From contig NZ_JACHFH010000023.1 in the NCBI RefSeq assembly GCF_014201835.1, forward strand, positions 1-49,598: a DNA stretch of 49,598 nucleotides, given 5' to 3'. Of this stretch, positions 1 to 49,598 are shown one piece after another. The position numbers and the translations under genes were made by a program. Below the pieces are notes generated by a model that was not told the origin of the DNA, did not search any database, and was given only the letters and a program-made list of their open reading frames with translations. Every line of letters starts with the position of its first letter. Position 1 is the stretch's first letter. This DNA comes from Pectinatus brassicae (GTDB lineage: Bacteria > Bacillota > Negativicutes > Selenomonadales > Selenomonadaceae).

Positions 1-119
1 CCCCGTGTAGATGTTTTTGTGGTGATTACATTCTAACACGAGAATAGTCCCTATGGATTTTTTATTTACTGTTCAATTTGATTATACAATTAACCTTATA
101 TATTTAATTTATATCAAAT

Positions 120-1577
120 TCACCAAATCAATCCCAACCATTTCCAATAAGTAGCTGCCATTAATAATATCAACAAATATGCCACTATTGTTATTGGAAT
201 ACCAGTGCGAATAAAATCACGGGCAGTAACTGTATCTGTACTAAATACCACAAGGTTTTGCGGTGCATTAACCGGTAATATAAAGCCAAAACAAATTACA
301 TATTGCAATATCATCGTCATGCCAATGATATTAACAGAATGATGTTGATTTACCCCCTGTAGTATGGAAATCATTATCGGTATCATCGCTGCTGACAATG
401 CCGTCGCACTAGCAAAGCCCAGGTGTATAACGATTAAGAACAAACTTAATACTGCCAATATGCCAAAAGCCGTCATCGTATATAAATCAAATTTATTTAC
501 GATAGTCTGTGCTATCCAGTGTGCCGCCTTCGTTGATAATATTGTTGACCCTAAGCTGATACCTGTGCCGAAAAGCATCAATGTACCCCAGCTGATGCGA
601 TTTTGTACATACTTCCAGTCCATTATACCAATTTTAGGCAACAGCATAATAGTAACCGCCAAAATAGTTATTGTTGTTGTATCCAACGGATGAACAATTT
701 TTTCCGTTGCCCATAAAAAAAGCATGCCAAGTGAAATAATCATTAATTTTTTTTCATCGCGCGACATTGGCCCTAATTTCTGCAAAGCTTTAGCTACTGC
801 TTCCTTACCACCGACAATTTCTTTTGTTTCAGGCGGTATAAGTTTTAATAAGATAAAATACAATGCGACTGACATAATTGCCGCAAATGGTGCCGCAGCA
901 ATAAACCATTCACCCCAGCTTATATAATAGCCTAATTGTTTTTCAATAAAATTAAGTGCTATCATATTTTGCGCAGCTGCCGTCTTTATCCCTACATTCC
1001 AAATGCTATCCGCCTGAGCCACGGCAATCATCATAACTGCCGCAAAACGGCTTTTCATCGATACCCCAAAAGAATTAATAATACCCAGAATTATCGGTAC
1101 CATACAAGAAACACGGGCTGTTGTACTGGGCACAAAAAAGCTCAGTATAAATCCAACGGCAATCACCCCGATAAGTACACGATTTGTCTTGGTTCCTATT
1201 TTTGATAGTATCACCAATGCTATACGTTCATCAAGCCCCGTCTTTACCATTGCCACCGCAATAAACATTGCACCGCCCACCAAGGTCACTGCGCTGGTAC
1301 TAAAACCCGACAAACCATATTTTAGGGCATGTGACGTTCCCAATAATTTAGCTGGACTAGCTGGATCAGGTGACATTCCCAGCAAAATCGTCATCAATAA
1401 AATAATAATAATAGAACTCACCGGATATGACACGGCTTCCGTCATCCAAATAATTACTGAAAATAATAAGATTCCTAACACCCGCTGACCAGCAATCGTC
1501 AATCCAGCCGGCGTCGGCAGGAATAATATAACCAATAATACTAATGCTCCTAAAATAAGACCATATTTTTTCCCCAT
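120..1577 (-). CDS. DASS-family (SLC13-like) dicarboxylate/anion:sodium symporter
   Basis: Predicted polytopic inner-membrane transporter of 485 aa, the usual length for the divalent anion:Na+ symporter family. Long hydrophobic segments run through the whole chain. Two Ser-Asn-Thr-type family signatures are visible: PSTTAR at about residues 150-155 and VNAPQN near the C-terminus, each in one half of the inverted-repeat fold and likely forming the substrate/Na+ site. By family, substrates would be succinate, malate, fumarate, tartrate or citrate; the sequence does not discriminate. The start is set by AGGAGG 7 nt upstream of the ATG. It lies downstream of a TetR gene on the same strand but is separated from it by a strong terminator, so it is probably transcribed on its own. 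Confidence 0.88.
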   Translation of the reverse strand: MGKKYGLILGALVLLVILFLPTPAGLTIAGQRVLGILLFSVIIWMTEAVSYPVSSIIIILLMTILLGMSPDPASPAKLLGTSHALKYGLSGFSTSAVTLVGGAMFIAVAMVKTGLDERIALVILSKIGTKTNRVLIGVIAVGFILSFFVPSTTARVSCMVPIILGIINSFGVSMKSRFAAVMMIAVAQADSIWNVGIKTAAAQNMIALNFIEKQLGYYISWGEWFIAAAPFAAIMSVALYFILLKLIPPETKEIVGGKEAVAKALQKLGPMSRDEKKLMIISLGMLFLWATEKIVHPLDTTTITILAVTIMLLPKIGIMDWKYVQNRISWGTLMLFGTGISLGSTILSTKAAHWIAQTIVNKFDLYTMTAFGILAVLSLFLIVIHLGFASATALSAAMIPIMISILQGVNQHHSVNIIGMTMILQYVICFGFILPVNAPQNLVVFSTDTVTARDFIRTGIPITIVAYLLILLMAATYWKWLGLIW

Positions 1578-1605
1578 ACAGAGGCCTCCTTATTAAAAAA
1601 GACAG

Positions 1606-1636
1606 AAAAAGCCCCAAAACTTTTATGTTTTGGAGC
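1606..1636 (-). terminator. Intrinsic terminator after the TetR gene
   Basis: On the minus strand a 10-bp stem (GCTCCAAAAC paired with GTTTTGGGGC, one G-U) with a 6-nt loop is followed by TTTTT. It sits between the TetR gene and the downstream symporter gene. Confidence 0.75.
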
Positions 1637-1726
1637 TCCATTGCTCATAAGTATAATATTTTTACATTATTATAGTATAAAAAATAAACATTTTCAATAC
1701 AGAATGTTTATTTTTTGCTGGCAGTT

Positions 1727-2320
1727 TTACTTAAGCATTAATTCATCGATAAAAACACTTCCTTTCTCAACTAAATTAAATACACCATTAGAAAAACACC
1801 ATGATGACATCAAGCCTCTAATAAACGTTTCCAAATACAAAAAAACGTCCTCTTGTGTAAATTTTTTAAAATAGTTCCCTCTCTTTTTCAGTTCTTCTAA
1901 TAAGTCATATAAAATTCGCGTAAAATCTTCCCGTCTTATAAAATGCCGGCTGTCACCAGCAGCGCATTCGGTAAAATTCATTGAAAATGCCCGACTGGTC
2001 ATTTCCACTCCCATATTTTGGGCAAACTGCAGTTCTAATATTAAAAACATCTTTATCTTATCTAAAATAACAGCATTTTCGTTTTCAATACAATATTTAT
2101 TATATGCTTCAATCATAAAGTCGCTCATATCATTATAGTAGCTTTCTTTCACTATATCCTCTTTGGACTTATAGTGAACATAAAAAGTTCCTTTTGCTAC
2201 ATTAGCCTGCTGACATATATCACTAATCGTAATATTTTCATAGCCAAATTTCTTTATCATTGCAACTGCTGTCGTAAAAATTTTTTTCTTAGTTAATTTT
2301 GCCTGTTCTATACGCTTCAT
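1727..2320 (-). CDS. TetR/AcrR family transcriptional regulator
   Basis: 197-aa one-component repressor. The N-terminal 60 residues carry the classical TetR helix-turn-helix (ITISDICQQANVAKGTFYVH), including the conserved K-GTFY-H-K-S-KEDI stretch. The C-terminal two-thirds is the variable ligand-binding/dimerisation domain with no recognisable specificity. It is divergent from a YciI-like gene, and the shared intergenic region contains a strong dyad, so autoregulation and control of the YciI gene are likely. Ligand unknown. Confidence 0.9.
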   Translation of the reverse strand: MKRIEQAKLTKKKIFTTAVAMIKKFGYENITISDICQQANVAKGTFYVHYKSKEDIVKESYYNDMSDFMIEAYNKYCIENENAVILDKIKMFLILELQFAQNMGVEMTSRAFSMNFTECAAGDSRHFIRREDFTRILYDLLEELKKRGNYFKKFTQEDVFLYLETFIRGLMSSWCFSNGVFNLVEKGSVFIDELMLK

Positions 2321-2349
2321 CTATTTCATCCTCTTGACAAATTATGCCA

Positions 2350-2404
2350 TTTATTTTAATATAATGACCAAAGTCACTGACTATAGTCATTATATTAAAA
2401 TAAA
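2350..2404. promoter_or_regulatory. Nested dyad operator in tetR/yciI divergent promoter
   Basis: A perfect 19-bp inverted repeat (left arm 2350-2368, right arm 2386-2404) flanks a 17-nt centre. Inside it two TetR-like palindromes sit side by side: TGACCAAAGTCA (2365-2376) and TGACTATAGTCA (2378-2389). A plus-strand promoter fits with -35 TTGACA at 2334-2339 and -10 TAATAT at 2357-2362 (17-nt spacer), so a repressor bound at the dyad would cover the -10 region. Confidence 0.75.
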
Positions 2405-2416
2405 GGAGTCTTGTAA

Positions 2417-2713
2417 ATGTTTATTATTAATCTAACTTATAAAAAACCTCTAACGCGTATTGAAGAACTATTGCCTGAACATATAAAATTTCTCAATTAT
2501 AATTATGATAAAAATACTTTTCTTTGTTCTGGTCGAAAAAATCTCCGCAATGGCGGTATAATTTTATGCAATGCTGCTGATATTACACAGGTAAATAACA
2601 TTATTAAAAATGATCCTTTTTATCAAGATGACGCTGCCCAATATGACATTATTGAATTTGAACCTACTAAATACAGTACTGCTTTTGCCGCATGCCTTAA
2701 TCCTGATAAATGA
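2417..2713 (+). CDS. YciI-like domain protein
   Basis: 98-aa small soluble protein. It matches the YciI-related fold in pattern: N-terminal beta strand (MFIINLTYKKPL), helix with E-HI-FL, the segment F-CSGRKN-R-GGIILC, then DPFY and a C-terminal FEPTKY. The family is a ferredoxin-like fold implicated in small-molecule binding or hydrolysis, without an agreed reaction. The start has AAAGGAG 10 nt upstream. It is divergent from the TetR gene and is its most likely target. Confidence 0.8.
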   Translation: MFIINLTYKKPLTRIEELLPEHIKFLNYNYDKNTFLCSGRKNLRNGGIILCNAADITQVNNIIKNDPFYQDDAAQYDIIEFEPTKYSTAFAACLNPDK

Positions 2714-2732
2714 TATTATTGCATCCTTATTT

Positions 2733-2897
2733 TATCTATGCTATTATAAGCGAGTAACAAGCATTGGCTGAACAGTATCTTATGAACTGTATCGCAATAT
2801 GCCGTTTAACTATCATACGATTATAGCGCTTGGATCACTGTGACCGAGACGAATGCCATAGGATATCTGCGCACATTTTCTGTAGGTGCGCTTTTTT
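2733..2897 (+). ncRNA. Structured leader RNA upstream of panC, class not assigned, with terminator
   Basis: A multi-helix RNA can be drawn. A closing helix pairs TATCTATG (2733-2740) with CATAGGATA (2857-2865). An inner helix pairs CAAGC (2758-2762) with GCTTG (2828-2832). Hairpins are ACAGT/ACTGT (2772-2776/2786-2790), CTAT/ATAG (2810-2826) and GGATCA-ctg-TGACC (2832-2845). Unpaired blocks GCGAGTAAC and CCGAGAC face each other across the junction, as in metal-sensing riboswitches of the yybP-ykoY or NiCo type. An intrinsic terminator follows (GCGCAC 2869-2874 / GTGCGC 2886-2891, then TTTTTT). The arrangement looks like an aptamer plus expression platform in front of panC. The class is not identified. 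Confidence 0.55.
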
Positions 2898-2986
2898 ATT
2901 TGTCTTTTTGCCTTGTTGCCTATAAATAGCTGCCTCTATAAAGCCGCTATCAATAAAACTTTCACTATCTTAAGGAGAGATTTTAA

Positions 2987-3838
2987 ATGATTTTATGTCG
3001 AACAATTCCCGAATTACAAAAACTGACGACCGAAGCACATGCAACAGGCCAATCGATTGGCCTTGTACCAACAATGGGTGCCCTGCACGAAGGCCATGCT
3101 TCTTTAATAAAAGCCTGTCATCAGGAAAACACTATTAGTATTGTCAGTATTTTTGTCAATCCGACACAATTTGGTCCCAATGAGGATTACGATAAATATC
3201 CCCGCAGTTTTGCTAAAGACTGCCAAACTGCTGAAAAAGCCGGTGCTGATATTATTTTTACCCCGGCAGCTGATGAACTTTATCCCAGCAAAGATATGAC
3301 CTGGGTAGAAGTAACCGGAGATATCACTAAAGTATTGTGCGGCCGCACCCGACCAATACATTTTCGCGGTGTTACTACCATTATTACTAAATTATTTAAT
3401 CTAATCCAACCTGATAAAGCCTATTTTGGTCAAAAAGATGCCCAGCAGGTCGAAGTTTTAAGAAAAATGGTATCCGATTTATTTATCCCTGTAGAGCTAC
3501 GCATCATGCCAATTATACGTGAAAGTGACGGCCTAGCTAAAAGTTCCCGCAACGCTTATCTAACCCCTGCTGAAAAAACTGCTACCCTTATTTTATATAA
3601 AAGTCTGCAAAAAGCTAAAGCAATTTTTACTGCCGGTGAAAGAAATCCTGACAACATCTTAAAAACAGTACAACAAATAATTGAGTCTGAGCCACTTAGC
3701 AGCATTGATTACATCGAAATACATGGGCTGCCTGCCCTAACTCCACTTACTGATATTATTGATAAAACAGCTTTATTAGCTGTTGCCGTTAAATTTGGCA
3801 ATACACGCTTAATTGATAATATCATTTTGGAGGTCTGA
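2987..3838 (+). CDS. panC: Pantothenate synthetase
   Basis: Catalyses ATP-dependent condensation of pantoate and beta-alanine to pantothenate, the last step of vitamin B5 synthesis, in the cytoplasm. 283 aa is the normal length. The nucleotidyltransferase HxGH motif is [11 protein letters not shown] (His34, His37). The second ATP-binding signature [12 protein letters not shown] is at about 178-189, and the substrate loop [18 protein letters not shown] is intact. The ATG has AAGGAGAG upstream. Two nt separate it from panD, so they form one operon; panB is not in the window. Confidence 0.96.
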
Positions 3839-3840
3839 AT

Positions 3841-4239
3841 ATGTTATATAATATGTTTCATGGCAAAATACACCGTGCTACAGTTACCGAAGCAAATCTT
3901 GCTTATGTTGGCAGCATCACAATTGACAGCACCCTCATAAAAGCTGCCGGTATACTGCCCGGTGAACGTGTGCAGATTGTCAATAACAATAATGGTGCCC
4001 GTCTCGAAACCTATGTTATTGCCGGCAAGCCAAATAGTGGTATTATCTGCCTTAACGGTGCAGCCGCCCGTCAGGCTGCTGTTGGTGATACCATAATAAT
4101 AATTGCCTACGCCATGATGAATGAGCAGGAAGCTACTTCCTGCGAACCAAAAATTGTCATTGTCGATGAAAACAATCGGCCTATCTGTATAAATAACAAT
4201 GAACAGCCTTGTACAACTACCGAAATGGCTGTCAAATAA
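3841..4239 (+). CDS. panD: Aspartate 1-decarboxylase
   Basis: Pyruvoyl-dependent enzyme converting L-aspartate to beta-alanine, the partner substrate of PanC. The self-cleavage site Gly24-Ser25 is present in the segment AYVGSITID, and Ser25 becomes the pyruvoyl group. The active-site Tyr and the LNGAAAR segment of the mature alpha chain are present. 132 aa, family length about 115-140; the C-terminal tail is slightly long. Its ribosome-binding site (TTGGAGG) lies inside the end of panC, indicating coupled translation. Confidence 0.95.
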
Positions 4240-4254
4240 AAAAGCATCCTGCAA

Positions 4255-4297
4255 AAATAGCTGCCCATTCGATTATTTATCGAACGGACAGCTATTT
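4255..4297. terminator. Bidirectional terminator between panD and alaT-like gene
   Basis: AAATAGCTG...CAGCTATTT pairing over a 19-bp imperfect stem with loop TATTT. A-rich and T-rich flanks allow use from both convergent genes. Confidence 0.75.
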
Positions 4298-4307
4298 TAC
4301 TATAAAA

Positions 4308-5477
4308 TCATATATGCTGCAAGAAATTTTCAATACGTTTTAAAGCAGCAGCAATTTTATCAATTGAGGTTGCATATGAACAGCGAATAAAGCCCTCTCC
4401 GCTGGCACCAAAAGCATTTCCCGGAATAACTGCTACATGCTCACGTTGCAATAATTGTTCCACAAACTCTTCTGATGATAAACCGGTGCTGCTAATTTTA
4501 GGAAATATATAAAAAGCACCTTTAGGCTCAAACGTTTCCAAGCCCATACGACAAAAACCTTCATATATAAGATGACGACGACGGTCATATTCCTGCACCA
4601 TCTTTTTCATATTAACTTCACCATTTTGCAGTGCCTCAATCCCTGCCAATTGTGCAGTAATTGGTGCACAAAGCATTGTATACTGATGAATTTTGTTCAT
4701 TGCTTCAATAAAGACTGGATTAGCCAAAGCATAACCTAATCGCCAGCCCGTCATAGCATAAGCCTTGGAAAATCCATTAAAAACAATCGTTCTGTCTTTC
4801 ATATCCGGCAAAGTTGAAAAGCAAATATGCTCCAATCCGCCATACGTAAGATCGCCATAAATCTCATCGGACATAACTATTAAATCATGCTTTTTAGCAA
4901 AGGCCGCCAACCCTTCCATTTCTGTTTTAGTCAAAACCGTACCAGTAGGATTATTAGGATAACCTATAAGCAATACTTTGGTCTTGGGCGTAACATATTT
5001 TTCCAAGTCAGCTGCCGTTACACGAAATTCATTATCAATCCCTGTCGGTACCGGTACAGCTGTACCACCAGCTAAAATCACGCATGATTTATAGGAAACA
5101 TAGCAAGGCTCTGGTATAAGCACCTCGTCACCTGGGTCTAAAACAGCCCGCATCGCCAAATCAACGGCCTCACTAACCCCAACTGTCACAATGATTTCTG
5201 TTTCTGGATCATATTCTATTTTGTATTCTCTTTTATATAAATTACTGATTTCCTGACGCAGAGGCAACATTCCCTTATTACTGGAATAAGATGTATAGCC
5301 TTTTTCCAAACCATAAACGCAGCTTTCTCTAATATGCCATGGTGTAACAAAATCCGGCTCACCGATACCAAGGGTTATTACATCCTCCATCTTAGCTGCG
5401 ACATCAAAAAATCTTCTTATTCCTGATGGCGGCACTTGGTTTACTGTCTGCGATAATGTCTTTTGCCAATCTTTCAT
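4308..5477 (-). CDS. PLP-dependent class I/II aminotransferase (alaT-like)
   Basis: 389-aa fold-type I aminotransferase. The PLP-binding lysine is Lys238 in GFSKAYAMTGWRLGY; YPNNPTG (173-179) and SDEIYGDL (203-210) supply the cofactor-contacting Asn and Asp/Tyr. General resemblance is to the Bacillus PatA/YugH(AlaT)/aspartate aminotransferase group. The ATG overlaps the stop of the upstream Lrp-type gene (ATGA), so the two are translationally coupled. That order, plus a T-box leader whose features fit tRNA-Ala, favours alanine transaminase (pyruvate + glutamate to alanine + 2-oxoglutarate) over aspartate transaminase. The substrate is inferred from context, not from residues. Confidence 0.85.
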   Translation of the reverse strand: MKDWQKTLSQTVNQVPPSGIRRFFDVAAKMEDVITLGIGEPDFVTPWHIRESCVYGLEKGYTSYSSNKGMLPLRQEISNLYKREYKIEYDPETEIIVTVGVSEAVDLAMRAVLDPGDEVLIPEPCYVSYKSCVILAGGTAVPVPTGIDNEFRVTAADLEKYVTPKTKVLLIGYPNNPTGTVLTKTEMEGLAAFAKKHDLIVMSDEIYGDLTYGGLEHICFSTLPDMKDRTIVFNGFSKAYAMTGWRLGYALANPVFIEAMNKIHQYTMLCAPITAQLAGIEALQNGEVNMKKMVQEYDRRRHLIYEGFCRMGLETFEPKGAFYIFPKISSTGLSSEEFVEQLLQREHVAVIPGNAFGASGEGFIRCSYATSIDKIAAALKRIENFLQHI

Positions 5478-5953
5478 GGTGTCATCACCAGCCTGCGGTC
5501 ATTTTCTTTATCATCCATAATCGTGCCATCTTTTTTATAAGCCTTAAGCATAAAATGGCTGCGTGTTGAAGTAACCCCTTCAATAGTTGATAAACGGCGG
5601 GCAACAAAGTCAGCAACTTTATTCAATGACTGCCCTTCAATTATTACCAATAAGTCAAAACTCCCCGACATAAGATATACCGATTTTACTTCATCAAAAC
5701 GATATATTCTTTCCGCAATAGCATCAAACCCCACTTCTCTTTGCGGCGCCACATTAACTTCAATAACTGAGGTCACCGTATGTTCTCCAGCTTTTTCCCA
5801 GTCAATCAAAGTATTGTAATTCATAATTATTTTATCCTGCTCTAATCTTTTCATGGCTTCTTCTATTTCATACTCTGATTTATTAAGCATCGCCGCCAAT
5901 TCTTTAATCGAGCGACGGGCATCATGTTCTAAAAGTTCCAGTAATTCTTTCAT
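5474..5953 (-). CDS. Lrp/AsnC-family transcriptional regulator (alaR-like)
   Basis: 159-aa regulator with an N-terminal winged helix (about residues 1-50, RRSIKELAAMLNKSEYEIEEAM) and a C-terminal RAM/AsnC ligand-binding domain containing the GSFDLLVIIEG strand. Starts at ATG with GAGGAGG 8 nt upstream. Cotranscribed with and overlapping the aminotransferase gene, the same order as the Bacillus alaR-alaT (yugG-yugH) pair. Likely binds an amino acid, probably alanine, and tunes the operon; this is inference. Confidence 0.88.
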   Translation of the reverse strand: MKELLELLEHDARRSIKELAAMLNKSEYEIEEAMKRLEQDKIIMNYNTLIDWEKAGEHTVTSVIEVNVAPQREVGFDAIAERIYRFDEVKSVYLMSGSFDLLVIIEGQSLNKVADFVARRLSTIEGVTSTRSHFMLKAYKKDGTIMDDKENDRRLVMTP

Positions 5954-6054
5954 AATAAATCCTCCTCATAAATACCAATTCTTAGCAGCTGGCTGTACAC
6001 ACCACCCTACTAAGACCACCATAAATATTTTATGGTTTTCCCTTAAAAAAATAT

Positions 6055-6310
6055 AAAAAAAAGCCCCGTCCGAAAAGGACGAGACATTATTCCCGTGGTA
6101 CCACCTTAGTTAGCAAAAAGCTCACTTTGTATCCGTTAACGCCAGATAAAACGACCAATTTTTATGGCAGCTCGCAAGTAGCCTTCTGATACATATGCTT
6201 TAACGGCTCACACCACCCGCCGCTTCTCTGAAAAACAGATATATCATACTCATTTGCTCATCGCTTACTTCTTTATGTGCTAACTATCATAGCATATTTA
6301 AAACTAGTTT
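6055..6310 (-). promoter_or_regulatory. T-box leader (tRNA-sensing riboswitch), best fit tRNA-Ala
   Basis: On the minus strand all T-box parts are present in order: kink-turn GATGA/GA at the Stem I base, the AGTA strand of the specifier loop, the distal GGCGGGTGGTGTGAGCC region, the 14-nt T-box core AAGGTGGTACCACGG (about 6091-6105), and a terminator (stem with GTCC/GGAC, then a long T run at 6055-6062). The specifier side of the loop reads GAAGGCTA, compatible with GCT (Ala) or GGC (Gly). The bulge UGGU predicts discriminator base A, which fits tRNA-Ala and not the tRNA-Gly in this window (discriminator U). Promoter: TTGCAA (6310-6315), 18 nt, TATGAT (6286-6291). Confidence 0.92.
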
Positions 6311-6315
6311 TGCAA

Positions 6316-6639
6316 GCTATTTTTATGCTATTTTACATTTTTATTCAATTGGCAGGTTTTAATATATACTACTTTATTCCCGTAGTATTGCACCTGTAAT
6401 TTTTTTATACTTTTTGCCAGGATTTTTTTTTAAAAACCTCTTTTTTTTATTTGTTAACACTATTTTACTTTCTTTATTTTTCAAAAAACATTCTATTTTT
6501 TTATATTTTCATTTTACCGGCAAAGAATAGACAATAGCTTATTTCTAATGTAAAATGTTAGTGTATAAGCTAATTGTTAGTTATTTTTCCAACAATGCTT
6601 ATGTCATCTTTGTAGTTACTTTATTATGGAGGCTGGATA
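6316..6639. other. Divergent intergenic region: T-box promoter side and purL promoter
   Basis: AT-rich, no gene. For purL a promoter fits: TAGACA (6528-6533), 17 nt, TAAAAT (6551-6556). A small hairpin (AAGC..TTGTT / AACAA.GCTT) follows in the 5' leader near 6569-6602. No purine-riboswitch or PurR-box sequence was recognised. Confidence 0.4.
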
Positions 6640-9600
6640 ATGTCAGTTAAGAGAATTTATGTTGAAAAACGTCCTGGATCCTTTGATATTCCGGCACAAA
6701 AACTTTGTGCCGACCTCAAAAGCATGTTTAATGTAACCGATTTACGAATTGCCCGTGTCTTTCGTCGCTATGATATAGAAGGCATGACCAATGAAGAATT
6801 CACTAAAGCTAAAAATGTAGTTTTTGCTGAACCACCTGTCGATATCATTTATGATGAAGAATTGCCGCAAATGAAAAATGCCCGCACATTTGCTGTAGAA
6901 TTTTTACCCGGACAATTTGACCAAACCGCAGATTCAGCCGCACAATGTGTCCAGCTAATAACACAAAAAGAACGTCCCCTTATCCGAACTGCAAAAATAA
7001 TTGCCCTTATCGGCAATATAGATGATACATCTTTTTCGCAAATAAAAAAATATTGTATAAACGAAGTTGAAAGTCGTGAAGCTTCAATGGATAAACCTGA
7101 AACATTAGCTATGCAAGTTAACCAACCAGCCGATGTTGCTAACCTTGAAAATTTTATTAGCATGGCTGACAATGAATTACAGTTACTTCATGACAAATTA
7201 GGCCTAGCAATGAGTTATGAGGATTTTTTATTTTGCCGTAAATATTTTAAAGAAGAAGAACACCGCAATCCTACAATAACAGAAATTCGCGTTATCGATA
7301 CATATTGGTCTGACCATTGCCGCCACACGACCTTTACAACAGCTATTGATAATGTCTCTATAGAAAATGGTACTTACAGCAAAAGCCTGCAAGAAGCATT
7401 TGAGCTATACAAACACTATCGTGACAGTATTTATGCCCAGGAACGCCCAATGACTTTAATGGACATTGCTGTAATCGGCATGAAAGTGTTGAAAAAAAGC
7501 GGCAAATTAGATGATCTTGATGTTTCTGAAGAAATAAATGCCTGCAGTATAGTTGTACCAGCTATGGTTAACGGTAAAAAAGAAAATTGGCTTGTTATGT
7601 TTAAAAATGAAACACATAACCATCCTACAGAAATTGAACCTTTTGGCGGTGCTGCTACATGTCTTGGCGGTGCTATCCGTGACCCATTATCAGGGCGCTC
7701 TTATGTATATCAAGCCATGCGTGTTACTGGTGCCGCTGACCCGCGCCGCAGCCTCAGTGAAACAATTGACGGCAAACTGCCGCAACGGAAAATCACCCGT
7801 GATGCCGCTCATGGTTATAGTTCCTATGGCAACCAGATAGGTCTTGCTACCGGCCAGGTTCATGAAGTCTATCATGAAGGCTTCTTAGCCAAACGTCTTG
7901 AAGTAGGTGCTGTAATCGGTGCCGCTCCACAGGAAAATGTGGTACGCGAAGTTCCACAAACAGATGATGTAATTATCCTTGTAGGTGGACGTACTGGTCG
8001 CGACGGTATCGGCGGTGCTACCGGCTCCTCCAAAGAACACACTGTTGAATCATTAGAATCCTGCGGTGCTGAAGTTCAAAAAGGTAATGCTCCTACCGAG
8101 CGTAAATTACAGCGTTTATTCCGCAATAAAAATGTCAGCCTGCTTATCAAACGCTGCAATGACTTTGGTGCTGGTGGTGTTGCTGTTGCTATTGGCGAAC
8201 TTGCCGATGGCCTTCATATTAATTTAGATAAAATAAAGAAAAAATATGATGGTCTTGACGGTACTGAATTAGCTATTTCAGAATCTCAAGAACGCATGGC
8301 TGTAGTTGTTGATAAAGAAAATGCCCAAAAGTTCATTGATTATGCCGCTGCCGAAAATCTCGAAGCAACCATCGTTGCTACTGTAACCGACAATAATCGC
8401 TTACAAATGGTATGGCGTGATAAAACTATTGTTGATATAAACCGTTCCTTCTTGCAAACAAACGGGGTGCAGCAGCATATTGATGTAAAACTAAGTACTC
8501 CTAATAAGGATAATACCTATTTTTCCCAGCTGCCAGAAATCACTGCTGATCATGATGCTTTCACTAGTCTTTGGCTGAAAAACCTACAGGATTTAAACGT
8601 CTGCAATCAACAGGGCCTTAGTGAGCGTTTTGATTCAACGATCGGTGCTGGTTCTATATTAATGCCATTTGGTGGCTATACCCAGCGCACTCCAGCTGAA
8701 GGTATGGCTGCAAAACTTCCGGTCATCGGTGGTGATACCGATACAGCTACCCTTATGTCCTTTGGCTTTGATCCATACTTAATGAGTTGGAGTCCATATC
8801 ATGGTGCTGTTTATTCTGTAGTAGCAGCTCTTGCCAAGATAGCTGCTATGGGCGGCGATTATACACGTGTCCGCTTAACTTTCCAGGAATATTTCGAAAG
8901 TCTTGGCAAAGATCCTGAAAAATGGGGTAAACCATTTGCAGCACTCTTAGGTGCTTTAAAAGCTCAGCATGAATTTGGTACAGCTGCCATTGGTGGCAAA
9001 GATTCCATGTCTGGTACCTTTATGGATATGACTGTTCCACCATCTCTTATCGCATTTGCAGTCTGCCCCATCCTTGCTGACAAAGTTATCTCCTCAGAAT
9101 TTAAGATGGGAGGCAATCTTGTCTATGTATTGCCTGTTCATCGTGATGAAGAAGACATTCCTTTATTTGACAAACTAAAACAAAATTTTGCTTCAATTCA
9201 TGCTCTTGCTAACGACAGAAAAATATATTCTGCTATGAGCGTTGGCAAAGGTGGTGTTGCCGCAGCGATAAGTAAAATGTGTTTAGGTGAAAATCTCGGC
9301 TTTAAATTTAATGATAATATAACTTATGACAACCACAAGCTATTTGGCAGCAATTACGGCAGTATTCTTATTGAAGTTGCCAAGGAAGCTCAACTCGATG
9401 ATTTAAAGAAAACTGGCGCAATTTTATTAGGTCATGTATCCAGCTCCCCTAATATTGTTTTTGATAACATCACAATATCACTAAATGATATTGATAAATC
9501 CTTTAATTCTCCTTTGGAAAAAATATTTCCAACTGCAATAAAAGCAACAAAAACACATGATAAAAGCCCTGTATTACCTGAAGAATCCAGTGTTGGCTTT

Positions 9601-10524
9601 GAAGTAGAAAAAATGTTTTCTACCACAAGCGCTAATATCGCACTGCACAGTCATAATGCTTTTGCTAAAGTCATTGACATGCCTTATAATGCTAAGAAAA
9701 CTATCAGACGTGCTATTGCTATTGCCCGCCCTAAAGTCTTTATACCAGTATTTCCTGGCACAAATTGTGAATACGACACACAAGCAGCTTTTGAACGTGC
9801 CGGCGCCGATGTTAATATTTTAGTCATTAAAAATTTAACACCAGCTGCAGTAGAAGAATCAGTAGCTGCAATTGCTAAAGCTATTCGTTCCAGTCAGATC
9901 GTAATGCTGCCAGGCGGTTTTTCCGGTGGTGACGAACCGGATGGCAGCGGTAAATTTATTGCTGCTACCTTTAGAAACCCACAAATTACTGATGCTATCC
10001 AAAAACTGCTGTATCAGCGCGATGGTCTGATGCTCGGTATCTGCAACGGTTTCCAGGCACTTATAAAATTAGGGCTCTTGCCTTATGGTGAAATCCGCAA
10101 CCTTGATATAGACGCGCCAACACTTACCTATAATGAAATTGGCCGCCATGTATCACGCATGGTTCAGACAAAAGTTGTTTCCAATTTGTCCCCATGGCTG
10201 CAAAAGACTAATCTCAATGATATGCATACTGTTGCTGTATCGCATGGCGAAGGACGCTTCTATGCTTCACCAGAAGTGATCAGCAAATTGCGTAAAAACG
10301 GCCAAATTGCCACCCAGTATGTTGATTTTCAAGGAACTCCATCTATGGATATAAAATTCAATCCTAACGGTTCTATCAATGCCATCGAAGGCATTACGAG
10401 TCCTGATGGACGTGTCTTTGGTAAAATGGGGCATTCCGAACGTATAACAGAAGACTTAGCCATAAATATACCTGGTGAAAAAAACCAATTGATATTTGAA
10501 TCTGGCGTAGCCTATTATAAATAA
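6640..10524 (+). CDS. purL: Phosphoribosylformylglycinamidine (FGAM) synthase, long single-chain form
   Basis: Catalyses FGAR + ATP + glutamine to FGAM in de novo purine synthesis. 1294 aa: the fused type in which the PurS-like N-terminal domain, two AIRS-type ATP-binding halves and a C-terminal glutamine amidotransferase are one chain, as in the clostridial clade. N-terminal signature RVIDTYWSDHCRHTTF, ATP-site FKNETHNHPTEIEPFGGAATC, and glutaminase motif GICNGFQAL with nucleophile Cys1135, plus FPGTNCEYDTQ and the later His of VSHGEGRF. Start ATG with GGAGG 8 nt upstream. Monocistronic: no other pur genes flank it, and terminators bound it. Confidence 0.96.
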   Translation: MSVKRIYVEKRPGSFDIPAQKLCADLKSMFNVTDLRIARVFRRYDIEGMTNEEFTKAKNVVFAEPPVDIIYDEELPQMKNARTFAVEFLPGQFDQTADSAAQCVQLITQKERPLIRTAKIIALIGNIDDTSFSQIKKYCINEVESREASMDKPETLAMQVNQPADVANLENFISMADNELQLLHDKLGLAMSYEDFLFCRKYFKEEEHRNPTITEIRVIDTYWSDHCRHTTFTTAIDNVSIENGTYSKSLQEAFELYKHYRDSIYAQERPMTLMDIAVIGMKVLKKSGKLDDLDVSEEINACSIVVPAMVNGKKENWLVMFKNETHNHPTEIEPFGGAATCLGGAIRDPLSGRSYVYQAMRVTGAADPRRSLSETIDGKLPQRKITRDAAHGYSSYGNQIGLATGQVHEVYHEGFLAKRLEVGAVIGAAPQENVVREVPQTDDVIILVGGRTGRDGIGGATGSSKEHTVESLESCGAEVQKGNAPTERKLQRLFRNKNVSLLIKRCNDFGAGGVAVAIGELADGLHINLDKIKKKYDGLDGTELAISESQERMAVVVDKENAQKFIDYAAAENLEATIVATVTDNNRLQMVWRDKTIVDINRSFLQTNGVQQHIDVKLSTPNKDNTYFSQLPEITADHDAFTSLWLKNLQDLNVCNQQGLSERFDSTIGAGSILMPFGGYTQRTPAEGMAAKLPVIGGDTDTATLMSFGFDPYLMSWSPYHGAVYSVVAALAKIAAMGGDYTRVRLTFQEYFESLGKDPEKWGKPFAALLGALKAQHEFGTAAIGGKDSMSGTFMDMTVPPSLIAFAVCPILADKVISSEFKMGGNLVYVLPVHRDEEDIPLFDKLKQNFASIHALANDRKIYSAMSVGKGGVAAAISKMCLGENLGFKFNDNITYDNHKLFGSNYGSILIEVAKEAQLDDLKKTGAILLGHVSSSPNIVFDNITISLNDIDKSFNSPLEKIFPTAIKATKTHDKSPVLPEESSVGFEVEKMFSTTSANIALHSHNAFAKVIDMPYNAKKTIRRAIAIARPKVFIPVFPGTNCEYDTQAAFERAGADVNILVIKNLTPAAVEESVAAIAKAIRSSQIVMLPGGFSGGDEPDGSGKFIAATFRNPQITDAIQKLLYQRDGLMLGICNGFQALIKLGLLPYGEIRNLDIDAPTLTYNEIGRHVSRMVQTKVVSNLSPWLQKTNLNDMHTVAVSHGEGRFYASPEVISKLRKNGQIATQYVDFQGTPSMDIKFNPNGSINAIEGITSPDGRVFGKMGHSERITEDLAINIPGEKNQLIFESGVAYYK

Positions 10525-10540
10525 ATTACTAAGAAATAAA

Positions 10541-10580
10541 AAAACAGCAAGTAGGCAATAATTGTCTACTTGCTGTTTTT
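10541..10580. terminator. Bidirectional terminator after purL
   Basis: Stem AACAGCAAGTAG/CTACTTGCTGTT with A run before and T run after, between convergent purL and the GntR gene. Confidence 0.85.
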
Positions 10581-10587
10581 TTATTTT

Positions 10588-11280
10588 TTACATTTGCAAA
10601 TCATAATTTTTTAATAAATATTCTCTTTGTGCATTCAAATGCAAAATCATGCCATTTTTAGCTCCTACACTATCTCCAACAGATATTGCTCTAGCAATTT
10701 GTCTATGTGCAACAATCGTTTCTTGACATAATGAATTATCCGTAATAAAAATATTTTTCTTTATAGATGCATGTATTATCTGTGTTATTTTATGGATAAT
10801 TTTATTGCCGCTGGCACTTGCAATTGATGTATGAAAAAGATTATCTTCTTCATCATAATCTTTTCCCTCTTTTATTAATTCCTCCACCGTAACACATAAA
10901 TCATTTATTTGTTTTATATTTTTTAAATTAGCTTTTTGCGCTGCTATCAATGCTATTTCTGGTTCTAAAATAAGGCGTACAGTAAGCATATCAAACGTAG
11001 TTGATATATCATTACCTAAAGGACCTAATCCTAAAGGATCAACTCCAATCCCTCGTTTTTCAGAAACAAATGTACCCGCGCCTTGTCTTATAACTAAAAT
11101 ATTTTGTGTTGATAATGATTTTAACGCTTCCCTAACAGTACTATTACCAACCTTAAATCTAGCAGCTATTTCTGTAACTGTTGGCAGTTTATCCCCTGGC
11201 TGCATATTCCTATTTTTTAACATATCTACTATATTATTGATTGTCACATTAACTAATGAAGTTCCCATTTTACCATCCAA
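10588..11280 (-). CDS. FadR-type GntR-family transcriptional regulator
   Basis: 230 aa. N-terminal winged helix (about 5-72: GDKLPTVTEIAARFKVGNST, then VREALKSL and the wing IRQGAGTFV), followed by the all-helical FCD effector domain with metal/ligand residues such as E-N-LFH-SIASASGN. The longest frame begins at TTG (11280); the ATG at 11268 (MGTSLV) is preceded by GGATGG and is the likelier start. This subfamily commonly controls sugar-acid or hydroxyacid catabolism. The adjacent same-strand MFS transporter, its probable former target, is a pseudogene. Confidence 0.88.
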   Translation of the reverse strand: MDGKMGTSLVNVTINNIVDMLKNRNMQPGDKLPTVTEIAARFKVGNSTVREALKSLSTQNILVIRQGAGTFVSEKRGIGVDPLGLGPLGNDISTTFDMLTVRLILEPEIALIAAQKANLKNIKQINDLCVTVEELIKEGKDYDEEDNLFHTSIASASGNKIIHKITQIIHASIKKNIFITDNSLCQETIVAHRQIARAISVGDSVGAKNGMILHLNAQREYLLKNYDLQM

Positions 11281-11304
11281 TTTACATTTATCTAAATATT
11301 TTAT

Positions 11305-11757
11305 TCAAATGAGCCATGCTACTAAAGGCATCGCAAAAGCTGTTCCAAATTTACTACCACTATCAAATAAAGCCGTTATCTTACCTCTTTCATGATCTGG
11401 AAACCATTTTGCTACAATCCTCGCATTACAAGGATATACACCAGCCCCCCATAAATATTCTAGCTCCAATAAAACCATTTACTGACCTACATCCAGCAGT
11501 TGCAGCTGTTGCTAAAGACCACCATACAACTGCTATTGCCATTATTATTTTTTGCCAAAATTTATCTCCTATCCATCCAGCAGGAATTTGCATTAAAGCA
11601 TAACTAAAAAAGAACATCGACATTATATATCCCATTTCTGCGAATTAATATTTAGCTCTCTCATTATTTCTGGTGCTGCTAACATAACAGTTCTATCTAA
11701 ATAATTAACAACAATTGCTGTCAACATAAGAACCGCAATTATACACGACAAACGCAT
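11305..11757 (-). pseudogene. Broken MFS transporter (sugar-acid/ACS-type) remnant
   Basis: Reading the minus strand across frames restores the N-terminal third of an MFS permease: a first helix with VVNYLDRTVMLAAPEIMREL, then MGYIMSMFFFSYALMQIPAG and a second part ARIVAKWFPDHERGKITALF. These are typical of the anion:cation symporter subfamily (hexuronate, galactonate, glucarate). Two frameshifts break it: one base lost near 11640 and one extra G in a six-G run near 11449-11454. It then stops after about 150 codons where about 430 are expected, so the C-terminal two-thirds is deleted. Lies directly upstream of the FadR-type gene on the same strand. Confidence 0.8.
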
Positions 11758-11904
11758 GGAATTAAATTCAAACAAATAAATGGCAAATAATAAATTTTTT
11801 AATTGAACTTAAATCTGCATAATTTTTTCGATATATTTTTCAGTGCTTAAGCTAATCATAAGGCCGGATGTTTACTTGAACATATTTATTTTTTATTCAT
11901 GCGT

Positions 11905-12087
11905 TTGTCGTGCCAGTGAACCCATGTCTCTTGACAACAAATATTTTCCTTAGACAACTATATCGCAACACCACATATGGCATGGTATTCAGAAGAGGCT
12001 GCTAAGGAGCTGAATCGCAAGGTTGCAGAAGAAACCGTTCGTTTTTTTGCCAATAAACCACTTCATTACAAAGTCAATACTCTTTAA
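11905..12087 (+). pseudogene. C-terminal remnant of a D-2-hydroxyacid dehydrogenase
   Basis: The reading frame from about 11951 to the TAA at 12085-12087 encodes LDNYIATPHMAWYSEEA followed by a helix rich in E/K and ending HYKVNTL. That is the conserved C-terminal edge of NAD-dependent D-2-hydroxyacid dehydrogenases, whose catalytic His sits in the TPH-AW motif. A preceding piece, ASEPMSLDNKYF, lies in another frame, implying a single-base loss near 11953. No start, Rossmann fold or N-terminal domain remains. Together with the broken MFS gene it suggests a hydroxyacid or sugar-acid utilisation locus lost by deletion. Confidence 0.7.
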
Positions 12088-12089
12088 AT

Positions 12090-12133
12090 AAAAAGGCTGA
12101 TGCACATTATTAAATCTGTGCACCAGCCTTTTT
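12090..12133. terminator. Bidirectional terminator, member of a recurring hairpin family
   Basis: AAAAAGGCTGATGCACA pairs with TGTGCACCAGCCTTTTT. Serves the minus-strand FIST-MCP gene, whose stop it overlaps. Very similar hairpins occur at 20981-21026 and 28945-28990. Confidence 0.85.
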
Positions 12134-14195
12134 ATATTCCCATCTCGATATTGCGAATTAAATCTGTTAAATTTTTCAAGCCTTCTTGTGTCATTGTCCC
12201 TATCTCATTTAATTCTTTTATCGACTGTGATGATGTTTTAATGTGTTTCATGCTTTCATCCAGATTTTCATTCAACGTTACAGCCTGTTTAGTGAAGTCT
12301 TCCTGAAATTCTCTTATACCTTTTTCAAAAGTCTTATTTTCTTTGATAATATCATCTATGTCTTTTACATCTTTGAGCAATACATTGATAGCTTCATTTG
12401 ATGTCTGCAGACTCGCTTGCGTATTTTCAGATAATTTTCTTACCTCTTGAGCTACAACCGAAAAACCTCTGCCAGCCTCTCCAGCTCTAGCTGCCTCTAT
12501 AGCTGCATTCAATGCCAGCAAATTAATTTCAGAAGAAATATCTGTTATCATATTCATAACAGCATCAATTTTTTTCGTACTGTCATTAAGCATATCTAAT
12601 TTAGGTGTAATTGTATTACTCCTCTGCATTAATTCATCAAACAAACCACTTTGTTCTTTTATTTTTCCAGATAATTCCTGCATAAAAGATTGTATATTAC
12701 GTGAATCATCAGATAGTTTAGTAATAACTTCTATGATATCAGGCAGTTTCCCCTGTAAATGTTTAAACATTCCTATTATTTCATTTTTAAGATTTTCGCT
12801 TTGCTGTTGTCTTTCAATAATTCTAGCCAAGAAAAATCTTTGACATGCCGCATAAATCACAGGAAATGAATCAATATATTCATCTTCAAAATCACGCTCA
12901 TCAGTTATATCATAAAAAAAGATCGCCGTTAAAGTTTCATTTACATGAAGTCCGCTTATTTCCCCAAAACTGGAAAATCCTGCAATAGCATCAGCATTAA
13001 TATTCCCAACTTTATTTATTTCATGAGTATAGCACAAACGTCTTAAAATACAGTCATTAAAAACAGCGCCAATTGGTTTAGGCTTATTTGCAAAATACCT
13101 CTCTAGGTCATTATAAAATGTTTCCAATAAAGAAGTTCTTTTCAATAAATACAGTTTTTCTCCTGAAAATATATCGCAAAAAAATTTAATATGATTATTA
13201 TTTTCATCTATCGATGCCACAGATCTTATATAGTTTTCTCCCTGTACATCTATCGCAAATGTATATTCGTGCATCTTCTCATTAAGCTCAGCAACTGTCC
13301 GGCAATTAAATTTACTCTTTAAAATATCTATAAAAGATCCTGACTGTTGTGTTTTTTCATCTACAACTGTTTCAATATAGCGTAATGCAGTATTCGTTGC
13401 AACAGCTGTATACTCATCACCAGTTCTCTCACCCGACTGAGTCTTAAAAATACTATAACGATAATTTTTATTTAGTTTAATAAAAGTAACTACTGCGTGA
13501 TGTTCCAAAACATTATTGTTATCGTATATATACGTATGCTGAAAATCAAGTTTGCCCCCGGCACTGCCCCCAACAAAAGGGCACGGGAACTCTTTTTCTC
13601 TATATAAAGCCTGTACAACAAAAGTTTCGCAGTTTGACAGTCCATCAACATATATCAATGCAAAAGTATCTTTAACATTTATAGTAAATGGCACCTTATG
13701 TTTTCTCATTTCATGCTGCAGCGCTGATACCCGTTCTTCTACTGTCAGTTTAATATTCCCACTGCTTAAGTCCTTATCCGGCAACGGTATGCTCATCATA
13801 TATATATCTTTAATTACTTTTCTTGAATAAACCTGCAATAATATTTTATGCCTGTTTTCATCCGCACTACAATATATACTATTATTATCAGGTATAGAAG
13901 CAAGTTCCCCAGCAGTTGAGACCATCAACAATTTAGTTTCTTTCGATAATATTGCTTTTATCTTAGAAGCTATTGTATCCATTTGATTGTCTGCTGAAAT
14001 AAACCCAATAATCAATGCTGGTCCTTCTTCAACATCTAAAAATATTTTCATTTTATCCATACTAATTTGATTAGCATCAATGTAAATTGTATCAATAAGT
14101 TTTTTTCTCGATTCATTTACGGAAAGTTCAGCTTCAAAGGGATCATTATCTTGTAAATCCGCTACATTAGCTGATTTAAAATATTTTTTCAACAT
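12132..14195 (-). CDS. FIST-domain soluble chemoreceptor-like protein (FIST_N-FIST_C-MCP signal)
   Basis: 687 aa, no transmembrane segment. The N-terminal half resembles FIST_N ([14 protein letters not shown], then the glycine-rich FVGGSAGGK) and FIST_C (about 270-440), an input module thought to bind small ligands such as amino acids. The C-terminal part (about 470-687) is a methyl-accepting signalling coiled coil with the hairpin tip [20 protein letters not shown] and the following [12 protein letters not shown] that contacts CheA/CheW. Likely a cytoplasmic sensor feeding a chemotaxis array; no che genes are in the window. Start ATG with TAGGAGG upstream. A monocistronic unit bounded by terminators. 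Confidence 0.85.
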
Positions 14196-14267
14196 AACCT
14201 AGCCTCCTAGCAATATATTATCTATAATATTATTTCCCATTAATAAATAAATTCCTGCTAAAAAACA

Positions 14268-14304
14268 AAAACCCTGTATTTTATTAACAATAAAATACAG
14301 GGTT
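14268..14304 (-). terminator. Terminator after usp
   Basis: Perfect stem AAACCCTGTATTTTATT/AATAAAATACAGGGTTT with a short loop, followed on the minus strand by TTGTTTTTT. Confidence 0.85.
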
Positions 14305-14309
14305 TGAGA

Positions 14310-14732
14310 TTATTTGACAATAGAAACCGGTACTTTTGCATTCTCAACTACATATTGACTAACGCTTCCTAAAAGGACGCCTTTCACAACACCAAGGCCG
14401 CGACTACCCATTACAATCATATCATTCTTGTTGTCTTCAGCAAATTCCAAAATCGTTACTGCCGGGGAACCTGTTTCTGAAAATGCTTCTGATTCAACAT
14501 CCTGCGGTACTTTAGCCAGTGCCCCATCCAAAACAGCATCACCTGCTTTGGTAACAGCATCTAATATTGCATCCGATAAGCATGCATTAATAGCCAACTG
14601 ATTAATATTGGCGACGTATAAAAAATCCAATTTAGCCTTATAAATCTGTGCTAAATTTATAGCAAAATCTACCGCTCTATCAGAACCCTCCGAACCATCT
14701 ACTGGAACAAGAATAGTTTTTATATCATTCAT
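14310..14732 (-). CDS. Universal stress protein (UspA family)
   Basis: 140-aa single Usp domain. N-terminal TILVPVDGSEGSDRAV and the C-terminal ATP-binding signature GSRGLGVVKGVLLGSVSQYV (G-2X-G-9X-G-S) mark the ATP-binding subgroup. Family role: nucleotide-dependent stress adaptation; the specific partner is unknown. Start preceded by GGAGGGG. Stands alone between terminators. Confidence 0.92.
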   Translation of the reverse strand: MNDIKTILVPVDGSEGSDRAVDFAINLAQIYKAKLDFLYVANINQLAINACLSDAILDAVTKAGDAVLDGALAKVPQDVESEAFSETGSPAVTILEFAEDNKNDMIVMGSRGLGVVKGVLLGSVSQYVVENAKVPVSIVK

Positions 14733-14844
14733 ATTAACCCCTCCATCGCTATTATAGAACTTGATTTAATTATAATGCAATTCATACTATTTGTCCATTA
14801 CGTACAGCAATTATCAACATATTATCCAGCTTATATCATATTAT

Positions 14845-14897
14845 AAAAAACTGCTAAACACTAAAAGAGTATTATCTCCCTTTTTTGCGTTTAGCAG
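14845..14897 (-). terminator. Terminator overlapping the 3' end of tadA
   Basis: On the minus strand CTGCTAAACGC... pairs with ...GTGTTTAGCAG followed by TTTTTT. The upstream arm lies within the last codons of tadA, so the stem is partly coding. Confidence 0.7.
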
Positions 14898-15345
14898 TAA
14901 AAAATTCATGTAAAAGCATTTTGCATTCATCTTCTAAAACTCCTGCCCGGACTTCAATTCTATGATTTAATGCCGGATGTGTCGGTATAGCAAACAAAGA
15001 CTCCATTGCACCCATGCGAGTATCCAGGGCTCCATATACTACACGCCTTATCCGGCTTAAAAGTATCGCTCCAGCGCACATAGGGCATGGCTCCAATGTT
15101 ACATACAAAGTAAGATCCGTAAGCCGCCATCGCTGCAGTTTAGCAGCAGCTCTTCTCATTACCAAAATTTCCGCATGTGCTGTCGCATCACGTCTTTGTT
15201 CCTGCTCATTATGGGCAAAGGCTATTATTTCGCCTCTTTCATCAACAAGCACTGCACCAACCGGTACTTCATTTTTATTTTGAGCTTGCTTAGCCTGCAG
15301 CAATGCCTGCCGCATCATTTTTTCATCTAGAGAAATTCGAGACAT
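14872..15345 (-). CDS. tadA: tRNA(adenine-34) deaminase
   Basis: Deaminates A34 of tRNA-Arg(ACG) to inosine. 157 aa, normal length. Zinc/catalytic residues are visible: HAE (His57, Glu59) and PCPMC (Cys87, Cys90). The segment MGAMESLF and the basic C-terminus are typical of bacterial TadA. Start ATG with GGTGGAG upstream. It overlaps the 3' end of a small basic ORF by 23 nt, so the two are probably cotranscribed. Confidence 0.95.
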   Translation of the reverse strand: MSRISLDEKMMRQALLQAKQAQNKNEVPVGAVLVDERGEIIAFAHNEQEQRRDATAHAEILVMRRAAAKLQRWRLTDLTLYVTLEPCPMCAGAILLSRIRRVVYGALDTRMGAMESLFAIPTHPALNHRIEVRAGVLEDECKMLLHEFFTAKRKKGR

Positions 15346-15547
15346 GTATCTCCACCTTATAAGGAGCAGTATTAATTTTATCCTCTGCCTTATTTTTTTC
15401 CATTGCTTTATTCAGCATTTTTTTAAATGGCACTTGATTTTTTTTCTTTTCTTTCTCGGAGTCATCAAATCGGTTGTCTACCGGCTTATAGTTATACCTT
15501 ATTATAACATTGCCAGCCCTAGCTATTTTTTCAACACGCGGTACCAT
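15323..15547 (-). CDS. Small highly charged hypothetical protein upstream of tadA
   Basis: 74 aa, not recognised. A hydrophobic N-terminal stretch (about residues 5-20, IARAGNVIIRYNYKPV) is followed by a lysine/glutamate-rich segment. A strong Shine-Dalgarno (AAAGGAGG, 7 nt before ATG) argues for translation. The 3' end overlaps tadA by 23 nt, suggesting translational coupling. No signal peptide or clear membrane helix. Function unknown. Confidence 0.65.
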   Translation of the reverse strand: MVPRVEKIARAGNVIIRYNYKPVDNRFDDSEKEKKKNQVPFKKMLNKAMEKNKAEDKINTAPYKVEIHVSNFSR

Positions 15548-15569
15548 ACAAATTCCTCCTTTATAAATT

Positions 15570-15700
15570 CCTTTTTATAAAGCATTCACACAGGATAGTT
15601 TATTGCAGCCCTCTTGGCTGCCCTTTATGAATATAAAACTATCCCTATATATATTATATCGTACAATGTGTAATTTTGTTAAGTATTTTTCTGAATATTT
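15570..15700 (-). promoter_or_regulatory. Promoter and structured 5' leader of the small ORF-tadA operon
   Basis: Minus-strand promoter: TTAACA, 18 nt, TATAAT (near 15655-15684). The transcript would begin close to GGGATAGTTT, which pairs with AAACTATCC about 45 nt later. Inside this stem a second hairpin GCAGCC-aagag-GGCTGC forms. The nested hairpin occupies about 15594-15646 and could protect or regulate the mRNA 5' end. No known riboswitch was recognised. Confidence 0.45.
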
Positions 15701-15742
15701 TTTATTTACAACGATTCTCACAAAATAGTTTCATCGTAATTT

Positions 15743-16222
15743 TTACCAATGATATTTTTCACCACGATTTATTTTAAACGCACGATATATTTGTTCTACC
15801 AACAATAGTTTAACCATCTGATGCGTAAAAGTCATGCGGGAAAAGCTGATTTTCATATCAGCTTTTTCCCGTAATTCCGCAGAAAGGCCAAATGCCCCGC
15901 CAATTATAAAGCTAAGATTACTTTTGCCATTCAATCCCAAATCACTGATTTTTACCGCCAATTCTTCCGATGAAATCTGTTTGCCATAAACATCAAGGAC
16001 AAATAAAAAATCATTGGCGGGAACTCGCTTTAACAACCGTTGTCCTTCAGCCAGCAATATTTTTTCTTTTTCGGCCAACGATGGTGCATCTGGCATTTTT
16101 TCTTCATTAAGTTCAATGATATCAAGCTGCGTAAAAGGCCGCAGCCGCTTGGAAAATTCTGCTATGCCTTCACGCAGATAAGACTCTTTTAGCTTTCCTG
16201 CACTTATTATTGTTATTTTCAT
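15743..16222 (-). CDS. rlmH: 23S rRNA (pseudouridine1915-N3)-methyltransferase
   Basis: SPOUT-fold methyltransferase of 159 aa, exact family length, acting on pseudouridine 1915 of 23S rRNA in assembled 70S ribosomes. Motifs: N-terminal ITIISAGKLKESYLREG, FLFVLDVYGKQISSEE, the SAM-binding knot FIIGGAFGLS, and the C-terminal RMTFTHQMVKLLLVEQIYRA ending in RGEKYHW. The start overlaps the htrA stop by one nt (TAATG), showing operon coupling. Third gene of a walJ-htrA-rlmH run. Confidence 0.96.
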   Translation of the reverse strand: MKITIISAGKLKESYLREGIAEFSKRLRPFTQLDIIELNEEKMPDAPSLAEKEKILLAEGQRLLKRVPANDFLFVLDVYGKQISSEELAVKISDLGLNGKSNLSFIIGGAFGLSAELREKADMKISFSRMTFTHQMVKLLLVEQIYRAFKINRGEKYHW

Positions 16223-17358
16223 TAATTTTTCGCCGGCATTTCCTGCAATTTGGCAGATACCGTCGTTTCCTGTCCATCTCTAATTATTACCACAGAAACC
16301 GTATCAGAAATATTGTGTTTAGCAACAGCGTCCCGCAAATCAGCTACAGTATTAATTTCTTTATTATCTACTTTTGTGATTATGTCGCCACGCCGCAGTC
16401 CTGCCTGTGCCGCCGGTCCATCGGCTTCAACCTGTACTACATATACACCTTTATCAATATTAAGCAAATAGCCATTTTTAGCTGCTGTATTTTTATCAAA
16501 TACACCTACCCCTAAATACGGTCTGGCCACATGTCCCTGTTCAATAATTTGTTTTATTATTGGCTGCACTGTATTTATCGGAATAGCAAATCCCATTCCT
16601 TCCACACCCGTTGCAGCCAGCTTAGCACTATTTATCCCAATAACAAAACCATCAGTATTGACAAGCGCGCCACCGGAATTACCTGGATTTATAGCAGCAT
16701 CCGTCTGCAATAATTTGACTCGGCCCTCACCTATATCCAATGTACGATTTAGAGCACTTATAACACCCGCAGTAACACTGCCTTGAAATTCCAATCCCAT
16801 CGGATTACCAATAGCTATCGCTGGTTCGCCTACTAAAATATCATCAGAATTGCCAAATTTAGCTACTGGCAAATCCTTGGCATCAACTTTTACAACGGCT
16901 ATATCTGTCACCGGATCTGTTCCAACCAGCTTTCCTGGCAGGCTTCGTCCATCGGCAAGTGATACAGTAATTTCCTTGGCGCCAGCAATAACATGATTAT
17001 TGGTCACGATATAGCCGTCACTTCTAAAAATAACACCTGAACCAACGCCTTGCTTTACTTCCACCTGATTGTTAAACCAATCACGTGCTACAGCTTTATT
17101 AGTTATTCCCACCACAGCAGGACCTACAGCCTTAGCAGCTCTAACCACAGGTGTATTACGGGCATCCGACACCGGACCTTTTGGCGGTGTAGCCTGAACA
17201 ACTTTATCGGTATTCGGGGAATTTTTTAATGCACCTTTATTACTATCACTTGCCCCCAAAGAGCATCCTGCCACCACTATTGTAATGATCACTAACGCTC
17301 CTGCCAGAAATGATAATGTCTGGGAAAAATATTTTTTTTCTTTTAATTTTTTTAACAT
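16222..17358 (-). CDS. htrA: HtrA/DegP-like membrane-anchored serine protease
   Basis: Envelope quality-control protease. A single N-terminal membrane anchor (about 20-38 of the longest frame) precedes a trypsin-like domain with the triad His128 (TNNHVI), Asp158 (TDIAVVKV) and Ser234 (NPGNSGGALV), then one PDZ domain (about 285-380; YLGVGVFD...GPAAQAGLRRGDIITKV). Residues are numbered from an upstream ATG at 17376; the ATG at 17358 is preferred because GAGGGGG lies 9 nt before it. A Cys-containing VAGCS after the hydrophobic stretch could be a lipobox, but a helix anchor is more usual. Located between walJ and rlmH, as in Bacillus yycJ-yycK-yydA. Confidence 0.93.
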   Translation of the reverse strand: MLKKLKEKKYFSQTLSFLAGALVIITIVVAGCSLGASDSNKGALKNSPNTDKVVQATPPKGPVSDARNTPVVRAAKAVGPAVVGITNKAVARDWFNNQVEVKQGVGSGVIFRSDGYIVTNNHVIAGAKEITVSLADGRSLPGKLVGTDPVTDIAVVKVDAKDLPVAKFGNSDDILVGEPAIAIGNPMGLEFQGSVTAGVISALNRTLDIGEGRVKLLQTDAAINPGNSGGALVNTDGFVIGINSAKLAATGVEGMGFAIPINTVQPIIKQIIEQGHVARPYLGVGVFDKNTAAKNGYLLNIDKGVYVVQVEADGPAAQAGLRRGDIITKVDNKEINTVADLRDAVAKHNISDTVSVVIIRDGQETTVSAKLQEMPAKN

Positions 17359-17408
17359 ATATTTCGTCCCCCTCATTAAAATATACTATTTAATTCACAG
17401 TCCAGCTT

Positions 17409-18191
17409 TTATATAAATTGTCCATCCAATGTTACTACCTCATTTTGTTTCGCTAGCTGCAGCATAAGCTCTGAGCCCAATTTTATGCCTTGCTTTTTTA
17501 TTATACCAGTAATAGTTTCTGCGGCTAGTTTAGGACAATTATTTTCAGCGCTCATATGTGCCAAAAACACATGCGATTCCCTTTTTTTCATTCTTACCAA
17601 TGCCCAAGCAGCATCACCATTAGATAAATGTCCGCGATTACCCATAATACGTTTTTTGAGCATCCAGGGGTATGACCCTTCCGAAAGCATTTCAGGGTCA
17701 TGATTAGCTTCGAGTACCAATACATCAGAATTATCAATTGCCTCTTGAACATTACTTGTCACAAACCCCAAATCAGTTGCCACTGTAATTTTTTTATTAT
17801 CTCCGATAAGGCTATACCCTACCGGATTGGCTGCATCATGGGAAATGTTAAAGGCATTTACTGCCAGTTGGCCAATCTTAAAACTATCCTGTATAGGATT
17901 AAGACAATCCTGCGGTAATTTGTCTAAACAATACATTGATCTAAAAGTTTCCAAACGTGAATAAAGCGGTATATGATATTTTTTGCACAACGTAGTCAAC
18001 CCTGCTATATGATCACGGTGTTCATGGGTTATAATTACACCCTGTACATCTTTAATATCCTCGCCTAATCCTTCTAAGGCTTTAACTATACGCCTAGTGC
18101 TTATTCCCGCATCTATTAATAATCGCGTCCCGCCAATTTCGGCAAAGACAGCATTCCCTTTACTACCACTTGCTAATACAGCAACCTGCAA
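17409..18191 (-). CDS. walJ: WalJ/YycJ-type metallo-beta-lactamase-fold hydrolase
   Basis: 260-aa MBL-fold protein with the dinuclear metal motif HEHRDH (His56, His58, Asp60, His61), N-terminal LASGSKGNA and later FNISHDAANPVGY. The family has been linked to DNA repair/5'-3' exonuclease-type activity and cell-wall-cycle coordination. It heads a walJ-htrA-rlmH unit here; walRKHI are not upstream in this window, since a cold-shock gene lies there instead. Start ATG with AGAGAGGA upstream. Confidence 0.9.
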   Translation of the reverse strand: MQVAVLASGSKGNAVFAEIGGTRLLIDAGISTRRIVKALEGLGEDIKDVQGVIITHEHRDHIAGLTTLCKKYHIPLYSRLETFRSMYCLDKLPQDCLNPIQDSFKIGQLAVNAFNISHDAANPVGYSLIGDNKKITVATDLGFVTSNVQEAIDNSDVLVLEANHDPEMLSEGSYPWMLKKRIMGNRGHLSNGDAAWALVRMKKRESHVFLAHMSAENNCPKLAAETITGIIKKQGIKLGSELMLQLAKQNEVVTLDGQFI

Positions 18192-18349
18192 ATTTATCGT
18201 CCTCTCTTATCCTATTGATAATAAACATTAGATAGCTATAATTATACCATTATAATATATATATCAGCAACGAATCAGCATAGCAAGAATAATAAATTAA
18301 AATAAATATACCAATAATTTATGGCAAATCTATGACTTTATATAGCAGA

Positions 18350-18392
18350 AATGCCGCCTAGCAATATTATATATATTGCTAGGCGGCATTTT
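18350..18392 (-). terminator. Terminator after the cold-shock gene
   Basis: Strong perfect stem AATGCCGCCTAGCAATAT / ATATTGCTAGGCGGCATT with a short loop. The T tract is weak on the minus strand, but the stem is long and GC-rich. Confidence 0.7.
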
Positions 18393-18412
18393 ATATTCGT
18401 ATTCCTATATAA

Positions 18413-18622
18413 TTAGGCAACGCAAACATTTACAGCACGCATTTTGCTGCTGTCACGGCTATCTGGTTCAGCATCGAAGGTTACTTTCTGGCCTTCTTCA
18501 AGGGTTTTATAGCCTTCAACCTGAATAGCGGAAAAATGAACGAATAAATCGCCACTTCCATCATCATTAGTAATGAAGCCATAGCCTTTACCAGCGTTAA
18601 ACCATTTTACTGTTCCTGTCAT
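18413..18622 (-). CDS. Cold-shock protein (CspA family)
   Basis: 69-aa single OB-fold RNA chaperone. RNP1 KGYGFI and RNP2 LFVHFSAI are intact, with the starting [15 protein letters not shown] typical of the family. Start ATG with AGGAGG 8 nt upstream. Preceded by a long leader containing an intrinsic-terminator-like hairpin, so expression is probably controlled post-initiation. Two cysteine/valine residues at the extreme C-terminus (NVCVA) are slightly atypical. Confidence 0.95.
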
Positions 18623-18675
18623 CGTATGAGTCCTCCTGAGAATTAAAAAAATATTATATATTCAATAGAGTTAAA

Positions 18676-18797
18676 CTAAAAAACACATGCTCTTGTAAAA
18701 CATCGAATGAATCAATCAATGACTTACAAGAGCATGTGAGTCCGTTGCCAATCTCTGAATACAGCTTTACTATATCATGTAGCTTTTGAATTGTCAA
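18676..18797 (-). promoter_or_regulatory. csp promoter and leader with internal terminator-like hairpin
   Basis: Promoter on the minus strand: TTGACA (18792-18797), 17 nt, TATAGT (18769-18774), near consensus. About 30 nt after the start, a perfect 15-bp stem CACATGCTCTTGTAA/TTACAAGAGCATGTG (18684-18698/18724-18738) with a 25-nt loop is followed by TTTTTTAG. The hairpin lies about 60 nt before the csp start codon, so the gene appears to sit behind a conditional terminator. Confidence 0.75.
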
Positions 18798-19044
18798 ATA
18801 AATATTTGCCCTTTTAGGGCTTTTTTACATTATTTTGTAAAATATTTAAATATAATGTAAATTTTGTTTTTTGTATACATTTTACTTTTTGTCTTGTATA
18901 CTACCAACATAATATTTTATGCTTTCAACAGTGTATTTTTTAAGTTATAATTAAAGCACTATTATATTTTAATCACATACTATCTAATCATGCATATTCA
19001 ATTTACAATAAATATTGTTTCCAGCGAGGAGTAATGTAAACTAT
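18798..19044. other. Divergent intergenic region csp/lysR
   Basis: AT-rich (runs such as ATTTTGTAAAATATTTAAATATAAT). No gene. Probably carries the lysR promoter and autoregulatory site; no specific LysR T-N11-A box could be chosen with confidence. Confidence 0.3.
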
Positions 19045-19929
19045 ATGACTTTACGACATTTTTCAATTTTTATTTGTGTATGCCACGAAAACGGCATAAC
19101 AGCAGCTGCCCGAAAATTACACATCACCCAGCCTTCTGTCAGCCAGGCAATCCGTGAATTAGAAGAACATTATAATATACTATTATTTGAACGTCTGGGG
19201 CGTCGTCTTTTCCTAACAGCTGCTGGGCAAAGATTACTAACGTATGCCCAAAACATCATTCATCTTAATCTGCAAACCGAAGAAGCAATGCATTCTTTTA
19301 ATGCCACTGGCAAAATCCGTGTTGGTGCCAGTATAACTATTGGCGAATCGTTATTAATAGATGTATTAAAGAAGGTTAATACCCAATATCCCCAAGCAGA
19401 AATATTATCGCAGATACATAATTCTGCCGTTCTTGAAGAAATGCTTTTAAACAACAAGCTGGATCTTGCCCTAATTGAAGGCAGCATCCATTCAGACCAT
19501 CTCCAACAGCTTTCCTTCCTGAAAGATGAACTGATATTTATCGCCTCTTGCAATAACCAATTAGCCATAAAGAATGACATCACCCCTATTGATTTACAAA
19601 AACAAAAATTCTTTGTCCGCGAAGCTGGCAGCGGAACCCGCGAATTATTTGAAAAGAACATGCAGGATGCCGGAATACCATATGATATCGTCGGCATTTA
19701 TAACAGTGCTGAAACTATAAAAAAAGCGGTTTCTGCCAATCTCGGCATTAGTGTTATTTCCAAACGCGCTGTACTTACAGAGTTGCATTCCGGTGAATTA
19801 ATTAGTTTTTCTCTCCCTAATATTAAATTCTCCCGTTGTTTTTGGCTTGCCTATCACAAAGATAAATTCATTACTAATCTGATGCAGTCTTTTATTGACA
19901 GCTGCCGGCAAATCCCTGTCATAGTTTAA
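19045..19929 (+). CDS. LysR-family transcriptional regulator
   Basis: 294 aa from the ATG at 19045 (AGGAGT 12 nt upstream); the longest frame starts 30 nt earlier at a TTG with no Shine-Dalgarno. N-terminal winged HTH (MTLRHFSIFICVCHENGITA, then ITQPSVSQAIRELE) and a periplasmic-binding-like effector domain with the E/G-SGTRELFE and NLGISVISKRAV segments typical of the CysL/CbbR-type branch. It stands just before the Mn2+ riboswitch-terC unit on the same strand, but that unit has its own promoter, so no functional link is proven. Confidence 0.88.
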   Translation: MTLRHFSIFICVCHENGITAAARKLHITQPSVSQAIRELEEHYNILLFERLGRRLFLTAAGQRLLTYAQNIIHLNLQTEEAMHSFNATGKIRVGASITIGESLLIDVLKKVNTQYPQAEILSQIHNSAVLEEMLLNNKLDLALIEGSIHSDHLQQLSFLKDELIFIASCNNQLAIKNDITPIDLQKQKFFVREAGSGTRELFEKNMQDAGIPYDIVGIYNSAETIKKAVSANLGISVISKRAVLTELHSGELISFSLPNIKFSRCFWLAYHKDKFITNLMQSFIDSCRQIPVIV

Positions 19930-19940
19930 TTTTTAAACAC

Positions 19941-20101
19941 TTGACATTACTTCATAATTTATGTATATTTAGTTTATATTTAAAAGGGAGTAACTTGATA
20001 GTCATTATCAACATCACTGCTGTAACCAGCTGGTAATGGCGTCGTTCATCGATAAGTGAGACTTTTAATGCACAAATTGTGCATTAAAAGTCTCTTTTTT
20101 T
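19941..20101 (+). promoter_or_regulatory. yybP-ykoY manganese riboswitch with promoter and terminator
   Basis: Promoter TTGACA (19941-19946), 17 nt, TATATT (19964-19969). The aptamer starts with TTAAAAGGGAGTAAC and ends with AAGTGAGACTTTTAA: TTAAAA/TTTTAA close P1, and GGGAGTA and GTGAGAC are the conserved L1/junction elements. Internal segments AACCAGCTGG and GGCGTC match the L3 side. The terminator stem GACTTTTAATGCAC/GTGCATTAAAAGTC (to 20094) is followed by TTTTTTT and shares its 5' arm with P1, giving a switch. The downstream gene is a TerC/YjbE family member, the classical partner. Confidence 0.9.
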
Positions 20102-20194
20102 ATATACAGGATATACTTCATTGCCTATCGAAGACTCTTTTTAATATAAAGCTGCCCGTATACAATATATTTATTCTATATAAGGAGAACTATT

Positions 20195-20857
20195 ATGGAT
20201 TTTATCGCGGCCCTCGGAACAATTATTATTTTAGATTTGGTATTAGCAGGTGATAATGCTGTCGTCATTGCCTTAGCAGCTCGCCGTCTACCCTACAACC
20301 TACGAAAAAGAGCAATTTATGTGGGAACTGCCGGTGCTATAATCATCAGGATTCTAATGACCATCATTGCTGCCTATTTACTGACTATTCCTTTTTTGCA
20401 AGCCATCGGAGGATTATTATTGCTGCCAATTGCCATAAAATTATTGAATCCCAGTGATAAAAACACCTTAACAATAAACTCTGAAGCCAATTTTCTTGCT
20501 GCCGTCAAAACAATTATAATTGCTGATGCTGCAATGGGTATTGACAATGTCCTGGCTATCGCTGGTGCTGCCCACGGCAATCTCCTTTTAGTTGTATTAG
20601 GACTGTTAATAAGCGTCCCCATCATTGTCTGGGGCAGCAATATCATCGCCGCTTATATGAACAGATTTCCCTTACTGGTCACAATAGGTGCCAGCATTCT
20701 CGCTTACACTTCCGGTATTATGATCATCCACGATTTTGCCATAGGCAATATTATCTTGGATTTTAACGAATATTTACGCTATATCCTGCCAGTATTTTTC
20801 ATTATAATAGTAATCACTTCGCCTTATATACTGCGCATTATTAACAACAAGAAATAA
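20195..20857 (+). CDS. TerC/YjbE-family membrane protein (likely Mn2+ export)
   Basis: 220-aa polytopic protein with about seven helices. Acidic membrane residues characteristic of the family are present: LDLVLAGDNAVVIALA in helix 1 and IADAAMGIDNVLAIAG in the fourth. The YjbE subgroup is typically behind yybP-ykoY riboswitches, as here, and homologues export Mn2+ or metallate exported enzymes. Start ATG with AAGGAGA upstream. Monocistronic. Confidence 0.92.
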   Translation: MDFIAALGTIIILDLVLAGDNAVVIALAARRLPYNLRKRAIYVGTAGAIIIRILMTIIAAYLLTIPFLQAIGGLLLLPIAIKLLNPSDKNTLTINSEANFLAAVKTIIIADAAMGIDNVLAIAGAAHGNLLLVVLGLLISVPIIVWGSNIIAAYMNRFPLLVTIGASILAYTSGIMIIHDFAIGNIILDFNEYLRYILPVFFIIIVITSPYILRIINNKK

Positions 20858-20980
20858 AGACAATCTTAGTCCAAACACAATACATCAATGCTCTACTACC
20901 AAATATCTTGCTGCAAATCTCAGTTTCTTACTACCTGACTCTCCACGCAATAAATGACCAAGCTTTACCATCACAAAAAT

Positions 20981-21026
20981 GAGGCTGATACACATATTTA
21001 GTAATGCGCACCAGCCTCTATTTTTT
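20981..21026. terminator. Terminator hairpin of recurring family
   Basis: GAGGCTGATACACA..TGCGCACCAGCCTC followed by T-rich sequence on the plus strand; related in sequence to the hairpins at 12090 and 28945. Lies between convergent terC and the secreted-protein gene. Confidence 0.75.
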
Positions 21027-21032
21027 CGTATA

Positions 21033-21686
21033 TTATTTTTTCTTAGTTGTTTTTTTACTTGTTTCGGTTTTATTATCAGTTGTCTTAACATCAGCACTTA
21101 CTTCTTTAAAGGACATTAATCCATTTTGATAATCCGTCATATCCTGCTTATCTACAGCCTCAGATGCAAAAAACGTTATAACATAGTTGGTTTTTTGCCC
21201 TTGAATATATGTATCAATTCGCTGGCTTGTGTTTTGCTGTGGCTTTTTATCATTTTTTCCATCTTTATTCGAATCAACATATACTTCCTTAGGCCATACA
21301 GCATACATAACTTTATGTCCATTTACAGGAATAAATAAAACTGTTTCATAGCCTCTGTTAGCTATTAAATTAGCAGCGTATTTTTCCGAATCAGCCTTGG
21401 TCATTTTATCAAAGTCAGGTATATCCTTTTTATCGAAAGCATTTGTTGCTACTATCCAACCCTTTAATATTGTATATCCTTCATTTTTAAATACAAGCAT
21501 TTCGCCTTTTTGGTTAGCATCAATCAAAGGAATTGCTCCCAATGGTTTTTGCGGACACTCAATACTATATCCATATTCTTTGCTGGTATATGTATATGCT
21601 GAGGCCTGTGCCGGCAATATTGTGCCCACTGCAATGGACAGACAGAAAACGCCTACCAATGTTTTTACTATGTTTATCAATTTCAC
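21033..21686 (-). CDS. Uncharacterised exported protein
   Basis: 217 aa from a GTG start at 21686 with AGGAGG 7 nt upstream; the longer frame lacks a ribosome-binding site. A clear Sec signal peptide ends ILPAQASA, then YTYTSKEYGYSIECP. The mature part has alternating beta-strand-like stretches, a Ca2+-loop-like DSNKDGKNDKK segment and a Lys/Thr-rich tail (KTETSKKTTKKK). The YGYSIECP start resembles small exported proteins of diderm Firmicutes. Function not recognised. Separate from the RND operon upstream. Confidence 0.7.
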   Translation of the reverse strand: MKLINIVKTLVGVFCLSIAVGTILPAQASAYTYTSKEYGYSIECPQKPLGAIPLIDANQKGEMLVFKNEGYTILKGWIVATNAFDKKDIPDFDKMTKADSEKYAANLIANRGYETVLFIPVNGHKVMYAVWPKEVYVDSNKDGKNDKKPQQNTSQRIDTYIQGQKTNYVITFFASEAVDKQDMTDYQNGLMSFKEVSADVKTTDNKTETSKKTTKKK

Positions 21687-21800
21687 TGTAATTCCTCCTG
21701 TTAATAACCAGTAATATATTCCTTTACAAAAAAATATAGGGATGCTATACACCCCTATATTCATATCATATTTTAATTCAGCAAAAAAGTCAATTACAAA

Positions 21801-24800
21801 TTACATATATTCGTCAGGATTTTGTTTTTTATGGACTTTATGTTTGCGGGCAAATAATGATGCTACTTTTTCTACTACCACAAACATAACCGGTATAAGG
21901 AAAACCCCTACAAGTGTGGCCACAAACATTCCGCCTACAACTGCAATCCCCATATTATTACGGGCTGCAGCACCAGCACCAGTAGCAATCGCCAACGGCA
22001 GACACCCAATGATAAATGCCAGTGAAGTCATTAATATTGGCCGCAAACGCAGTCTGGCTGCTTCCAAAGCCGCCTTCAGCACTGACATCCCCGTATCAAC
22101 CCTGACTTTCGCAAATTCAACAATAAGTATTGCATTTTTTGCCGACAGGCCAATCAGCATGATAACACCTATCTGCATATAAATACTATTTTGTTGATTT
22201 GTTATATATTCCGACAGCAATGCCCCAAATATACCAACAGGAACCGACAATAATACTGCATATGGCACACTCCAGCTTTCATACAGTGCTGCCAAGCATA
22301 AAAAGACAAATACCAATGCTAATATCATAACCTGTGTCGTAGTATTACCTGCTGCTTTTTCTTCACGGCTTTGTCCTGACCACTCAATCTGGAAACCAGA
22401 TGGTGCTATCTGGTTTGTCACTTCTTCAATAGCATTCATCGCTTGTCCAGAACTATAACCATCGGCTGGATTCCCCTGGATAGTTATACTTTTTGCCGCA
22501 TTAAAACGGGAAATTACCGATGCCCCAGTTTCTAATTTAGGCTTTAACAATGTATTTAAAGGAATTAAATCACCCGCAGAATTTTTTACATAGATAAATC
22601 GGGTAGACTCTGGACCAGTACGATATTTCTTGTCCGCTTGCAGCATAACTTTATAGGTACGTCCAAATAAATTAAAATCATTTACCGGATAACCACCAAA
22701 GTTAACCTGCATAGCCGTAAATACATCACTAAGTGATACATTAAGATTCTTTATTTTTTCACGGTCTAGTTCAAAATCATAAACCGGTGTATTAGTTTTA
22801 AAGGTGGAATAAACGCCTGCCAGCTCTGGGCGCTGATTAGCTGCCGCCACTATTTTCTGCGTTATTTCATTTAATTCTTCATCCGTATGTCCACTCATAT
22901 CCTGCAGCTGCATATTAAATCCACCTACAGAGCCAAGACCAGGCAAGGATGGCATACTAAACGCGATAATAGACGCCTGCGGGAATTTAGCTCCCGTCTG
23001 GAAAGCTGCGCCAATTTCAGCTTTTATTTGTGTCTGCGGTGTTGTTCTTTTACTCCATGGCTCAAGTCCAATGAATAATGTACCAGCACTTGATTTTGCT
23101 GCGCTGGAGCGTATATCATAACCTGATATACCCATTACATTTTTTACGCCAGGAATTTTCTGCATCAATTTTGTATAATCATCAATAACCGCCTGTGTAC
23201 GATTAGCCGATGCGCCTTCCGGCAAATTTATTGATACTATATAAAAGCCTTGGTCCTCATCAGGAACAAAAGTCGACGGCAGTGTTTTAAACAACCAGCC
23301 CATCAGTCCAATGATAATAACAAGGAAAACTACACAGAACTTAGCTTTGCCAATAAACACAGCTACTCTTTTTACATAGCCGCGTGTAATTTTATCAAAC
23401 CAATTATTAAAAGCATCAAAAAACTTAGCTAATTTCCCAGCATGAGCATTAGGATCATGCGGCTTTAATAAAATACCGCATAGTGCCGGTGTCAGCGACA
23501 GTGCCACAAACGCTGACAGACCCATGGAAATTGCAATGGTCAAGGCAAACTGTCTATACAAGACCCCTGTTGTTCCACTTAAAAAAGCTACCGGGATAAA
23601 TACGGATGCCAAAGTAAAAGCAATCGCTACAACCGGCCCGGATACCTCATCCATCGCACGGCGTGTAGCCTCTTTAGCATTGAGTTTATCCTCACGAATA
23701 TGACGCTCCACATTTTCAATAACAACTATCGCATCATCGACAACCAGTCCTATCGCCAGTACCATTGCGAATAACGTCAACGTGTTAATTGAAAACCCTA
23801 ATACCGTAAACGTAGCAAAGGTACCAATAAGTGATACCGGAACTGCCAGCATTGGTATGAGAGTTGCCCGCCATGTCTGCAGGAACAAAAAGATTATAAC
23901 CATAACCAAAAGCAATGCTTCGGCAAAGGTTTTCACAACTTCTACAATGGATTCTTGAATATAATTGGTATTATCAACAATCTCACTATATTTCAAATCT
24001 GGTGGGAAGCTGGCTTCCGCTTCAGTTATTACTTTTTTGACTCCGGCTACAGTCTGCATAGCATTAGCATCATTTGTCAGCATAACACCAATACCTGTAG
24101 CATTTTCACCATTCATTTTAGAAACTATACTGGAATCCTTAGCACCTGTTTCTATTCTGGCAACATCTTTTAATCTTATAAAAGATCCATCAGAATTAGA
24201 TTTTACAATTATATTGCCAAATTGTTCCGGTGTTGAAAGACGTCCTTCAATTCTGCCGGTATACTGGAATTCCTGTTTATCCGGTGTTGGCTGCTGGCCT
24301 ACGCTACCTGCTGGTGCCTGTTTATTCTGCTCAGTAATTGCCGTTGTCAAATCACTTACGGTAAGTCCCAATTCAGCTATTTTATCCGGATTTATCCAAA
24401 CACGCATCGAATAATCCGAGCCGAATACATTAAGATCCCCTACCCCAGAAACTCGTTTTATTTTATCTTTCAAATAAACATCGGCATAGTTTTTAAGGAA
24501 AGTTTTATCATATGTTCCCTTAGGTGATGATAAAGCGAAAATAAATGCCATATCGGTAGACGCTTTAGCTGTCGTTACACCATTTGATTGAACATCGCTT
24601 GGCAGACTGGCATTAGCCGCAGAAATCTGATTTTGAACTTTTACTGAGTCAATATCACCATCTGTACCTAATTTAAAGACAACCTGCAAGCTGTAACTAC
24701 CATTATCACTTGATGTTGAGGACATATAATCCATTCCGTCAACGCCATTTACCTGTTCTTCTATAACCTGCGCAACTGTTTCATTTATAACACTGGCATT

Positions 24801-24956
24801 AGCACCATTATAAGTAGCACTAACCCTGACAGTCGGCGGTGATATCTGCGGATACTGTGCTATCGGCAAACTAAACATTGAAATTAATCCCAATAAGACG
24901 ATTATCAACGATATTACGATAGCAAAAATCGGCCTGTTAATAAAAAATCTTGACAA
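21801..24956 (-). CDS. RND multidrug efflux transporter, AcrB/MexB (HAE1) type
   Basis: 1051-aa inner-membrane proton/drug antiporter, normal family length. N-terminal MSRFFINRPIFAIVISLIIV, the large periplasmic loops, and the helix-4 proton-relay pair in AIGLVVDDAIVVIENVERH are intact. The periplasmic segment VPDEDQGFYIVSINLPEGAS is typical of HAE1 pumps. Fourteen nt separate it from the membrane fusion protein gene, giving a two-gene operon. An outer-membrane channel gene is not present in the window, so it must use one encoded elsewhere. Strong evidence for a diderm cell. Confidence 0.96.
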   Translation of the reverse strand: MSRFFINRPIFAIVISLIIVLLGLISMFSLPIAQYPQISPPTVRVSATYNGANASVINETVAQVIEEQVNGVDGMDYMSSTSSDNGSYSLQVVFKLGTDGDIDSVKVQNQISAANASLPSDVQSNGVTTAKASTDMAFIFALSSPKGTYDKTFLKNYADVYLKDKIKRVSGVGDLNVFGSDYSMRVWINPDKIAELGLTVSDLTTAITEQNKQAPAGSVGQQPTPDKQEFQYTGRIEGRLSTPEQFGNIIVKSNSDGSFIRLKDVARIETGAKDSSIVSKMNGENATGIGVMLTNDANAMQTVAGVKKVITEAEASFPPDLKYSEIVDNTNYIQESIVEVVKTFAEALLLVMVIIFLFLQTWRATLIPMLAVPVSLIGTFATFTVLGFSINTLTLFAMVLAIGLVVDDAIVVIENVERHIREDKLNAKEATRRAMDEVSGPVVAIAFTLASVFIPVAFLSGTTGVLYRQFALTIAISMGLSAFVALSLTPALCGILLKPHDPNAHAGKLAKFFDAFNNWFDKITRGYVKRVAVFIGKAKFCVVFLVIIIGLMGWLFKTLPSTFVPDEDQGFYIVSINLPEGASANRTQAVIDDYTKLMQKIPGVKNVMGISGYDIRSSAAKSSAGTLFIGLEPWSKRTTPQTQIKAEIGAAFQTGAKFPQASIIAFSMPSLPGLGSVGGFNMQLQDMSGHTDEELNEITQKIVAAANQRPELAGVYSTFKTNTPVYDFELDREKIKNLNVSLSDVFTAMQVNFGGYPVNDFNLFGRTYKVMLQADKKYRTGPESTRFIYVKNSAGDLIPLNTLLKPKLETGASVISRFNAAKSITIQGNPADGYSSGQAMNAIEEVTNQIAPSGFQIEWSGQSREEKAAGNTTTQVMILALVFVFLCLAALYESWSVPYAVLLSVPVGIFGALLSEYITNQQNSIYMQIGVIMLIGLSAKNAILIVEFAKVRVDTGMSVLKAALEAARLRLRPILMTSLAFIIGCLPLAIATGAGAAARNNMGIAVVGGMFVATLVGVFLIPVMFVVVEKVASLFARKHKVHKKQNPDEYM

Positions 24957-24969
24957 AATCTCTCACCCC

Positions 24970-26163
24970 TTACTGTTTTTGGCTAGCGCCTGCAGAAGAA
25001 GCATCCTTTATATCTGCACTATTTTGCATTGTCAACCCCAGTTCTTTTGCTGTTGTCATTGTTGGATTTACAAGAACACCATCCCTAACCTTGGTAAGAC
25101 CTTCTACAATCACCTTATCACCAGCTTTAATACCGCTTTCAATAATCTGGTAACTACCAATTTTTTCGCCAAGTTTTACAGCGCGTGATATTGTTTTATT
25201 ATCAGCACCTACTACCATGACAAATGATTTATCCAAAACCTGCTGTACTGCACGTTGTGGAACCAAAATAGCATTAGGCACTGTTTCACCTGTCAATTCA
25301 ACACGAGCAAACATCCCTGGTAATAACAATGTATTAGGATTGTCAAATACTGCTTTTACTGTTAATGTTCCTGTATTATCAGTCATTGATCTATCAACCT
25401 GAGCAACTTTACCGGCAATTGGGTATTTACTGCCATCACTTAGAACAATATTTACAGCAGTACCAATAAATTGCCCGTTAAATACCTGATTGAATTTTAA
25501 ATATTCATTTTCACTCAAACTAAACTGCACATATACTGGATCTACTGCACCAAGTGTAACAAGCGTTGTACTGCCGCCAGTAGCATATGTACCAGTAGCA
25601 ACATCATTAACATCAAGTCGTCCCGAAATAGGTGCCCGAACAATCGTATCATTATAATTTTTCTTTGCTGTATCCACTAATGCTTCATCAGCTTCCACTG
25701 CAGCTTGATACGACGCAACTGTTTGCTGTTGATTTGTATATGTCTGTTCTGAAATTGCATTATTATTTACCAGCTGAGCATAACGCGATAAATCCTGCTG
25801 AGCGTTGCTAAGAGTTGCCTGTGCCTGCGCTAAATTTGCTTTAGCCTGGTTTAATGAATTGATATAATTACCATCATCAACCTTATATAACGCCTGCCCT
25901 GCTGTAACCTGCTCCCCACCATGAATATACTTAGCCACAACTGAGCCTGAAACTCTTGACTGTACACTAACTTCATTTGTTCCTTTTACCGTACCTGCAT
26001 ATTCAAAAGAAAGTGGTGTATTCTGTTGAATAGCTGCCATTGTCTTTACTTGTACAGCCCCAGCAGCCTGCTGTTTATTCGCTCCACAGCCAGCAAATAT
26101 CATTGGCACCGCCATTAATAATGTGCATGCACCGACAAATTTCCTCCAGCTTTTTACCATCAC
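24970..26163 (-). CDS. RND periplasmic adaptor (membrane fusion lipoprotein), AcrA type
   Basis: 397 aa. Signal peptide with lipobox FAGC (Cys26). Then lipoyl-like half VQSRVSGSVVAKYIHGGEQV, a coiled-coil hairpin rich in A/Q/N (AKANLAQAQATLSNAQQDLSRYAQL...), the second lipoyl half IVRAPISGRLDVNDVATGTY, and beta-barrel and proximal domains (VPQRAVQQVLDKSFVMVVG). Bridges the RND pump to the outer-membrane channel. First gene of the operon, divergent from a MarR regulator. Confidence 0.95.
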   Translation of the reverse strand: MMVKSWRKFVGACTLLMAVPMIFAGCGANKQQAAGAVQVKTMAAIQQNTPLSFEYAGTVKGTNEVSVQSRVSGSVVAKYIHGGEQVTAGQALYKVDDGNYINSLNQAKANLAQAQATLSNAQQDLSRYAQLVNNNAISEQTYTNQQQTVASYQAAVEADEALVDTAKKNYNDTIVRAPISGRLDVNDVATGTYATGGSTTLVTLGAVDPVYVQFSLSENEYLKFNQVFNGQFIGTAVNIVLSDGSKYPIAGKVAQVDRSMTDNTGTLTVKAVFDNPNTLLLPGMFARVELTGETVPNAILVPQRAVQQVLDKSFVMVVGADNKTISRAVKLGEKIGSYQIIESGIKAGDKVIVEGLTKVRDGVLVNPTMTTAKELGLTMQNSADIKDASSAGASQKQ

Positions 26164-26301
26164 TTTGTTCTACCCCCATACATTATTAAATAGTCCTTAT
26201 AAATAGTAGTATAATCTGTCTTACACTCTTATAAAAGCAATTGATAGATTTTATCCAAAATATTATTTTACTAACATTTTAATCCGTTATCACATTGAAA
26301 C

Positions 26302-26323
26302 ATAGTAAATAATTATTTACTAT
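26302..26323. promoter_or_regulatory. Palindromic operator between RND operon and marR
   Basis: A perfect 22-bp palindrome whose half is ATAGTAAATAA. For marR a promoter fits with -35 TTTACT inside the palindrome, 17 nt, then TATAGT. A dimeric MarR bound here would block the marR promoter and probably the divergent pump operon. Confidence 0.7.
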
Positions 26324-26392
26324 CAATGAACATTATAGTATAGTATATTTATTGAAAAGTCAATACTTTATTAGAATGAAAGGGTTTATATA

Positions 26393-26824
26393 ATGATTGA
26401 CAAAAATGAAATTTCCAATGATTTTCTTGAAATGCTTTTTTTAATGCGCCATCGTATTTTTCGGCATATTTCCATACCACTTCCTATTAACCAATTTGTC
26501 GTACTATGTATCCTAGAAGATGAAGGCAGTCTGACATTTTCTGAAATTGGCAAACGCTTAGCTATCATTAAACAACAATTATCACCTTTAATAAATCGTC
26601 TCGAAGCTAATGAATTGGTGCAGCGCCTGCCTGATTCACATGATAAACGCCGCACTAACATTAAAATAACTCCCAAAGGTCATGAATTTATAAATCGTCA
26701 CCAATCCATGGTTAAAGAACATCTGGAAAGTGACATGGTAACACTCAGTGAAAAAGAAATCAAAGAACTTGGGCAATCCCTAAAGACATTAATGAAAATT
26801 TTTGGTAAAATAAAAATGTCATAA
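26393..26824 (+). CDS. MarR-family transcriptional regulator
   Basis: 143 aa. Winged HTH with LTFSEIGKRLAIIKQQLSPLINRLEANELVQRLPDSHDKRRTNIKIT, including the family wing D-x-R-R-x. Divergent from the AcrAB-type operon with a 22-bp palindrome between them, so it is the likely local repressor. The downstream dehydrogenase gene follows without a gap and may be co-regulated. Confidence 0.9.
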   Translation: MIDKNEISNDFLEMLFLMRHRIFRHISIPLPINQFVVLCILEDEGSLTFSEIGKRLAIIKQQLSPLINRLEANELVQRLPDSHDKRRTNIKITPKGHEFINRHQSMVKEHLESDMVTLSEKEIKELGQSLKTLMKIFGKIKMS

Positions 26825-26857
26825 ATGACATTTTTATCTTTAGGGAGGACGTTTATA

Positions 26858-27814
26858 TTGCAAAAGCATAAACTTGTAATCATCGGAATGGGAAATGTAG
26901 GTTCAGCTGTATTAGTACAAGCAGTAGCACAGGAATTAGCCGCTGAAATAGTCTGTGTGGATATTAATGAAAAAAAGGCTCATGGTGAAGCTCTTGATAT
27001 GACACATGCTACCCCTGCATTATGCAGCCCAACAGTTAGTGTCCGTTCAGGCGGATTTGAAGAATGTAAGGATGCCGATATTATTATCTGTGCCGGTGGC
27101 CCAAGCATCCTGCCTGACGAAAAACTTGATCGTCTTATTTTGGCTAAACGCAATATAAAGGTCATCACTGATATCATGACTGAAGTTACCACTTATACTA
27201 AAGATGCTATATTTATTATGATAACTAATCCATTAGATATCACCACCTATCTTGCCGCCAGCAAATTTGATTATGCACCGGGCAAACTTTTTGGCACTGG
27301 CACTACACTTGAAACTTTGCGGTTAAAACGCATTATCGCTAATCATTACAATGTAAATGCCAAAGATGTGCAGGGCTTTATGCTCGGTGAGCACGGAAAT
27401 TCAGCATTCCCTGCTTGGAGCACCATCAGTATCGGTGGCGTTCCTTTTAACGAGCTTGATAAGTACTATAATCCCCCAATGCCATTCGATAAAGCTGCTT
27501 CTGCCGATTTAGTAGTAAAGACAGCTTATGATGTTTTATTATCAAAAGGCTGGACTAATACCGGCATTGCAATGGGAGCCTGCTATTTGGCAAAATCAGT
27601 ATTATTTAACAGCCGTTGCATTACCCCTGTTTCGCTGCCATTAAATGGCGAATATGGTCTAAATGATGTTGCTTTAAGTCTGCCTAGTATTATTGGCGAA
27701 AATGGTGTTGAGCAACGCCTGGCTATTAATTTACCTGACAGTGAATTAACTGACTTGCACAAAAGCGCTGACAGTATAAAAACTGTTTTAAAAGCTAATA
27801 ATCTTATCAACTAA
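26858..27814 (+). CDS. L-lactate/L-2-hydroxyacid dehydrogenase
   Basis: 318 aa from a TTG start at 26858, chosen because GGGAGG lies 9 nt upstream; the ATG at 26825 follows the marR stop directly but has no ribosome-binding site. NAD-binding GxGxxG (IGMGNVGSAV), TNPLDITTY, substrate-binding Arg in TLETLRLKR, and catalytic His in GEHGNSAFPAWS. The substrate-specificity loop after AG differs from classical LDH: where LDH has a short loop with Gln102, this protein has GPSILPDEKLDR, three residues longer. L-2-hydroxyisocaproate dehydrogenase or another 2-ketoacid reductase is a fair alternative. Confidence 0.85.
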   Translation: MQKHKLVIIGMGNVGSAVLVQAVAQELAAEIVCVDINEKKAHGEALDMTHATPALCSPTVSVRSGGFEECKDADIIICAGGPSILPDEKLDRLILAKRNIKVITDIMTEVTTYTKDAIFIMITNPLDITTYLAASKFDYAPGKLFGTGTTLETLRLKRIIANHYNVNAKDVQGFMLGEHGNSAFPAWSTISIGGVPFNELDKYYNPPMPFDKAASADLVVKTAYDVLLSKGWTNTGIAMGACYLAKSVLFNSRCITPVSLPLNGEYGLNDVALSLPSIIGENGVEQRLAINLPDSELTDLHKSADSIKTVLKANNLIN

Positions 27815-27826
27815 TTACTTTGGCCA

Positions 27827-27864
27827 AACACCCTAAGCATAATAACCTATGCTTAGGGTGTTTT
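27827..27864 (+). terminator. Terminator after the dehydrogenase gene
   Basis: ACACCCTAAGCATA/TATGCTTAGGGTGT stem with a short loop and TTTTCTATTT following. Confidence 0.85.
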
Positions 27865-27935
27865 CTATTTCCATAATTATTTCCTAATGATATACTTACA
27901 TAAGAAAATCGTTACTATTATCAGGAGGACTTCTC

Positions 27936-28922
27936 ATGAAAAATATCCTAATGTTGGCTACTGGTGGCACCATCGCCTGTGAACCATCTGCTGATGGTCT
28001 TGTGCCAAAACTCTCCGGCGAAAAGATGCTCACAATGATTCCTGCTTTAAAAAACATCTGCAATATAACATGTCTCGAATTAATGAATTTAGACAGTTCC
28101 AATATTTGTCCTGACAATTGGCTGCTTATGGCTAAAACTATTTATGAAAGTTACGATAAATATGATGGTTTCGTCATAACCCACGGCACCGATACCATGG
28201 CCTATACCGCAGCTGCCTTGTCCCATCTTTTAATCAATCTAGATAAACCTGTTATCTTAACCGGCGCACAAAAGCCACTGCAAGCCACCCCCACCGACGC
28301 TGCACAAAACATCATTGATTCATTCATTACGGCTGCCGACAAAATTCCCGGCGTTTTTCTCGTATTCAACGGCAACATCCACAAAGGTTCCGTCGTGAAA
28401 AAAGTCTACAGCGAAAACTTTGCAGGCTTTGCCAGTATCAATGAACAACCCGCAGGAACAATCGTTCAAAACAGTATCAACTGGCTCAGTTCTTATTCTA
28501 CTATTTCTACAGTAAATCCTTCCTTAAAATTAATTGATAAATTAGAAGAAAAAATATATATATTAAAACTAATCCCCGGCTTAAAGCCTGACATTCTCGA
28601 TATATTAGTTGAGCATGACTATAAAGCCATCATCATTGAAGGTTATGGTGCCGGCGGTGTCCCCACTGATAAAGCCATTAATAATTTCCTTCCTGCTATA
28701 AAAAGAGCAATTGCTAAAAATGTCAGCATCGTCTGCACCACACAGTGCCTATACGATGGTGTCCATTTGGATAAATATCCCATTGGCATATTAGCAGCCC
28801 GCCTTGGTGCTATCTCCGGCACTACCCTCACTACCGAAGAACTTACCATCCGTCTTATGGTAATATTGGCACAGACCAGCGATAATAAACTCATCAAAGA
28901 ATATGTGGAACAAATCTTGTAA
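27936..28922 (+). CDS. ansA: Type I (cytoplasmic) L-asparaginase
   Basis: Hydrolyses L-asparagine to aspartate and ammonia. 328 aa. First catalytic threonine in LATGGTIAC (Thr12); second triad in HGTDTM (His83-Thr85-Asp86); catalytic Lys in TGAQKPL. No signal peptide, so cytoplasmic. ATG with AGGAGG 7 nt upstream. Monocistronic. Confidence 0.94.
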   Translation: MKNILMLATGGTIACEPSADGLVPKLSGEKMLTMIPALKNICNITCLELMNLDSSNICPDNWLLMAKTIYESYDKYDGFVITHGTDTMAYTAAALSHLLINLDKPVILTGAQKPLQATPTDAAQNIIDSFITAADKIPGVFLVFNGNIHKGSVVKKVYSENFAGFASINEQPAGTIVQNSINWLSSYSTISTVNPSLKLIDKLEEKIYILKLIPGLKPDILDILVEHDYKAIIIEGYGAGGVPTDKAINNFLPAIKRAIAKNVSIVCTTQCLYDGVHLDKYPIGILAARLGAISGTTLTTEELTIRLMVILAQTSDNKLIKEYVEQIL

Positions 28923-28944
28923 TTTTCTATTATACTCGTTGCTA

Positions 28945-28990
28945 AAAGAGGCAGATGCATATTAATAACTATGTGCGTCTGCTTCCATCT
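28945..28990 (+). terminator. Terminator-like hairpin after ansA (recurring family)
   Basis: AAGAGGCAGATGCATA pairs with TATGTGCGTCTGCTTC, then ATCTTTT. Related to the hairpins at 12090 and 20981. Confidence 0.65.
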
Positions 28991-29002
28991 TTTATGCTGT
29001 TA

Positions 29003-29165
29003 AAGCCGTCCCTTCAGGGAAGGTGGCACTGCAAAGCAGTGACGGAAGGGTTTATAACTTAACCCCTCAGTCAGCTAAAGCTGCCAGCTCCGCACACAAC
29101 GTGTACTATATTTCTAAGCGCTAAAGCGCAAAGAACTATAGCATATATGGGAGCCTTTTGGGATG
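29003..29165. repeat. Imperfect palindromic intergenic repeat (MITE/REP-like)
   Basis: The sequence begins AGCCGTCCCTTCAGGGAAGG, continues to GACGGAAGGG, and mirrors itself as ACCCCTCAGTCAGCTAAAGC...GCCAGCTCC, ending GGGAGCCTTTTGGG. This pattern (two arms with CAGCT..GCTG-like hairpins and terminal GGGAGCC) is common in small palindromic elements of gut Firmicutes. Between the last two blocks a second palindrome (CTATATTTCTAAGCGC / GCGCAAAGAACTATAG, 29105-29141) looks nested. No ORF. Confidence 0.65.
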
Positions 29166-29220
29166 AAACATTAATATATAATACATGCGACAACCCTATA
29201 TATCTAATATTTTTTCAAAC

Positions 29221-30084
29221 TTATTTTACATAAAATTTAAATAAGCTCTGTGTACCCTTTTCCCCCATGCCATCTTGCTGCAGCTCTTCCGCTTCAGACA
29301 GCACCTGACTTAATACTGGTAATTTAATACTAAACTGTTCTGCTGTATCGGTACCGATTTTCATATCCTTAATAAAATGTTTCAGCATAAATCCCGGTTC
29401 AAAATCATCAGAAAATGCTCGTTTTAACACATTATTCATCTGAAAACTACCTGCCGCGCCCTGCGAAATAGCATCATAAACATTTTCTATGCTAAGTCCC
29501 GATGCCTTGGCATAAGCAAAAGCCTCACACGCTCCGGCTAAGGCTCCAGCAATAGCAATCTGATTGCAGGCTTTGGTTTTTTGCCCAGCACCAGCACTGC
29601 CTTCATAAACAATATTTTTTCCCATGCAGGAAAAAACTGGCAACATTTTTTCATATGCCGCTTCATCGCCACCGACTAAAATTGATAATGATGCATTTTT
29701 AGCACCGCTATCTCCACCTGTTACTGGTGCGTCTAATGCCTGCTGTCCTTTTTTACTTGCCTCACTATATATTTTATCTGCCAATACCGGTGAAGATGTT
29801 GTCATATCGATAAGATATGCACCTTCTTTAGCATTAGCAATAATTCCATCCTCACCCAAGTATAGTTGCTCCACATCCTGGGGATAACCTACAATAGTTA
29901 TGACTACATCCTGGTCTTTAGCGCATTGACCGGCACTTTCACAATATACAGCTCCTTTTTCCACTAAGTTCATTGCCTTCGCTTTAGTCCGATTATAAAC
30001 ACTGAGTTCATAGCCAGCAGCCAGTAAATGTTCAGCCATAGCATTTCCCATAATCCCTGTCCCGATAAAACCAATTTTATTCAT
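29221..30084 (-). CDS. 3-hydroxyisobutyrate dehydrogenase-family reductase (tartronate semialdehyde reductase-like)
   Basis: 287 aa from the ATG at 30084 (AGGAGG 6 nt upstream); the longer frame has no ribosome site. Rossmann GxGxxG in IGFIGTGIMGNAM, substrate-binding DAPVTGGDSGAKNASLSILVGG, and the catalytic lysine in GAGQKTKACNQI. Family members oxidise or reduce beta-hydroxyacids with NAD(P). The substrate is not determined; succinic-semialdehyde/glyoxylate reductase or tartronate semialdehyde reductase are possibilities. Stands alone. Confidence 0.87.
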   Translation of the reverse strand: MNKIGFIGTGIMGNAMAEHLLAAGYELSVYNRTKAKAMNLVEKGAVYCESAGQCAKDQDVVITIVGYPQDVEQLYLGEDGIIANAKEGAYLIDMTTSSPVLADKIYSEASKKGQQALDAPVTGGDSGAKNASLSILVGGDEAAYEKMLPVFSCMGKNIVYEGSAGAGQKTKACNQIAIAGALAGACEAFAYAKASGLSIENVYDAISQGAAGSFQMNNVLKRAFSDDFEPGFMLKHFIKDMKIGTDTAEQFSIKLPVLSQVLSEAEELQQDGMGEKGTQSLFKFYVK

Positions 30085-30343
30085 AGTCATCCTCCTATTT
30101 GGCATCATTAAAATATACTTATATAATAACAATAATTCTACTAAAAAGATAATGAGATTTCATTTATACGCTTTATATTTTTTAGGTCTCATCTCTGTTT
30201 TATCTAAAAAAATATATATTTACTGATTTTTTTCTAATATAATACAATTTATTGGCATTTTACTGTTGATAATTTTTTGTTTAGTCGTTATCATAAGTAT
30301 GATATTACTATTTATTTTCTTAGGAGGCTTTGCTAAAAATATT

Positions 30344-32002
30344 ATGGGTGAAAAAAAGAATCGTTGTACCGCTGATTTATTAGTTGAATGTCTGGAAGAA
30401 GAGGGTGTCAAATACATCTTCGGTATTCCCGGTGAAGAAAATCTTGCTGTTATGAAGGCTTTAGAAAATTCTAAAATACAGTTTATAACTGTCCGTCATG
30501 AACAAGGTGCCGCTTTCATGGCTGATGTCTATGGCCGCTTAACTGGTAAAGCCGGCGTTTGCCTTGCTACCTTAGGACCTGGTGCTACCAATCTCGTTAC
30601 CGGCGTTGCCGATGCTGACAGTGATGGTGCTCCATTAGTAGCAATAACCGGACAGGTTGGTACCGAACGTATGCATATTACATCCCATCAATTTCTTGAC
30701 CTTGTAAAAATGTTTGAACCGATAACCCGTCGCACTAAAATGGTTGTCCGTCCTGATACTGTCAATGAAATTGTTCGTTTAGCTTTTAAATACGCTGAAA
30801 GAGAAAAACCAGGTGCTTGCCATATTGATTTACCAGTTAATATTGGTATGATGCCAATTCCCGATGACGAAAAACCATTACAAAAACAATATCCAATAAA
30901 GGAATATGCTGCCGTCCATACAATAGACGAAGCTGCCGAAATGATTTCTTACGCTAAAACACCAGTAATTCTCGCTGGCAGTGGCGTAATTCGCGCACAT
31001 GCTGCCAAAGAATTAACTGCATTTGCTGAAAAACTAAAAATCCCAGTAATTAATACTATGATGGCTAAAGGTGCCATTCCTTTCGATAACAAATACGCTA
31101 TGTGGACTATTGGTATTCCACACTCCGATTATCAAAATAAATTACTAGAAAAAGCCAGCCTGGTTATCGCTGTTGGCTATGATATTATTGAATATGCTCC
31201 ATCCAAATGGAATAAAAACGGTAATGTCGATATTATCCACATTGATGCCTCAGCCGCCGATATAAATAAATTATATCAAGCCGAAATTGAGGTTGTCGGC
31301 AATATCCGTGATTCCTTAAAACGTATAACCGAACGGGCAGCCCGCCTGCAGGAACCAAAAGAAGCTTTAGAATTGCGTGCGAAAATGGTCGCCGAACATG
31401 AAAGCTATGCTGATGATAATTCCTTCCCGATGAAGCCACAGCGTATTTTAAATGATGTACGCAAAGTAATGGGACCCGATGATATCGTTCTTTCCGATGT
31501 CGGAGCCAACAAAGTATGGATTGCCCGCCATTACAACTGCTATAAACCAAATACCTGCATCATTTCTAATGGCTTTGCTACCATGGGTATAGCTGTTCCC
31601 GGCGCAATTGCTGCCAAACTCATCAATCCTAATAAAAAAGTCCTTGCCATTAGTGGTGACGGCGGTTTTATGATGAACTGCCAGGAATTTGAAACTGCTA
31701 TTCGTCTTGGTACAAATTTCGTTACTTTAATCTTTAACGACAGTAACTATGGCTTAATAAAATGGAAACAGGAAAACCAATACAATCACTCTTATGGGGT
31801 AGATTTCACCAATCCTGATTTTGTTAAATTTGCCGAAAGCATGCATGCAGCCGGATTCCGTATTGAATCAGCTGAAGAACTTCTGCCTACTTTGGAAAAA
31901 GCATTTAAATTAGATGTTCCTGCCATCATTGATTGTCGTGTTGATTATGATGAAAATTTAAAACTTACCGCTCACTTAAAAGAGCTTATGGAAACCTTAT
32001 AA
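30344..32002 (+). CDS. Acetolactate synthase-like thiamine-diphosphate enzyme
   Basis: 552 aa from the ATG at 30344 (MGEKKNR), the usual length of catabolic or large-subunit acetolactate synthase. Three ThDP-enzyme domains: N-terminal Pyr domain with FGIPGEENLAV and catalytic Glu in VRHEQGAAFMADVYGR; central domain; C-terminal PP domain with the ThDP motif SGDGGFMMNCQEFETAI...FNDSNYG. No regulatory-subunit gene adjoins it. An upstream frame from 30266 (TTG) would add a hydrophobic segment; AGGAGG at 30321-30326 is 16 nt from the chosen ATG, unusually far, so the start is uncertain. Would make acetolactate from pyruvate; other 2-oxoacids cannot be excluded. Confidence 0.85.
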   Translation: MGEKKNRCTADLLVECLEEEGVKYIFGIPGEENLAVMKALENSKIQFITVRHEQGAAFMADVYGRLTGKAGVCLATLGPGATNLVTGVADADSDGAPLVAITGQVGTERMHITSHQFLDLVKMFEPITRRTKMVVRPDTVNEIVRLAFKYAEREKPGACHIDLPVNIGMMPIPDDEKPLQKQYPIKEYAAVHTIDEAAEMISYAKTPVILAGSGVIRAHAAKELTAFAEKLKIPVINTMMAKGAIPFDNKYAMWTIGIPHSDYQNKLLEKASLVIAVGYDIIEYAPSKWNKNGNVDIIHIDASAADINKLYQAEIEVVGNIRDSLKRITERAARLQEPKEALELRAKMVAEHESYADDNSFPMKPQRILNDVRKVMGPDDIVLSDVGANKVWIARHYNCYKPNTCIISNGFATMGIAVPGAIAAKLINPNKKVLAISGDGGFMMNCQEFETAIRLGTNFVTLIFNDSNYGLIKWKQENQYNHSYGVDFTNPDFVKFAESMHAAGFRIESAEELLPTLEKAFKLDVPAIIDCRVDYDENLKLTAHLKELMETL

Positions 32003-32009
32003 TCTATAA

Positions 32010-32056
32010 AAACAGCAGAGCTTAGTAAAATTACTATGCCCTGCTGTTTTTATAAA
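32010..32056. terminator. Bidirectional terminator between ALS-like gene and ncRNA locus
   Basis: AAAACAGCAGAGC...GCCCTGCTGTTTTTAT forms a stem after the ALS-like gene on the plus strand. Confidence 0.75.
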
Positions 32057-32241
32057 AAAAAGCCTTGCTAAAAGCAAGGCCCTGCTACTGCAGTGTTTTA
32101 GAGGAAAGTAAGACTCTATGAGCATGAAAACCTCTATATTAGCTGATGATATAAAGGCTTTAAAAATTTTTACCTTGGGACAACCGTCCTAATACTCACT
32201 ACCTATAAAAGTTCTGAGTACAGAGGTTCGTCATTGGATAA
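32054..32241 (-). ncRNA. Putative structured non-coding RNA downstream of cobalamin riboswitch
   Basis: Minus-strand segment between the riboswitch terminator and a second strong terminator (GCCTTGC-ttttA-GCAAGGC then eight T, 32054-32080). No plausible ORF with a ribosome-binding site was found. Foldable: AACCTCTGTA (32219-32228) pairs with TATAGAGGTT (32129-32138), enclosing TACTC/GAGTA, GGAC-ggtt-GTCC and AAGG/CCTT hairpins. Expressed only if the riboswitch terminator is bypassed. Not matched to a family I know; not 6S, tmRNA, SRP or RNase P by eye. Confidence 0.5.
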
Positions 32242-32568
32242 AATAAAAACCCTCTTTTAAAAAGCTAAAAGAGGGTAAAATAATATTCCAAATTATTTAT
32301 TCAATAATCCCCTTCCCATCGCTCGCAGGTACTTATGCAATAAAATGCATAAACGGTGATTGCTGATTAGGTAGTTCTCCTGGCTTCACATCATAACCTT
32401 ACCGCTCCTTCTCAAGATTTCTCTTAATGGATAGCTTGCGGGTTTGCTCCGTGTTACAGTGGCGGGACCGCATCGGCTTGTACCGATTTCCCTATTAAGT
32501 CATTTCTGACGCCTAATCCCCCGGTATTAATTTTCTCTTATAATAGCACTTCATATATTTTTTGTCAA
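32242..32568 (-). promoter_or_regulatory. Cobalamin (B12) riboswitch with promoter and terminator
   Basis: Minus-strand promoter TTGACA (32563-32568), 17 nt, TATTAT (32540-32545). The aptamer contains GCCACTG (32457-32463), the segment GATGCGGTCCCGCCACTGTA, and the B12 box AAGCCAGGAGA (32376-32386), then hairpins. The expression platform is an 11-bp terminator stem (ACCCTCTTTTA/TAAAAGAGGGT, 32249-32276) with TTTTTATTTT. No B12-related gene follows on this strand: the next annotated gene there would be far away, and the nearest sequence is the putative ncRNA. Confidence 0.9.
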
Positions 32569-32638
32569 TCTTGCAACAAAAATAAAATAACTGTATATTA
32601 ATCTCTATAAAACAATTTTTGTATATAGGAGAGGCATT

Positions 32639-33247
32639 ATGAATAATTTGCAAATTACTATAAAAAAATTTACGGTAAATGATTTACTAAGTAATTATCA
32701 GCAGCAAGAAAAATTCATGGCATACTGCAAGCAGTGTCACAAATATAATAGCCGCTGGTCATGTCCCCCGCTTAATTTTTCTGCTAATGAATATCTAAAG
32801 CCCTATCCTTATATTTATCTTATTGGCATTCAATATTTTTATGATGATGCTACTATCGCTGCTGTAAATACTACAGAAAAAGTCACTGCTTTTCCCATAA
32901 AAACAGCCAAATCACTAAAAAAACAAATCAGTGAAATATTGCTAACTGCTGAAAAAATCTTCCCACAAACCTTATCCATATCAGCTGGCGGCTGTGATTT
33001 TTGCTGTCGTTGCAGCCGTATTAAAAACGAACCCTGCCGCAAACCAGAAAAAATGCGCTATTCCTTAGATGCTTTTGGCATCGATCTTAGTCAAATCACG
33101 CAGGATATCCTAAATATAAAACTTTTATGGAACAGTGAAAAGCTGCCTGCCTATACAACCTTAATCCATGGTTTACTGGCTAAGCAGTCTATCAGCCAAG
33201 CCCAGTTAGAACATTTATTAGACGACCATGCGCCTGTTCTTAAATAA
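32639..33247 (+). CDS. DUF2284 cysteine-rich putative metal-binding protein
   Basis: 202 aa. Conserved pattern C-x2-C-x7-WSCPP (YCKQCHKYNSRWSCPPL) and a C-terminal cluster GGCDFCCRCSRIKNEPCRKP, followed by LDAFGID. This arrangement is that of DUF2284 proteins, presumed to bind iron-sulfur or other metal ions; function unknown. Start ATG with AGGAGAGG upstream. Next to tRNA-Gly. Confidence 0.85.
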   Translation: MNNLQITIKKFTVNDLLSNYQQQEKFMAYCKQCHKYNSRWSCPPLNFSANEYLKPYPYIYLIGIQYFYDDATIAAVNTTEKVTAFPIKTAKSLKKQISEILLTAEKIFPQTLSISAGGCDFCCRCSRIKNEPCRKPEKMRYSLDAFGIDLSQITQDILNIKLLWNSEKLPAYTTLIHGLLAKQSISQAQLEHLLDDHAPVLK

Positions 33248-33335
33248 CCTAATAAAAAATTTATAATAGCCATAACTTTTACCAAATATATTTTACAAAT
33301 AAAGATTAATATGCTAGAATAATTAAGTTAGTTAC

Positions 33336-33409
33336 GCGGGCGTAGTTCATTGGTAGAACGTGAGCTTCCCAAGCTTAAGAGGTGGGTTCGATTCCCATCG
33401 CCCGCTCCA
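33336..33409 (+). tRNA. tRNA-Gly (anticodon CCC)
   Basis: 74 nt including encoded CCA. Acceptor GCGGGCG/CGCCCGC, D arm GTTC-attggta-GAAC, anticodon stem TGAGC/GCTTA with loop TTCCCAA (anticodon CCC), T arm GTGGG-TTCGATT-CCCAT, discriminator T. All arms pair. Confidence 0.96.
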
Positions 33410-33418
33410 TAGGAAACT

Positions 33419-33454
33419 CAAGACTTCACGGCATTTTGCTGCGAGGTCTTTTAT
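33419..33454 (+). terminator. Terminator after tRNA-Gly
   Basis: AAGACTTCACG... pairs with ...TGCGAGGTCTT, followed by TTATTTTTATTT. Confidence 0.75.
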
Positions 33455-33522
33455 TTTTATTTAATATTTTTTTAAAGATTACGATATTCTATATATAACA
33501 ATAATATCAAGGAGGTTAAATT

Positions 33523-33900
33523 ATGAGTAGTATTGTTCCTATTAGCGGAGCTTCATCTCTGCTGAGTATTCTTAATCCTCAAAGTACTGACAGTTCCTCA
33601 AATGTTTCCAGTACTTCCAGTGCCACACCAGCTGCGTCCTCCTCATCATCTTCTGGAGATAACAGCAGCAGCAATGATACCACAACTACAACTCAAACTT
33701 TAGCGGATGGTTCCACTTTAGTAATTGTAAGTCAAGGTGATACCATTATATCCGAAACAAAGCTACCTGCTCCCGATTCAAATTCCAGTAAACAAGGAAA
33801 AGTTGGTTCTGCATTAGTTTCGAATCAATTTGATAAATTTAATGATTCTTCTGCCAGTACTGCCACTACTGCTGGTTCTTTATTTAATTCAGCAATTTAA
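33523..33900 (+). CDS. Ser/Thr-rich low-complexity hypothetical protein
   Basis: 125 aa. A short start MSSIVPISGASSLLSILNP is followed by a Ser/Thr/Ala-rich tract (about residues 23-58) and one ordered-looking segment TLADGSTLVIVSQGDTIISE (about 60-80). The C-terminus is again polar. No signal peptide or membrane helix. A strong ribosome-binding site (AAGGAGG) supports translation, and a terminator follows. Function unknown; the low-complexity composition suggests a disordered linker or surface-related role but this is guesswork. Confidence 0.75.
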   Translation: MSSIVPISGASSLLSILNPQSTDSSSNVSSTSSATPAASSSSSSGDNSSSNDTTTTTQTLADGSTLVIVSQGDTIISETKLPAPDSNSSKQGKVGSALVSNQFDKFNDSSASTATTAGSLFNSAI

Positions 33901-33909
33901 TACACATTT

Positions 33910-33960
33910 AAATAATGGGGCTGTTTGATTATTAATAATCAAACAGCCCCATTATTTTTT
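33910..33960. terminator. Bidirectional terminator between Ser-rich gene and ferritin
   Basis: AATGGGGCTGTTTGATTATT / AATAATCAAACAGCCCCATT, a near-perfect 20-bp stem with T/A runs outside. Confidence 0.85.
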
Positions 33961-33969
33961 CAATTATCA

Positions 33970-34482
33970 TTATAATGTCAGTGTTGCTGGAGTATACACT
34001 CGTGCTGCCAATTCTGAGTTCAATAAATAGAGTCCTTTGGCATCTTTGGCAAATAAATCATATTTACTGATATTGTCCTCAGCATTTTTTTCTTCTTCGC
34101 CCTGTTCTTTTATAAACCAATCCAAAAATTGCATAGTACGAAAATCTTTTAATTCATAAGCTTTAGCATATATTTCATTAATAGATTTTGTTACCTTTAG
34201 TTCATGGTCCAATGTTTCTTTTAATGGTTCCTTAAAATCCTTAAATTTCATAGTTGGTGCTTTAATATCCTGCAGTTCAAGATGGGCATTATTGTTTAAA
34301 ACATACTCCATAAACAACATTGCATGATCGCGTTCCTCCTGCGCCTGTATCTTGAACCAATTAGCAAAACCATCTAAACTTTGCTCACTGTAATAACCAT
34401 ATACCTCAAGATAAAAATACGCTGAGTACCATTCCAAATTAATTTGTTTGTTTAGCATTGCTGCCAATTTTTTGTCGAGCAT
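33970..34482 (-). CDS. Ferritin (non-heme)
   Basis: 170-aa four-helix iron-storage protein. Ferroxidase residues are visible: Glu17 (NLEWYSAYFYLEV), Glu50 and His53 in AQEERDHAML, and Glu127/Glu130-type residues in FIKEQGEEEKN. Prokaryotic FtnA-type length. Stores iron in a 24-mer shell. Start ATG with GGGAGG upstream. Monocistronic. Confidence 0.95.
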   Translation of the reverse strand: MLDKKLAAMLNKQINLEWYSAYFYLEVYGYYSEQSLDGFANWFKIQAQEERDHAMLFMEYVLNNNAHLELQDIKAPTMKFKDFKEPLKETLDHELKVTKSINEIYAKAYELKDFRTMQFLDWFIKEQGEEEKNAEDNISKYDLFAKDAKGLYLLNSELAARVYTPATLTL

Positions 34483-34604
34483 TAAAAATACCTCCCATTT
34501 TAATATACTAAATTTTTTATAATTAGTTACTGTAATAAAACTTACAAGTTTTATTTATAACATATCTACCCCTAGCTCATATCCAATATGTTTATTATCA
34601 TATA

Positions 34605-35822
34605 TTAATCAGTATTTATGCCGTTAGCCCATACCAGTGCATTATTGTACAGTTGTGCTATTTTTACCGCTGAAAAAGAATATTTTTTCAACCATTCATC
34701 CACTTTAGTCCATTGTCCTTTTTCATATATTACAGCAATTTCCAATAACTGACCCAAAAAACTTTTTTCATTAAACAATGCTTCTTTTATCTTATCGCTA
34801 AGACCTAAATCTATCACAGCCTGTTCCAATGATTCATCCAATACAATATTACTTAATGATAATACACCCACCAAAAAAGCTGCATCTTTTTCTGTTTCCG
34901 AGCAATTCATATTGCCGGCCATAAGTTCACAAAATCTTGCCCGTATAATTGACATTATAAATATTTCATTTGGTTTGTTTTCAATAAATTTCTGTAAAAA
35001 GATCAAATTAAGCCAATTGCGCACTTTTTCTATTCCCATCAATACTATAGCCTGCCTAATATTATATACGCTATTGGACAAACCGACTCCCGGTGAATTT
35101 ATGTAGTTTAAAAGTTTATGTACCAATGAAATATCCTGTTTAATAATATTTTCCAATTTCTTGGTATCAATATTTTCCGCATTTACTTCCCGCAATAATA
35201 ACAACTGTGATAATTCTTTTGTTGGCAACGCTTTACGAGAAATAACGAGTGGCTTACAAAAAAAATACCCTTGAAATAATTCATAACCAAATGTTACCGC
35301 TTGATAATAATCTTCTTCATTTTCAATTTTTTCTGCCAAAAGCTTGATGTGTGATGGAATAATACTGCGCATCATCCGCCGTTCTGTCGGATTAGTTGTA
35401 ATTAGAAAATCAATTTTTATTATATCGACTAAATCTATCAATGGCTTATATTTTTTATCATAAATAAAATCATCTAGAACAAATTTATAACCTTTTTGAC
35501 GCAATTTTTTACATGACTCTATCAAAGATGGTGTTGGTTCTGTATTTTCCAATATCTCTATATATGATGTTTCTGCTGATAGTAATTGTACGTTCCCATC
35601 TTCAATATTTTTCCCTGTAAAATTAATAAAGGCCTTTTTGTTATTGGTCAATGTATTTAAACCTAGTGATACCATACTATTAGTTAAAATATTTTTTGTT
35701 GCTGTATAGCCATCAGTATTTCCACTCATGTAATTGCTTGTTCCATCACGAAACAACAATTCATAGGCTACAGTTTCCCTATTCTTATCCAATATTGGTT
35801 GACGTGCTACATATACATTCAT
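34605..35822 (-). CDS. EAL-HDOD signalling protein, degenerate EAL
   Basis: 405 aa. N-terminal EAL-like domain (about 1-200) with YELLFR in place of the catalytic EAL, LDDF, KIDFL and AEKIEN instead of AEGVE. Key metal residues are altered, so phosphodiesterase activity is unlikely. C-terminal HDOD domain (about 200-390). This YuxH-like architecture is usually a c-di-GMP-related regulator without activity. Divergent from the c-di-GMP riboswitch unit, so both probably belong to the same regulatory circuit. Confidence 0.9.
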   Translation of the reverse strand: MNVYVARQPILDKNRETVAYELLFRDGTSNYMSGNTDGYTATKNILTNSMVSLGLNTLTNNKKAFINFTGKNIEDGNVQLLSAETSYIEILENTEPTPSLIESCKKLRQKGYKFVLDDFIYDKKYKPLIDLVDIIKIDFLITTNPTERRMMRSIIPSHIKLLAEKIENEEDYYQAVTFGYELFQGYFFCKPLVISRKALPTKELSQLLLLREVNAENIDTKKLENIIKQDISLVHKLLNYINSPGVGLSNSVYNIRQAIVLMGIEKVRNWLNLIFLQKFIENKPNEIFIMSIIRARFCELMAGNMNCSETEKDAAFLVGVLSLSNIVLDESLEQAVIDLGLSDKIKEALFNEKSFLGQLLEIAVIYEKGQWTKVDEWLKKYSFSAVKIAQLYNNALVWANGINTD

Positions 35823-36007
35823 TGAGATTTATTCCTTTCTCAGCTTTGCAACAAGTTTACACTAAGAGTAATTCGCCACATTTATAATCGCTACCTGCTA
35901 TTATAAGTATTTTTATACTAATAACTTGGCACTTTCCTTATATTATATTTTTTTATTTTCTTTTAATTTTATTTATGTTATCATTAGTATAAAATTATTA
36001 TATTTTA
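35823..36007. other. Divergent intergenic region upstream of the c-di-GMP riboswitch
   Basis: AT-rich, no gene. Holds promoters for the EAL-HDOD gene and, near TATAAA at about 35989, for the riboswitch transcript. Confidence 0.35.
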
Positions 36008-36112
36008 GCAAAACTGGTGAAAATCAGTGACGCAAAGCTATGGGTCTACCGATATTATTATCTATGACTGCCAGGCTGCACTCATAGATAAGTGCAGTCT
36101 GGCAATTTTTTT
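36008..36112 (+). promoter_or_regulatory. c-di-GMP-I (GEMM-I) riboswitch with terminator
   Basis: The aptamer contains the invariant core GACGCAAAGCTA, then GGGTCTACCG and ATGACTGCCAGG, preceded by GCAAAAC; together these are the GEMM-I consensus elements. The tetraloop-receptor-like GAAA lies in GTGAAAATC. The terminator stem TGCCAGGCTGCACT/AGTGCAGTCTGGCA (36069-36105) shares its 5' arm with the 3' side of the aptamer, then seven T. Plus strand, about 90 nt before the membrane/TPR gene. Confidence 0.93.
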
Positions 36113-36200
36113 ATGAATTTATTAAATTTTATGATTTTTATGTATATAGTGTTATTTTTTTTAGAATAATTATTTATATTTTGAAAAAGTGGTGATTCAT

Positions 36201-37091
36201 ATGTTTTTTTTCTATACTACAGTCATAATTACTTTACTTGACATAGCCTGTATCGTTTTACTGACTCATTATTTTAATATCAAAACAAAATATAAAACCT
36301 TACTACTATATGCGTGTATTGCAGCTTATGCCAATTTTTCAACATTTGTTGCATTCCCCTCATTCAAGGTGCTTGATTTAGTTAATATTCTAGTATTTTT
36401 AATAATCACCATCATTAGCGTATCATATTATAATGAAAATTACTTTATATTTAAAATTTTTTTAAAGCATAGACGCCTACCGACCTCTGCCATAAAAACT
36501 CCTATGCATTCACAAAATATTTTATTGCTTCCTTCTATAAACACTGCAAAAACATCATCAATCAGACTGCCTAAATATCTTCAGCAATCTTTTACACTCG
36601 TTCATAAATATTTTTATAGCAATCATACAAACTACTGCCTGGAGTATTTAAACGAACAGCTCATTAATTTTGCATTCACTGAAGCAAATAAAAAGCATTA
36701 TGACAAAGCTCTTTATCTCTATCATAATGCTCTAATCTACTATAAAAACAACGATTATGCCATTTTTATAATTATTTCCATTGCCAATATTTACAAAGCA
36801 CAGGGAAAATATATATCTGCCTGCCATATTTATAATAACAGCTTATCCTTGCCCATAATAAATAATAATCACTTGGTCCAGACAGAATTTAAAAAAACTC
36901 TTTATTATCTGCACATTCTGCAATACGTATTACAACGTTATCATTTAAGCAATATGCCCTTTGCAGCTATCCCCGCCTTATATATAAATAAAGTAGAGGA
37001 TATTTTTCAAAGAAAATTTTCCCAGCAGCAACATTTTTCAAATAAACATCTTCCTATTTTACAATTGACTATGACTAATAAATCAGCTTAA
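36201..37091 (+). CDS. Uncharacterised membrane protein with TPR-like C-terminus, under c-di-GMP riboswitch
   Basis: 296 aa from ATG 36201; GTG starts at 36189/36192 are alternatives, and the ribosome site GTGGTGAT is weak. Three hydrophobic helices lie in the first 75 residues. A basic linker follows (KHRRLPTSAIK). The soluble part has a tetratricopeptide-like pair: ANKKHYDKALYLYHNALIYY and IANIYKAQGKYISACHIYNN. No catalytic motif. The cytosolic TPR part may scaffold partners at the membrane. Regulation by c-di-GMP is indicated by the upstream GEMM-I element; function unknown. Confidence 0.75.
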   Translation: MFFFYTTVIITLLDIACIVLLTHYFNIKTKYKTLLLYACIAAYANFSTFVAFPSFKVLDLVNILVFLIITIISVSYYNENYFIFKIFLKHRRLPTSAIKTPMHSQNILLLPSINTAKTSSIRLPKYLQQSFTLVHKYFYSNHTNYCLEYLNEQLINFAFTEANKKHYDKALYLYHNALIYYKNNDYAIFIIISIANIYKAQGKYISACHIYNNSLSLPIINNNHLVQTEFKKTLYYLHILQYVLQRYHLSNMPFAAIPALYINKVEDIFQRKFSQQQHFSNKHLPILQLTMTNKSA

Positions 37092-37138
37092 AAAAGGGAT
37101 TGTACACAGCATAAATGTGTACAATCCCTTTTTTCTAA
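37091..37138. terminator. Bidirectional terminator between TPR gene and tkt
   Basis: AAAAAAGGGATTGTACACA / TGTGTACAATCCCTTTTTT with loop GCATAAA. Confidence 0.9.
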
Positions 37139-37142
37139 CAGC

Positions 37143-39134
37143 TTATTTTGCTAAAACTTTTTTCATTGCTGCAGCAACATTTTCTTTGGTAAAACCAAAT
37201 TTTTTGAATAATATTCCTGCTGGTGCTGATGCGCCAAAACCTTGCATGGTAACAGTAGTTCCATCAATACCTACATATTTACCCCAGCCAAAATCAGTAG
37301 CTGCTTCAACTGCTACGCGAGCGCGTACAGCTTTTGGTAAAACAGCTTCTTTATATTCATCGCTTTGTTGTTCAAATAAATCTACACAAGGCATACTTAC
37401 TACACGTATATCCATTCCAGCAGCAGCCAATACTTCTTTAGCTTCAATAGCCAAGGACACTTCTGAGCCACTAGCCAAGAAAATACCATCAGGAATGTCT
37501 TTCTTAGCATCAGCTACAACATATGCACCTTTAAGTGCATCTTTACTGCTGCCGGCAAGTTGTGGTAAGTTTTGACGAGTAAGAACAAGTGCTGTTGGTG
37601 TTGTTTTACTGGTAATAGCAAGATACCAGCCAGCAGCTGTTTCCGTAGCATCGGCTGGACGGAAGATATTAATATTCGGCATAGCTCTAAGCATTGCTAA
37701 TTGTTCAATTGGTTCATGTGTTGGGCCATCTTCGCCAACACCAATGCTATCATGGGTAAGGACATATGTAACCGGAATATTCATCAATGCTGCCAAGCGC
37801 ATCATCGGTTTCATATAATCACTAAATACAAAGAAAGTAGCAATATATGGTTTCAAGCCGCCATGTAAAACAAGGCCATTAGCCATACCTGCCATGGCCA
37901 ATTCTCTTACGCCAAAATGCAGATTGCGGCCAGCATAATTTTCCTTGCTAAAGTCGCCTTCATCATTCATATGAGTTTTATTTGATGGTGCCAAGTCAGC
38001 ACTACCACCGATAAGCTGTGGCAATAAATCTTTTATACGATTTATCATTGTACCAGAAAGAGCTCTTGTAGCCTGTGGTTTATCTTCATAAGCCCAGAAT
38101 TCTTCATCGCTTAATAATGCGTCGGCATCAACTTCACCATGGAATTTATCCCATAATTTTTTAGCTTCTGGGAATTTAGCTGCATAATCAGCAAATAATT
38201 TGTTCCATTTTTCTTCAGCGTCAATGCCTTTTTTACATACATCTTCATAATGTGCATAAACATCATCAGGAATAGCAAACGCATCCTGAGTTGGCCAATT
38301 CAAGTTTTCCTTGAGTGCTTTTACATTGTCTTCACCAAGTGGTTCACCATGAGCACTAGCTTTACCCTGTTTAGCTGGGCAGCCATAACCGATCTGTGTT
38401 TTCACTGTAATAAAGGAAGGACGTACTTTATCAGCTTTAGCTTCTTCAATTGCTTTAGCAATCTGTGCTAAATCATTGCCATCTTCAACAGTAATTGTCT
38501 GGAAACCAAATGCTTCCATACGTTTTTGTACATTTTCAGTAAAGGCAATATCAGTACTGCCTTCAATAGAAATTTTATTACTATCATATAATACGATTAA
38601 TTTTGCTAGACCCAATGTTCCAGCCAAAGAAAATGCTTCAGAGGAAATACCTTCCATCATACAGCCATCGCCGCCTAAAGCAAATGTATAATGATCTACA
38701 ACAGGAAATTCTGGTTTGTTAAAAGTAGCTGCTAAATGAGCTTCAGCCATAGCCATTCCTACAGCCATCGACATACCGGCACCCAATGGGCCAGTAGTTG
38801 CTTCAACGCCTACAGTATGTCTATATTCAGGATGCCCTGGAGTAAGGGACCCATCTTGGCGGAAATTTTTCATATCATCTAAAGTAAGTCCATATCCAAA
38901 GAAATGAAGCAATGAATATAATAATGCTGATCCATGACCCCCAGATAAAATAAAACGATCACGATTTTCCCAATTAGGATTTTTCCCATTATGATTCATA
39001 TGGTTTGCCCATAATTCATAAGCCATGGCCGCAGATCCTAATGGTAGTCCTGGATGCCCCGAATTTGCTTTTTGTACCGCTTCAGCAGATAACACACGAA
39101 TAGCATTAACACATTTTACATCAATATTACTCAT
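37143..39134 (-). CDS. tkt: Transketolase
   Basis: 663-aa full-length ThDP enzyme of the non-oxidative pentose phosphate pathway, transferring ketol units between xylulose-5-P, ribose-5-P and erythrose-4-P. N-terminal NSGHPGLPLGSAAMAYELW, ThDP motif GGDGCMMEGISSEAFSLAG, pyrimidine-domain GVREL and THDSIGVGEDGPTHEPIEQLAMLRAMPN, and a C-terminal domain with EAATDFGW. Single chain, not the split form. ATG with GAGGAGAC upstream. Monocistronic. Confidence 0.97.
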   Translation of the reverse strand: MSNIDVKCVNAIRVLSAEAVQKANSGHPGLPLGSAAMAYELWANHMNHNGKNPNWENRDRFILSGGHGSALLYSLLHFFGYGLTLDDMKNFRQDGSLTPGHPEYRHTVGVEATTGPLGAGMSMAVGMAMAEAHLAATFNKPEFPVVDHYTFALGGDGCMMEGISSEAFSLAGTLGLAKLIVLYDSNKISIEGSTDIAFTENVQKRMEAFGFQTITVEDGNDLAQIAKAIEEAKADKVRPSFITVKTQIGYGCPAKQGKASAHGEPLGEDNVKALKENLNWPTQDAFAIPDDVYAHYEDVCKKGIDAEEKWNKLFADYAAKFPEAKKLWDKFHGEVDADALLSDEEFWAYEDKPQATRALSGTMINRIKDLLPQLIGGSADLAPSNKTHMNDEGDFSKENYAGRNLHFGVRELAMAGMANGLVLHGGLKPYIATFFVFSDYMKPMMRLAALMNIPVTYVLTHDSIGVGEDGPTHEPIEQLAMLRAMPNINIFRPADATETAAGWYLAITSKTTPTALVLTRQNLPQLAGSSKDALKGAYVVADAKKDIPDGIFLASGSEVSLAIEAKEVLAAAGMDIRVVSMPCVDLFEQQSDEYKEAVLPKAVRARVAVEAATDFGWGKYVGIDGTTVTMQGFGASAPAGILFKKFGFTKENVAAAMKKVLAK

Positions 39135-39593
39135 ACTATGTCTCCTCTTTATTTATTTTATCTGTTTCTCAATTACTTACAACTGAGAATTATGAATAAA
39201 GCCTTCCTTCAACTTTGTAAACCTCTCCCACTAGAATTCATATATTCATATAACAGATTGGATAGCAATTAATAATTTTCAAACAAAATCAAATTTTTTA
39301 GCTAAAATAAATCATATAATAATTTAATGCAATTATACGAATACTCATTTTGCCAGAGTATACTTTCTTATGTAAGTATATAATTTTCTAATTATTACAC
39401 AACATATATTATCATATAAGCTAGAATAAAATGCAATAAAAAATATCACTTATTCTGGAATTAACTATCCACTGGATAAATATTATCCTTACCTATTGTA
39501 ATTTATTACGATATTTTTAGCTATCCCCATATTTCAACAAAAAAATTAGCTATAAATCATAATCCTGTATTTTACTGCTTTTTGACAGTAAAT
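39135..39593. other. Intergenic region between tkt and hxlR-type gene
   Basis: No gene. AT-rich. Contains a small inverted repeat TATACTT/AAGTATA (39359-39380) that may be a regulator site for tkt. A hairpin CCTGAATTTACTG/CAGTAAAATACAGG near 39562-39598 overlaps the end of the HxlR gene and could terminate it. Confidence 0.4.
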
Positions 39594-39935
39594 TCAGGTT
39601 TTATTTTTATTTTCCAAATATTTTATATAAATCTCACCCCATAGTTCTAGTTTTTCTAATACTGGTTTAAATTCCCGCCCGACTTGCGTTAAAGAATATT
39701 CAACTCTAGGCGGAATCTGCGTATATACCTTTCGTTCAATTAAGCCATGTTCTTCCAAGCCCCGCAGTTGTTTTGTCAAAGTTGTCTGCGCTATCGGTGC
39801 CAGCAAGCGTTCCAGTTGTTTAAAACGTAAAACTTCTCCATCTAAATAATGTAAAATTAATAACGACCATTTACCTACCAAAATTTTTTGCGCAGTAAAA
39901 TAAGGACATGTTCCAAATAAATTTTTATTTTTCAT
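39594..39935 (-). CDS. HxlR-family transcriptional regulator
   Basis: 113 aa. MarR-like winged HTH of the HxlR type: CPYFTAQKILVGKWSLLIL, then LAPIAQTTLTKQLRGLEEHGLI and wing RKVYTQIPPRVEYSLTQVG. Cys10 in the conserved N-terminal CP position can act as a redox or electrophile switch in relatives. Operator-like palindromes lie just upstream. Confidence 0.9.
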   Translation of the reverse strand: MKNKNLFGTCPYFTAQKILVGKWSLLILHYLDGEVLRFKQLERLLAPIAQTTLTKQLRGLEEHGLIERKVYTQIPPRVEYSLTQVGREFKPVLEKLELWGEIYIKYLENKNKT

Positions 39936-39948
39936 AAAAGCACCCCTA

Positions 39949-39967
39949 TAGTATATTTTAAATACTA
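39949..39967. promoter_or_regulatory. HxlR operator-like palindrome
   Basis: TAGTATATTTTAAATACTA, a 19-nt inverted repeat 14 nt upstream of the HxlR start codon. Related copies at 40211-40230 (TAGTATACTTTAAATATCTA) and, inverted, 40236-40250. Confidence 0.6.
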
Positions 39968-40352
39968 ATGCCTGAAAATATTATACATAAAAATTATATC
40001 GTGCATACATTTATTATACTATCATATAAAAAACTCCATTACAATCGTCTTTTATGCTCTCTTATTAGTAATTATGTATACATTTACATGATTATAAAAA
40101 AATATAACACTTGACTTAGAGTCCACATCAAGTATTATTCTAATATTCGTTCCCTACTATTACTATTTATAAATACACTACCTAACAAGTTTTACCAATA
40201 TTTCCTCTCTTAGTATACTTTAAATATCTAGGAACTTAAAATATACTACTTTACTTTTTCATTGTACTAGTTTATTATGTGTATATAGTTAATTAGTTAC
40301 TAGGTAACAAATTACTATTAAATATTTTTTTATTATGAAGGAGTTCTTTTTT
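39968..40352. other. Intergenic region with operator repeats and orphan MerR-type promoter
   Basis: No gene found. TTGACT (40111-40116), 19 nt, TATTCT (40136-40141) has the overlong spacer and dyad (CTTGA...TCAAG) of a MerR-activated promoter. Two HxlR-site-like copies follow at 40211-40250. The downstream gene is the small exported protein. Confidence 0.45.
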
Positions 40353-40757
40353 ATGAAAAAACAATTATTTACCTTATCATCAATTTTAATCGGTATGGCT
40401 TTTAGCAGTATGGTATATGCTAATCCTGTAGCTAATAATGGTTTAGAAACAATCACCATGAATAATATGAGCAGCAGTGAATATGGTACCACTCAGGTAA
40501 TCGACCACAATCCTACTTCTTATAGCAAAAGTGAAGTTAACGGCCATGTTTTGGAAAGCTGGGTAAAAAACAATATTGCTTATACTGCTGTTGATGGTAA
40601 TATAACCAAACAAACCACTATTGATAATGGTCTGGAAAAAAGTGCAACACCATTTGTAAATTCCAACAACCACAGTCAGTACGGTTACAGCAATGATGTT
40701 CATATAACTAATAATACATTTAAAGCACCTAAATTAAACCTTGGCGGCAGCTGCTAA
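40353..40757 (+). CDS. Small exported protein of unknown function
   Basis: 134 aa from the ATG at 40353 (AAGGAG 9 nt upstream; the earlier ATG at 40335 has no such site). Signal peptide MKKQLFTLSSILIGMAFSS followed by MVYA and mature start NPVANNG. The mature protein is rich in Asn, Ser and Thr with repeated short strand-like pieces (VIDHNPTSYSKSEVNGHVLE); one C-terminal Cys. No family recognised. Preceded by operator-like sites for an HxlR-type regulator, closed by a strong terminator. Confidence 0.7.
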   Translation: MKKQLFTLSSILIGMAFSSMVYANPVANNGLETITMNNMSSSEYGTTQVIDHNPTSYSKSEVNGHVLESWVKNNIAYTAVDGNITKQTTIDNGLEKSATPFVNSNNHSQYGYSNDVHITNNTFKAPKLNLGGSC

Positions 40758-40774
40758 TATCTAAAATACTTAAA

Positions 40775-40820
40775 TAAAAAAGTTGCTATGATTTTACAAT
40801 CATAGCAACTTTTTTATTTG
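40775..40820. terminator. Bidirectional terminator
   Basis: AAAAAAGTTGCTATGATT / AATCATAGCAACTTTTTT between convergent genes. Confidence 0.9.
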
Positions 40821-43800
40821 TCATATTGCTTGCATAAGGCTACAGCAGCCTCTTCTGATAACGGCTTACCAAAGACATAACCTTGCACGTAATCACAGCC
40901 ACATTCTTGAATTTTCACGAGCTGTTCTTCCGCTTCCACCCCTTCTGCTACAATTTTCATGCCTAATGCATGCCCCAGCTCAATAATTGTCGCCACTAAT
41001 TTTACCTGTGTTTCACTAATTGCAATTTTATCAATAAATGATTTATCTATTTTTAAATAGTTTACTGGCAATGTCCGCAGATATGTTAACGATGAAAAAC
41101 CTGTCCCAAAATCATCCAATGCCAAATTCATGCCATCTTTTTGCAAAGTTTCCAGCTTGGGAATATTGGCGTCCAGATTTTCCATAATCATGCTTTCGGT
41201 AACCTCTATTTCAATCTGCGGCGCAAATACATGAGCTGCATCAATTATTTGACGCACATTATCAACAAAATTATTCATTTTTATTTGTCGCGGTGATATG
41301 TTTATTGCTACTTTTATTTCCTCATGCCCCAGCTGTGCTAATTTTTGGGCGAACCTACAGCCTTCGGCTAAAACCCATTCACCAATTTTATTAATAAGCC
41401 AGCTGCGTTCTGCTAACGGAATAAATTTGCCAGGTGAAACCAGTCCATACTTTTGGCTCTTCCAGCGTATGAGCGCCTCAAATCCAGCTAATTTACTGCC
41501 ATCAGCTGTAAACTGCGGCTGATATTGCAGGAAAAATTCATTTTCTTCCAAAGCACGATGTAAATTATTAATCATAATAGTATCTTCTGTAGTTTTTTCT
41601 AATAATTCCGGCATAAAAAATCGCCAGCAACTTCCACCAGCTGTTTTTGCTGCATACATAGCAGCATCAGCTTTTTTTAAAATCTCTTCTACATTATTTC
41701 CTTGACTAGGATATATAGCTATACCAATACTTGCCGCTAATTGCGTCGTTTGTCCATTTTCCACATCATATTTATGCCGCAATTTCTGTGAAAGTGCCGT
41801 AGCAATATCATCCATATCTTCCTGCCCATACTCACCGCGTTTAACTATAATAAACTCATCACTGCTAATACGCGAAACAAAAGTATTAACACCAAAAAAT
41901 TCCTGCAACAGCTGCCCTGTCTGAATAATAACCTTATCACCAGCGTTATGACCAAAAGTATCATTGACTGTTTTAAATTCGTCAATATCCACAGAAAATA
42001 CTATCCCGCTGGCATCTCCCTGTTCAGCCTTTTCCAGTTCCTCAGCCAAATACATATTTAAGTTTATTCTATTAGGCAAACCTGTTAAGGCATCATTAAA
42101 AGCAATCTTTTCAATTTGATTTTGAATCTGCGCTTTTTCCATAGCTAAAAAAGCCAAATCAGCAAATTGCCGCAAAATTTCTATATCCTCCGATAATATA
42201 TTTTTTTTATTGCTCCAAGTCACGGCTAAAAGGCCTTTTACTTTCCCGCTTTTTTTAAAAGGAACTAATATAACACTCTCAACTGCCCGCTTTACTTCAG
42301 TAAACAATACGCCATATTGCTCATTGTCAATTTTGCTTATTACTTTTCCCAATTCATATATTTTTTGCAATGGACCTTCTCTAACATCTAATTTATAATT
42401 GAATTTGTCTTCATAGATACCCAAGCCACAATGCAAAATAAAATACTGACCTTCATTTTCATATCTGCCAATAAAACCATCCTGGGCTTCTACAAGCTGA
42501 AGGGCATTAAATAAAACAATTTCTGGTAAATTATCATTAGCATCAGCCGTCTTTATCAATAGATTTGTTGTCGCCCGATACTGTTTTTCTCTGCGTAGCA
42601 GCTTATTTTCAGCCTGCTTTCTAATATGATTTTCTTGATGCAGCTGTTTATTGCTTTGACCAAGCTCTTCATTTATCGCAATCATTTCTTCGTTCATTGC
42701 TGTCAATTCCTGATTAGCTGCATAATAATCCTGTGTGCGTTCTTCAACTTTCTTTTCCAACAAATCATATGCCTGCTGCAATTTTAACTCATTTTTCTTT
42801 TTCTCTGTAATATCATGCCATACAAATACTTCATATGTTTTTTTACCTATTTTTATAGTATCTGCCGACAAAATACCTGTTCTTTTGCTGCCATCCTTAG
42901 CCTGCCAGCAAACTTCTTGTTCTGCGATGATATTTTCTGTCGTTTTGTCAGGATCCTGCCAAAAAAAATCTATTTTTTTACCAATGGTTTCATCTTCTGT
43001 GTAACCAAAAACCTTATAGAATGCATCATTAACTTCAAAAACATTTTTTGTTTTGTTATCTATTAGTCCAACAACATCAGTAACTTTTTGAAATGTCTTA
43101 AAATATTTTTCTTCTGTTTCGACAAATATATTACTTATAAGAAAAACAATAAGTATCCCGCCCGCCATACAGCAAATCCCCGTAAACAACAAAGTCATAT
43201 TATGTCGGCTGATTATCTCAGCAACTTCCGAATCAGGTGCTGAGATTGCCATAAGCCAACGCGAGCCTTCGGGTAAATCCAGTGGTGTAATCACTGTAAA
43301 AACGTCTGTACCATCTACATTATATTGTCCATATATAGGTTTATCGCTCGTTAATGCTTTTTTCAGCAATACTACCAATCGCGTATCAATAGAACGGAAT
43401 GCTGCCTTTTCCGATTTAGATGGTGCAAAAACATTTATCCTGCCATTTAAACTTGATCGTAATTCATGTGCTATCAGCAAACCGGATTCATCTATTATAT
43501 AACCATAACCATGGTTCATAAATTTAATATCACCAATAATTGACATCAAGCTATCAACAGGCATTATGCCTTGTATTATTCCTGTCATTTGTCCATTTTT
43601 TACTATAGGTGATATAATTTCCAAAAACATCCGGTCTGATTCACGTGAGCGCACTGAATCCGTAATTATTGATATCCGTTTTCCTTGAACCCGTTTTTGA
43701 TAATAATCTTTATTTACCTTTGTTTCCAAACCATCCGCCCGTATCATATTGCCGTACATATCGATATAATTTATTTCTGTAAAATTATCATTTCTGTGCA

Positions 43801-44116
43801 GTGCTTCAGCTAATATTGCTATTAATTCAGCTTTATCATTGACATCTATCGAATCTGTATCTACTGCCACATTATTTACATATACAATTATTCTATTTAA
43901 AAAACCATAAATGCGGCTAGAATAATCTGCTCCAATTGAGGCAGCATTGCGATTAACATTCTTTTGGATAACATTATCAAAAAATATATAATTAACTATT
44001 GCCATTATTAATAATGACACAATCATAATCGCTGTCACCAATAGCAGAAGTCTGACACGAGTATTTTTTATTTTAAAAATTTTCTTAATTTTTTCTCCTT
44101 TTATGATTTTTTTCAT
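40814..44116 (-). CDS. dCache-PAS-GAF-GGDEF-EAL c-di-GMP signalling protein
   Basis: About 1100 aa from the ATG at 44116 (longer frame starts at a TTG). N-terminal helix, large periplasmic dCache-like sensor (about 55-310), second helix, PAS (FEVNDAFYKVFGYTEDE), coiled coil, GAF (QDGFIGRYEN), GGDEF and EAL domains. The GGDEF motif is degenerate, SSDEF (RISSDEFIIV), so cyclase activity is doubtful. The EAL domain is intact (GFEALIRW, DDFGTGFSS, KIDKSFID, AEGVEAEEQL), so a c-di-GMP phosphodiesterase gated by an extracytoplasmic ligand is likely. Shares the window with two other c-di-GMP items. Confidence 0.92.
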   Translation of the reverse strand: MKKIIKGEKIKKIFKIKNTRVRLLLLVTAIMIVSLLIMAIVNYIFFDNVIQKNVNRNAASIGADYSSRIYGFLNRIIVYVNNVAVDTDSIDVNDKAELIAILAEALHRNDNFTEINYIDMYGNMIRADGLETKVNKDYYQKRVQGKRISIITDSVRSRESDRMFLEIISPIVKNGQMTGIIQGIMPVDSLMSIIGDIKFMNHGYGYIIDESGLLIAHELRSSLNGRINVFAPSKSEKAAFRSIDTRLVVLLKKALTSDKPIYGQYNVDGTDVFTVITPLDLPEGSRWLMAISAPDSEVAEIISRHNMTLLFTGICCMAGGILIVFLISNIFVETEEKYFKTFQKVTDVVGLIDNKTKNVFEVNDAFYKVFGYTEDETIGKKIDFFWQDPDKTTENIIAEQEVCWQAKDGSKRTGILSADTIKIGKKTYEVFVWHDITEKKKNELKLQQAYDLLEKKVEERTQDYYAANQELTAMNEEMIAINEELGQSNKQLHQENHIRKQAENKLLRREKQYRATTNLLIKTADANDNLPEIVLFNALQLVEAQDGFIGRYENEGQYFILHCGLGIYEDKFNYKLDVREGPLQKIYELGKVISKIDNEQYGVLFTEVKRAVESVILVPFKKSGKVKGLLAVTWSNKKNILSEDIEILRQFADLAFLAMEKAQIQNQIEKIAFNDALTGLPNRINLNMYLAEELEKAEQGDASGIVFSVDIDEFKTVNDTFGHNAGDKVIIQTGQLLQEFFGVNTFVSRISSDEFIIVKRGEYGQEDMDDIATALSQKLRHKYDVENGQTTQLAASIGIAIYPSQGNNVEEILKKADAAMYAAKTAGGSCWRFFMPELLEKTTEDTIMINNLHRALEENEFFLQYQPQFTADGSKLAGFEALIRWKSQKYGLVSPGKFIPLAERSWLINKIGEWVLAEGCRFAQKLAQLGHEEIKVAINISPRQIKMNNFVDNVRQIIDAAHVFAPQIEIEVTESMIMENLDANIPKLETLQKDGMNLALDDFGTGFSSLTYLRTLPVNYLKIDKSFIDKIAISETQVKLVATIIELGHALGMKIVAEGVEAEEQLVKIQECGCDYVQGYVFGKPLSEEAAVALCKQYDK

Positions 44117-44228
44117 ATGCCCAACCCCATTTATATACAACAAATGCTAATTATTAATTTTCAAATTTATTGATATTAGTTTTTTATTCTCTTTTTTTAA
44201 GACAAAATCCTTTCACTATTTTATATAA

Positions 44229-44272
44229 AAAAGCTCTATCTTATCATTAAAAATGTAAGATAAAGCTTTCAA
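44229..44272 (-). terminator. Terminator after the ferredoxin-flavodoxin gene
   Basis: AAAGCTTTATCTTA / TAAGATAGAGCTTT with TTTTAT beyond, minus strand. Confidence 0.75.
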
Positions 44273-44286
44273 CCAAAAAATTATTA

Positions 44287-45066
44287 TTACATAAAATATT
44301 CATTAATACGCGGCTGTGCCAGCTTTTTAGTAAACTCCGCCGCAAAAGTCATATATTCAGGCGTTTCCATATGCTTAGCCTGCACGGGACAAATACGAAT
44401 ACAACGAAAACAGGCAATGCATTTATCATCATCTATCTGATTATAGTCTCCTTTATCAATGGCATTTTCCGGACACTGCTCGGCACATAAGCCACAATTA
44501 GTGCAGTTATCATTAGTAAGCGGTCTAAATTTACCACCAGCGCTGCCTTCACTATTTTTATATTCTATATTGCCGGGAAAAACGACTTCACTCCTATCAC
44601 CAGCAGACAATTTAGCCAATATTTTTTGAGCGAAAACTCTATCTTCCTTGATATCCTCACCATCAGGTCGCCCCACCTGAATTTTCCCATAAGTATGCTC
44701 ACCAATCAATGCAGCTCCTGCAATAGGTATAAAACCCTTAGCTTTAACCATATCAGAAAGCTCCAATAATGCGTCATCATAATCCCTGTTACCGTATGTC
44801 ACAGTGACTATACATGGCGTATTATTACCCTCTATTGCTGCTAATCTGTCCTTGACCCCCTTAAACATCCTGCCACTATAAACAGGCGCACCAAAAACAA
44901 TTACATCATTTTCTGAAAAACTTCTTTTTTTATATTCTTTATTAAGGGTCATATCTATACTTTCAGCATCATTCTGTAATATTTGAGCTATTGCTTCTGC
45001 CCCCTTTTTCGATGTTCCTGTTGGCGAAAAAAATATTGCTGCTATACTCACTTTTCCATTCCTCAT
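44287..45066 (-). CDS. Flavodoxin-like / 4Fe-4S ferredoxin fusion (EFR1-type)
   Basis: 259 aa. N-terminal flavodoxin domain with FMN-loop-like FFSPTGTSKKGA and GAPVYSGRMF, then a C-terminal bacterial ferredoxin with two CxxCxxCxxxCP clusters (CTNCGLCAEQCP and CIACFRCIRICP), giving two [4Fe-4S] centres. Electron-transfer role; the partner is unknown. Follows a DUF134 regulator gene by 15 nt, a typical pairing for iron-sulfur/NifX-type loci. Confidence 0.88.
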   Translation of the reverse strand: MRNGKVSIAAIFFSPTGTSKKGAEAIAQILQNDAESIDMTLNKEYKKRSFSENDVIVFGAPVYSGRMFKGVKDRLAAIEGNNTPCIVTVTYGNRDYDDALLELSDMVKAKGFIPIAGAALIGEHTYGKIQVGRPDGEDIKEDRVFAQKILAKLSAGDRSEVVFPGNIEYKNSEGSAGGKFRPLTNDNCTNCGLCAEQCPENAIDKGDYNQIDDDKCIACFRCIRICPVQAKHMETPEYMTFAAEFTKKLAQPRINEYFM

Positions 45067-45081
45067 TTTCCTTTTTTTAAA

Positions 45082-45453
45082 TTATATACTATTCGCATCG
45101 CTCATATCTCTACAGCGATGCTTATGGCATCCCCCGCAGCTACAGTATTCTTCAGTGCCATTGCACAATTTATAATCGCCGCCTTCTATCACCAGCATTT
45201 TGCCATGAATCAAAACTTCTGCTAATTTTCCCCGGGCAGCATTATATATCCCCTGAACTGTAGTTCGTGCGATATTCATTTGGCGAGCACATTCTTCCTG
45301 CGTAAAAGCCTCCGCATCTATTAAACGAATTGTTTCATATTCATCTATTGACATCGTTACTATATCCGTTGTTTTATTTCCCATTGGGCCAAAACGATTT
45401 TGCTTAGGCAGGCAACAGACTTTGCGCCATTTTTTTGGTCTAGCCATATCCAT
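45082..45453 (-). CDS. DUF134 (UPF0251) putative DNA-binding protein
   Basis: 123 aa. Begins MARPKKWRKVCCLP (after MD) and contains an HTH-like segment FTQEECARQMNIARTTVQGIY. A Cys/His-rich C-terminus (CSCGGCHKHRC) may bind metal. Family members sit beside ferredoxin or nitrogenase-cofactor-like (NifB/NifX) genes. Likely regulator of the adjacent operon. Confidence 0.85.
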   Translation of the reverse strand: MDMARPKKWRKVCCLPKQNRFGPMGNKTTDIVTMSIDEYETIRLIDAEAFTQEECARQMNIARTTVQGIYNAARGKLAEVLIHGKMLVIEGGDYKLCNGTEEYCSCGGCHKHRCRDMSDANSI

Positions 45454-45511
45454 TTCTCCTATATGTTCTTATTCCTGATCATTTTTATCCTCTAACTACT
45501 ATATTTTACAG

Positions 45512-45556
45512 CAAAACAGCCTGCCGCAAAAGACTTTACTTTCATGGCAGGCTGCT
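45512..45556 (-). terminator. Terminator between YkvI-like and DUF134 genes
   Basis: AGCAGCCTGCC... pairs with ...GGCAGGCTGTTTT on the minus strand. Confidence 0.7.
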
Positions 45557-45690
45557 ATTTTATATTATTTTTCATTTAGTAATTCTACTTGTAAAATATA
45601 CTATTTCAATATAAGTATTATCGACATATGCCATCTATTATTAATAATAACATTTTTATAACATATGTCAATAATCCCGATAGGATAAAA

Positions 45691-46794
45691 TTAGTCTTTA
45701 GCGATGATCTTCATTTTTAGTTCCTTAAACAACATAAAAGCAAAAAATACAATTGCCGAATATCCCGCAATAGGATAAAGTATATTAACTAATTCGTCAA
45801 AAGGAATAATTCCGCCGCAAAATATACCAACCATCGTCAAGACTGTAGCTATAATATTAAATTTCTTTGTTTTATCAACAGCAAATTTTCTTACTACCAT
45901 AAGTAAAAATGATGCTACTGCCGAATATATTGACACTACAATCAGTATGGAAAACAGCAATCCCAATAATGGTGAAATATCTTTAGCAATCGCCAATGTA
46001 GGAACCTGTTGGTTTATTATCAGCTTATAATAAACCATTTCGCCTATTACCAATAATATAATGGCTGCCGCGAATGCTATTGTTCCTAAAATCCCTGCCA
46101 TCCTTGCTTCCTTCACTCTATTGGCTGAAGCCCCGCAGTTAACCTGAAACGGAATACTTACAATAAGTGCCAAAAAAGCATATAAGACAGCTGACCACAG
46201 CCAATTTGAAGATGCTGCCTTAAAGCCTAGATTCGGCATAGCACTATCTGCTTCTGCCAATAAATGTGGAGTTCCATACAATAGACTAAGTCCTGCTATC
46301 CCGATAATCGCCAAAAAAACTATTTTAACAGGGCCAATAACACCAATAATATCAATAAGCTTTTCTACTCCCAATAATGCTGTACCCAAGGCCAAAACAC
46401 CAATAACAGCTGTTCCCATATATGTCGGTAAATTATAATATTGGTTTATAGTAGCGCCACCGCCAGCAAGCATTACAACAAAAATACAATATATCAGCGT
46501 CAAACTATACCATATATATATCTGGCCTAAAACTTTTCCACAATAATATTCAAAAACATCATAAGGATTGGCAAATTTATTTTTTTGTCCTGCACCATAT
46601 AAAATATAAGTAATAATGCCCATTATCACTAAAAACACTATCCCGCCAGCAATTCCCTTTATGCCATATACCGCAAAAAATTGCAGAGCTTCCTGCCCTG
46701 TAGCAAAGCCCGAACCTATCCAATAAGCAGCCAATGCCCCTGCTAATAAGAATACCTTTTTTATGTCTATCGTTTTATCGCCCATTTCTCCCAC
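45691..46794 (-). CDS. YkvI-family polytopic membrane protein
   Basis: 367 aa with about ten hydrophobic helices. N-terminal helix AAYWIGSGFATGQEALQFFA resembles the substrate/Na+ site region of APC/NSS-type transporters; YkvI-type proteins are relatives of branched-chain amino-acid permeases. Substrate unknown; proximity to a broken L-cysteine desulfidase gene and an ATC-hydrolase-like gene suggests a cysteine-related substrate. Start ATG with AGTGGGAGA upstream. Confidence 0.82.
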   Translation of the reverse strand: MGEMGDKTIDIKKVFLLAGALAAYWIGSGFATGQEALQFFAVYGIKGIAGGIVFLVIMGIITYILYGAGQKNKFANPYDVFEYYCGKVLGQIYIWYSLTLIYCIFVVMLAGGGATINQYYNLPTYMGTAVIGVLALGTALLGVEKLIDIIGVIGPVKIVFLAIIGIAGLSLLYGTPHLLAEADSAMPNLGFKAASSNWLWSAVLYAFLALIVSIPFQVNCGASANRVKEARMAGILGTIAFAAAIILLVIGEMVYYKLIINQQVPTLAIAKDISPLLGLLFSILIVVSIYSAVASFLLMVVRKFAVDKTKKFNIIATVLTMVGIFCGGIIPFDELVNILYPIAGYSAIVFFAFMLFKELKMKIIAKD

Positions 46795-46937
46795 TCCATT
46801 TCAATATTTGCAATTTTCATTTAATTAATTTAAATATAAAGCCGTCAAAATACAAGTACTCATCTTTAATTAATCTAAATATAATGCATACTTTATTTTA
46901 ACGGCTTCTTCGTTGAATACGTTTCTTCTATATTTTT

Positions 46938-47463
46938 TTAATGGCCCAGCATAATATTCAATATTTCTACATCTGTCGACTTCATGCCGTATTTACCAAT
47001 ACGGCCAATATTACGAATACTTTTTTCATAGTTTTCTTCTATTACACGACAGATTGTCAAATTAAGTGCAACACTTAATAAACTCAATAGGAGAAAGCCA
47101 ATGCAGACATTTTCTAGGTCTGGAATTAATAAGGTAAAGAACATCATCTAGTTCTTTTTGCGTAACGTTATGGAAATTAGTTCCTTTTGGAAAGAAAAAT
47201 CGTACAGCATCTCCCGCTACCATGCCCAGAACAGCAGCTGCTGCCACGCCTTTTTGTCCGCCGGAATTGGGAACTACAACACCTTTTACATTTTTAATAA
47301 TATTACCACTGCAGCGTACCAGCATTTTTTCCGGCATATTTTCCAGTACTTCCCTTGCTTTAGCAGCAGCATAAGCGATTGCAATTGGCTCAGTACAGCC
47401 CATTGCTGGCAGTAATTCTCCCTGGAGAATTTTTATATAATTTTGATATTGCTTATTTTCCAT
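46938..47463 (-). pseudogene. L-cysteine desulfidase (cyuA/YhaM-like) gene, interrupted and internally deleted
   Basis: The N-terminal part is family-typical: MGCTEPIAIAYAAAKAREVL and KGVVVPNSGGQKGVAAAAVLG, about 86 codons from the ATG at 47463 (AAGGAG 7 nt upstream). At about 47205 it runs into IS30 transposase sequence. After the IS end, a C-terminal piece in another frame (CRVIEENYEKSIRNIGRIGK plus YGMKSTDVEILNIML, about 46938-47051) matches the family's last helices. Roughly 300 codons of the middle are missing. Full-length members are about 430 aa and release sulfide, ammonia and pyruvate from cysteine. Not functional as it stands. Confidence 0.85.
47052..47205 (-). mobile_element. IS30-family insertion sequence fragment (3' end)
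   Basis: The translated piece FFFPKGTNFHNVTQKELDDV and LYLINSRPRKCLHWLSPIEF is the C-terminus of an IS30-type transposase. A putative right terminal end GTTGCACTTAATTTGACAAT lies just beyond its stop at about 47052-47072. The 5' part of the element is missing, so an adjacent deletion removed both IS and host sequence. Confidence 0.85.
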
Positions 47464-47487
47464 AGCCCACTCCTTCAATAATTACTA

Positions 47488-47985
47488 TTATGCTTTCTTG
47501 GAAAAAGCAATTTTACAGGTTGGACAGCCATCTGCAATTGTATCAGTTAATTTAAAATCAAATCCCATAGCTTTAGCTATATTTCTATCTCCATCCATCG
47601 CCATATCACAAAGCTTTTCACAAGTGCCTGCATCAAAGCCGGCATCCTGCCACGCTTTAAGCAGCGGGCAATGATGAAAATCCATTTCGATTTTATCGGC
47701 AGTTTTCACAGCGAATTCCACCGCAAAAGTTTTTACCGTAGTATCGGTAAGAAAAGTGTCAGCAAAACATTCCACATTATTGGGATCAGCACATTTATCT
47801 TTTATATCATTGCCCTGTATTATTCCAGTTTGGGCAATCGCCGCCCGAATATATTCTTCTGCTTCTTTAGCCCGGCCAGCCTCTCTGGCCTTCACATAGG
47901 TTAACCCCATCCAAATAGCTCTATGGCCAATAGCACCCCTTTGCAAATCAATCACCTTGTCATTTTCTTTAATGTCATCATTCAT
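47488..47985 (-). CDS. ATC-hydrolase-like protein (L-2-amino-thiazoline-4-carboxylate hydrolase family)
   Basis: 165 aa. Conserved family features: helical N-terminus, FAVEFAVKTADKIEMDFHHCPLLKAWQDAG with the CPLLKAW motif, CEKLCDMAMDGDRNIAKAMG, and a terminal GCPTCKIAF. The family is named for the enzyme that opens L-2-amino-thiazoline-4-carboxylate on the way to cysteine, but many members are only related by sequence. Located immediately upstream of and on the same strand as the broken desulfidase gene, so a former cysteine operon is likely. ATG with AGGAGGA upstream. Confidence 0.72.
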   Translation of the reverse strand: MNDDIKENDKVIDLQRGAIGHRAIWMGLTYVKAREAGRAKEAEEYIRAAIAQTGIIQGNDIKDKCADPNNVECFADTFLTDTTVKTFAVEFAVKTADKIEMDFHHCPLLKAWQDAGFDAGTCEKLCDMAMDGDRNIAKAMGFDFKLTDTIADGCPTCKIAFSKKA

Positions 47986-48381
47986 TGTCCGTCTCCTCCT
48001 TTAATATGATTAGAATCAAATGCTAATAACAGTACCATTGCTTTAAATAAATTAATGATTCATATTCATCTCTTTGTCGTAATCATATCACGGCAGAGAA
48101 AACAACGCAACACTTTTATTTATTTAAATTACATTTTTTTCTTTTTCTAAAACACTTTTATTCTTATAAAATTATTTTATATTATATATTTTAATTGCAA
48201 CAACTGTTTTCTCACATATTTTACCATATTTCATGTTTATGAATAAACATTTTAGCTATTGTCATTAAAGATTGCTCGTGATAACTTGCAATCCCTATAA
48301 TATAAGCTATAATAAATATATCTGCTAATCATATCAGCATTTTTATAATAACTAACACTATTTATATATAAAGAGGTTCCC
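47986..48381. other. Divergent intergenic region between ATC-hydrolase-like and GntR genes
   Basis: AT-rich, no gene or known RNA motif seen. Carries promoters for the minus-strand cysteine operon and the plus-strand GntR gene. A GntR operator is expected here but none stands out. Confidence 0.35.
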
Positions 48382-49017
48382 ATGAATACAGCATCTACTA
48401 CTTTAAAAGAACACATTTATAACGATTTATTTACTGCTATTGTAAATGGCAAATATCCGGTAAATACAATATTAACCGAGAAATTCCTTATGGATACCTA
48501 TAATGTAAGCCGGGCACCTATCCGTGAGGCTCTTATGCAGCTGACCGGCACTTCTATATTATGCAGCATTCCACGGCAGGGTTATAAAATAATTTCACCA
48601 AACTTAACACAAATACACAATATCGTGAAATTCCGTACAGCTTTAGAACCAGCATTTTTACAAATATATCATGCCTGTATTACCCCTGATACTATTAATG
48701 AACTGCATAAGCTTTGTAAATTATTTGATGCCTGCCCTATTAATGATTTCATGACTCGCTGGAATTATAATTGTAAATTTCATTTAAAACTATTTTCCAC
48801 TTACAATAATGATTATGCTTATACCTCATTAGAAAATTCCCTATCTATCCAAACACTCTTTTTTGTCCAAAGCCGCCATTATGCTTCGACAAGTCTGCAT
48901 TTAACTATACTTGATTATTTAGAAAAAAAGGATATTGATACCGCCATAAATATTTTAAAGGCTGATATCGGACAATTTCTTTTATCAACCACTTCACATA
49001 CTGATAATTTTTCTTAA
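48382..49017 (+). CDS. GntR-family (FadR-subfamily) transcriptional regulator
   Basis: 211 aa. Winged HTH: LKEHIYNDLFTAIVNGKYPV, then NVSRAPIREALMQLTGTSIL and RQGYKII; FCD-type all-helical effector domain with RTALEPAFLQIYHA and HLKLFSTYNNDYAY. Divergent from the ATC-hydrolase/desulfidase operon, so it is its probable regulator. ATG with AAAGAGG upstream. Confidence 0.88.
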   Translation: MNTASTTLKEHIYNDLFTAIVNGKYPVNTILTEKFLMDTYNVSRAPIREALMQLTGTSILCSIPRQGYKIISPNLTQIHNIVKFRTALEPAFLQIYHACITPDTINELHKLCKLFDACPINDFMTRWNYNCKFHLKLFSTYNNDYAYTSLENSLSIQTLFFVQSRHYASTSLHLTILDYLEKKDIDTAINILKADIGQFLLSTTSHTDNFS

Positions 49018-49041
49018 TGAATTTTAGATTTATCCCCTCTC

Positions 49042-49104
49042 AAACTGTATATAAAAAGGACTGCTGCACCCAAAACGTGCAGCAGTCCTTTTTATATACA
49101 GTTT
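49042..49104. terminator. 28-bp perfect inverted-repeat bidirectional terminator
   Basis: Left arm 49042-49069 and right arm 49077-49104 are exact reverse complements (core AAGGACTGCTGCAC) with loop CCAAAAC. Lies between convergent GntR and NifX-like genes. Confidence 0.85.
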
Positions 49105-49120
49105 AGATTTTTAAAGCAGC

Positions 49121-49477
49121 TTATTCGCTGCATTCGTCGTGATGTTCATGACTATGGCATACAGAACCTGTAGAAACAAGATTCCCCTTAGCATAAGCCA
49201 AAGCTGCATCTGCAGCTTTACCGGATGCTCCAGTGATTACTTCAATATTTTTGGCATTAAAAATATCAATAGCCCCTTGTCCCATTCCGCCAGACACTAC
49301 TACTTCAGCACCCTTATCGTGCAAAAAGACTGGTAAAAATCCTGGCTTATGGCCTGGATTAGCTACAGACTCATTGCTGACAATCTGTCCATTTTCCACC
49401 GTGAAAATATTAAAATTGGCACAATGGCCAAAATGCTGCGTTACCATTTCATTTTCGCTGGCAACTGCTATTTTCAT
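49121..49477 (-). CDS. NifB/NifX-type dinitrogenase iron-molybdenum cofactor-binding domain protein
   Basis: 118 aa from the ATG at 49477 (AGGAG 8 nt upstream; an earlier ATG is too close to it). The domain is recognisable from IAVASENEMVTQHFGHCANF, EVVVSGGMGQGAI and a final AADAALAYAKGNL. The C-terminus is His/Cys-rich (CHSHEHHDECSE) and may bind metal. In non-diazotrophs such small proteins accompany flavodoxin/ferredoxin and DUF134 genes; these lie 4 kb away here. Function likely in iron-sulfur or metal handling. Confidence 0.87.
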   Translation of the reverse strand: MKIAVASENEMVTQHFGHCANFNIFTVENGQIVSNESVANPGHKPGFLPVFLHDKGAEVVVSGGMGQGAIDIFNAKNIEVITGASGKAADAALAYAKGNLVSTGSVCHSHEHHDECSE

Positions 49478-49598
49478 CTTCATCGCTCCTATAATAGTTA
49501 TTTACTCAAACTTCGCACATCAATAAAAGTCGATGTACCTTGAAAATTCAATAATTGGCGTTATTTAAATAGCAATATTTCAGGCTATTTGGCGTAGC

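Follow-up and report, generated by a model that had tools for sequence, protein, structure and literature searches.

Riboswitches nearly always control the adjoining downstream gene, and the few that act through RNAs do so by sequestering a protein or as antisense to a neighbor. EutX of Enterococcus is a non-coding RNA controlled by a cobalamin riboswitch and made only without B12. The ANTAR-type RNA motif consists of paired hairpins with conserved hexaloops. In systems of the RyhB type, when a cofactor runs short, a small RNA (sRNA) is induced that targets the mRNA of an enzyme dependent on that cofactor. According to the excerpts of the sources given here, Rli55 of Listeria combines a cobalamin riboswitch, a terminator and, behind it, a non-coding RNA whose synthesis requires the absence of B12 (PMC8079631), and the riboswitch-controlled RNA EutX is cited in PMC7266159. 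In the same excerpts, AspocR (Listeria) is a regulatory RNA behind a B12-OFF riboswitch that acts on an mRNA (PMC8079631, PMC9943018), and SreA (Listeria), derived from a SAM riboswitch, acts in trans by base-pairing to the leader of an mRNA (PMC8079631). Riboswitch-controlled RNAs are thus already known (Rli55/EutX, AspocR and SreA; excerpts of PMC8079631, PMC9943018, PMC7266159).

The window, that is, the whole stretch of DNA analyzed, comprises 49,598 nt of Pectinatus brassicae (contig NZ_JACHFH010000023.1 of assembly GCF_014201835.1), a genus of the Selenomonadaceae, Negativicutes, per NCBI. Its minus strand carries a cobalamin riboswitch followed by a short non-coding RNA. We consider it probable, judging from the sequence comparisons below, that this unit encodes, under repression by B12, a trans-acting sRNA that would pair with the mRNA of mcmA1, a methylmalonyl-CoA mutase gene, and block its translation.

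As in Rli55 and EutX, the Pectinatus cobalamin riboswitch precedes a terminator and a non-coding RNA, and B12 supply would be linked to B12-dependent catabolism. On the other hand, Rli55 and EutX sequester the ANTAR protein EutV, whereas the Pectinatus RNA has no visible ANTAR motif, no adjacent eut genes, and predicted antisense complementarity to the start of an mRNA. The analogy with Rli55 and the eut locus, drawn in a preliminary description of this DNA, thus holds for the layout but not for ANTAR sequestration, pairing with methylmalonyl-CoA mutase mRNA being the better fit. Like AspocR, the regulatory RNA stands behind a predicted B12-OFF riboswitch; but AspocR, 1.4 kb long, is antisense to the adjacent gene, while the Pectinatus RNA is short, with an unlinked gene as predicted target. 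Like SreA, it is linked to a riboswitch and predicted to base-pair in trans with an mRNA. However, the regulator in SreA is the terminated aptamer, formed in ligand excess, and in Pectinatus a separate RNA past the terminator, expected in ligand shortage. As in RyhB-type systems, the sRNA would spare a cofactor, with control by a riboswitch instead of a repressor protein; no sequence relation is claimed. The features of the unit are as follows, G010 being a genome of another genus.

32540 to 32568, minus strand: sigma-70-like promoter TTGACA-N17-TATTAT, with 11 of 12 consensus matches.
32353 to 32531, minus strand: cobalamin riboswitch aptamer RF00174 (93.2 bits, E 5.5e-22), present also in all five Pectinatus genomes and in G010.
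32309 to 32332, minus strand: P13/L13 region GTACCTGCGAGCGATGGGAAGGGG, near-invariant in six sequences; assigned by analogy with an excerpt of PMC10653944.
32249 to 32276, minus strand: predicted intrinsic terminator 1, the riboswitch expression platform, found in 5/5 Pectinatus.
32166 to 32239, minus strand: foldable insertion of ∼73 nt, outside the conserved RNA, only in P. brassicae among the five Pectinatus.
32054 to 32165, minus strand: conserved small RNA (∼105 nt), supported by alignment and by model R1.
32129 to 32159, minus strand: hairpin 1, with UCAGC in the apical loop, supported by covariation.
32116 to 32124, minus strand: seed UGCUCAUAG, the complement of CUAUGAGCA at the mcmA1 start codon (perfect 9-nt run).
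32100 to 32106, minus strand: second pairing block UUCCUCU, the complement of the mcmA1 Shine-Dalgarno GGAGGAA with one G-U.
32059 to 32083, minus strand: intrinsic terminator 2, the predicted 3′ end of the small RNA, found in 5/5 Pectinatus.
30266 to 32002, plus strand: convergent acetolactate synthase gene (NF006187, 807.8 bits), a neighbor outside the unit.

The preliminary description had read the near-consensus promoter, the complete riboswitch, the two terminators and the convergent ALS-like gene from the letters, and all of them are borne out by these assignments. The RF00174 match covers model positions 1–189 of 189, with a gathering threshold of 31.5 bits. The promoter is retained as TTGACA-N17-TAT[TC]AT in six of six sequences (the five Pectinatus and G010), and a promoter scan gives no promoter-like site on the minus strand from the riboswitch promoter to the end of the RNA. 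Terminator-like sites in a 3.5-kb region number 8 as listed (some overlapping) versus 2.2 in shuffles. The promoter and terminator that a free transcript would need are predicted for the small RNA, and both are conserved. Elsewhere in the window, Rfam gives a T-box leader (6072–6270, minus strand), a c-di-GMP-I riboswitch (35997–36083, plus strand) and a pan motif (2769–2855, plus strand).

Past terminator 1, ∼190 nt of foldable, non-coding sequence had been described. The stretch 32241–32054 indeed folds beyond shuffles (z −4.26, 0/200; z −2.22 and 3/200 as good when the last terminator is left out), but ∼73 nt of it are the insertion, missing from the four other Pectinatus genomes, and the conserved RNA is confined to ∼32165–32054. 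The insertion is single-copy in the P. brassicae genome (best other match E 0.11). The proposal of one stem over 32129–32228 has to be given up: The minimum-energy fold has two hairpins, of which the 5′ one lies inside the insertion. The preliminary description assigned the stem and its inner hairpins to no family, in agreement with the Rfam search, in which no family reaches its gathering score within the small RNA.

Mutational dissection of a repressing cobalamin riboswitch has shown that, without bound corrinoid, P13 pairs through its 3′ side with the 5′ arm of the terminator (excerpt of PMC10653944). The Pectinatus leader has the same layout of P13, antiterminator and terminator, and an antiterminator of 6–8 bp is available in six sequences; the pairing between the P13 3′ side and the terminator 5′ arm is not clearly above shuffles (27 to 360 of 500). 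By analogy, B12 would stop synthesis of the sRNA and B12 shortage would allow it.

The five Pectinatus genomes share the whole series of promoter, riboswitch, terminator 1, RNA and terminator 2. Identity of the other Pectinatus to P. brassicae is 81%–87% in the RNA part and 76%–82% on the riboswitch side; with the RNA at least as conserved as the riboswitch, a relic is unlikely. The run UGCUCAUAGAGUUUUACUUCCUCUUAAACACUGCA is identical in the other four species, and model R1, built on the same five sequences, gives 124–140 bits in each. In the consensus fold, double-sided changes occur at 4 of 28 pairs, three in hairpin 1 (alignment columns 7–37, 8–36, and 14–30) and one in the terminator, while 3 of the 28 are broken in one or two sequences (2 of 11 within hairpin 1). 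Alignment across relatives, with the RNA conserved in 5/5 Pectinatus and hairpin 1 covarying, therefore supports the original suggestion that the B12 riboswitch controls a non-coding RNA. In all five species a convergent gene comes next: acetolactate synthase in four, and in P. frisingensis (G002) another gene ahead of it.

Over 380 genomes of the class, R1 gives six weak matches. The one in G010 (E 0.0176) lies 120 nt 3′ of a riboswitch, and its RNA has the same hairpin loop as in Pectinatus, together with UUGCUCAU; a divergent thioredoxin-like gene stands upstream in G010 and in the four other Pectinatus. The five other matches (E 0.014 to 0.083) are in loci without a riboswitch, three of them with tRNAs. 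Riboswitches without a near gene have the same layout in further genera. In a survey of riboswitch loci, a shared core GUCGAAAGGUUUUUC-hairpin-GCAUUGCUCAUACAUUUCAUUC is found 117–236 nt 3′ of the B12 box (located by a loose pattern) in most of the loci that have it and 344–442 nt in three copies of genus g6. In that genus, two tandem element copies stand behind one riboswitch (L288, 428–494 and 579–639; L223, minus strand, 1063–1124 and 848–909; L326, with a weak second copy, E 0.076).

Model R2, made of 21 element sequences from 18 genomes, reaches at least 33 bits in 20 of 57 non-Pectinatus Negativicutes genomes (13 genera, two families), behind a cobalamin riboswitch; the 57 are the genomes with at least one riboswitch locus read, not every riboswitch being read, and 18 of the 20 supplied the R2 sequences, G050 and G049 standing outside the model. 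A match in G046 is borderline (E 0.049). In 904,670 bases of other sequence the best R2 match has 20.7 bits (E 0.89), the exact core patterns have 0 matches in viral contigs, and Rfam returns only riboswitch and tRNA matches in twelve element loci, with no family matching the element. UGCUCAU occurs in 19 of the 21 aligned elements from other genera. The element hairpin, as tested on the alignment from which it was derived, has 85.6% of cells paired versus 75.3% in shuffles (0/500) and 32 double-sided changes versus 13.9 (0/500); both values exceed every slid control, and the number of covarying pairs (74/500 shuffles) and the pair types (182/500) are unremarkable. Because the Pectinatus and G010 RNAs give no R2 match, homology between these and the wider element is drawn only from position, hairpin and UGCUCAU.

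The gene 3′ of the element differs between genera. Between riboswitch and gene, the element precedes a cbiK-like gene in G006, G009, G027, G033, G050, and G054; it also precedes mutA (small subunit of methylmalonyl-CoA mutase) in G072 and a GntP-like transporter in g5 and g16 (the names cbiK, GntP, MeaB, thioredoxin, and regulator are read from translations, without a family call). No near same-strand gene follows in Pectinatus, G010, G018, G020, or G055. These cbiK-like, mutA and transporter neighbors make a cis role possible in some genera, and would suit a second cis-acting leader module (an attenuator) of B12-regulated operons, the gene-less copies being remnants or local. As an account of the element this is unlikely, although it deserves to be kept in mind. 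The next gene is convergent in every Pectinatus although the RNA stays 81%–87% identical, the downstream gene varies while the seed hardly varies, which argues for a diffusible function, and the seed matches an unlinked gene, mcmA1.

The mcmA1 target came to light in G033, from an unselected sample of twenty spaced 20-kb stretches (400 kb, 269 gene starts). There mcmA1, a second methylmalonyl-CoA mutase gene (TIGR00641, 800 bits), ranks 1 of 269 genes with a perfect 12-nt run over AUAUGAGCAAUG, and is the sole gene of the sample with a perfect run of at least 10. The mutA gene of G033, fetched separately, also has a 12-nt run, and 3 of 269 genes are as good. With mcmA1 named beforehand in this way, the sRNAs of all five Pectinatus are complementary to its start codon and Shine-Dalgarno, the start reading AGGAGGA...ACUAUGAG[CU]A in 5/5. 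The P. brassicae gene (TIGR00641, 815.9 bits) is followed by that for the B12-binding chain (TIGR00640), and the mcmA1 loci, over 475–625 nt upstream in Pectinatus, have no riboswitch at the Rfam gathering threshold.

The pairing energies, which are RNAduplex values without site accessibility, are −21.9 kcal/mol in P. brassicae, −23.1 in G004, −21.5 in G002, −23.5 in G003, and −25.7 in G001. In the same order, background genes as good as mcmA1 number 0/101, 3/320, 1/47, 1/55, and 1/59, sets that, the G004 one excepted, are small and had been retrieved with other aims, and shuffled sRNAs as good on mcmA1 number 1, 0, 1, 0, and 0 of 1000. By the longest perfect run alone, 1/101, 5/320, 7/47, 0/55, and 2/59 background genes equal mcmA1. 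It is first outright in P. brassicae only and below the top in the other four sets; the background genes that do better differ from species to species, and mcmA1 is near the top in six of six genomes tested. Shine-Dalgarno pairing of a generic kind accounts for part of the match. In predicted folds of 19 sequences, the mean probability of being unpaired is 0.54 over 8 nt of the seed and 0.62 over 19 nt, versus 0.36 upstream. Compared with three other Pectinatus, P. brassicae has one more base between the sRNA pairing blocks and one more in the mRNA spacer, which, as the sequences align, is a single compensating indel pair. The conserved seed is, by these comparisons, complementary to an mRNA initiation region above controls.

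Other candidates were set aside. As a Pectinatus target, mutA has energy ranks of 57/81, 20/49, 1/33, 2/47, and 2/42, and in the G004 sample 7/323 genes are as good; L-lactate dehydrogenase ranks 4/81, 4/49, and 3/33; mcmA1 was kept as better than either. Near-complements of the CU-rich stretch are, besides the sRNA locus, only intragenic. Of the matches to the hairpin-loop complement, 25 have loci away from the sRNA locus; almost all of these lie in or opposite coding sequence, with no match at a shared gene start in that scan, and AGAGGAA-type Shine-Dalgarno patterns did not lead to a shared gene start. When the wider family's seed is used, mutA occupies ranks 1, 2, 8, 9, and 10 of 169 gene starts (genes near riboswitches), two other recognized mutA genes being at 39 and 83. 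Against 291 background genes, each genome with its own sRNA, mutA is matched or beaten by 15 in G008, 13 in G006, 59 in G019, 14 in G020, 1 in G033, 59 in G045, 6 in G058, and 278 in G072.

A trans-acting sRNA with a main target other than mcmA1 is improbable. The scan covered ∼15% of G033 and of G004 and smaller parts of the others, and two sites pair better than mcmA1. In P. frisingensis (G002; L183, minus strand, position 219 of the reverse complement), a site inside a regulator-like gene matches the sRNA near full length, over ∼34 nt, at −35.7 kcal/mol, a value to be set against 0 of 26,068 windows reaching −30 kcal/mol in the G004 sample. In G001, the start of an ANTAR-regulator gene pairs at −27.1. 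Both are single-species matches in the sequence examined, however, whereas mcmA1 is near the top in every genome tested.

For the mcmA1-directed sRNA, the following course of events is proposed. With plentiful corrinoid, the aptamer would be bound, terminator 1 would form, and only the riboswitch leader would be made. With scarce corrinoid, RNA polymerase would read through and yield the ∼105-nt RNA up to terminator 2. This RNA would expose single-stranded UUGCUCAU plus flanks (in Pectinatus, UGCUCAUAG...UUCCUC), and the exposed stretch would pair with mcmA1 at its Shine-Dalgarno and start codon and block translation. The gene mcmA1 encodes the catalytic chain of a B12-dependent methylmalonyl-CoA mutase and has itself no detectable riboswitch. 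Less apo-mutase would be made when the cofactor is short, sparing B12, and flux through the B12-dependent propionate branch would fall when B12 is scarce. We infer the B12-OFF polarity, the transcription and size of the sRNA, the translational repression and the physiology.

Protein sequestration by the RNA, on the model of Rli55 and EutX with EutV, is very improbable. The layout is the same and each Pectinatus genome has at least one ANTAR protein, but the RNA folds, inspected by eye for the ANTAR motif, contain no hexaloop hairpin pair, and the most conserved part is predicted to be single-stranded and complementary to an mRNA. We give equally little credence to an antisense-acting riboswitch controlling the convergent acetolactate synthase, in the manner of AspocR or of the SAM riboswitch in the ubiG operon of C. 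acetobutylicum. Acetolactate synthase is the convergent neighbor in four of five Pectinatus, and cobalamin riboswitches acting through antisense are known (excerpt of PMC9943018); yet the predicted RNA end at 32059 falls short of the stop codon at 32002, provided that terminator 2 works, another convergent gene intervenes in G002, and the 3′ neighbor in G010 is not acetolactate synthase.

A relic of a deleted B12 gene, the alternative offered in the preliminary description, is most unlikely, the RNA being strongly conserved and covarying, with its second terminator retained, in 5/5 species, even if relics may occur in the genus, as the G004 riboswitch at 1236564 with one terminator and no nearby gene suggests. 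A coding gene directly after the riboswitch in relatives had been named as a sign of such a deletion: In 5/5 Pectinatus there is none, and where one follows in some other genera it stands behind the element and a terminator-like hairpin, not in its place, so that the relic reading is unsupported. Just as unlikely is a small peptide encoded by the transcript, for which there are weak start codons 3′ of the hairpin and a 24-aa ORF on the plus strand (32118–32192), since indels between species break both frames and the stop codon, as read from the sequence, would fall past terminator 2. The G004 riboswitch itself (C1, 1236564–1236741; L266), with a terminator and no clear gene or second terminator near, is plausibly a true relic. 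In G003, two long leaders of TonB-receptor-like genes (L241, L265) contain, by eye, an apparent tandem second cobalamin aptamer.

The regulatory logic of the mcmA1-directed sRNA is complicated by mutAB, which has its own, apparently repressing riboswitch. By eye, mutAB of all five Pectinatus follows a cobalamin riboswitch and then two tandem terminators (L203/L082, L204–L207). In P. brassicae (contig C6), a leader ORF crosses both mutAB terminators and overlaps the mutA start. According to an excerpt of PMC9600662, the mutA riboswitch of Veillonella parvula is among the 38 of 86 reporters in which GFP was repressed by corrinoids. By analogy, the two mutases may be regulated in opposite directions. 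In three Pectinatus species, L-lactate dehydrogenase (TIGR01771) stands directly 3′ of a cobalamin riboswitch (L084, 499–1542, minus strand; L247; L262); from this position, B12 may steer fermentation toward lactate. A wider reading, tentative and rather doubtful, is an RNA-only B12 isozyme switch, with mutAB repressed in cis at high B12 and mcmA1-A2 by the sRNA at low B12, together with a lactate/propionate flip, across the Negativicutes. If true, B12 would flip the cell between two B12-dependent methylmalonyl-CoA mutases and, in concert with the L-lactate dehydrogenase under riboswitch control, between fermentation to propionate and to lactate, and the same sRNA family would perform the switch across the Negativicutes.

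Among the open-licence papers searched we came across neither a riboswitch-controlled sRNA from Pectinatus or another member of the Negativicutes nor an sRNA against methylmalonyl-CoA mutase, which does not prove absence. What is new here is, by prediction, base-pairing with the unlinked mRNA of a B12-dependent enzyme, and, from the sequence surveys, a family across the Negativicutes for which the scanned loci gave no Rfam match. The prediction is resolved to single bases. If it is true, a group of anaerobes would run a base-pairing sRNA from a riboswitch and so extend B12 sensing to an unlinked mRNA, and B12 would gain a sparing response comparable to that of iron, directly tied to the formation of propionate.
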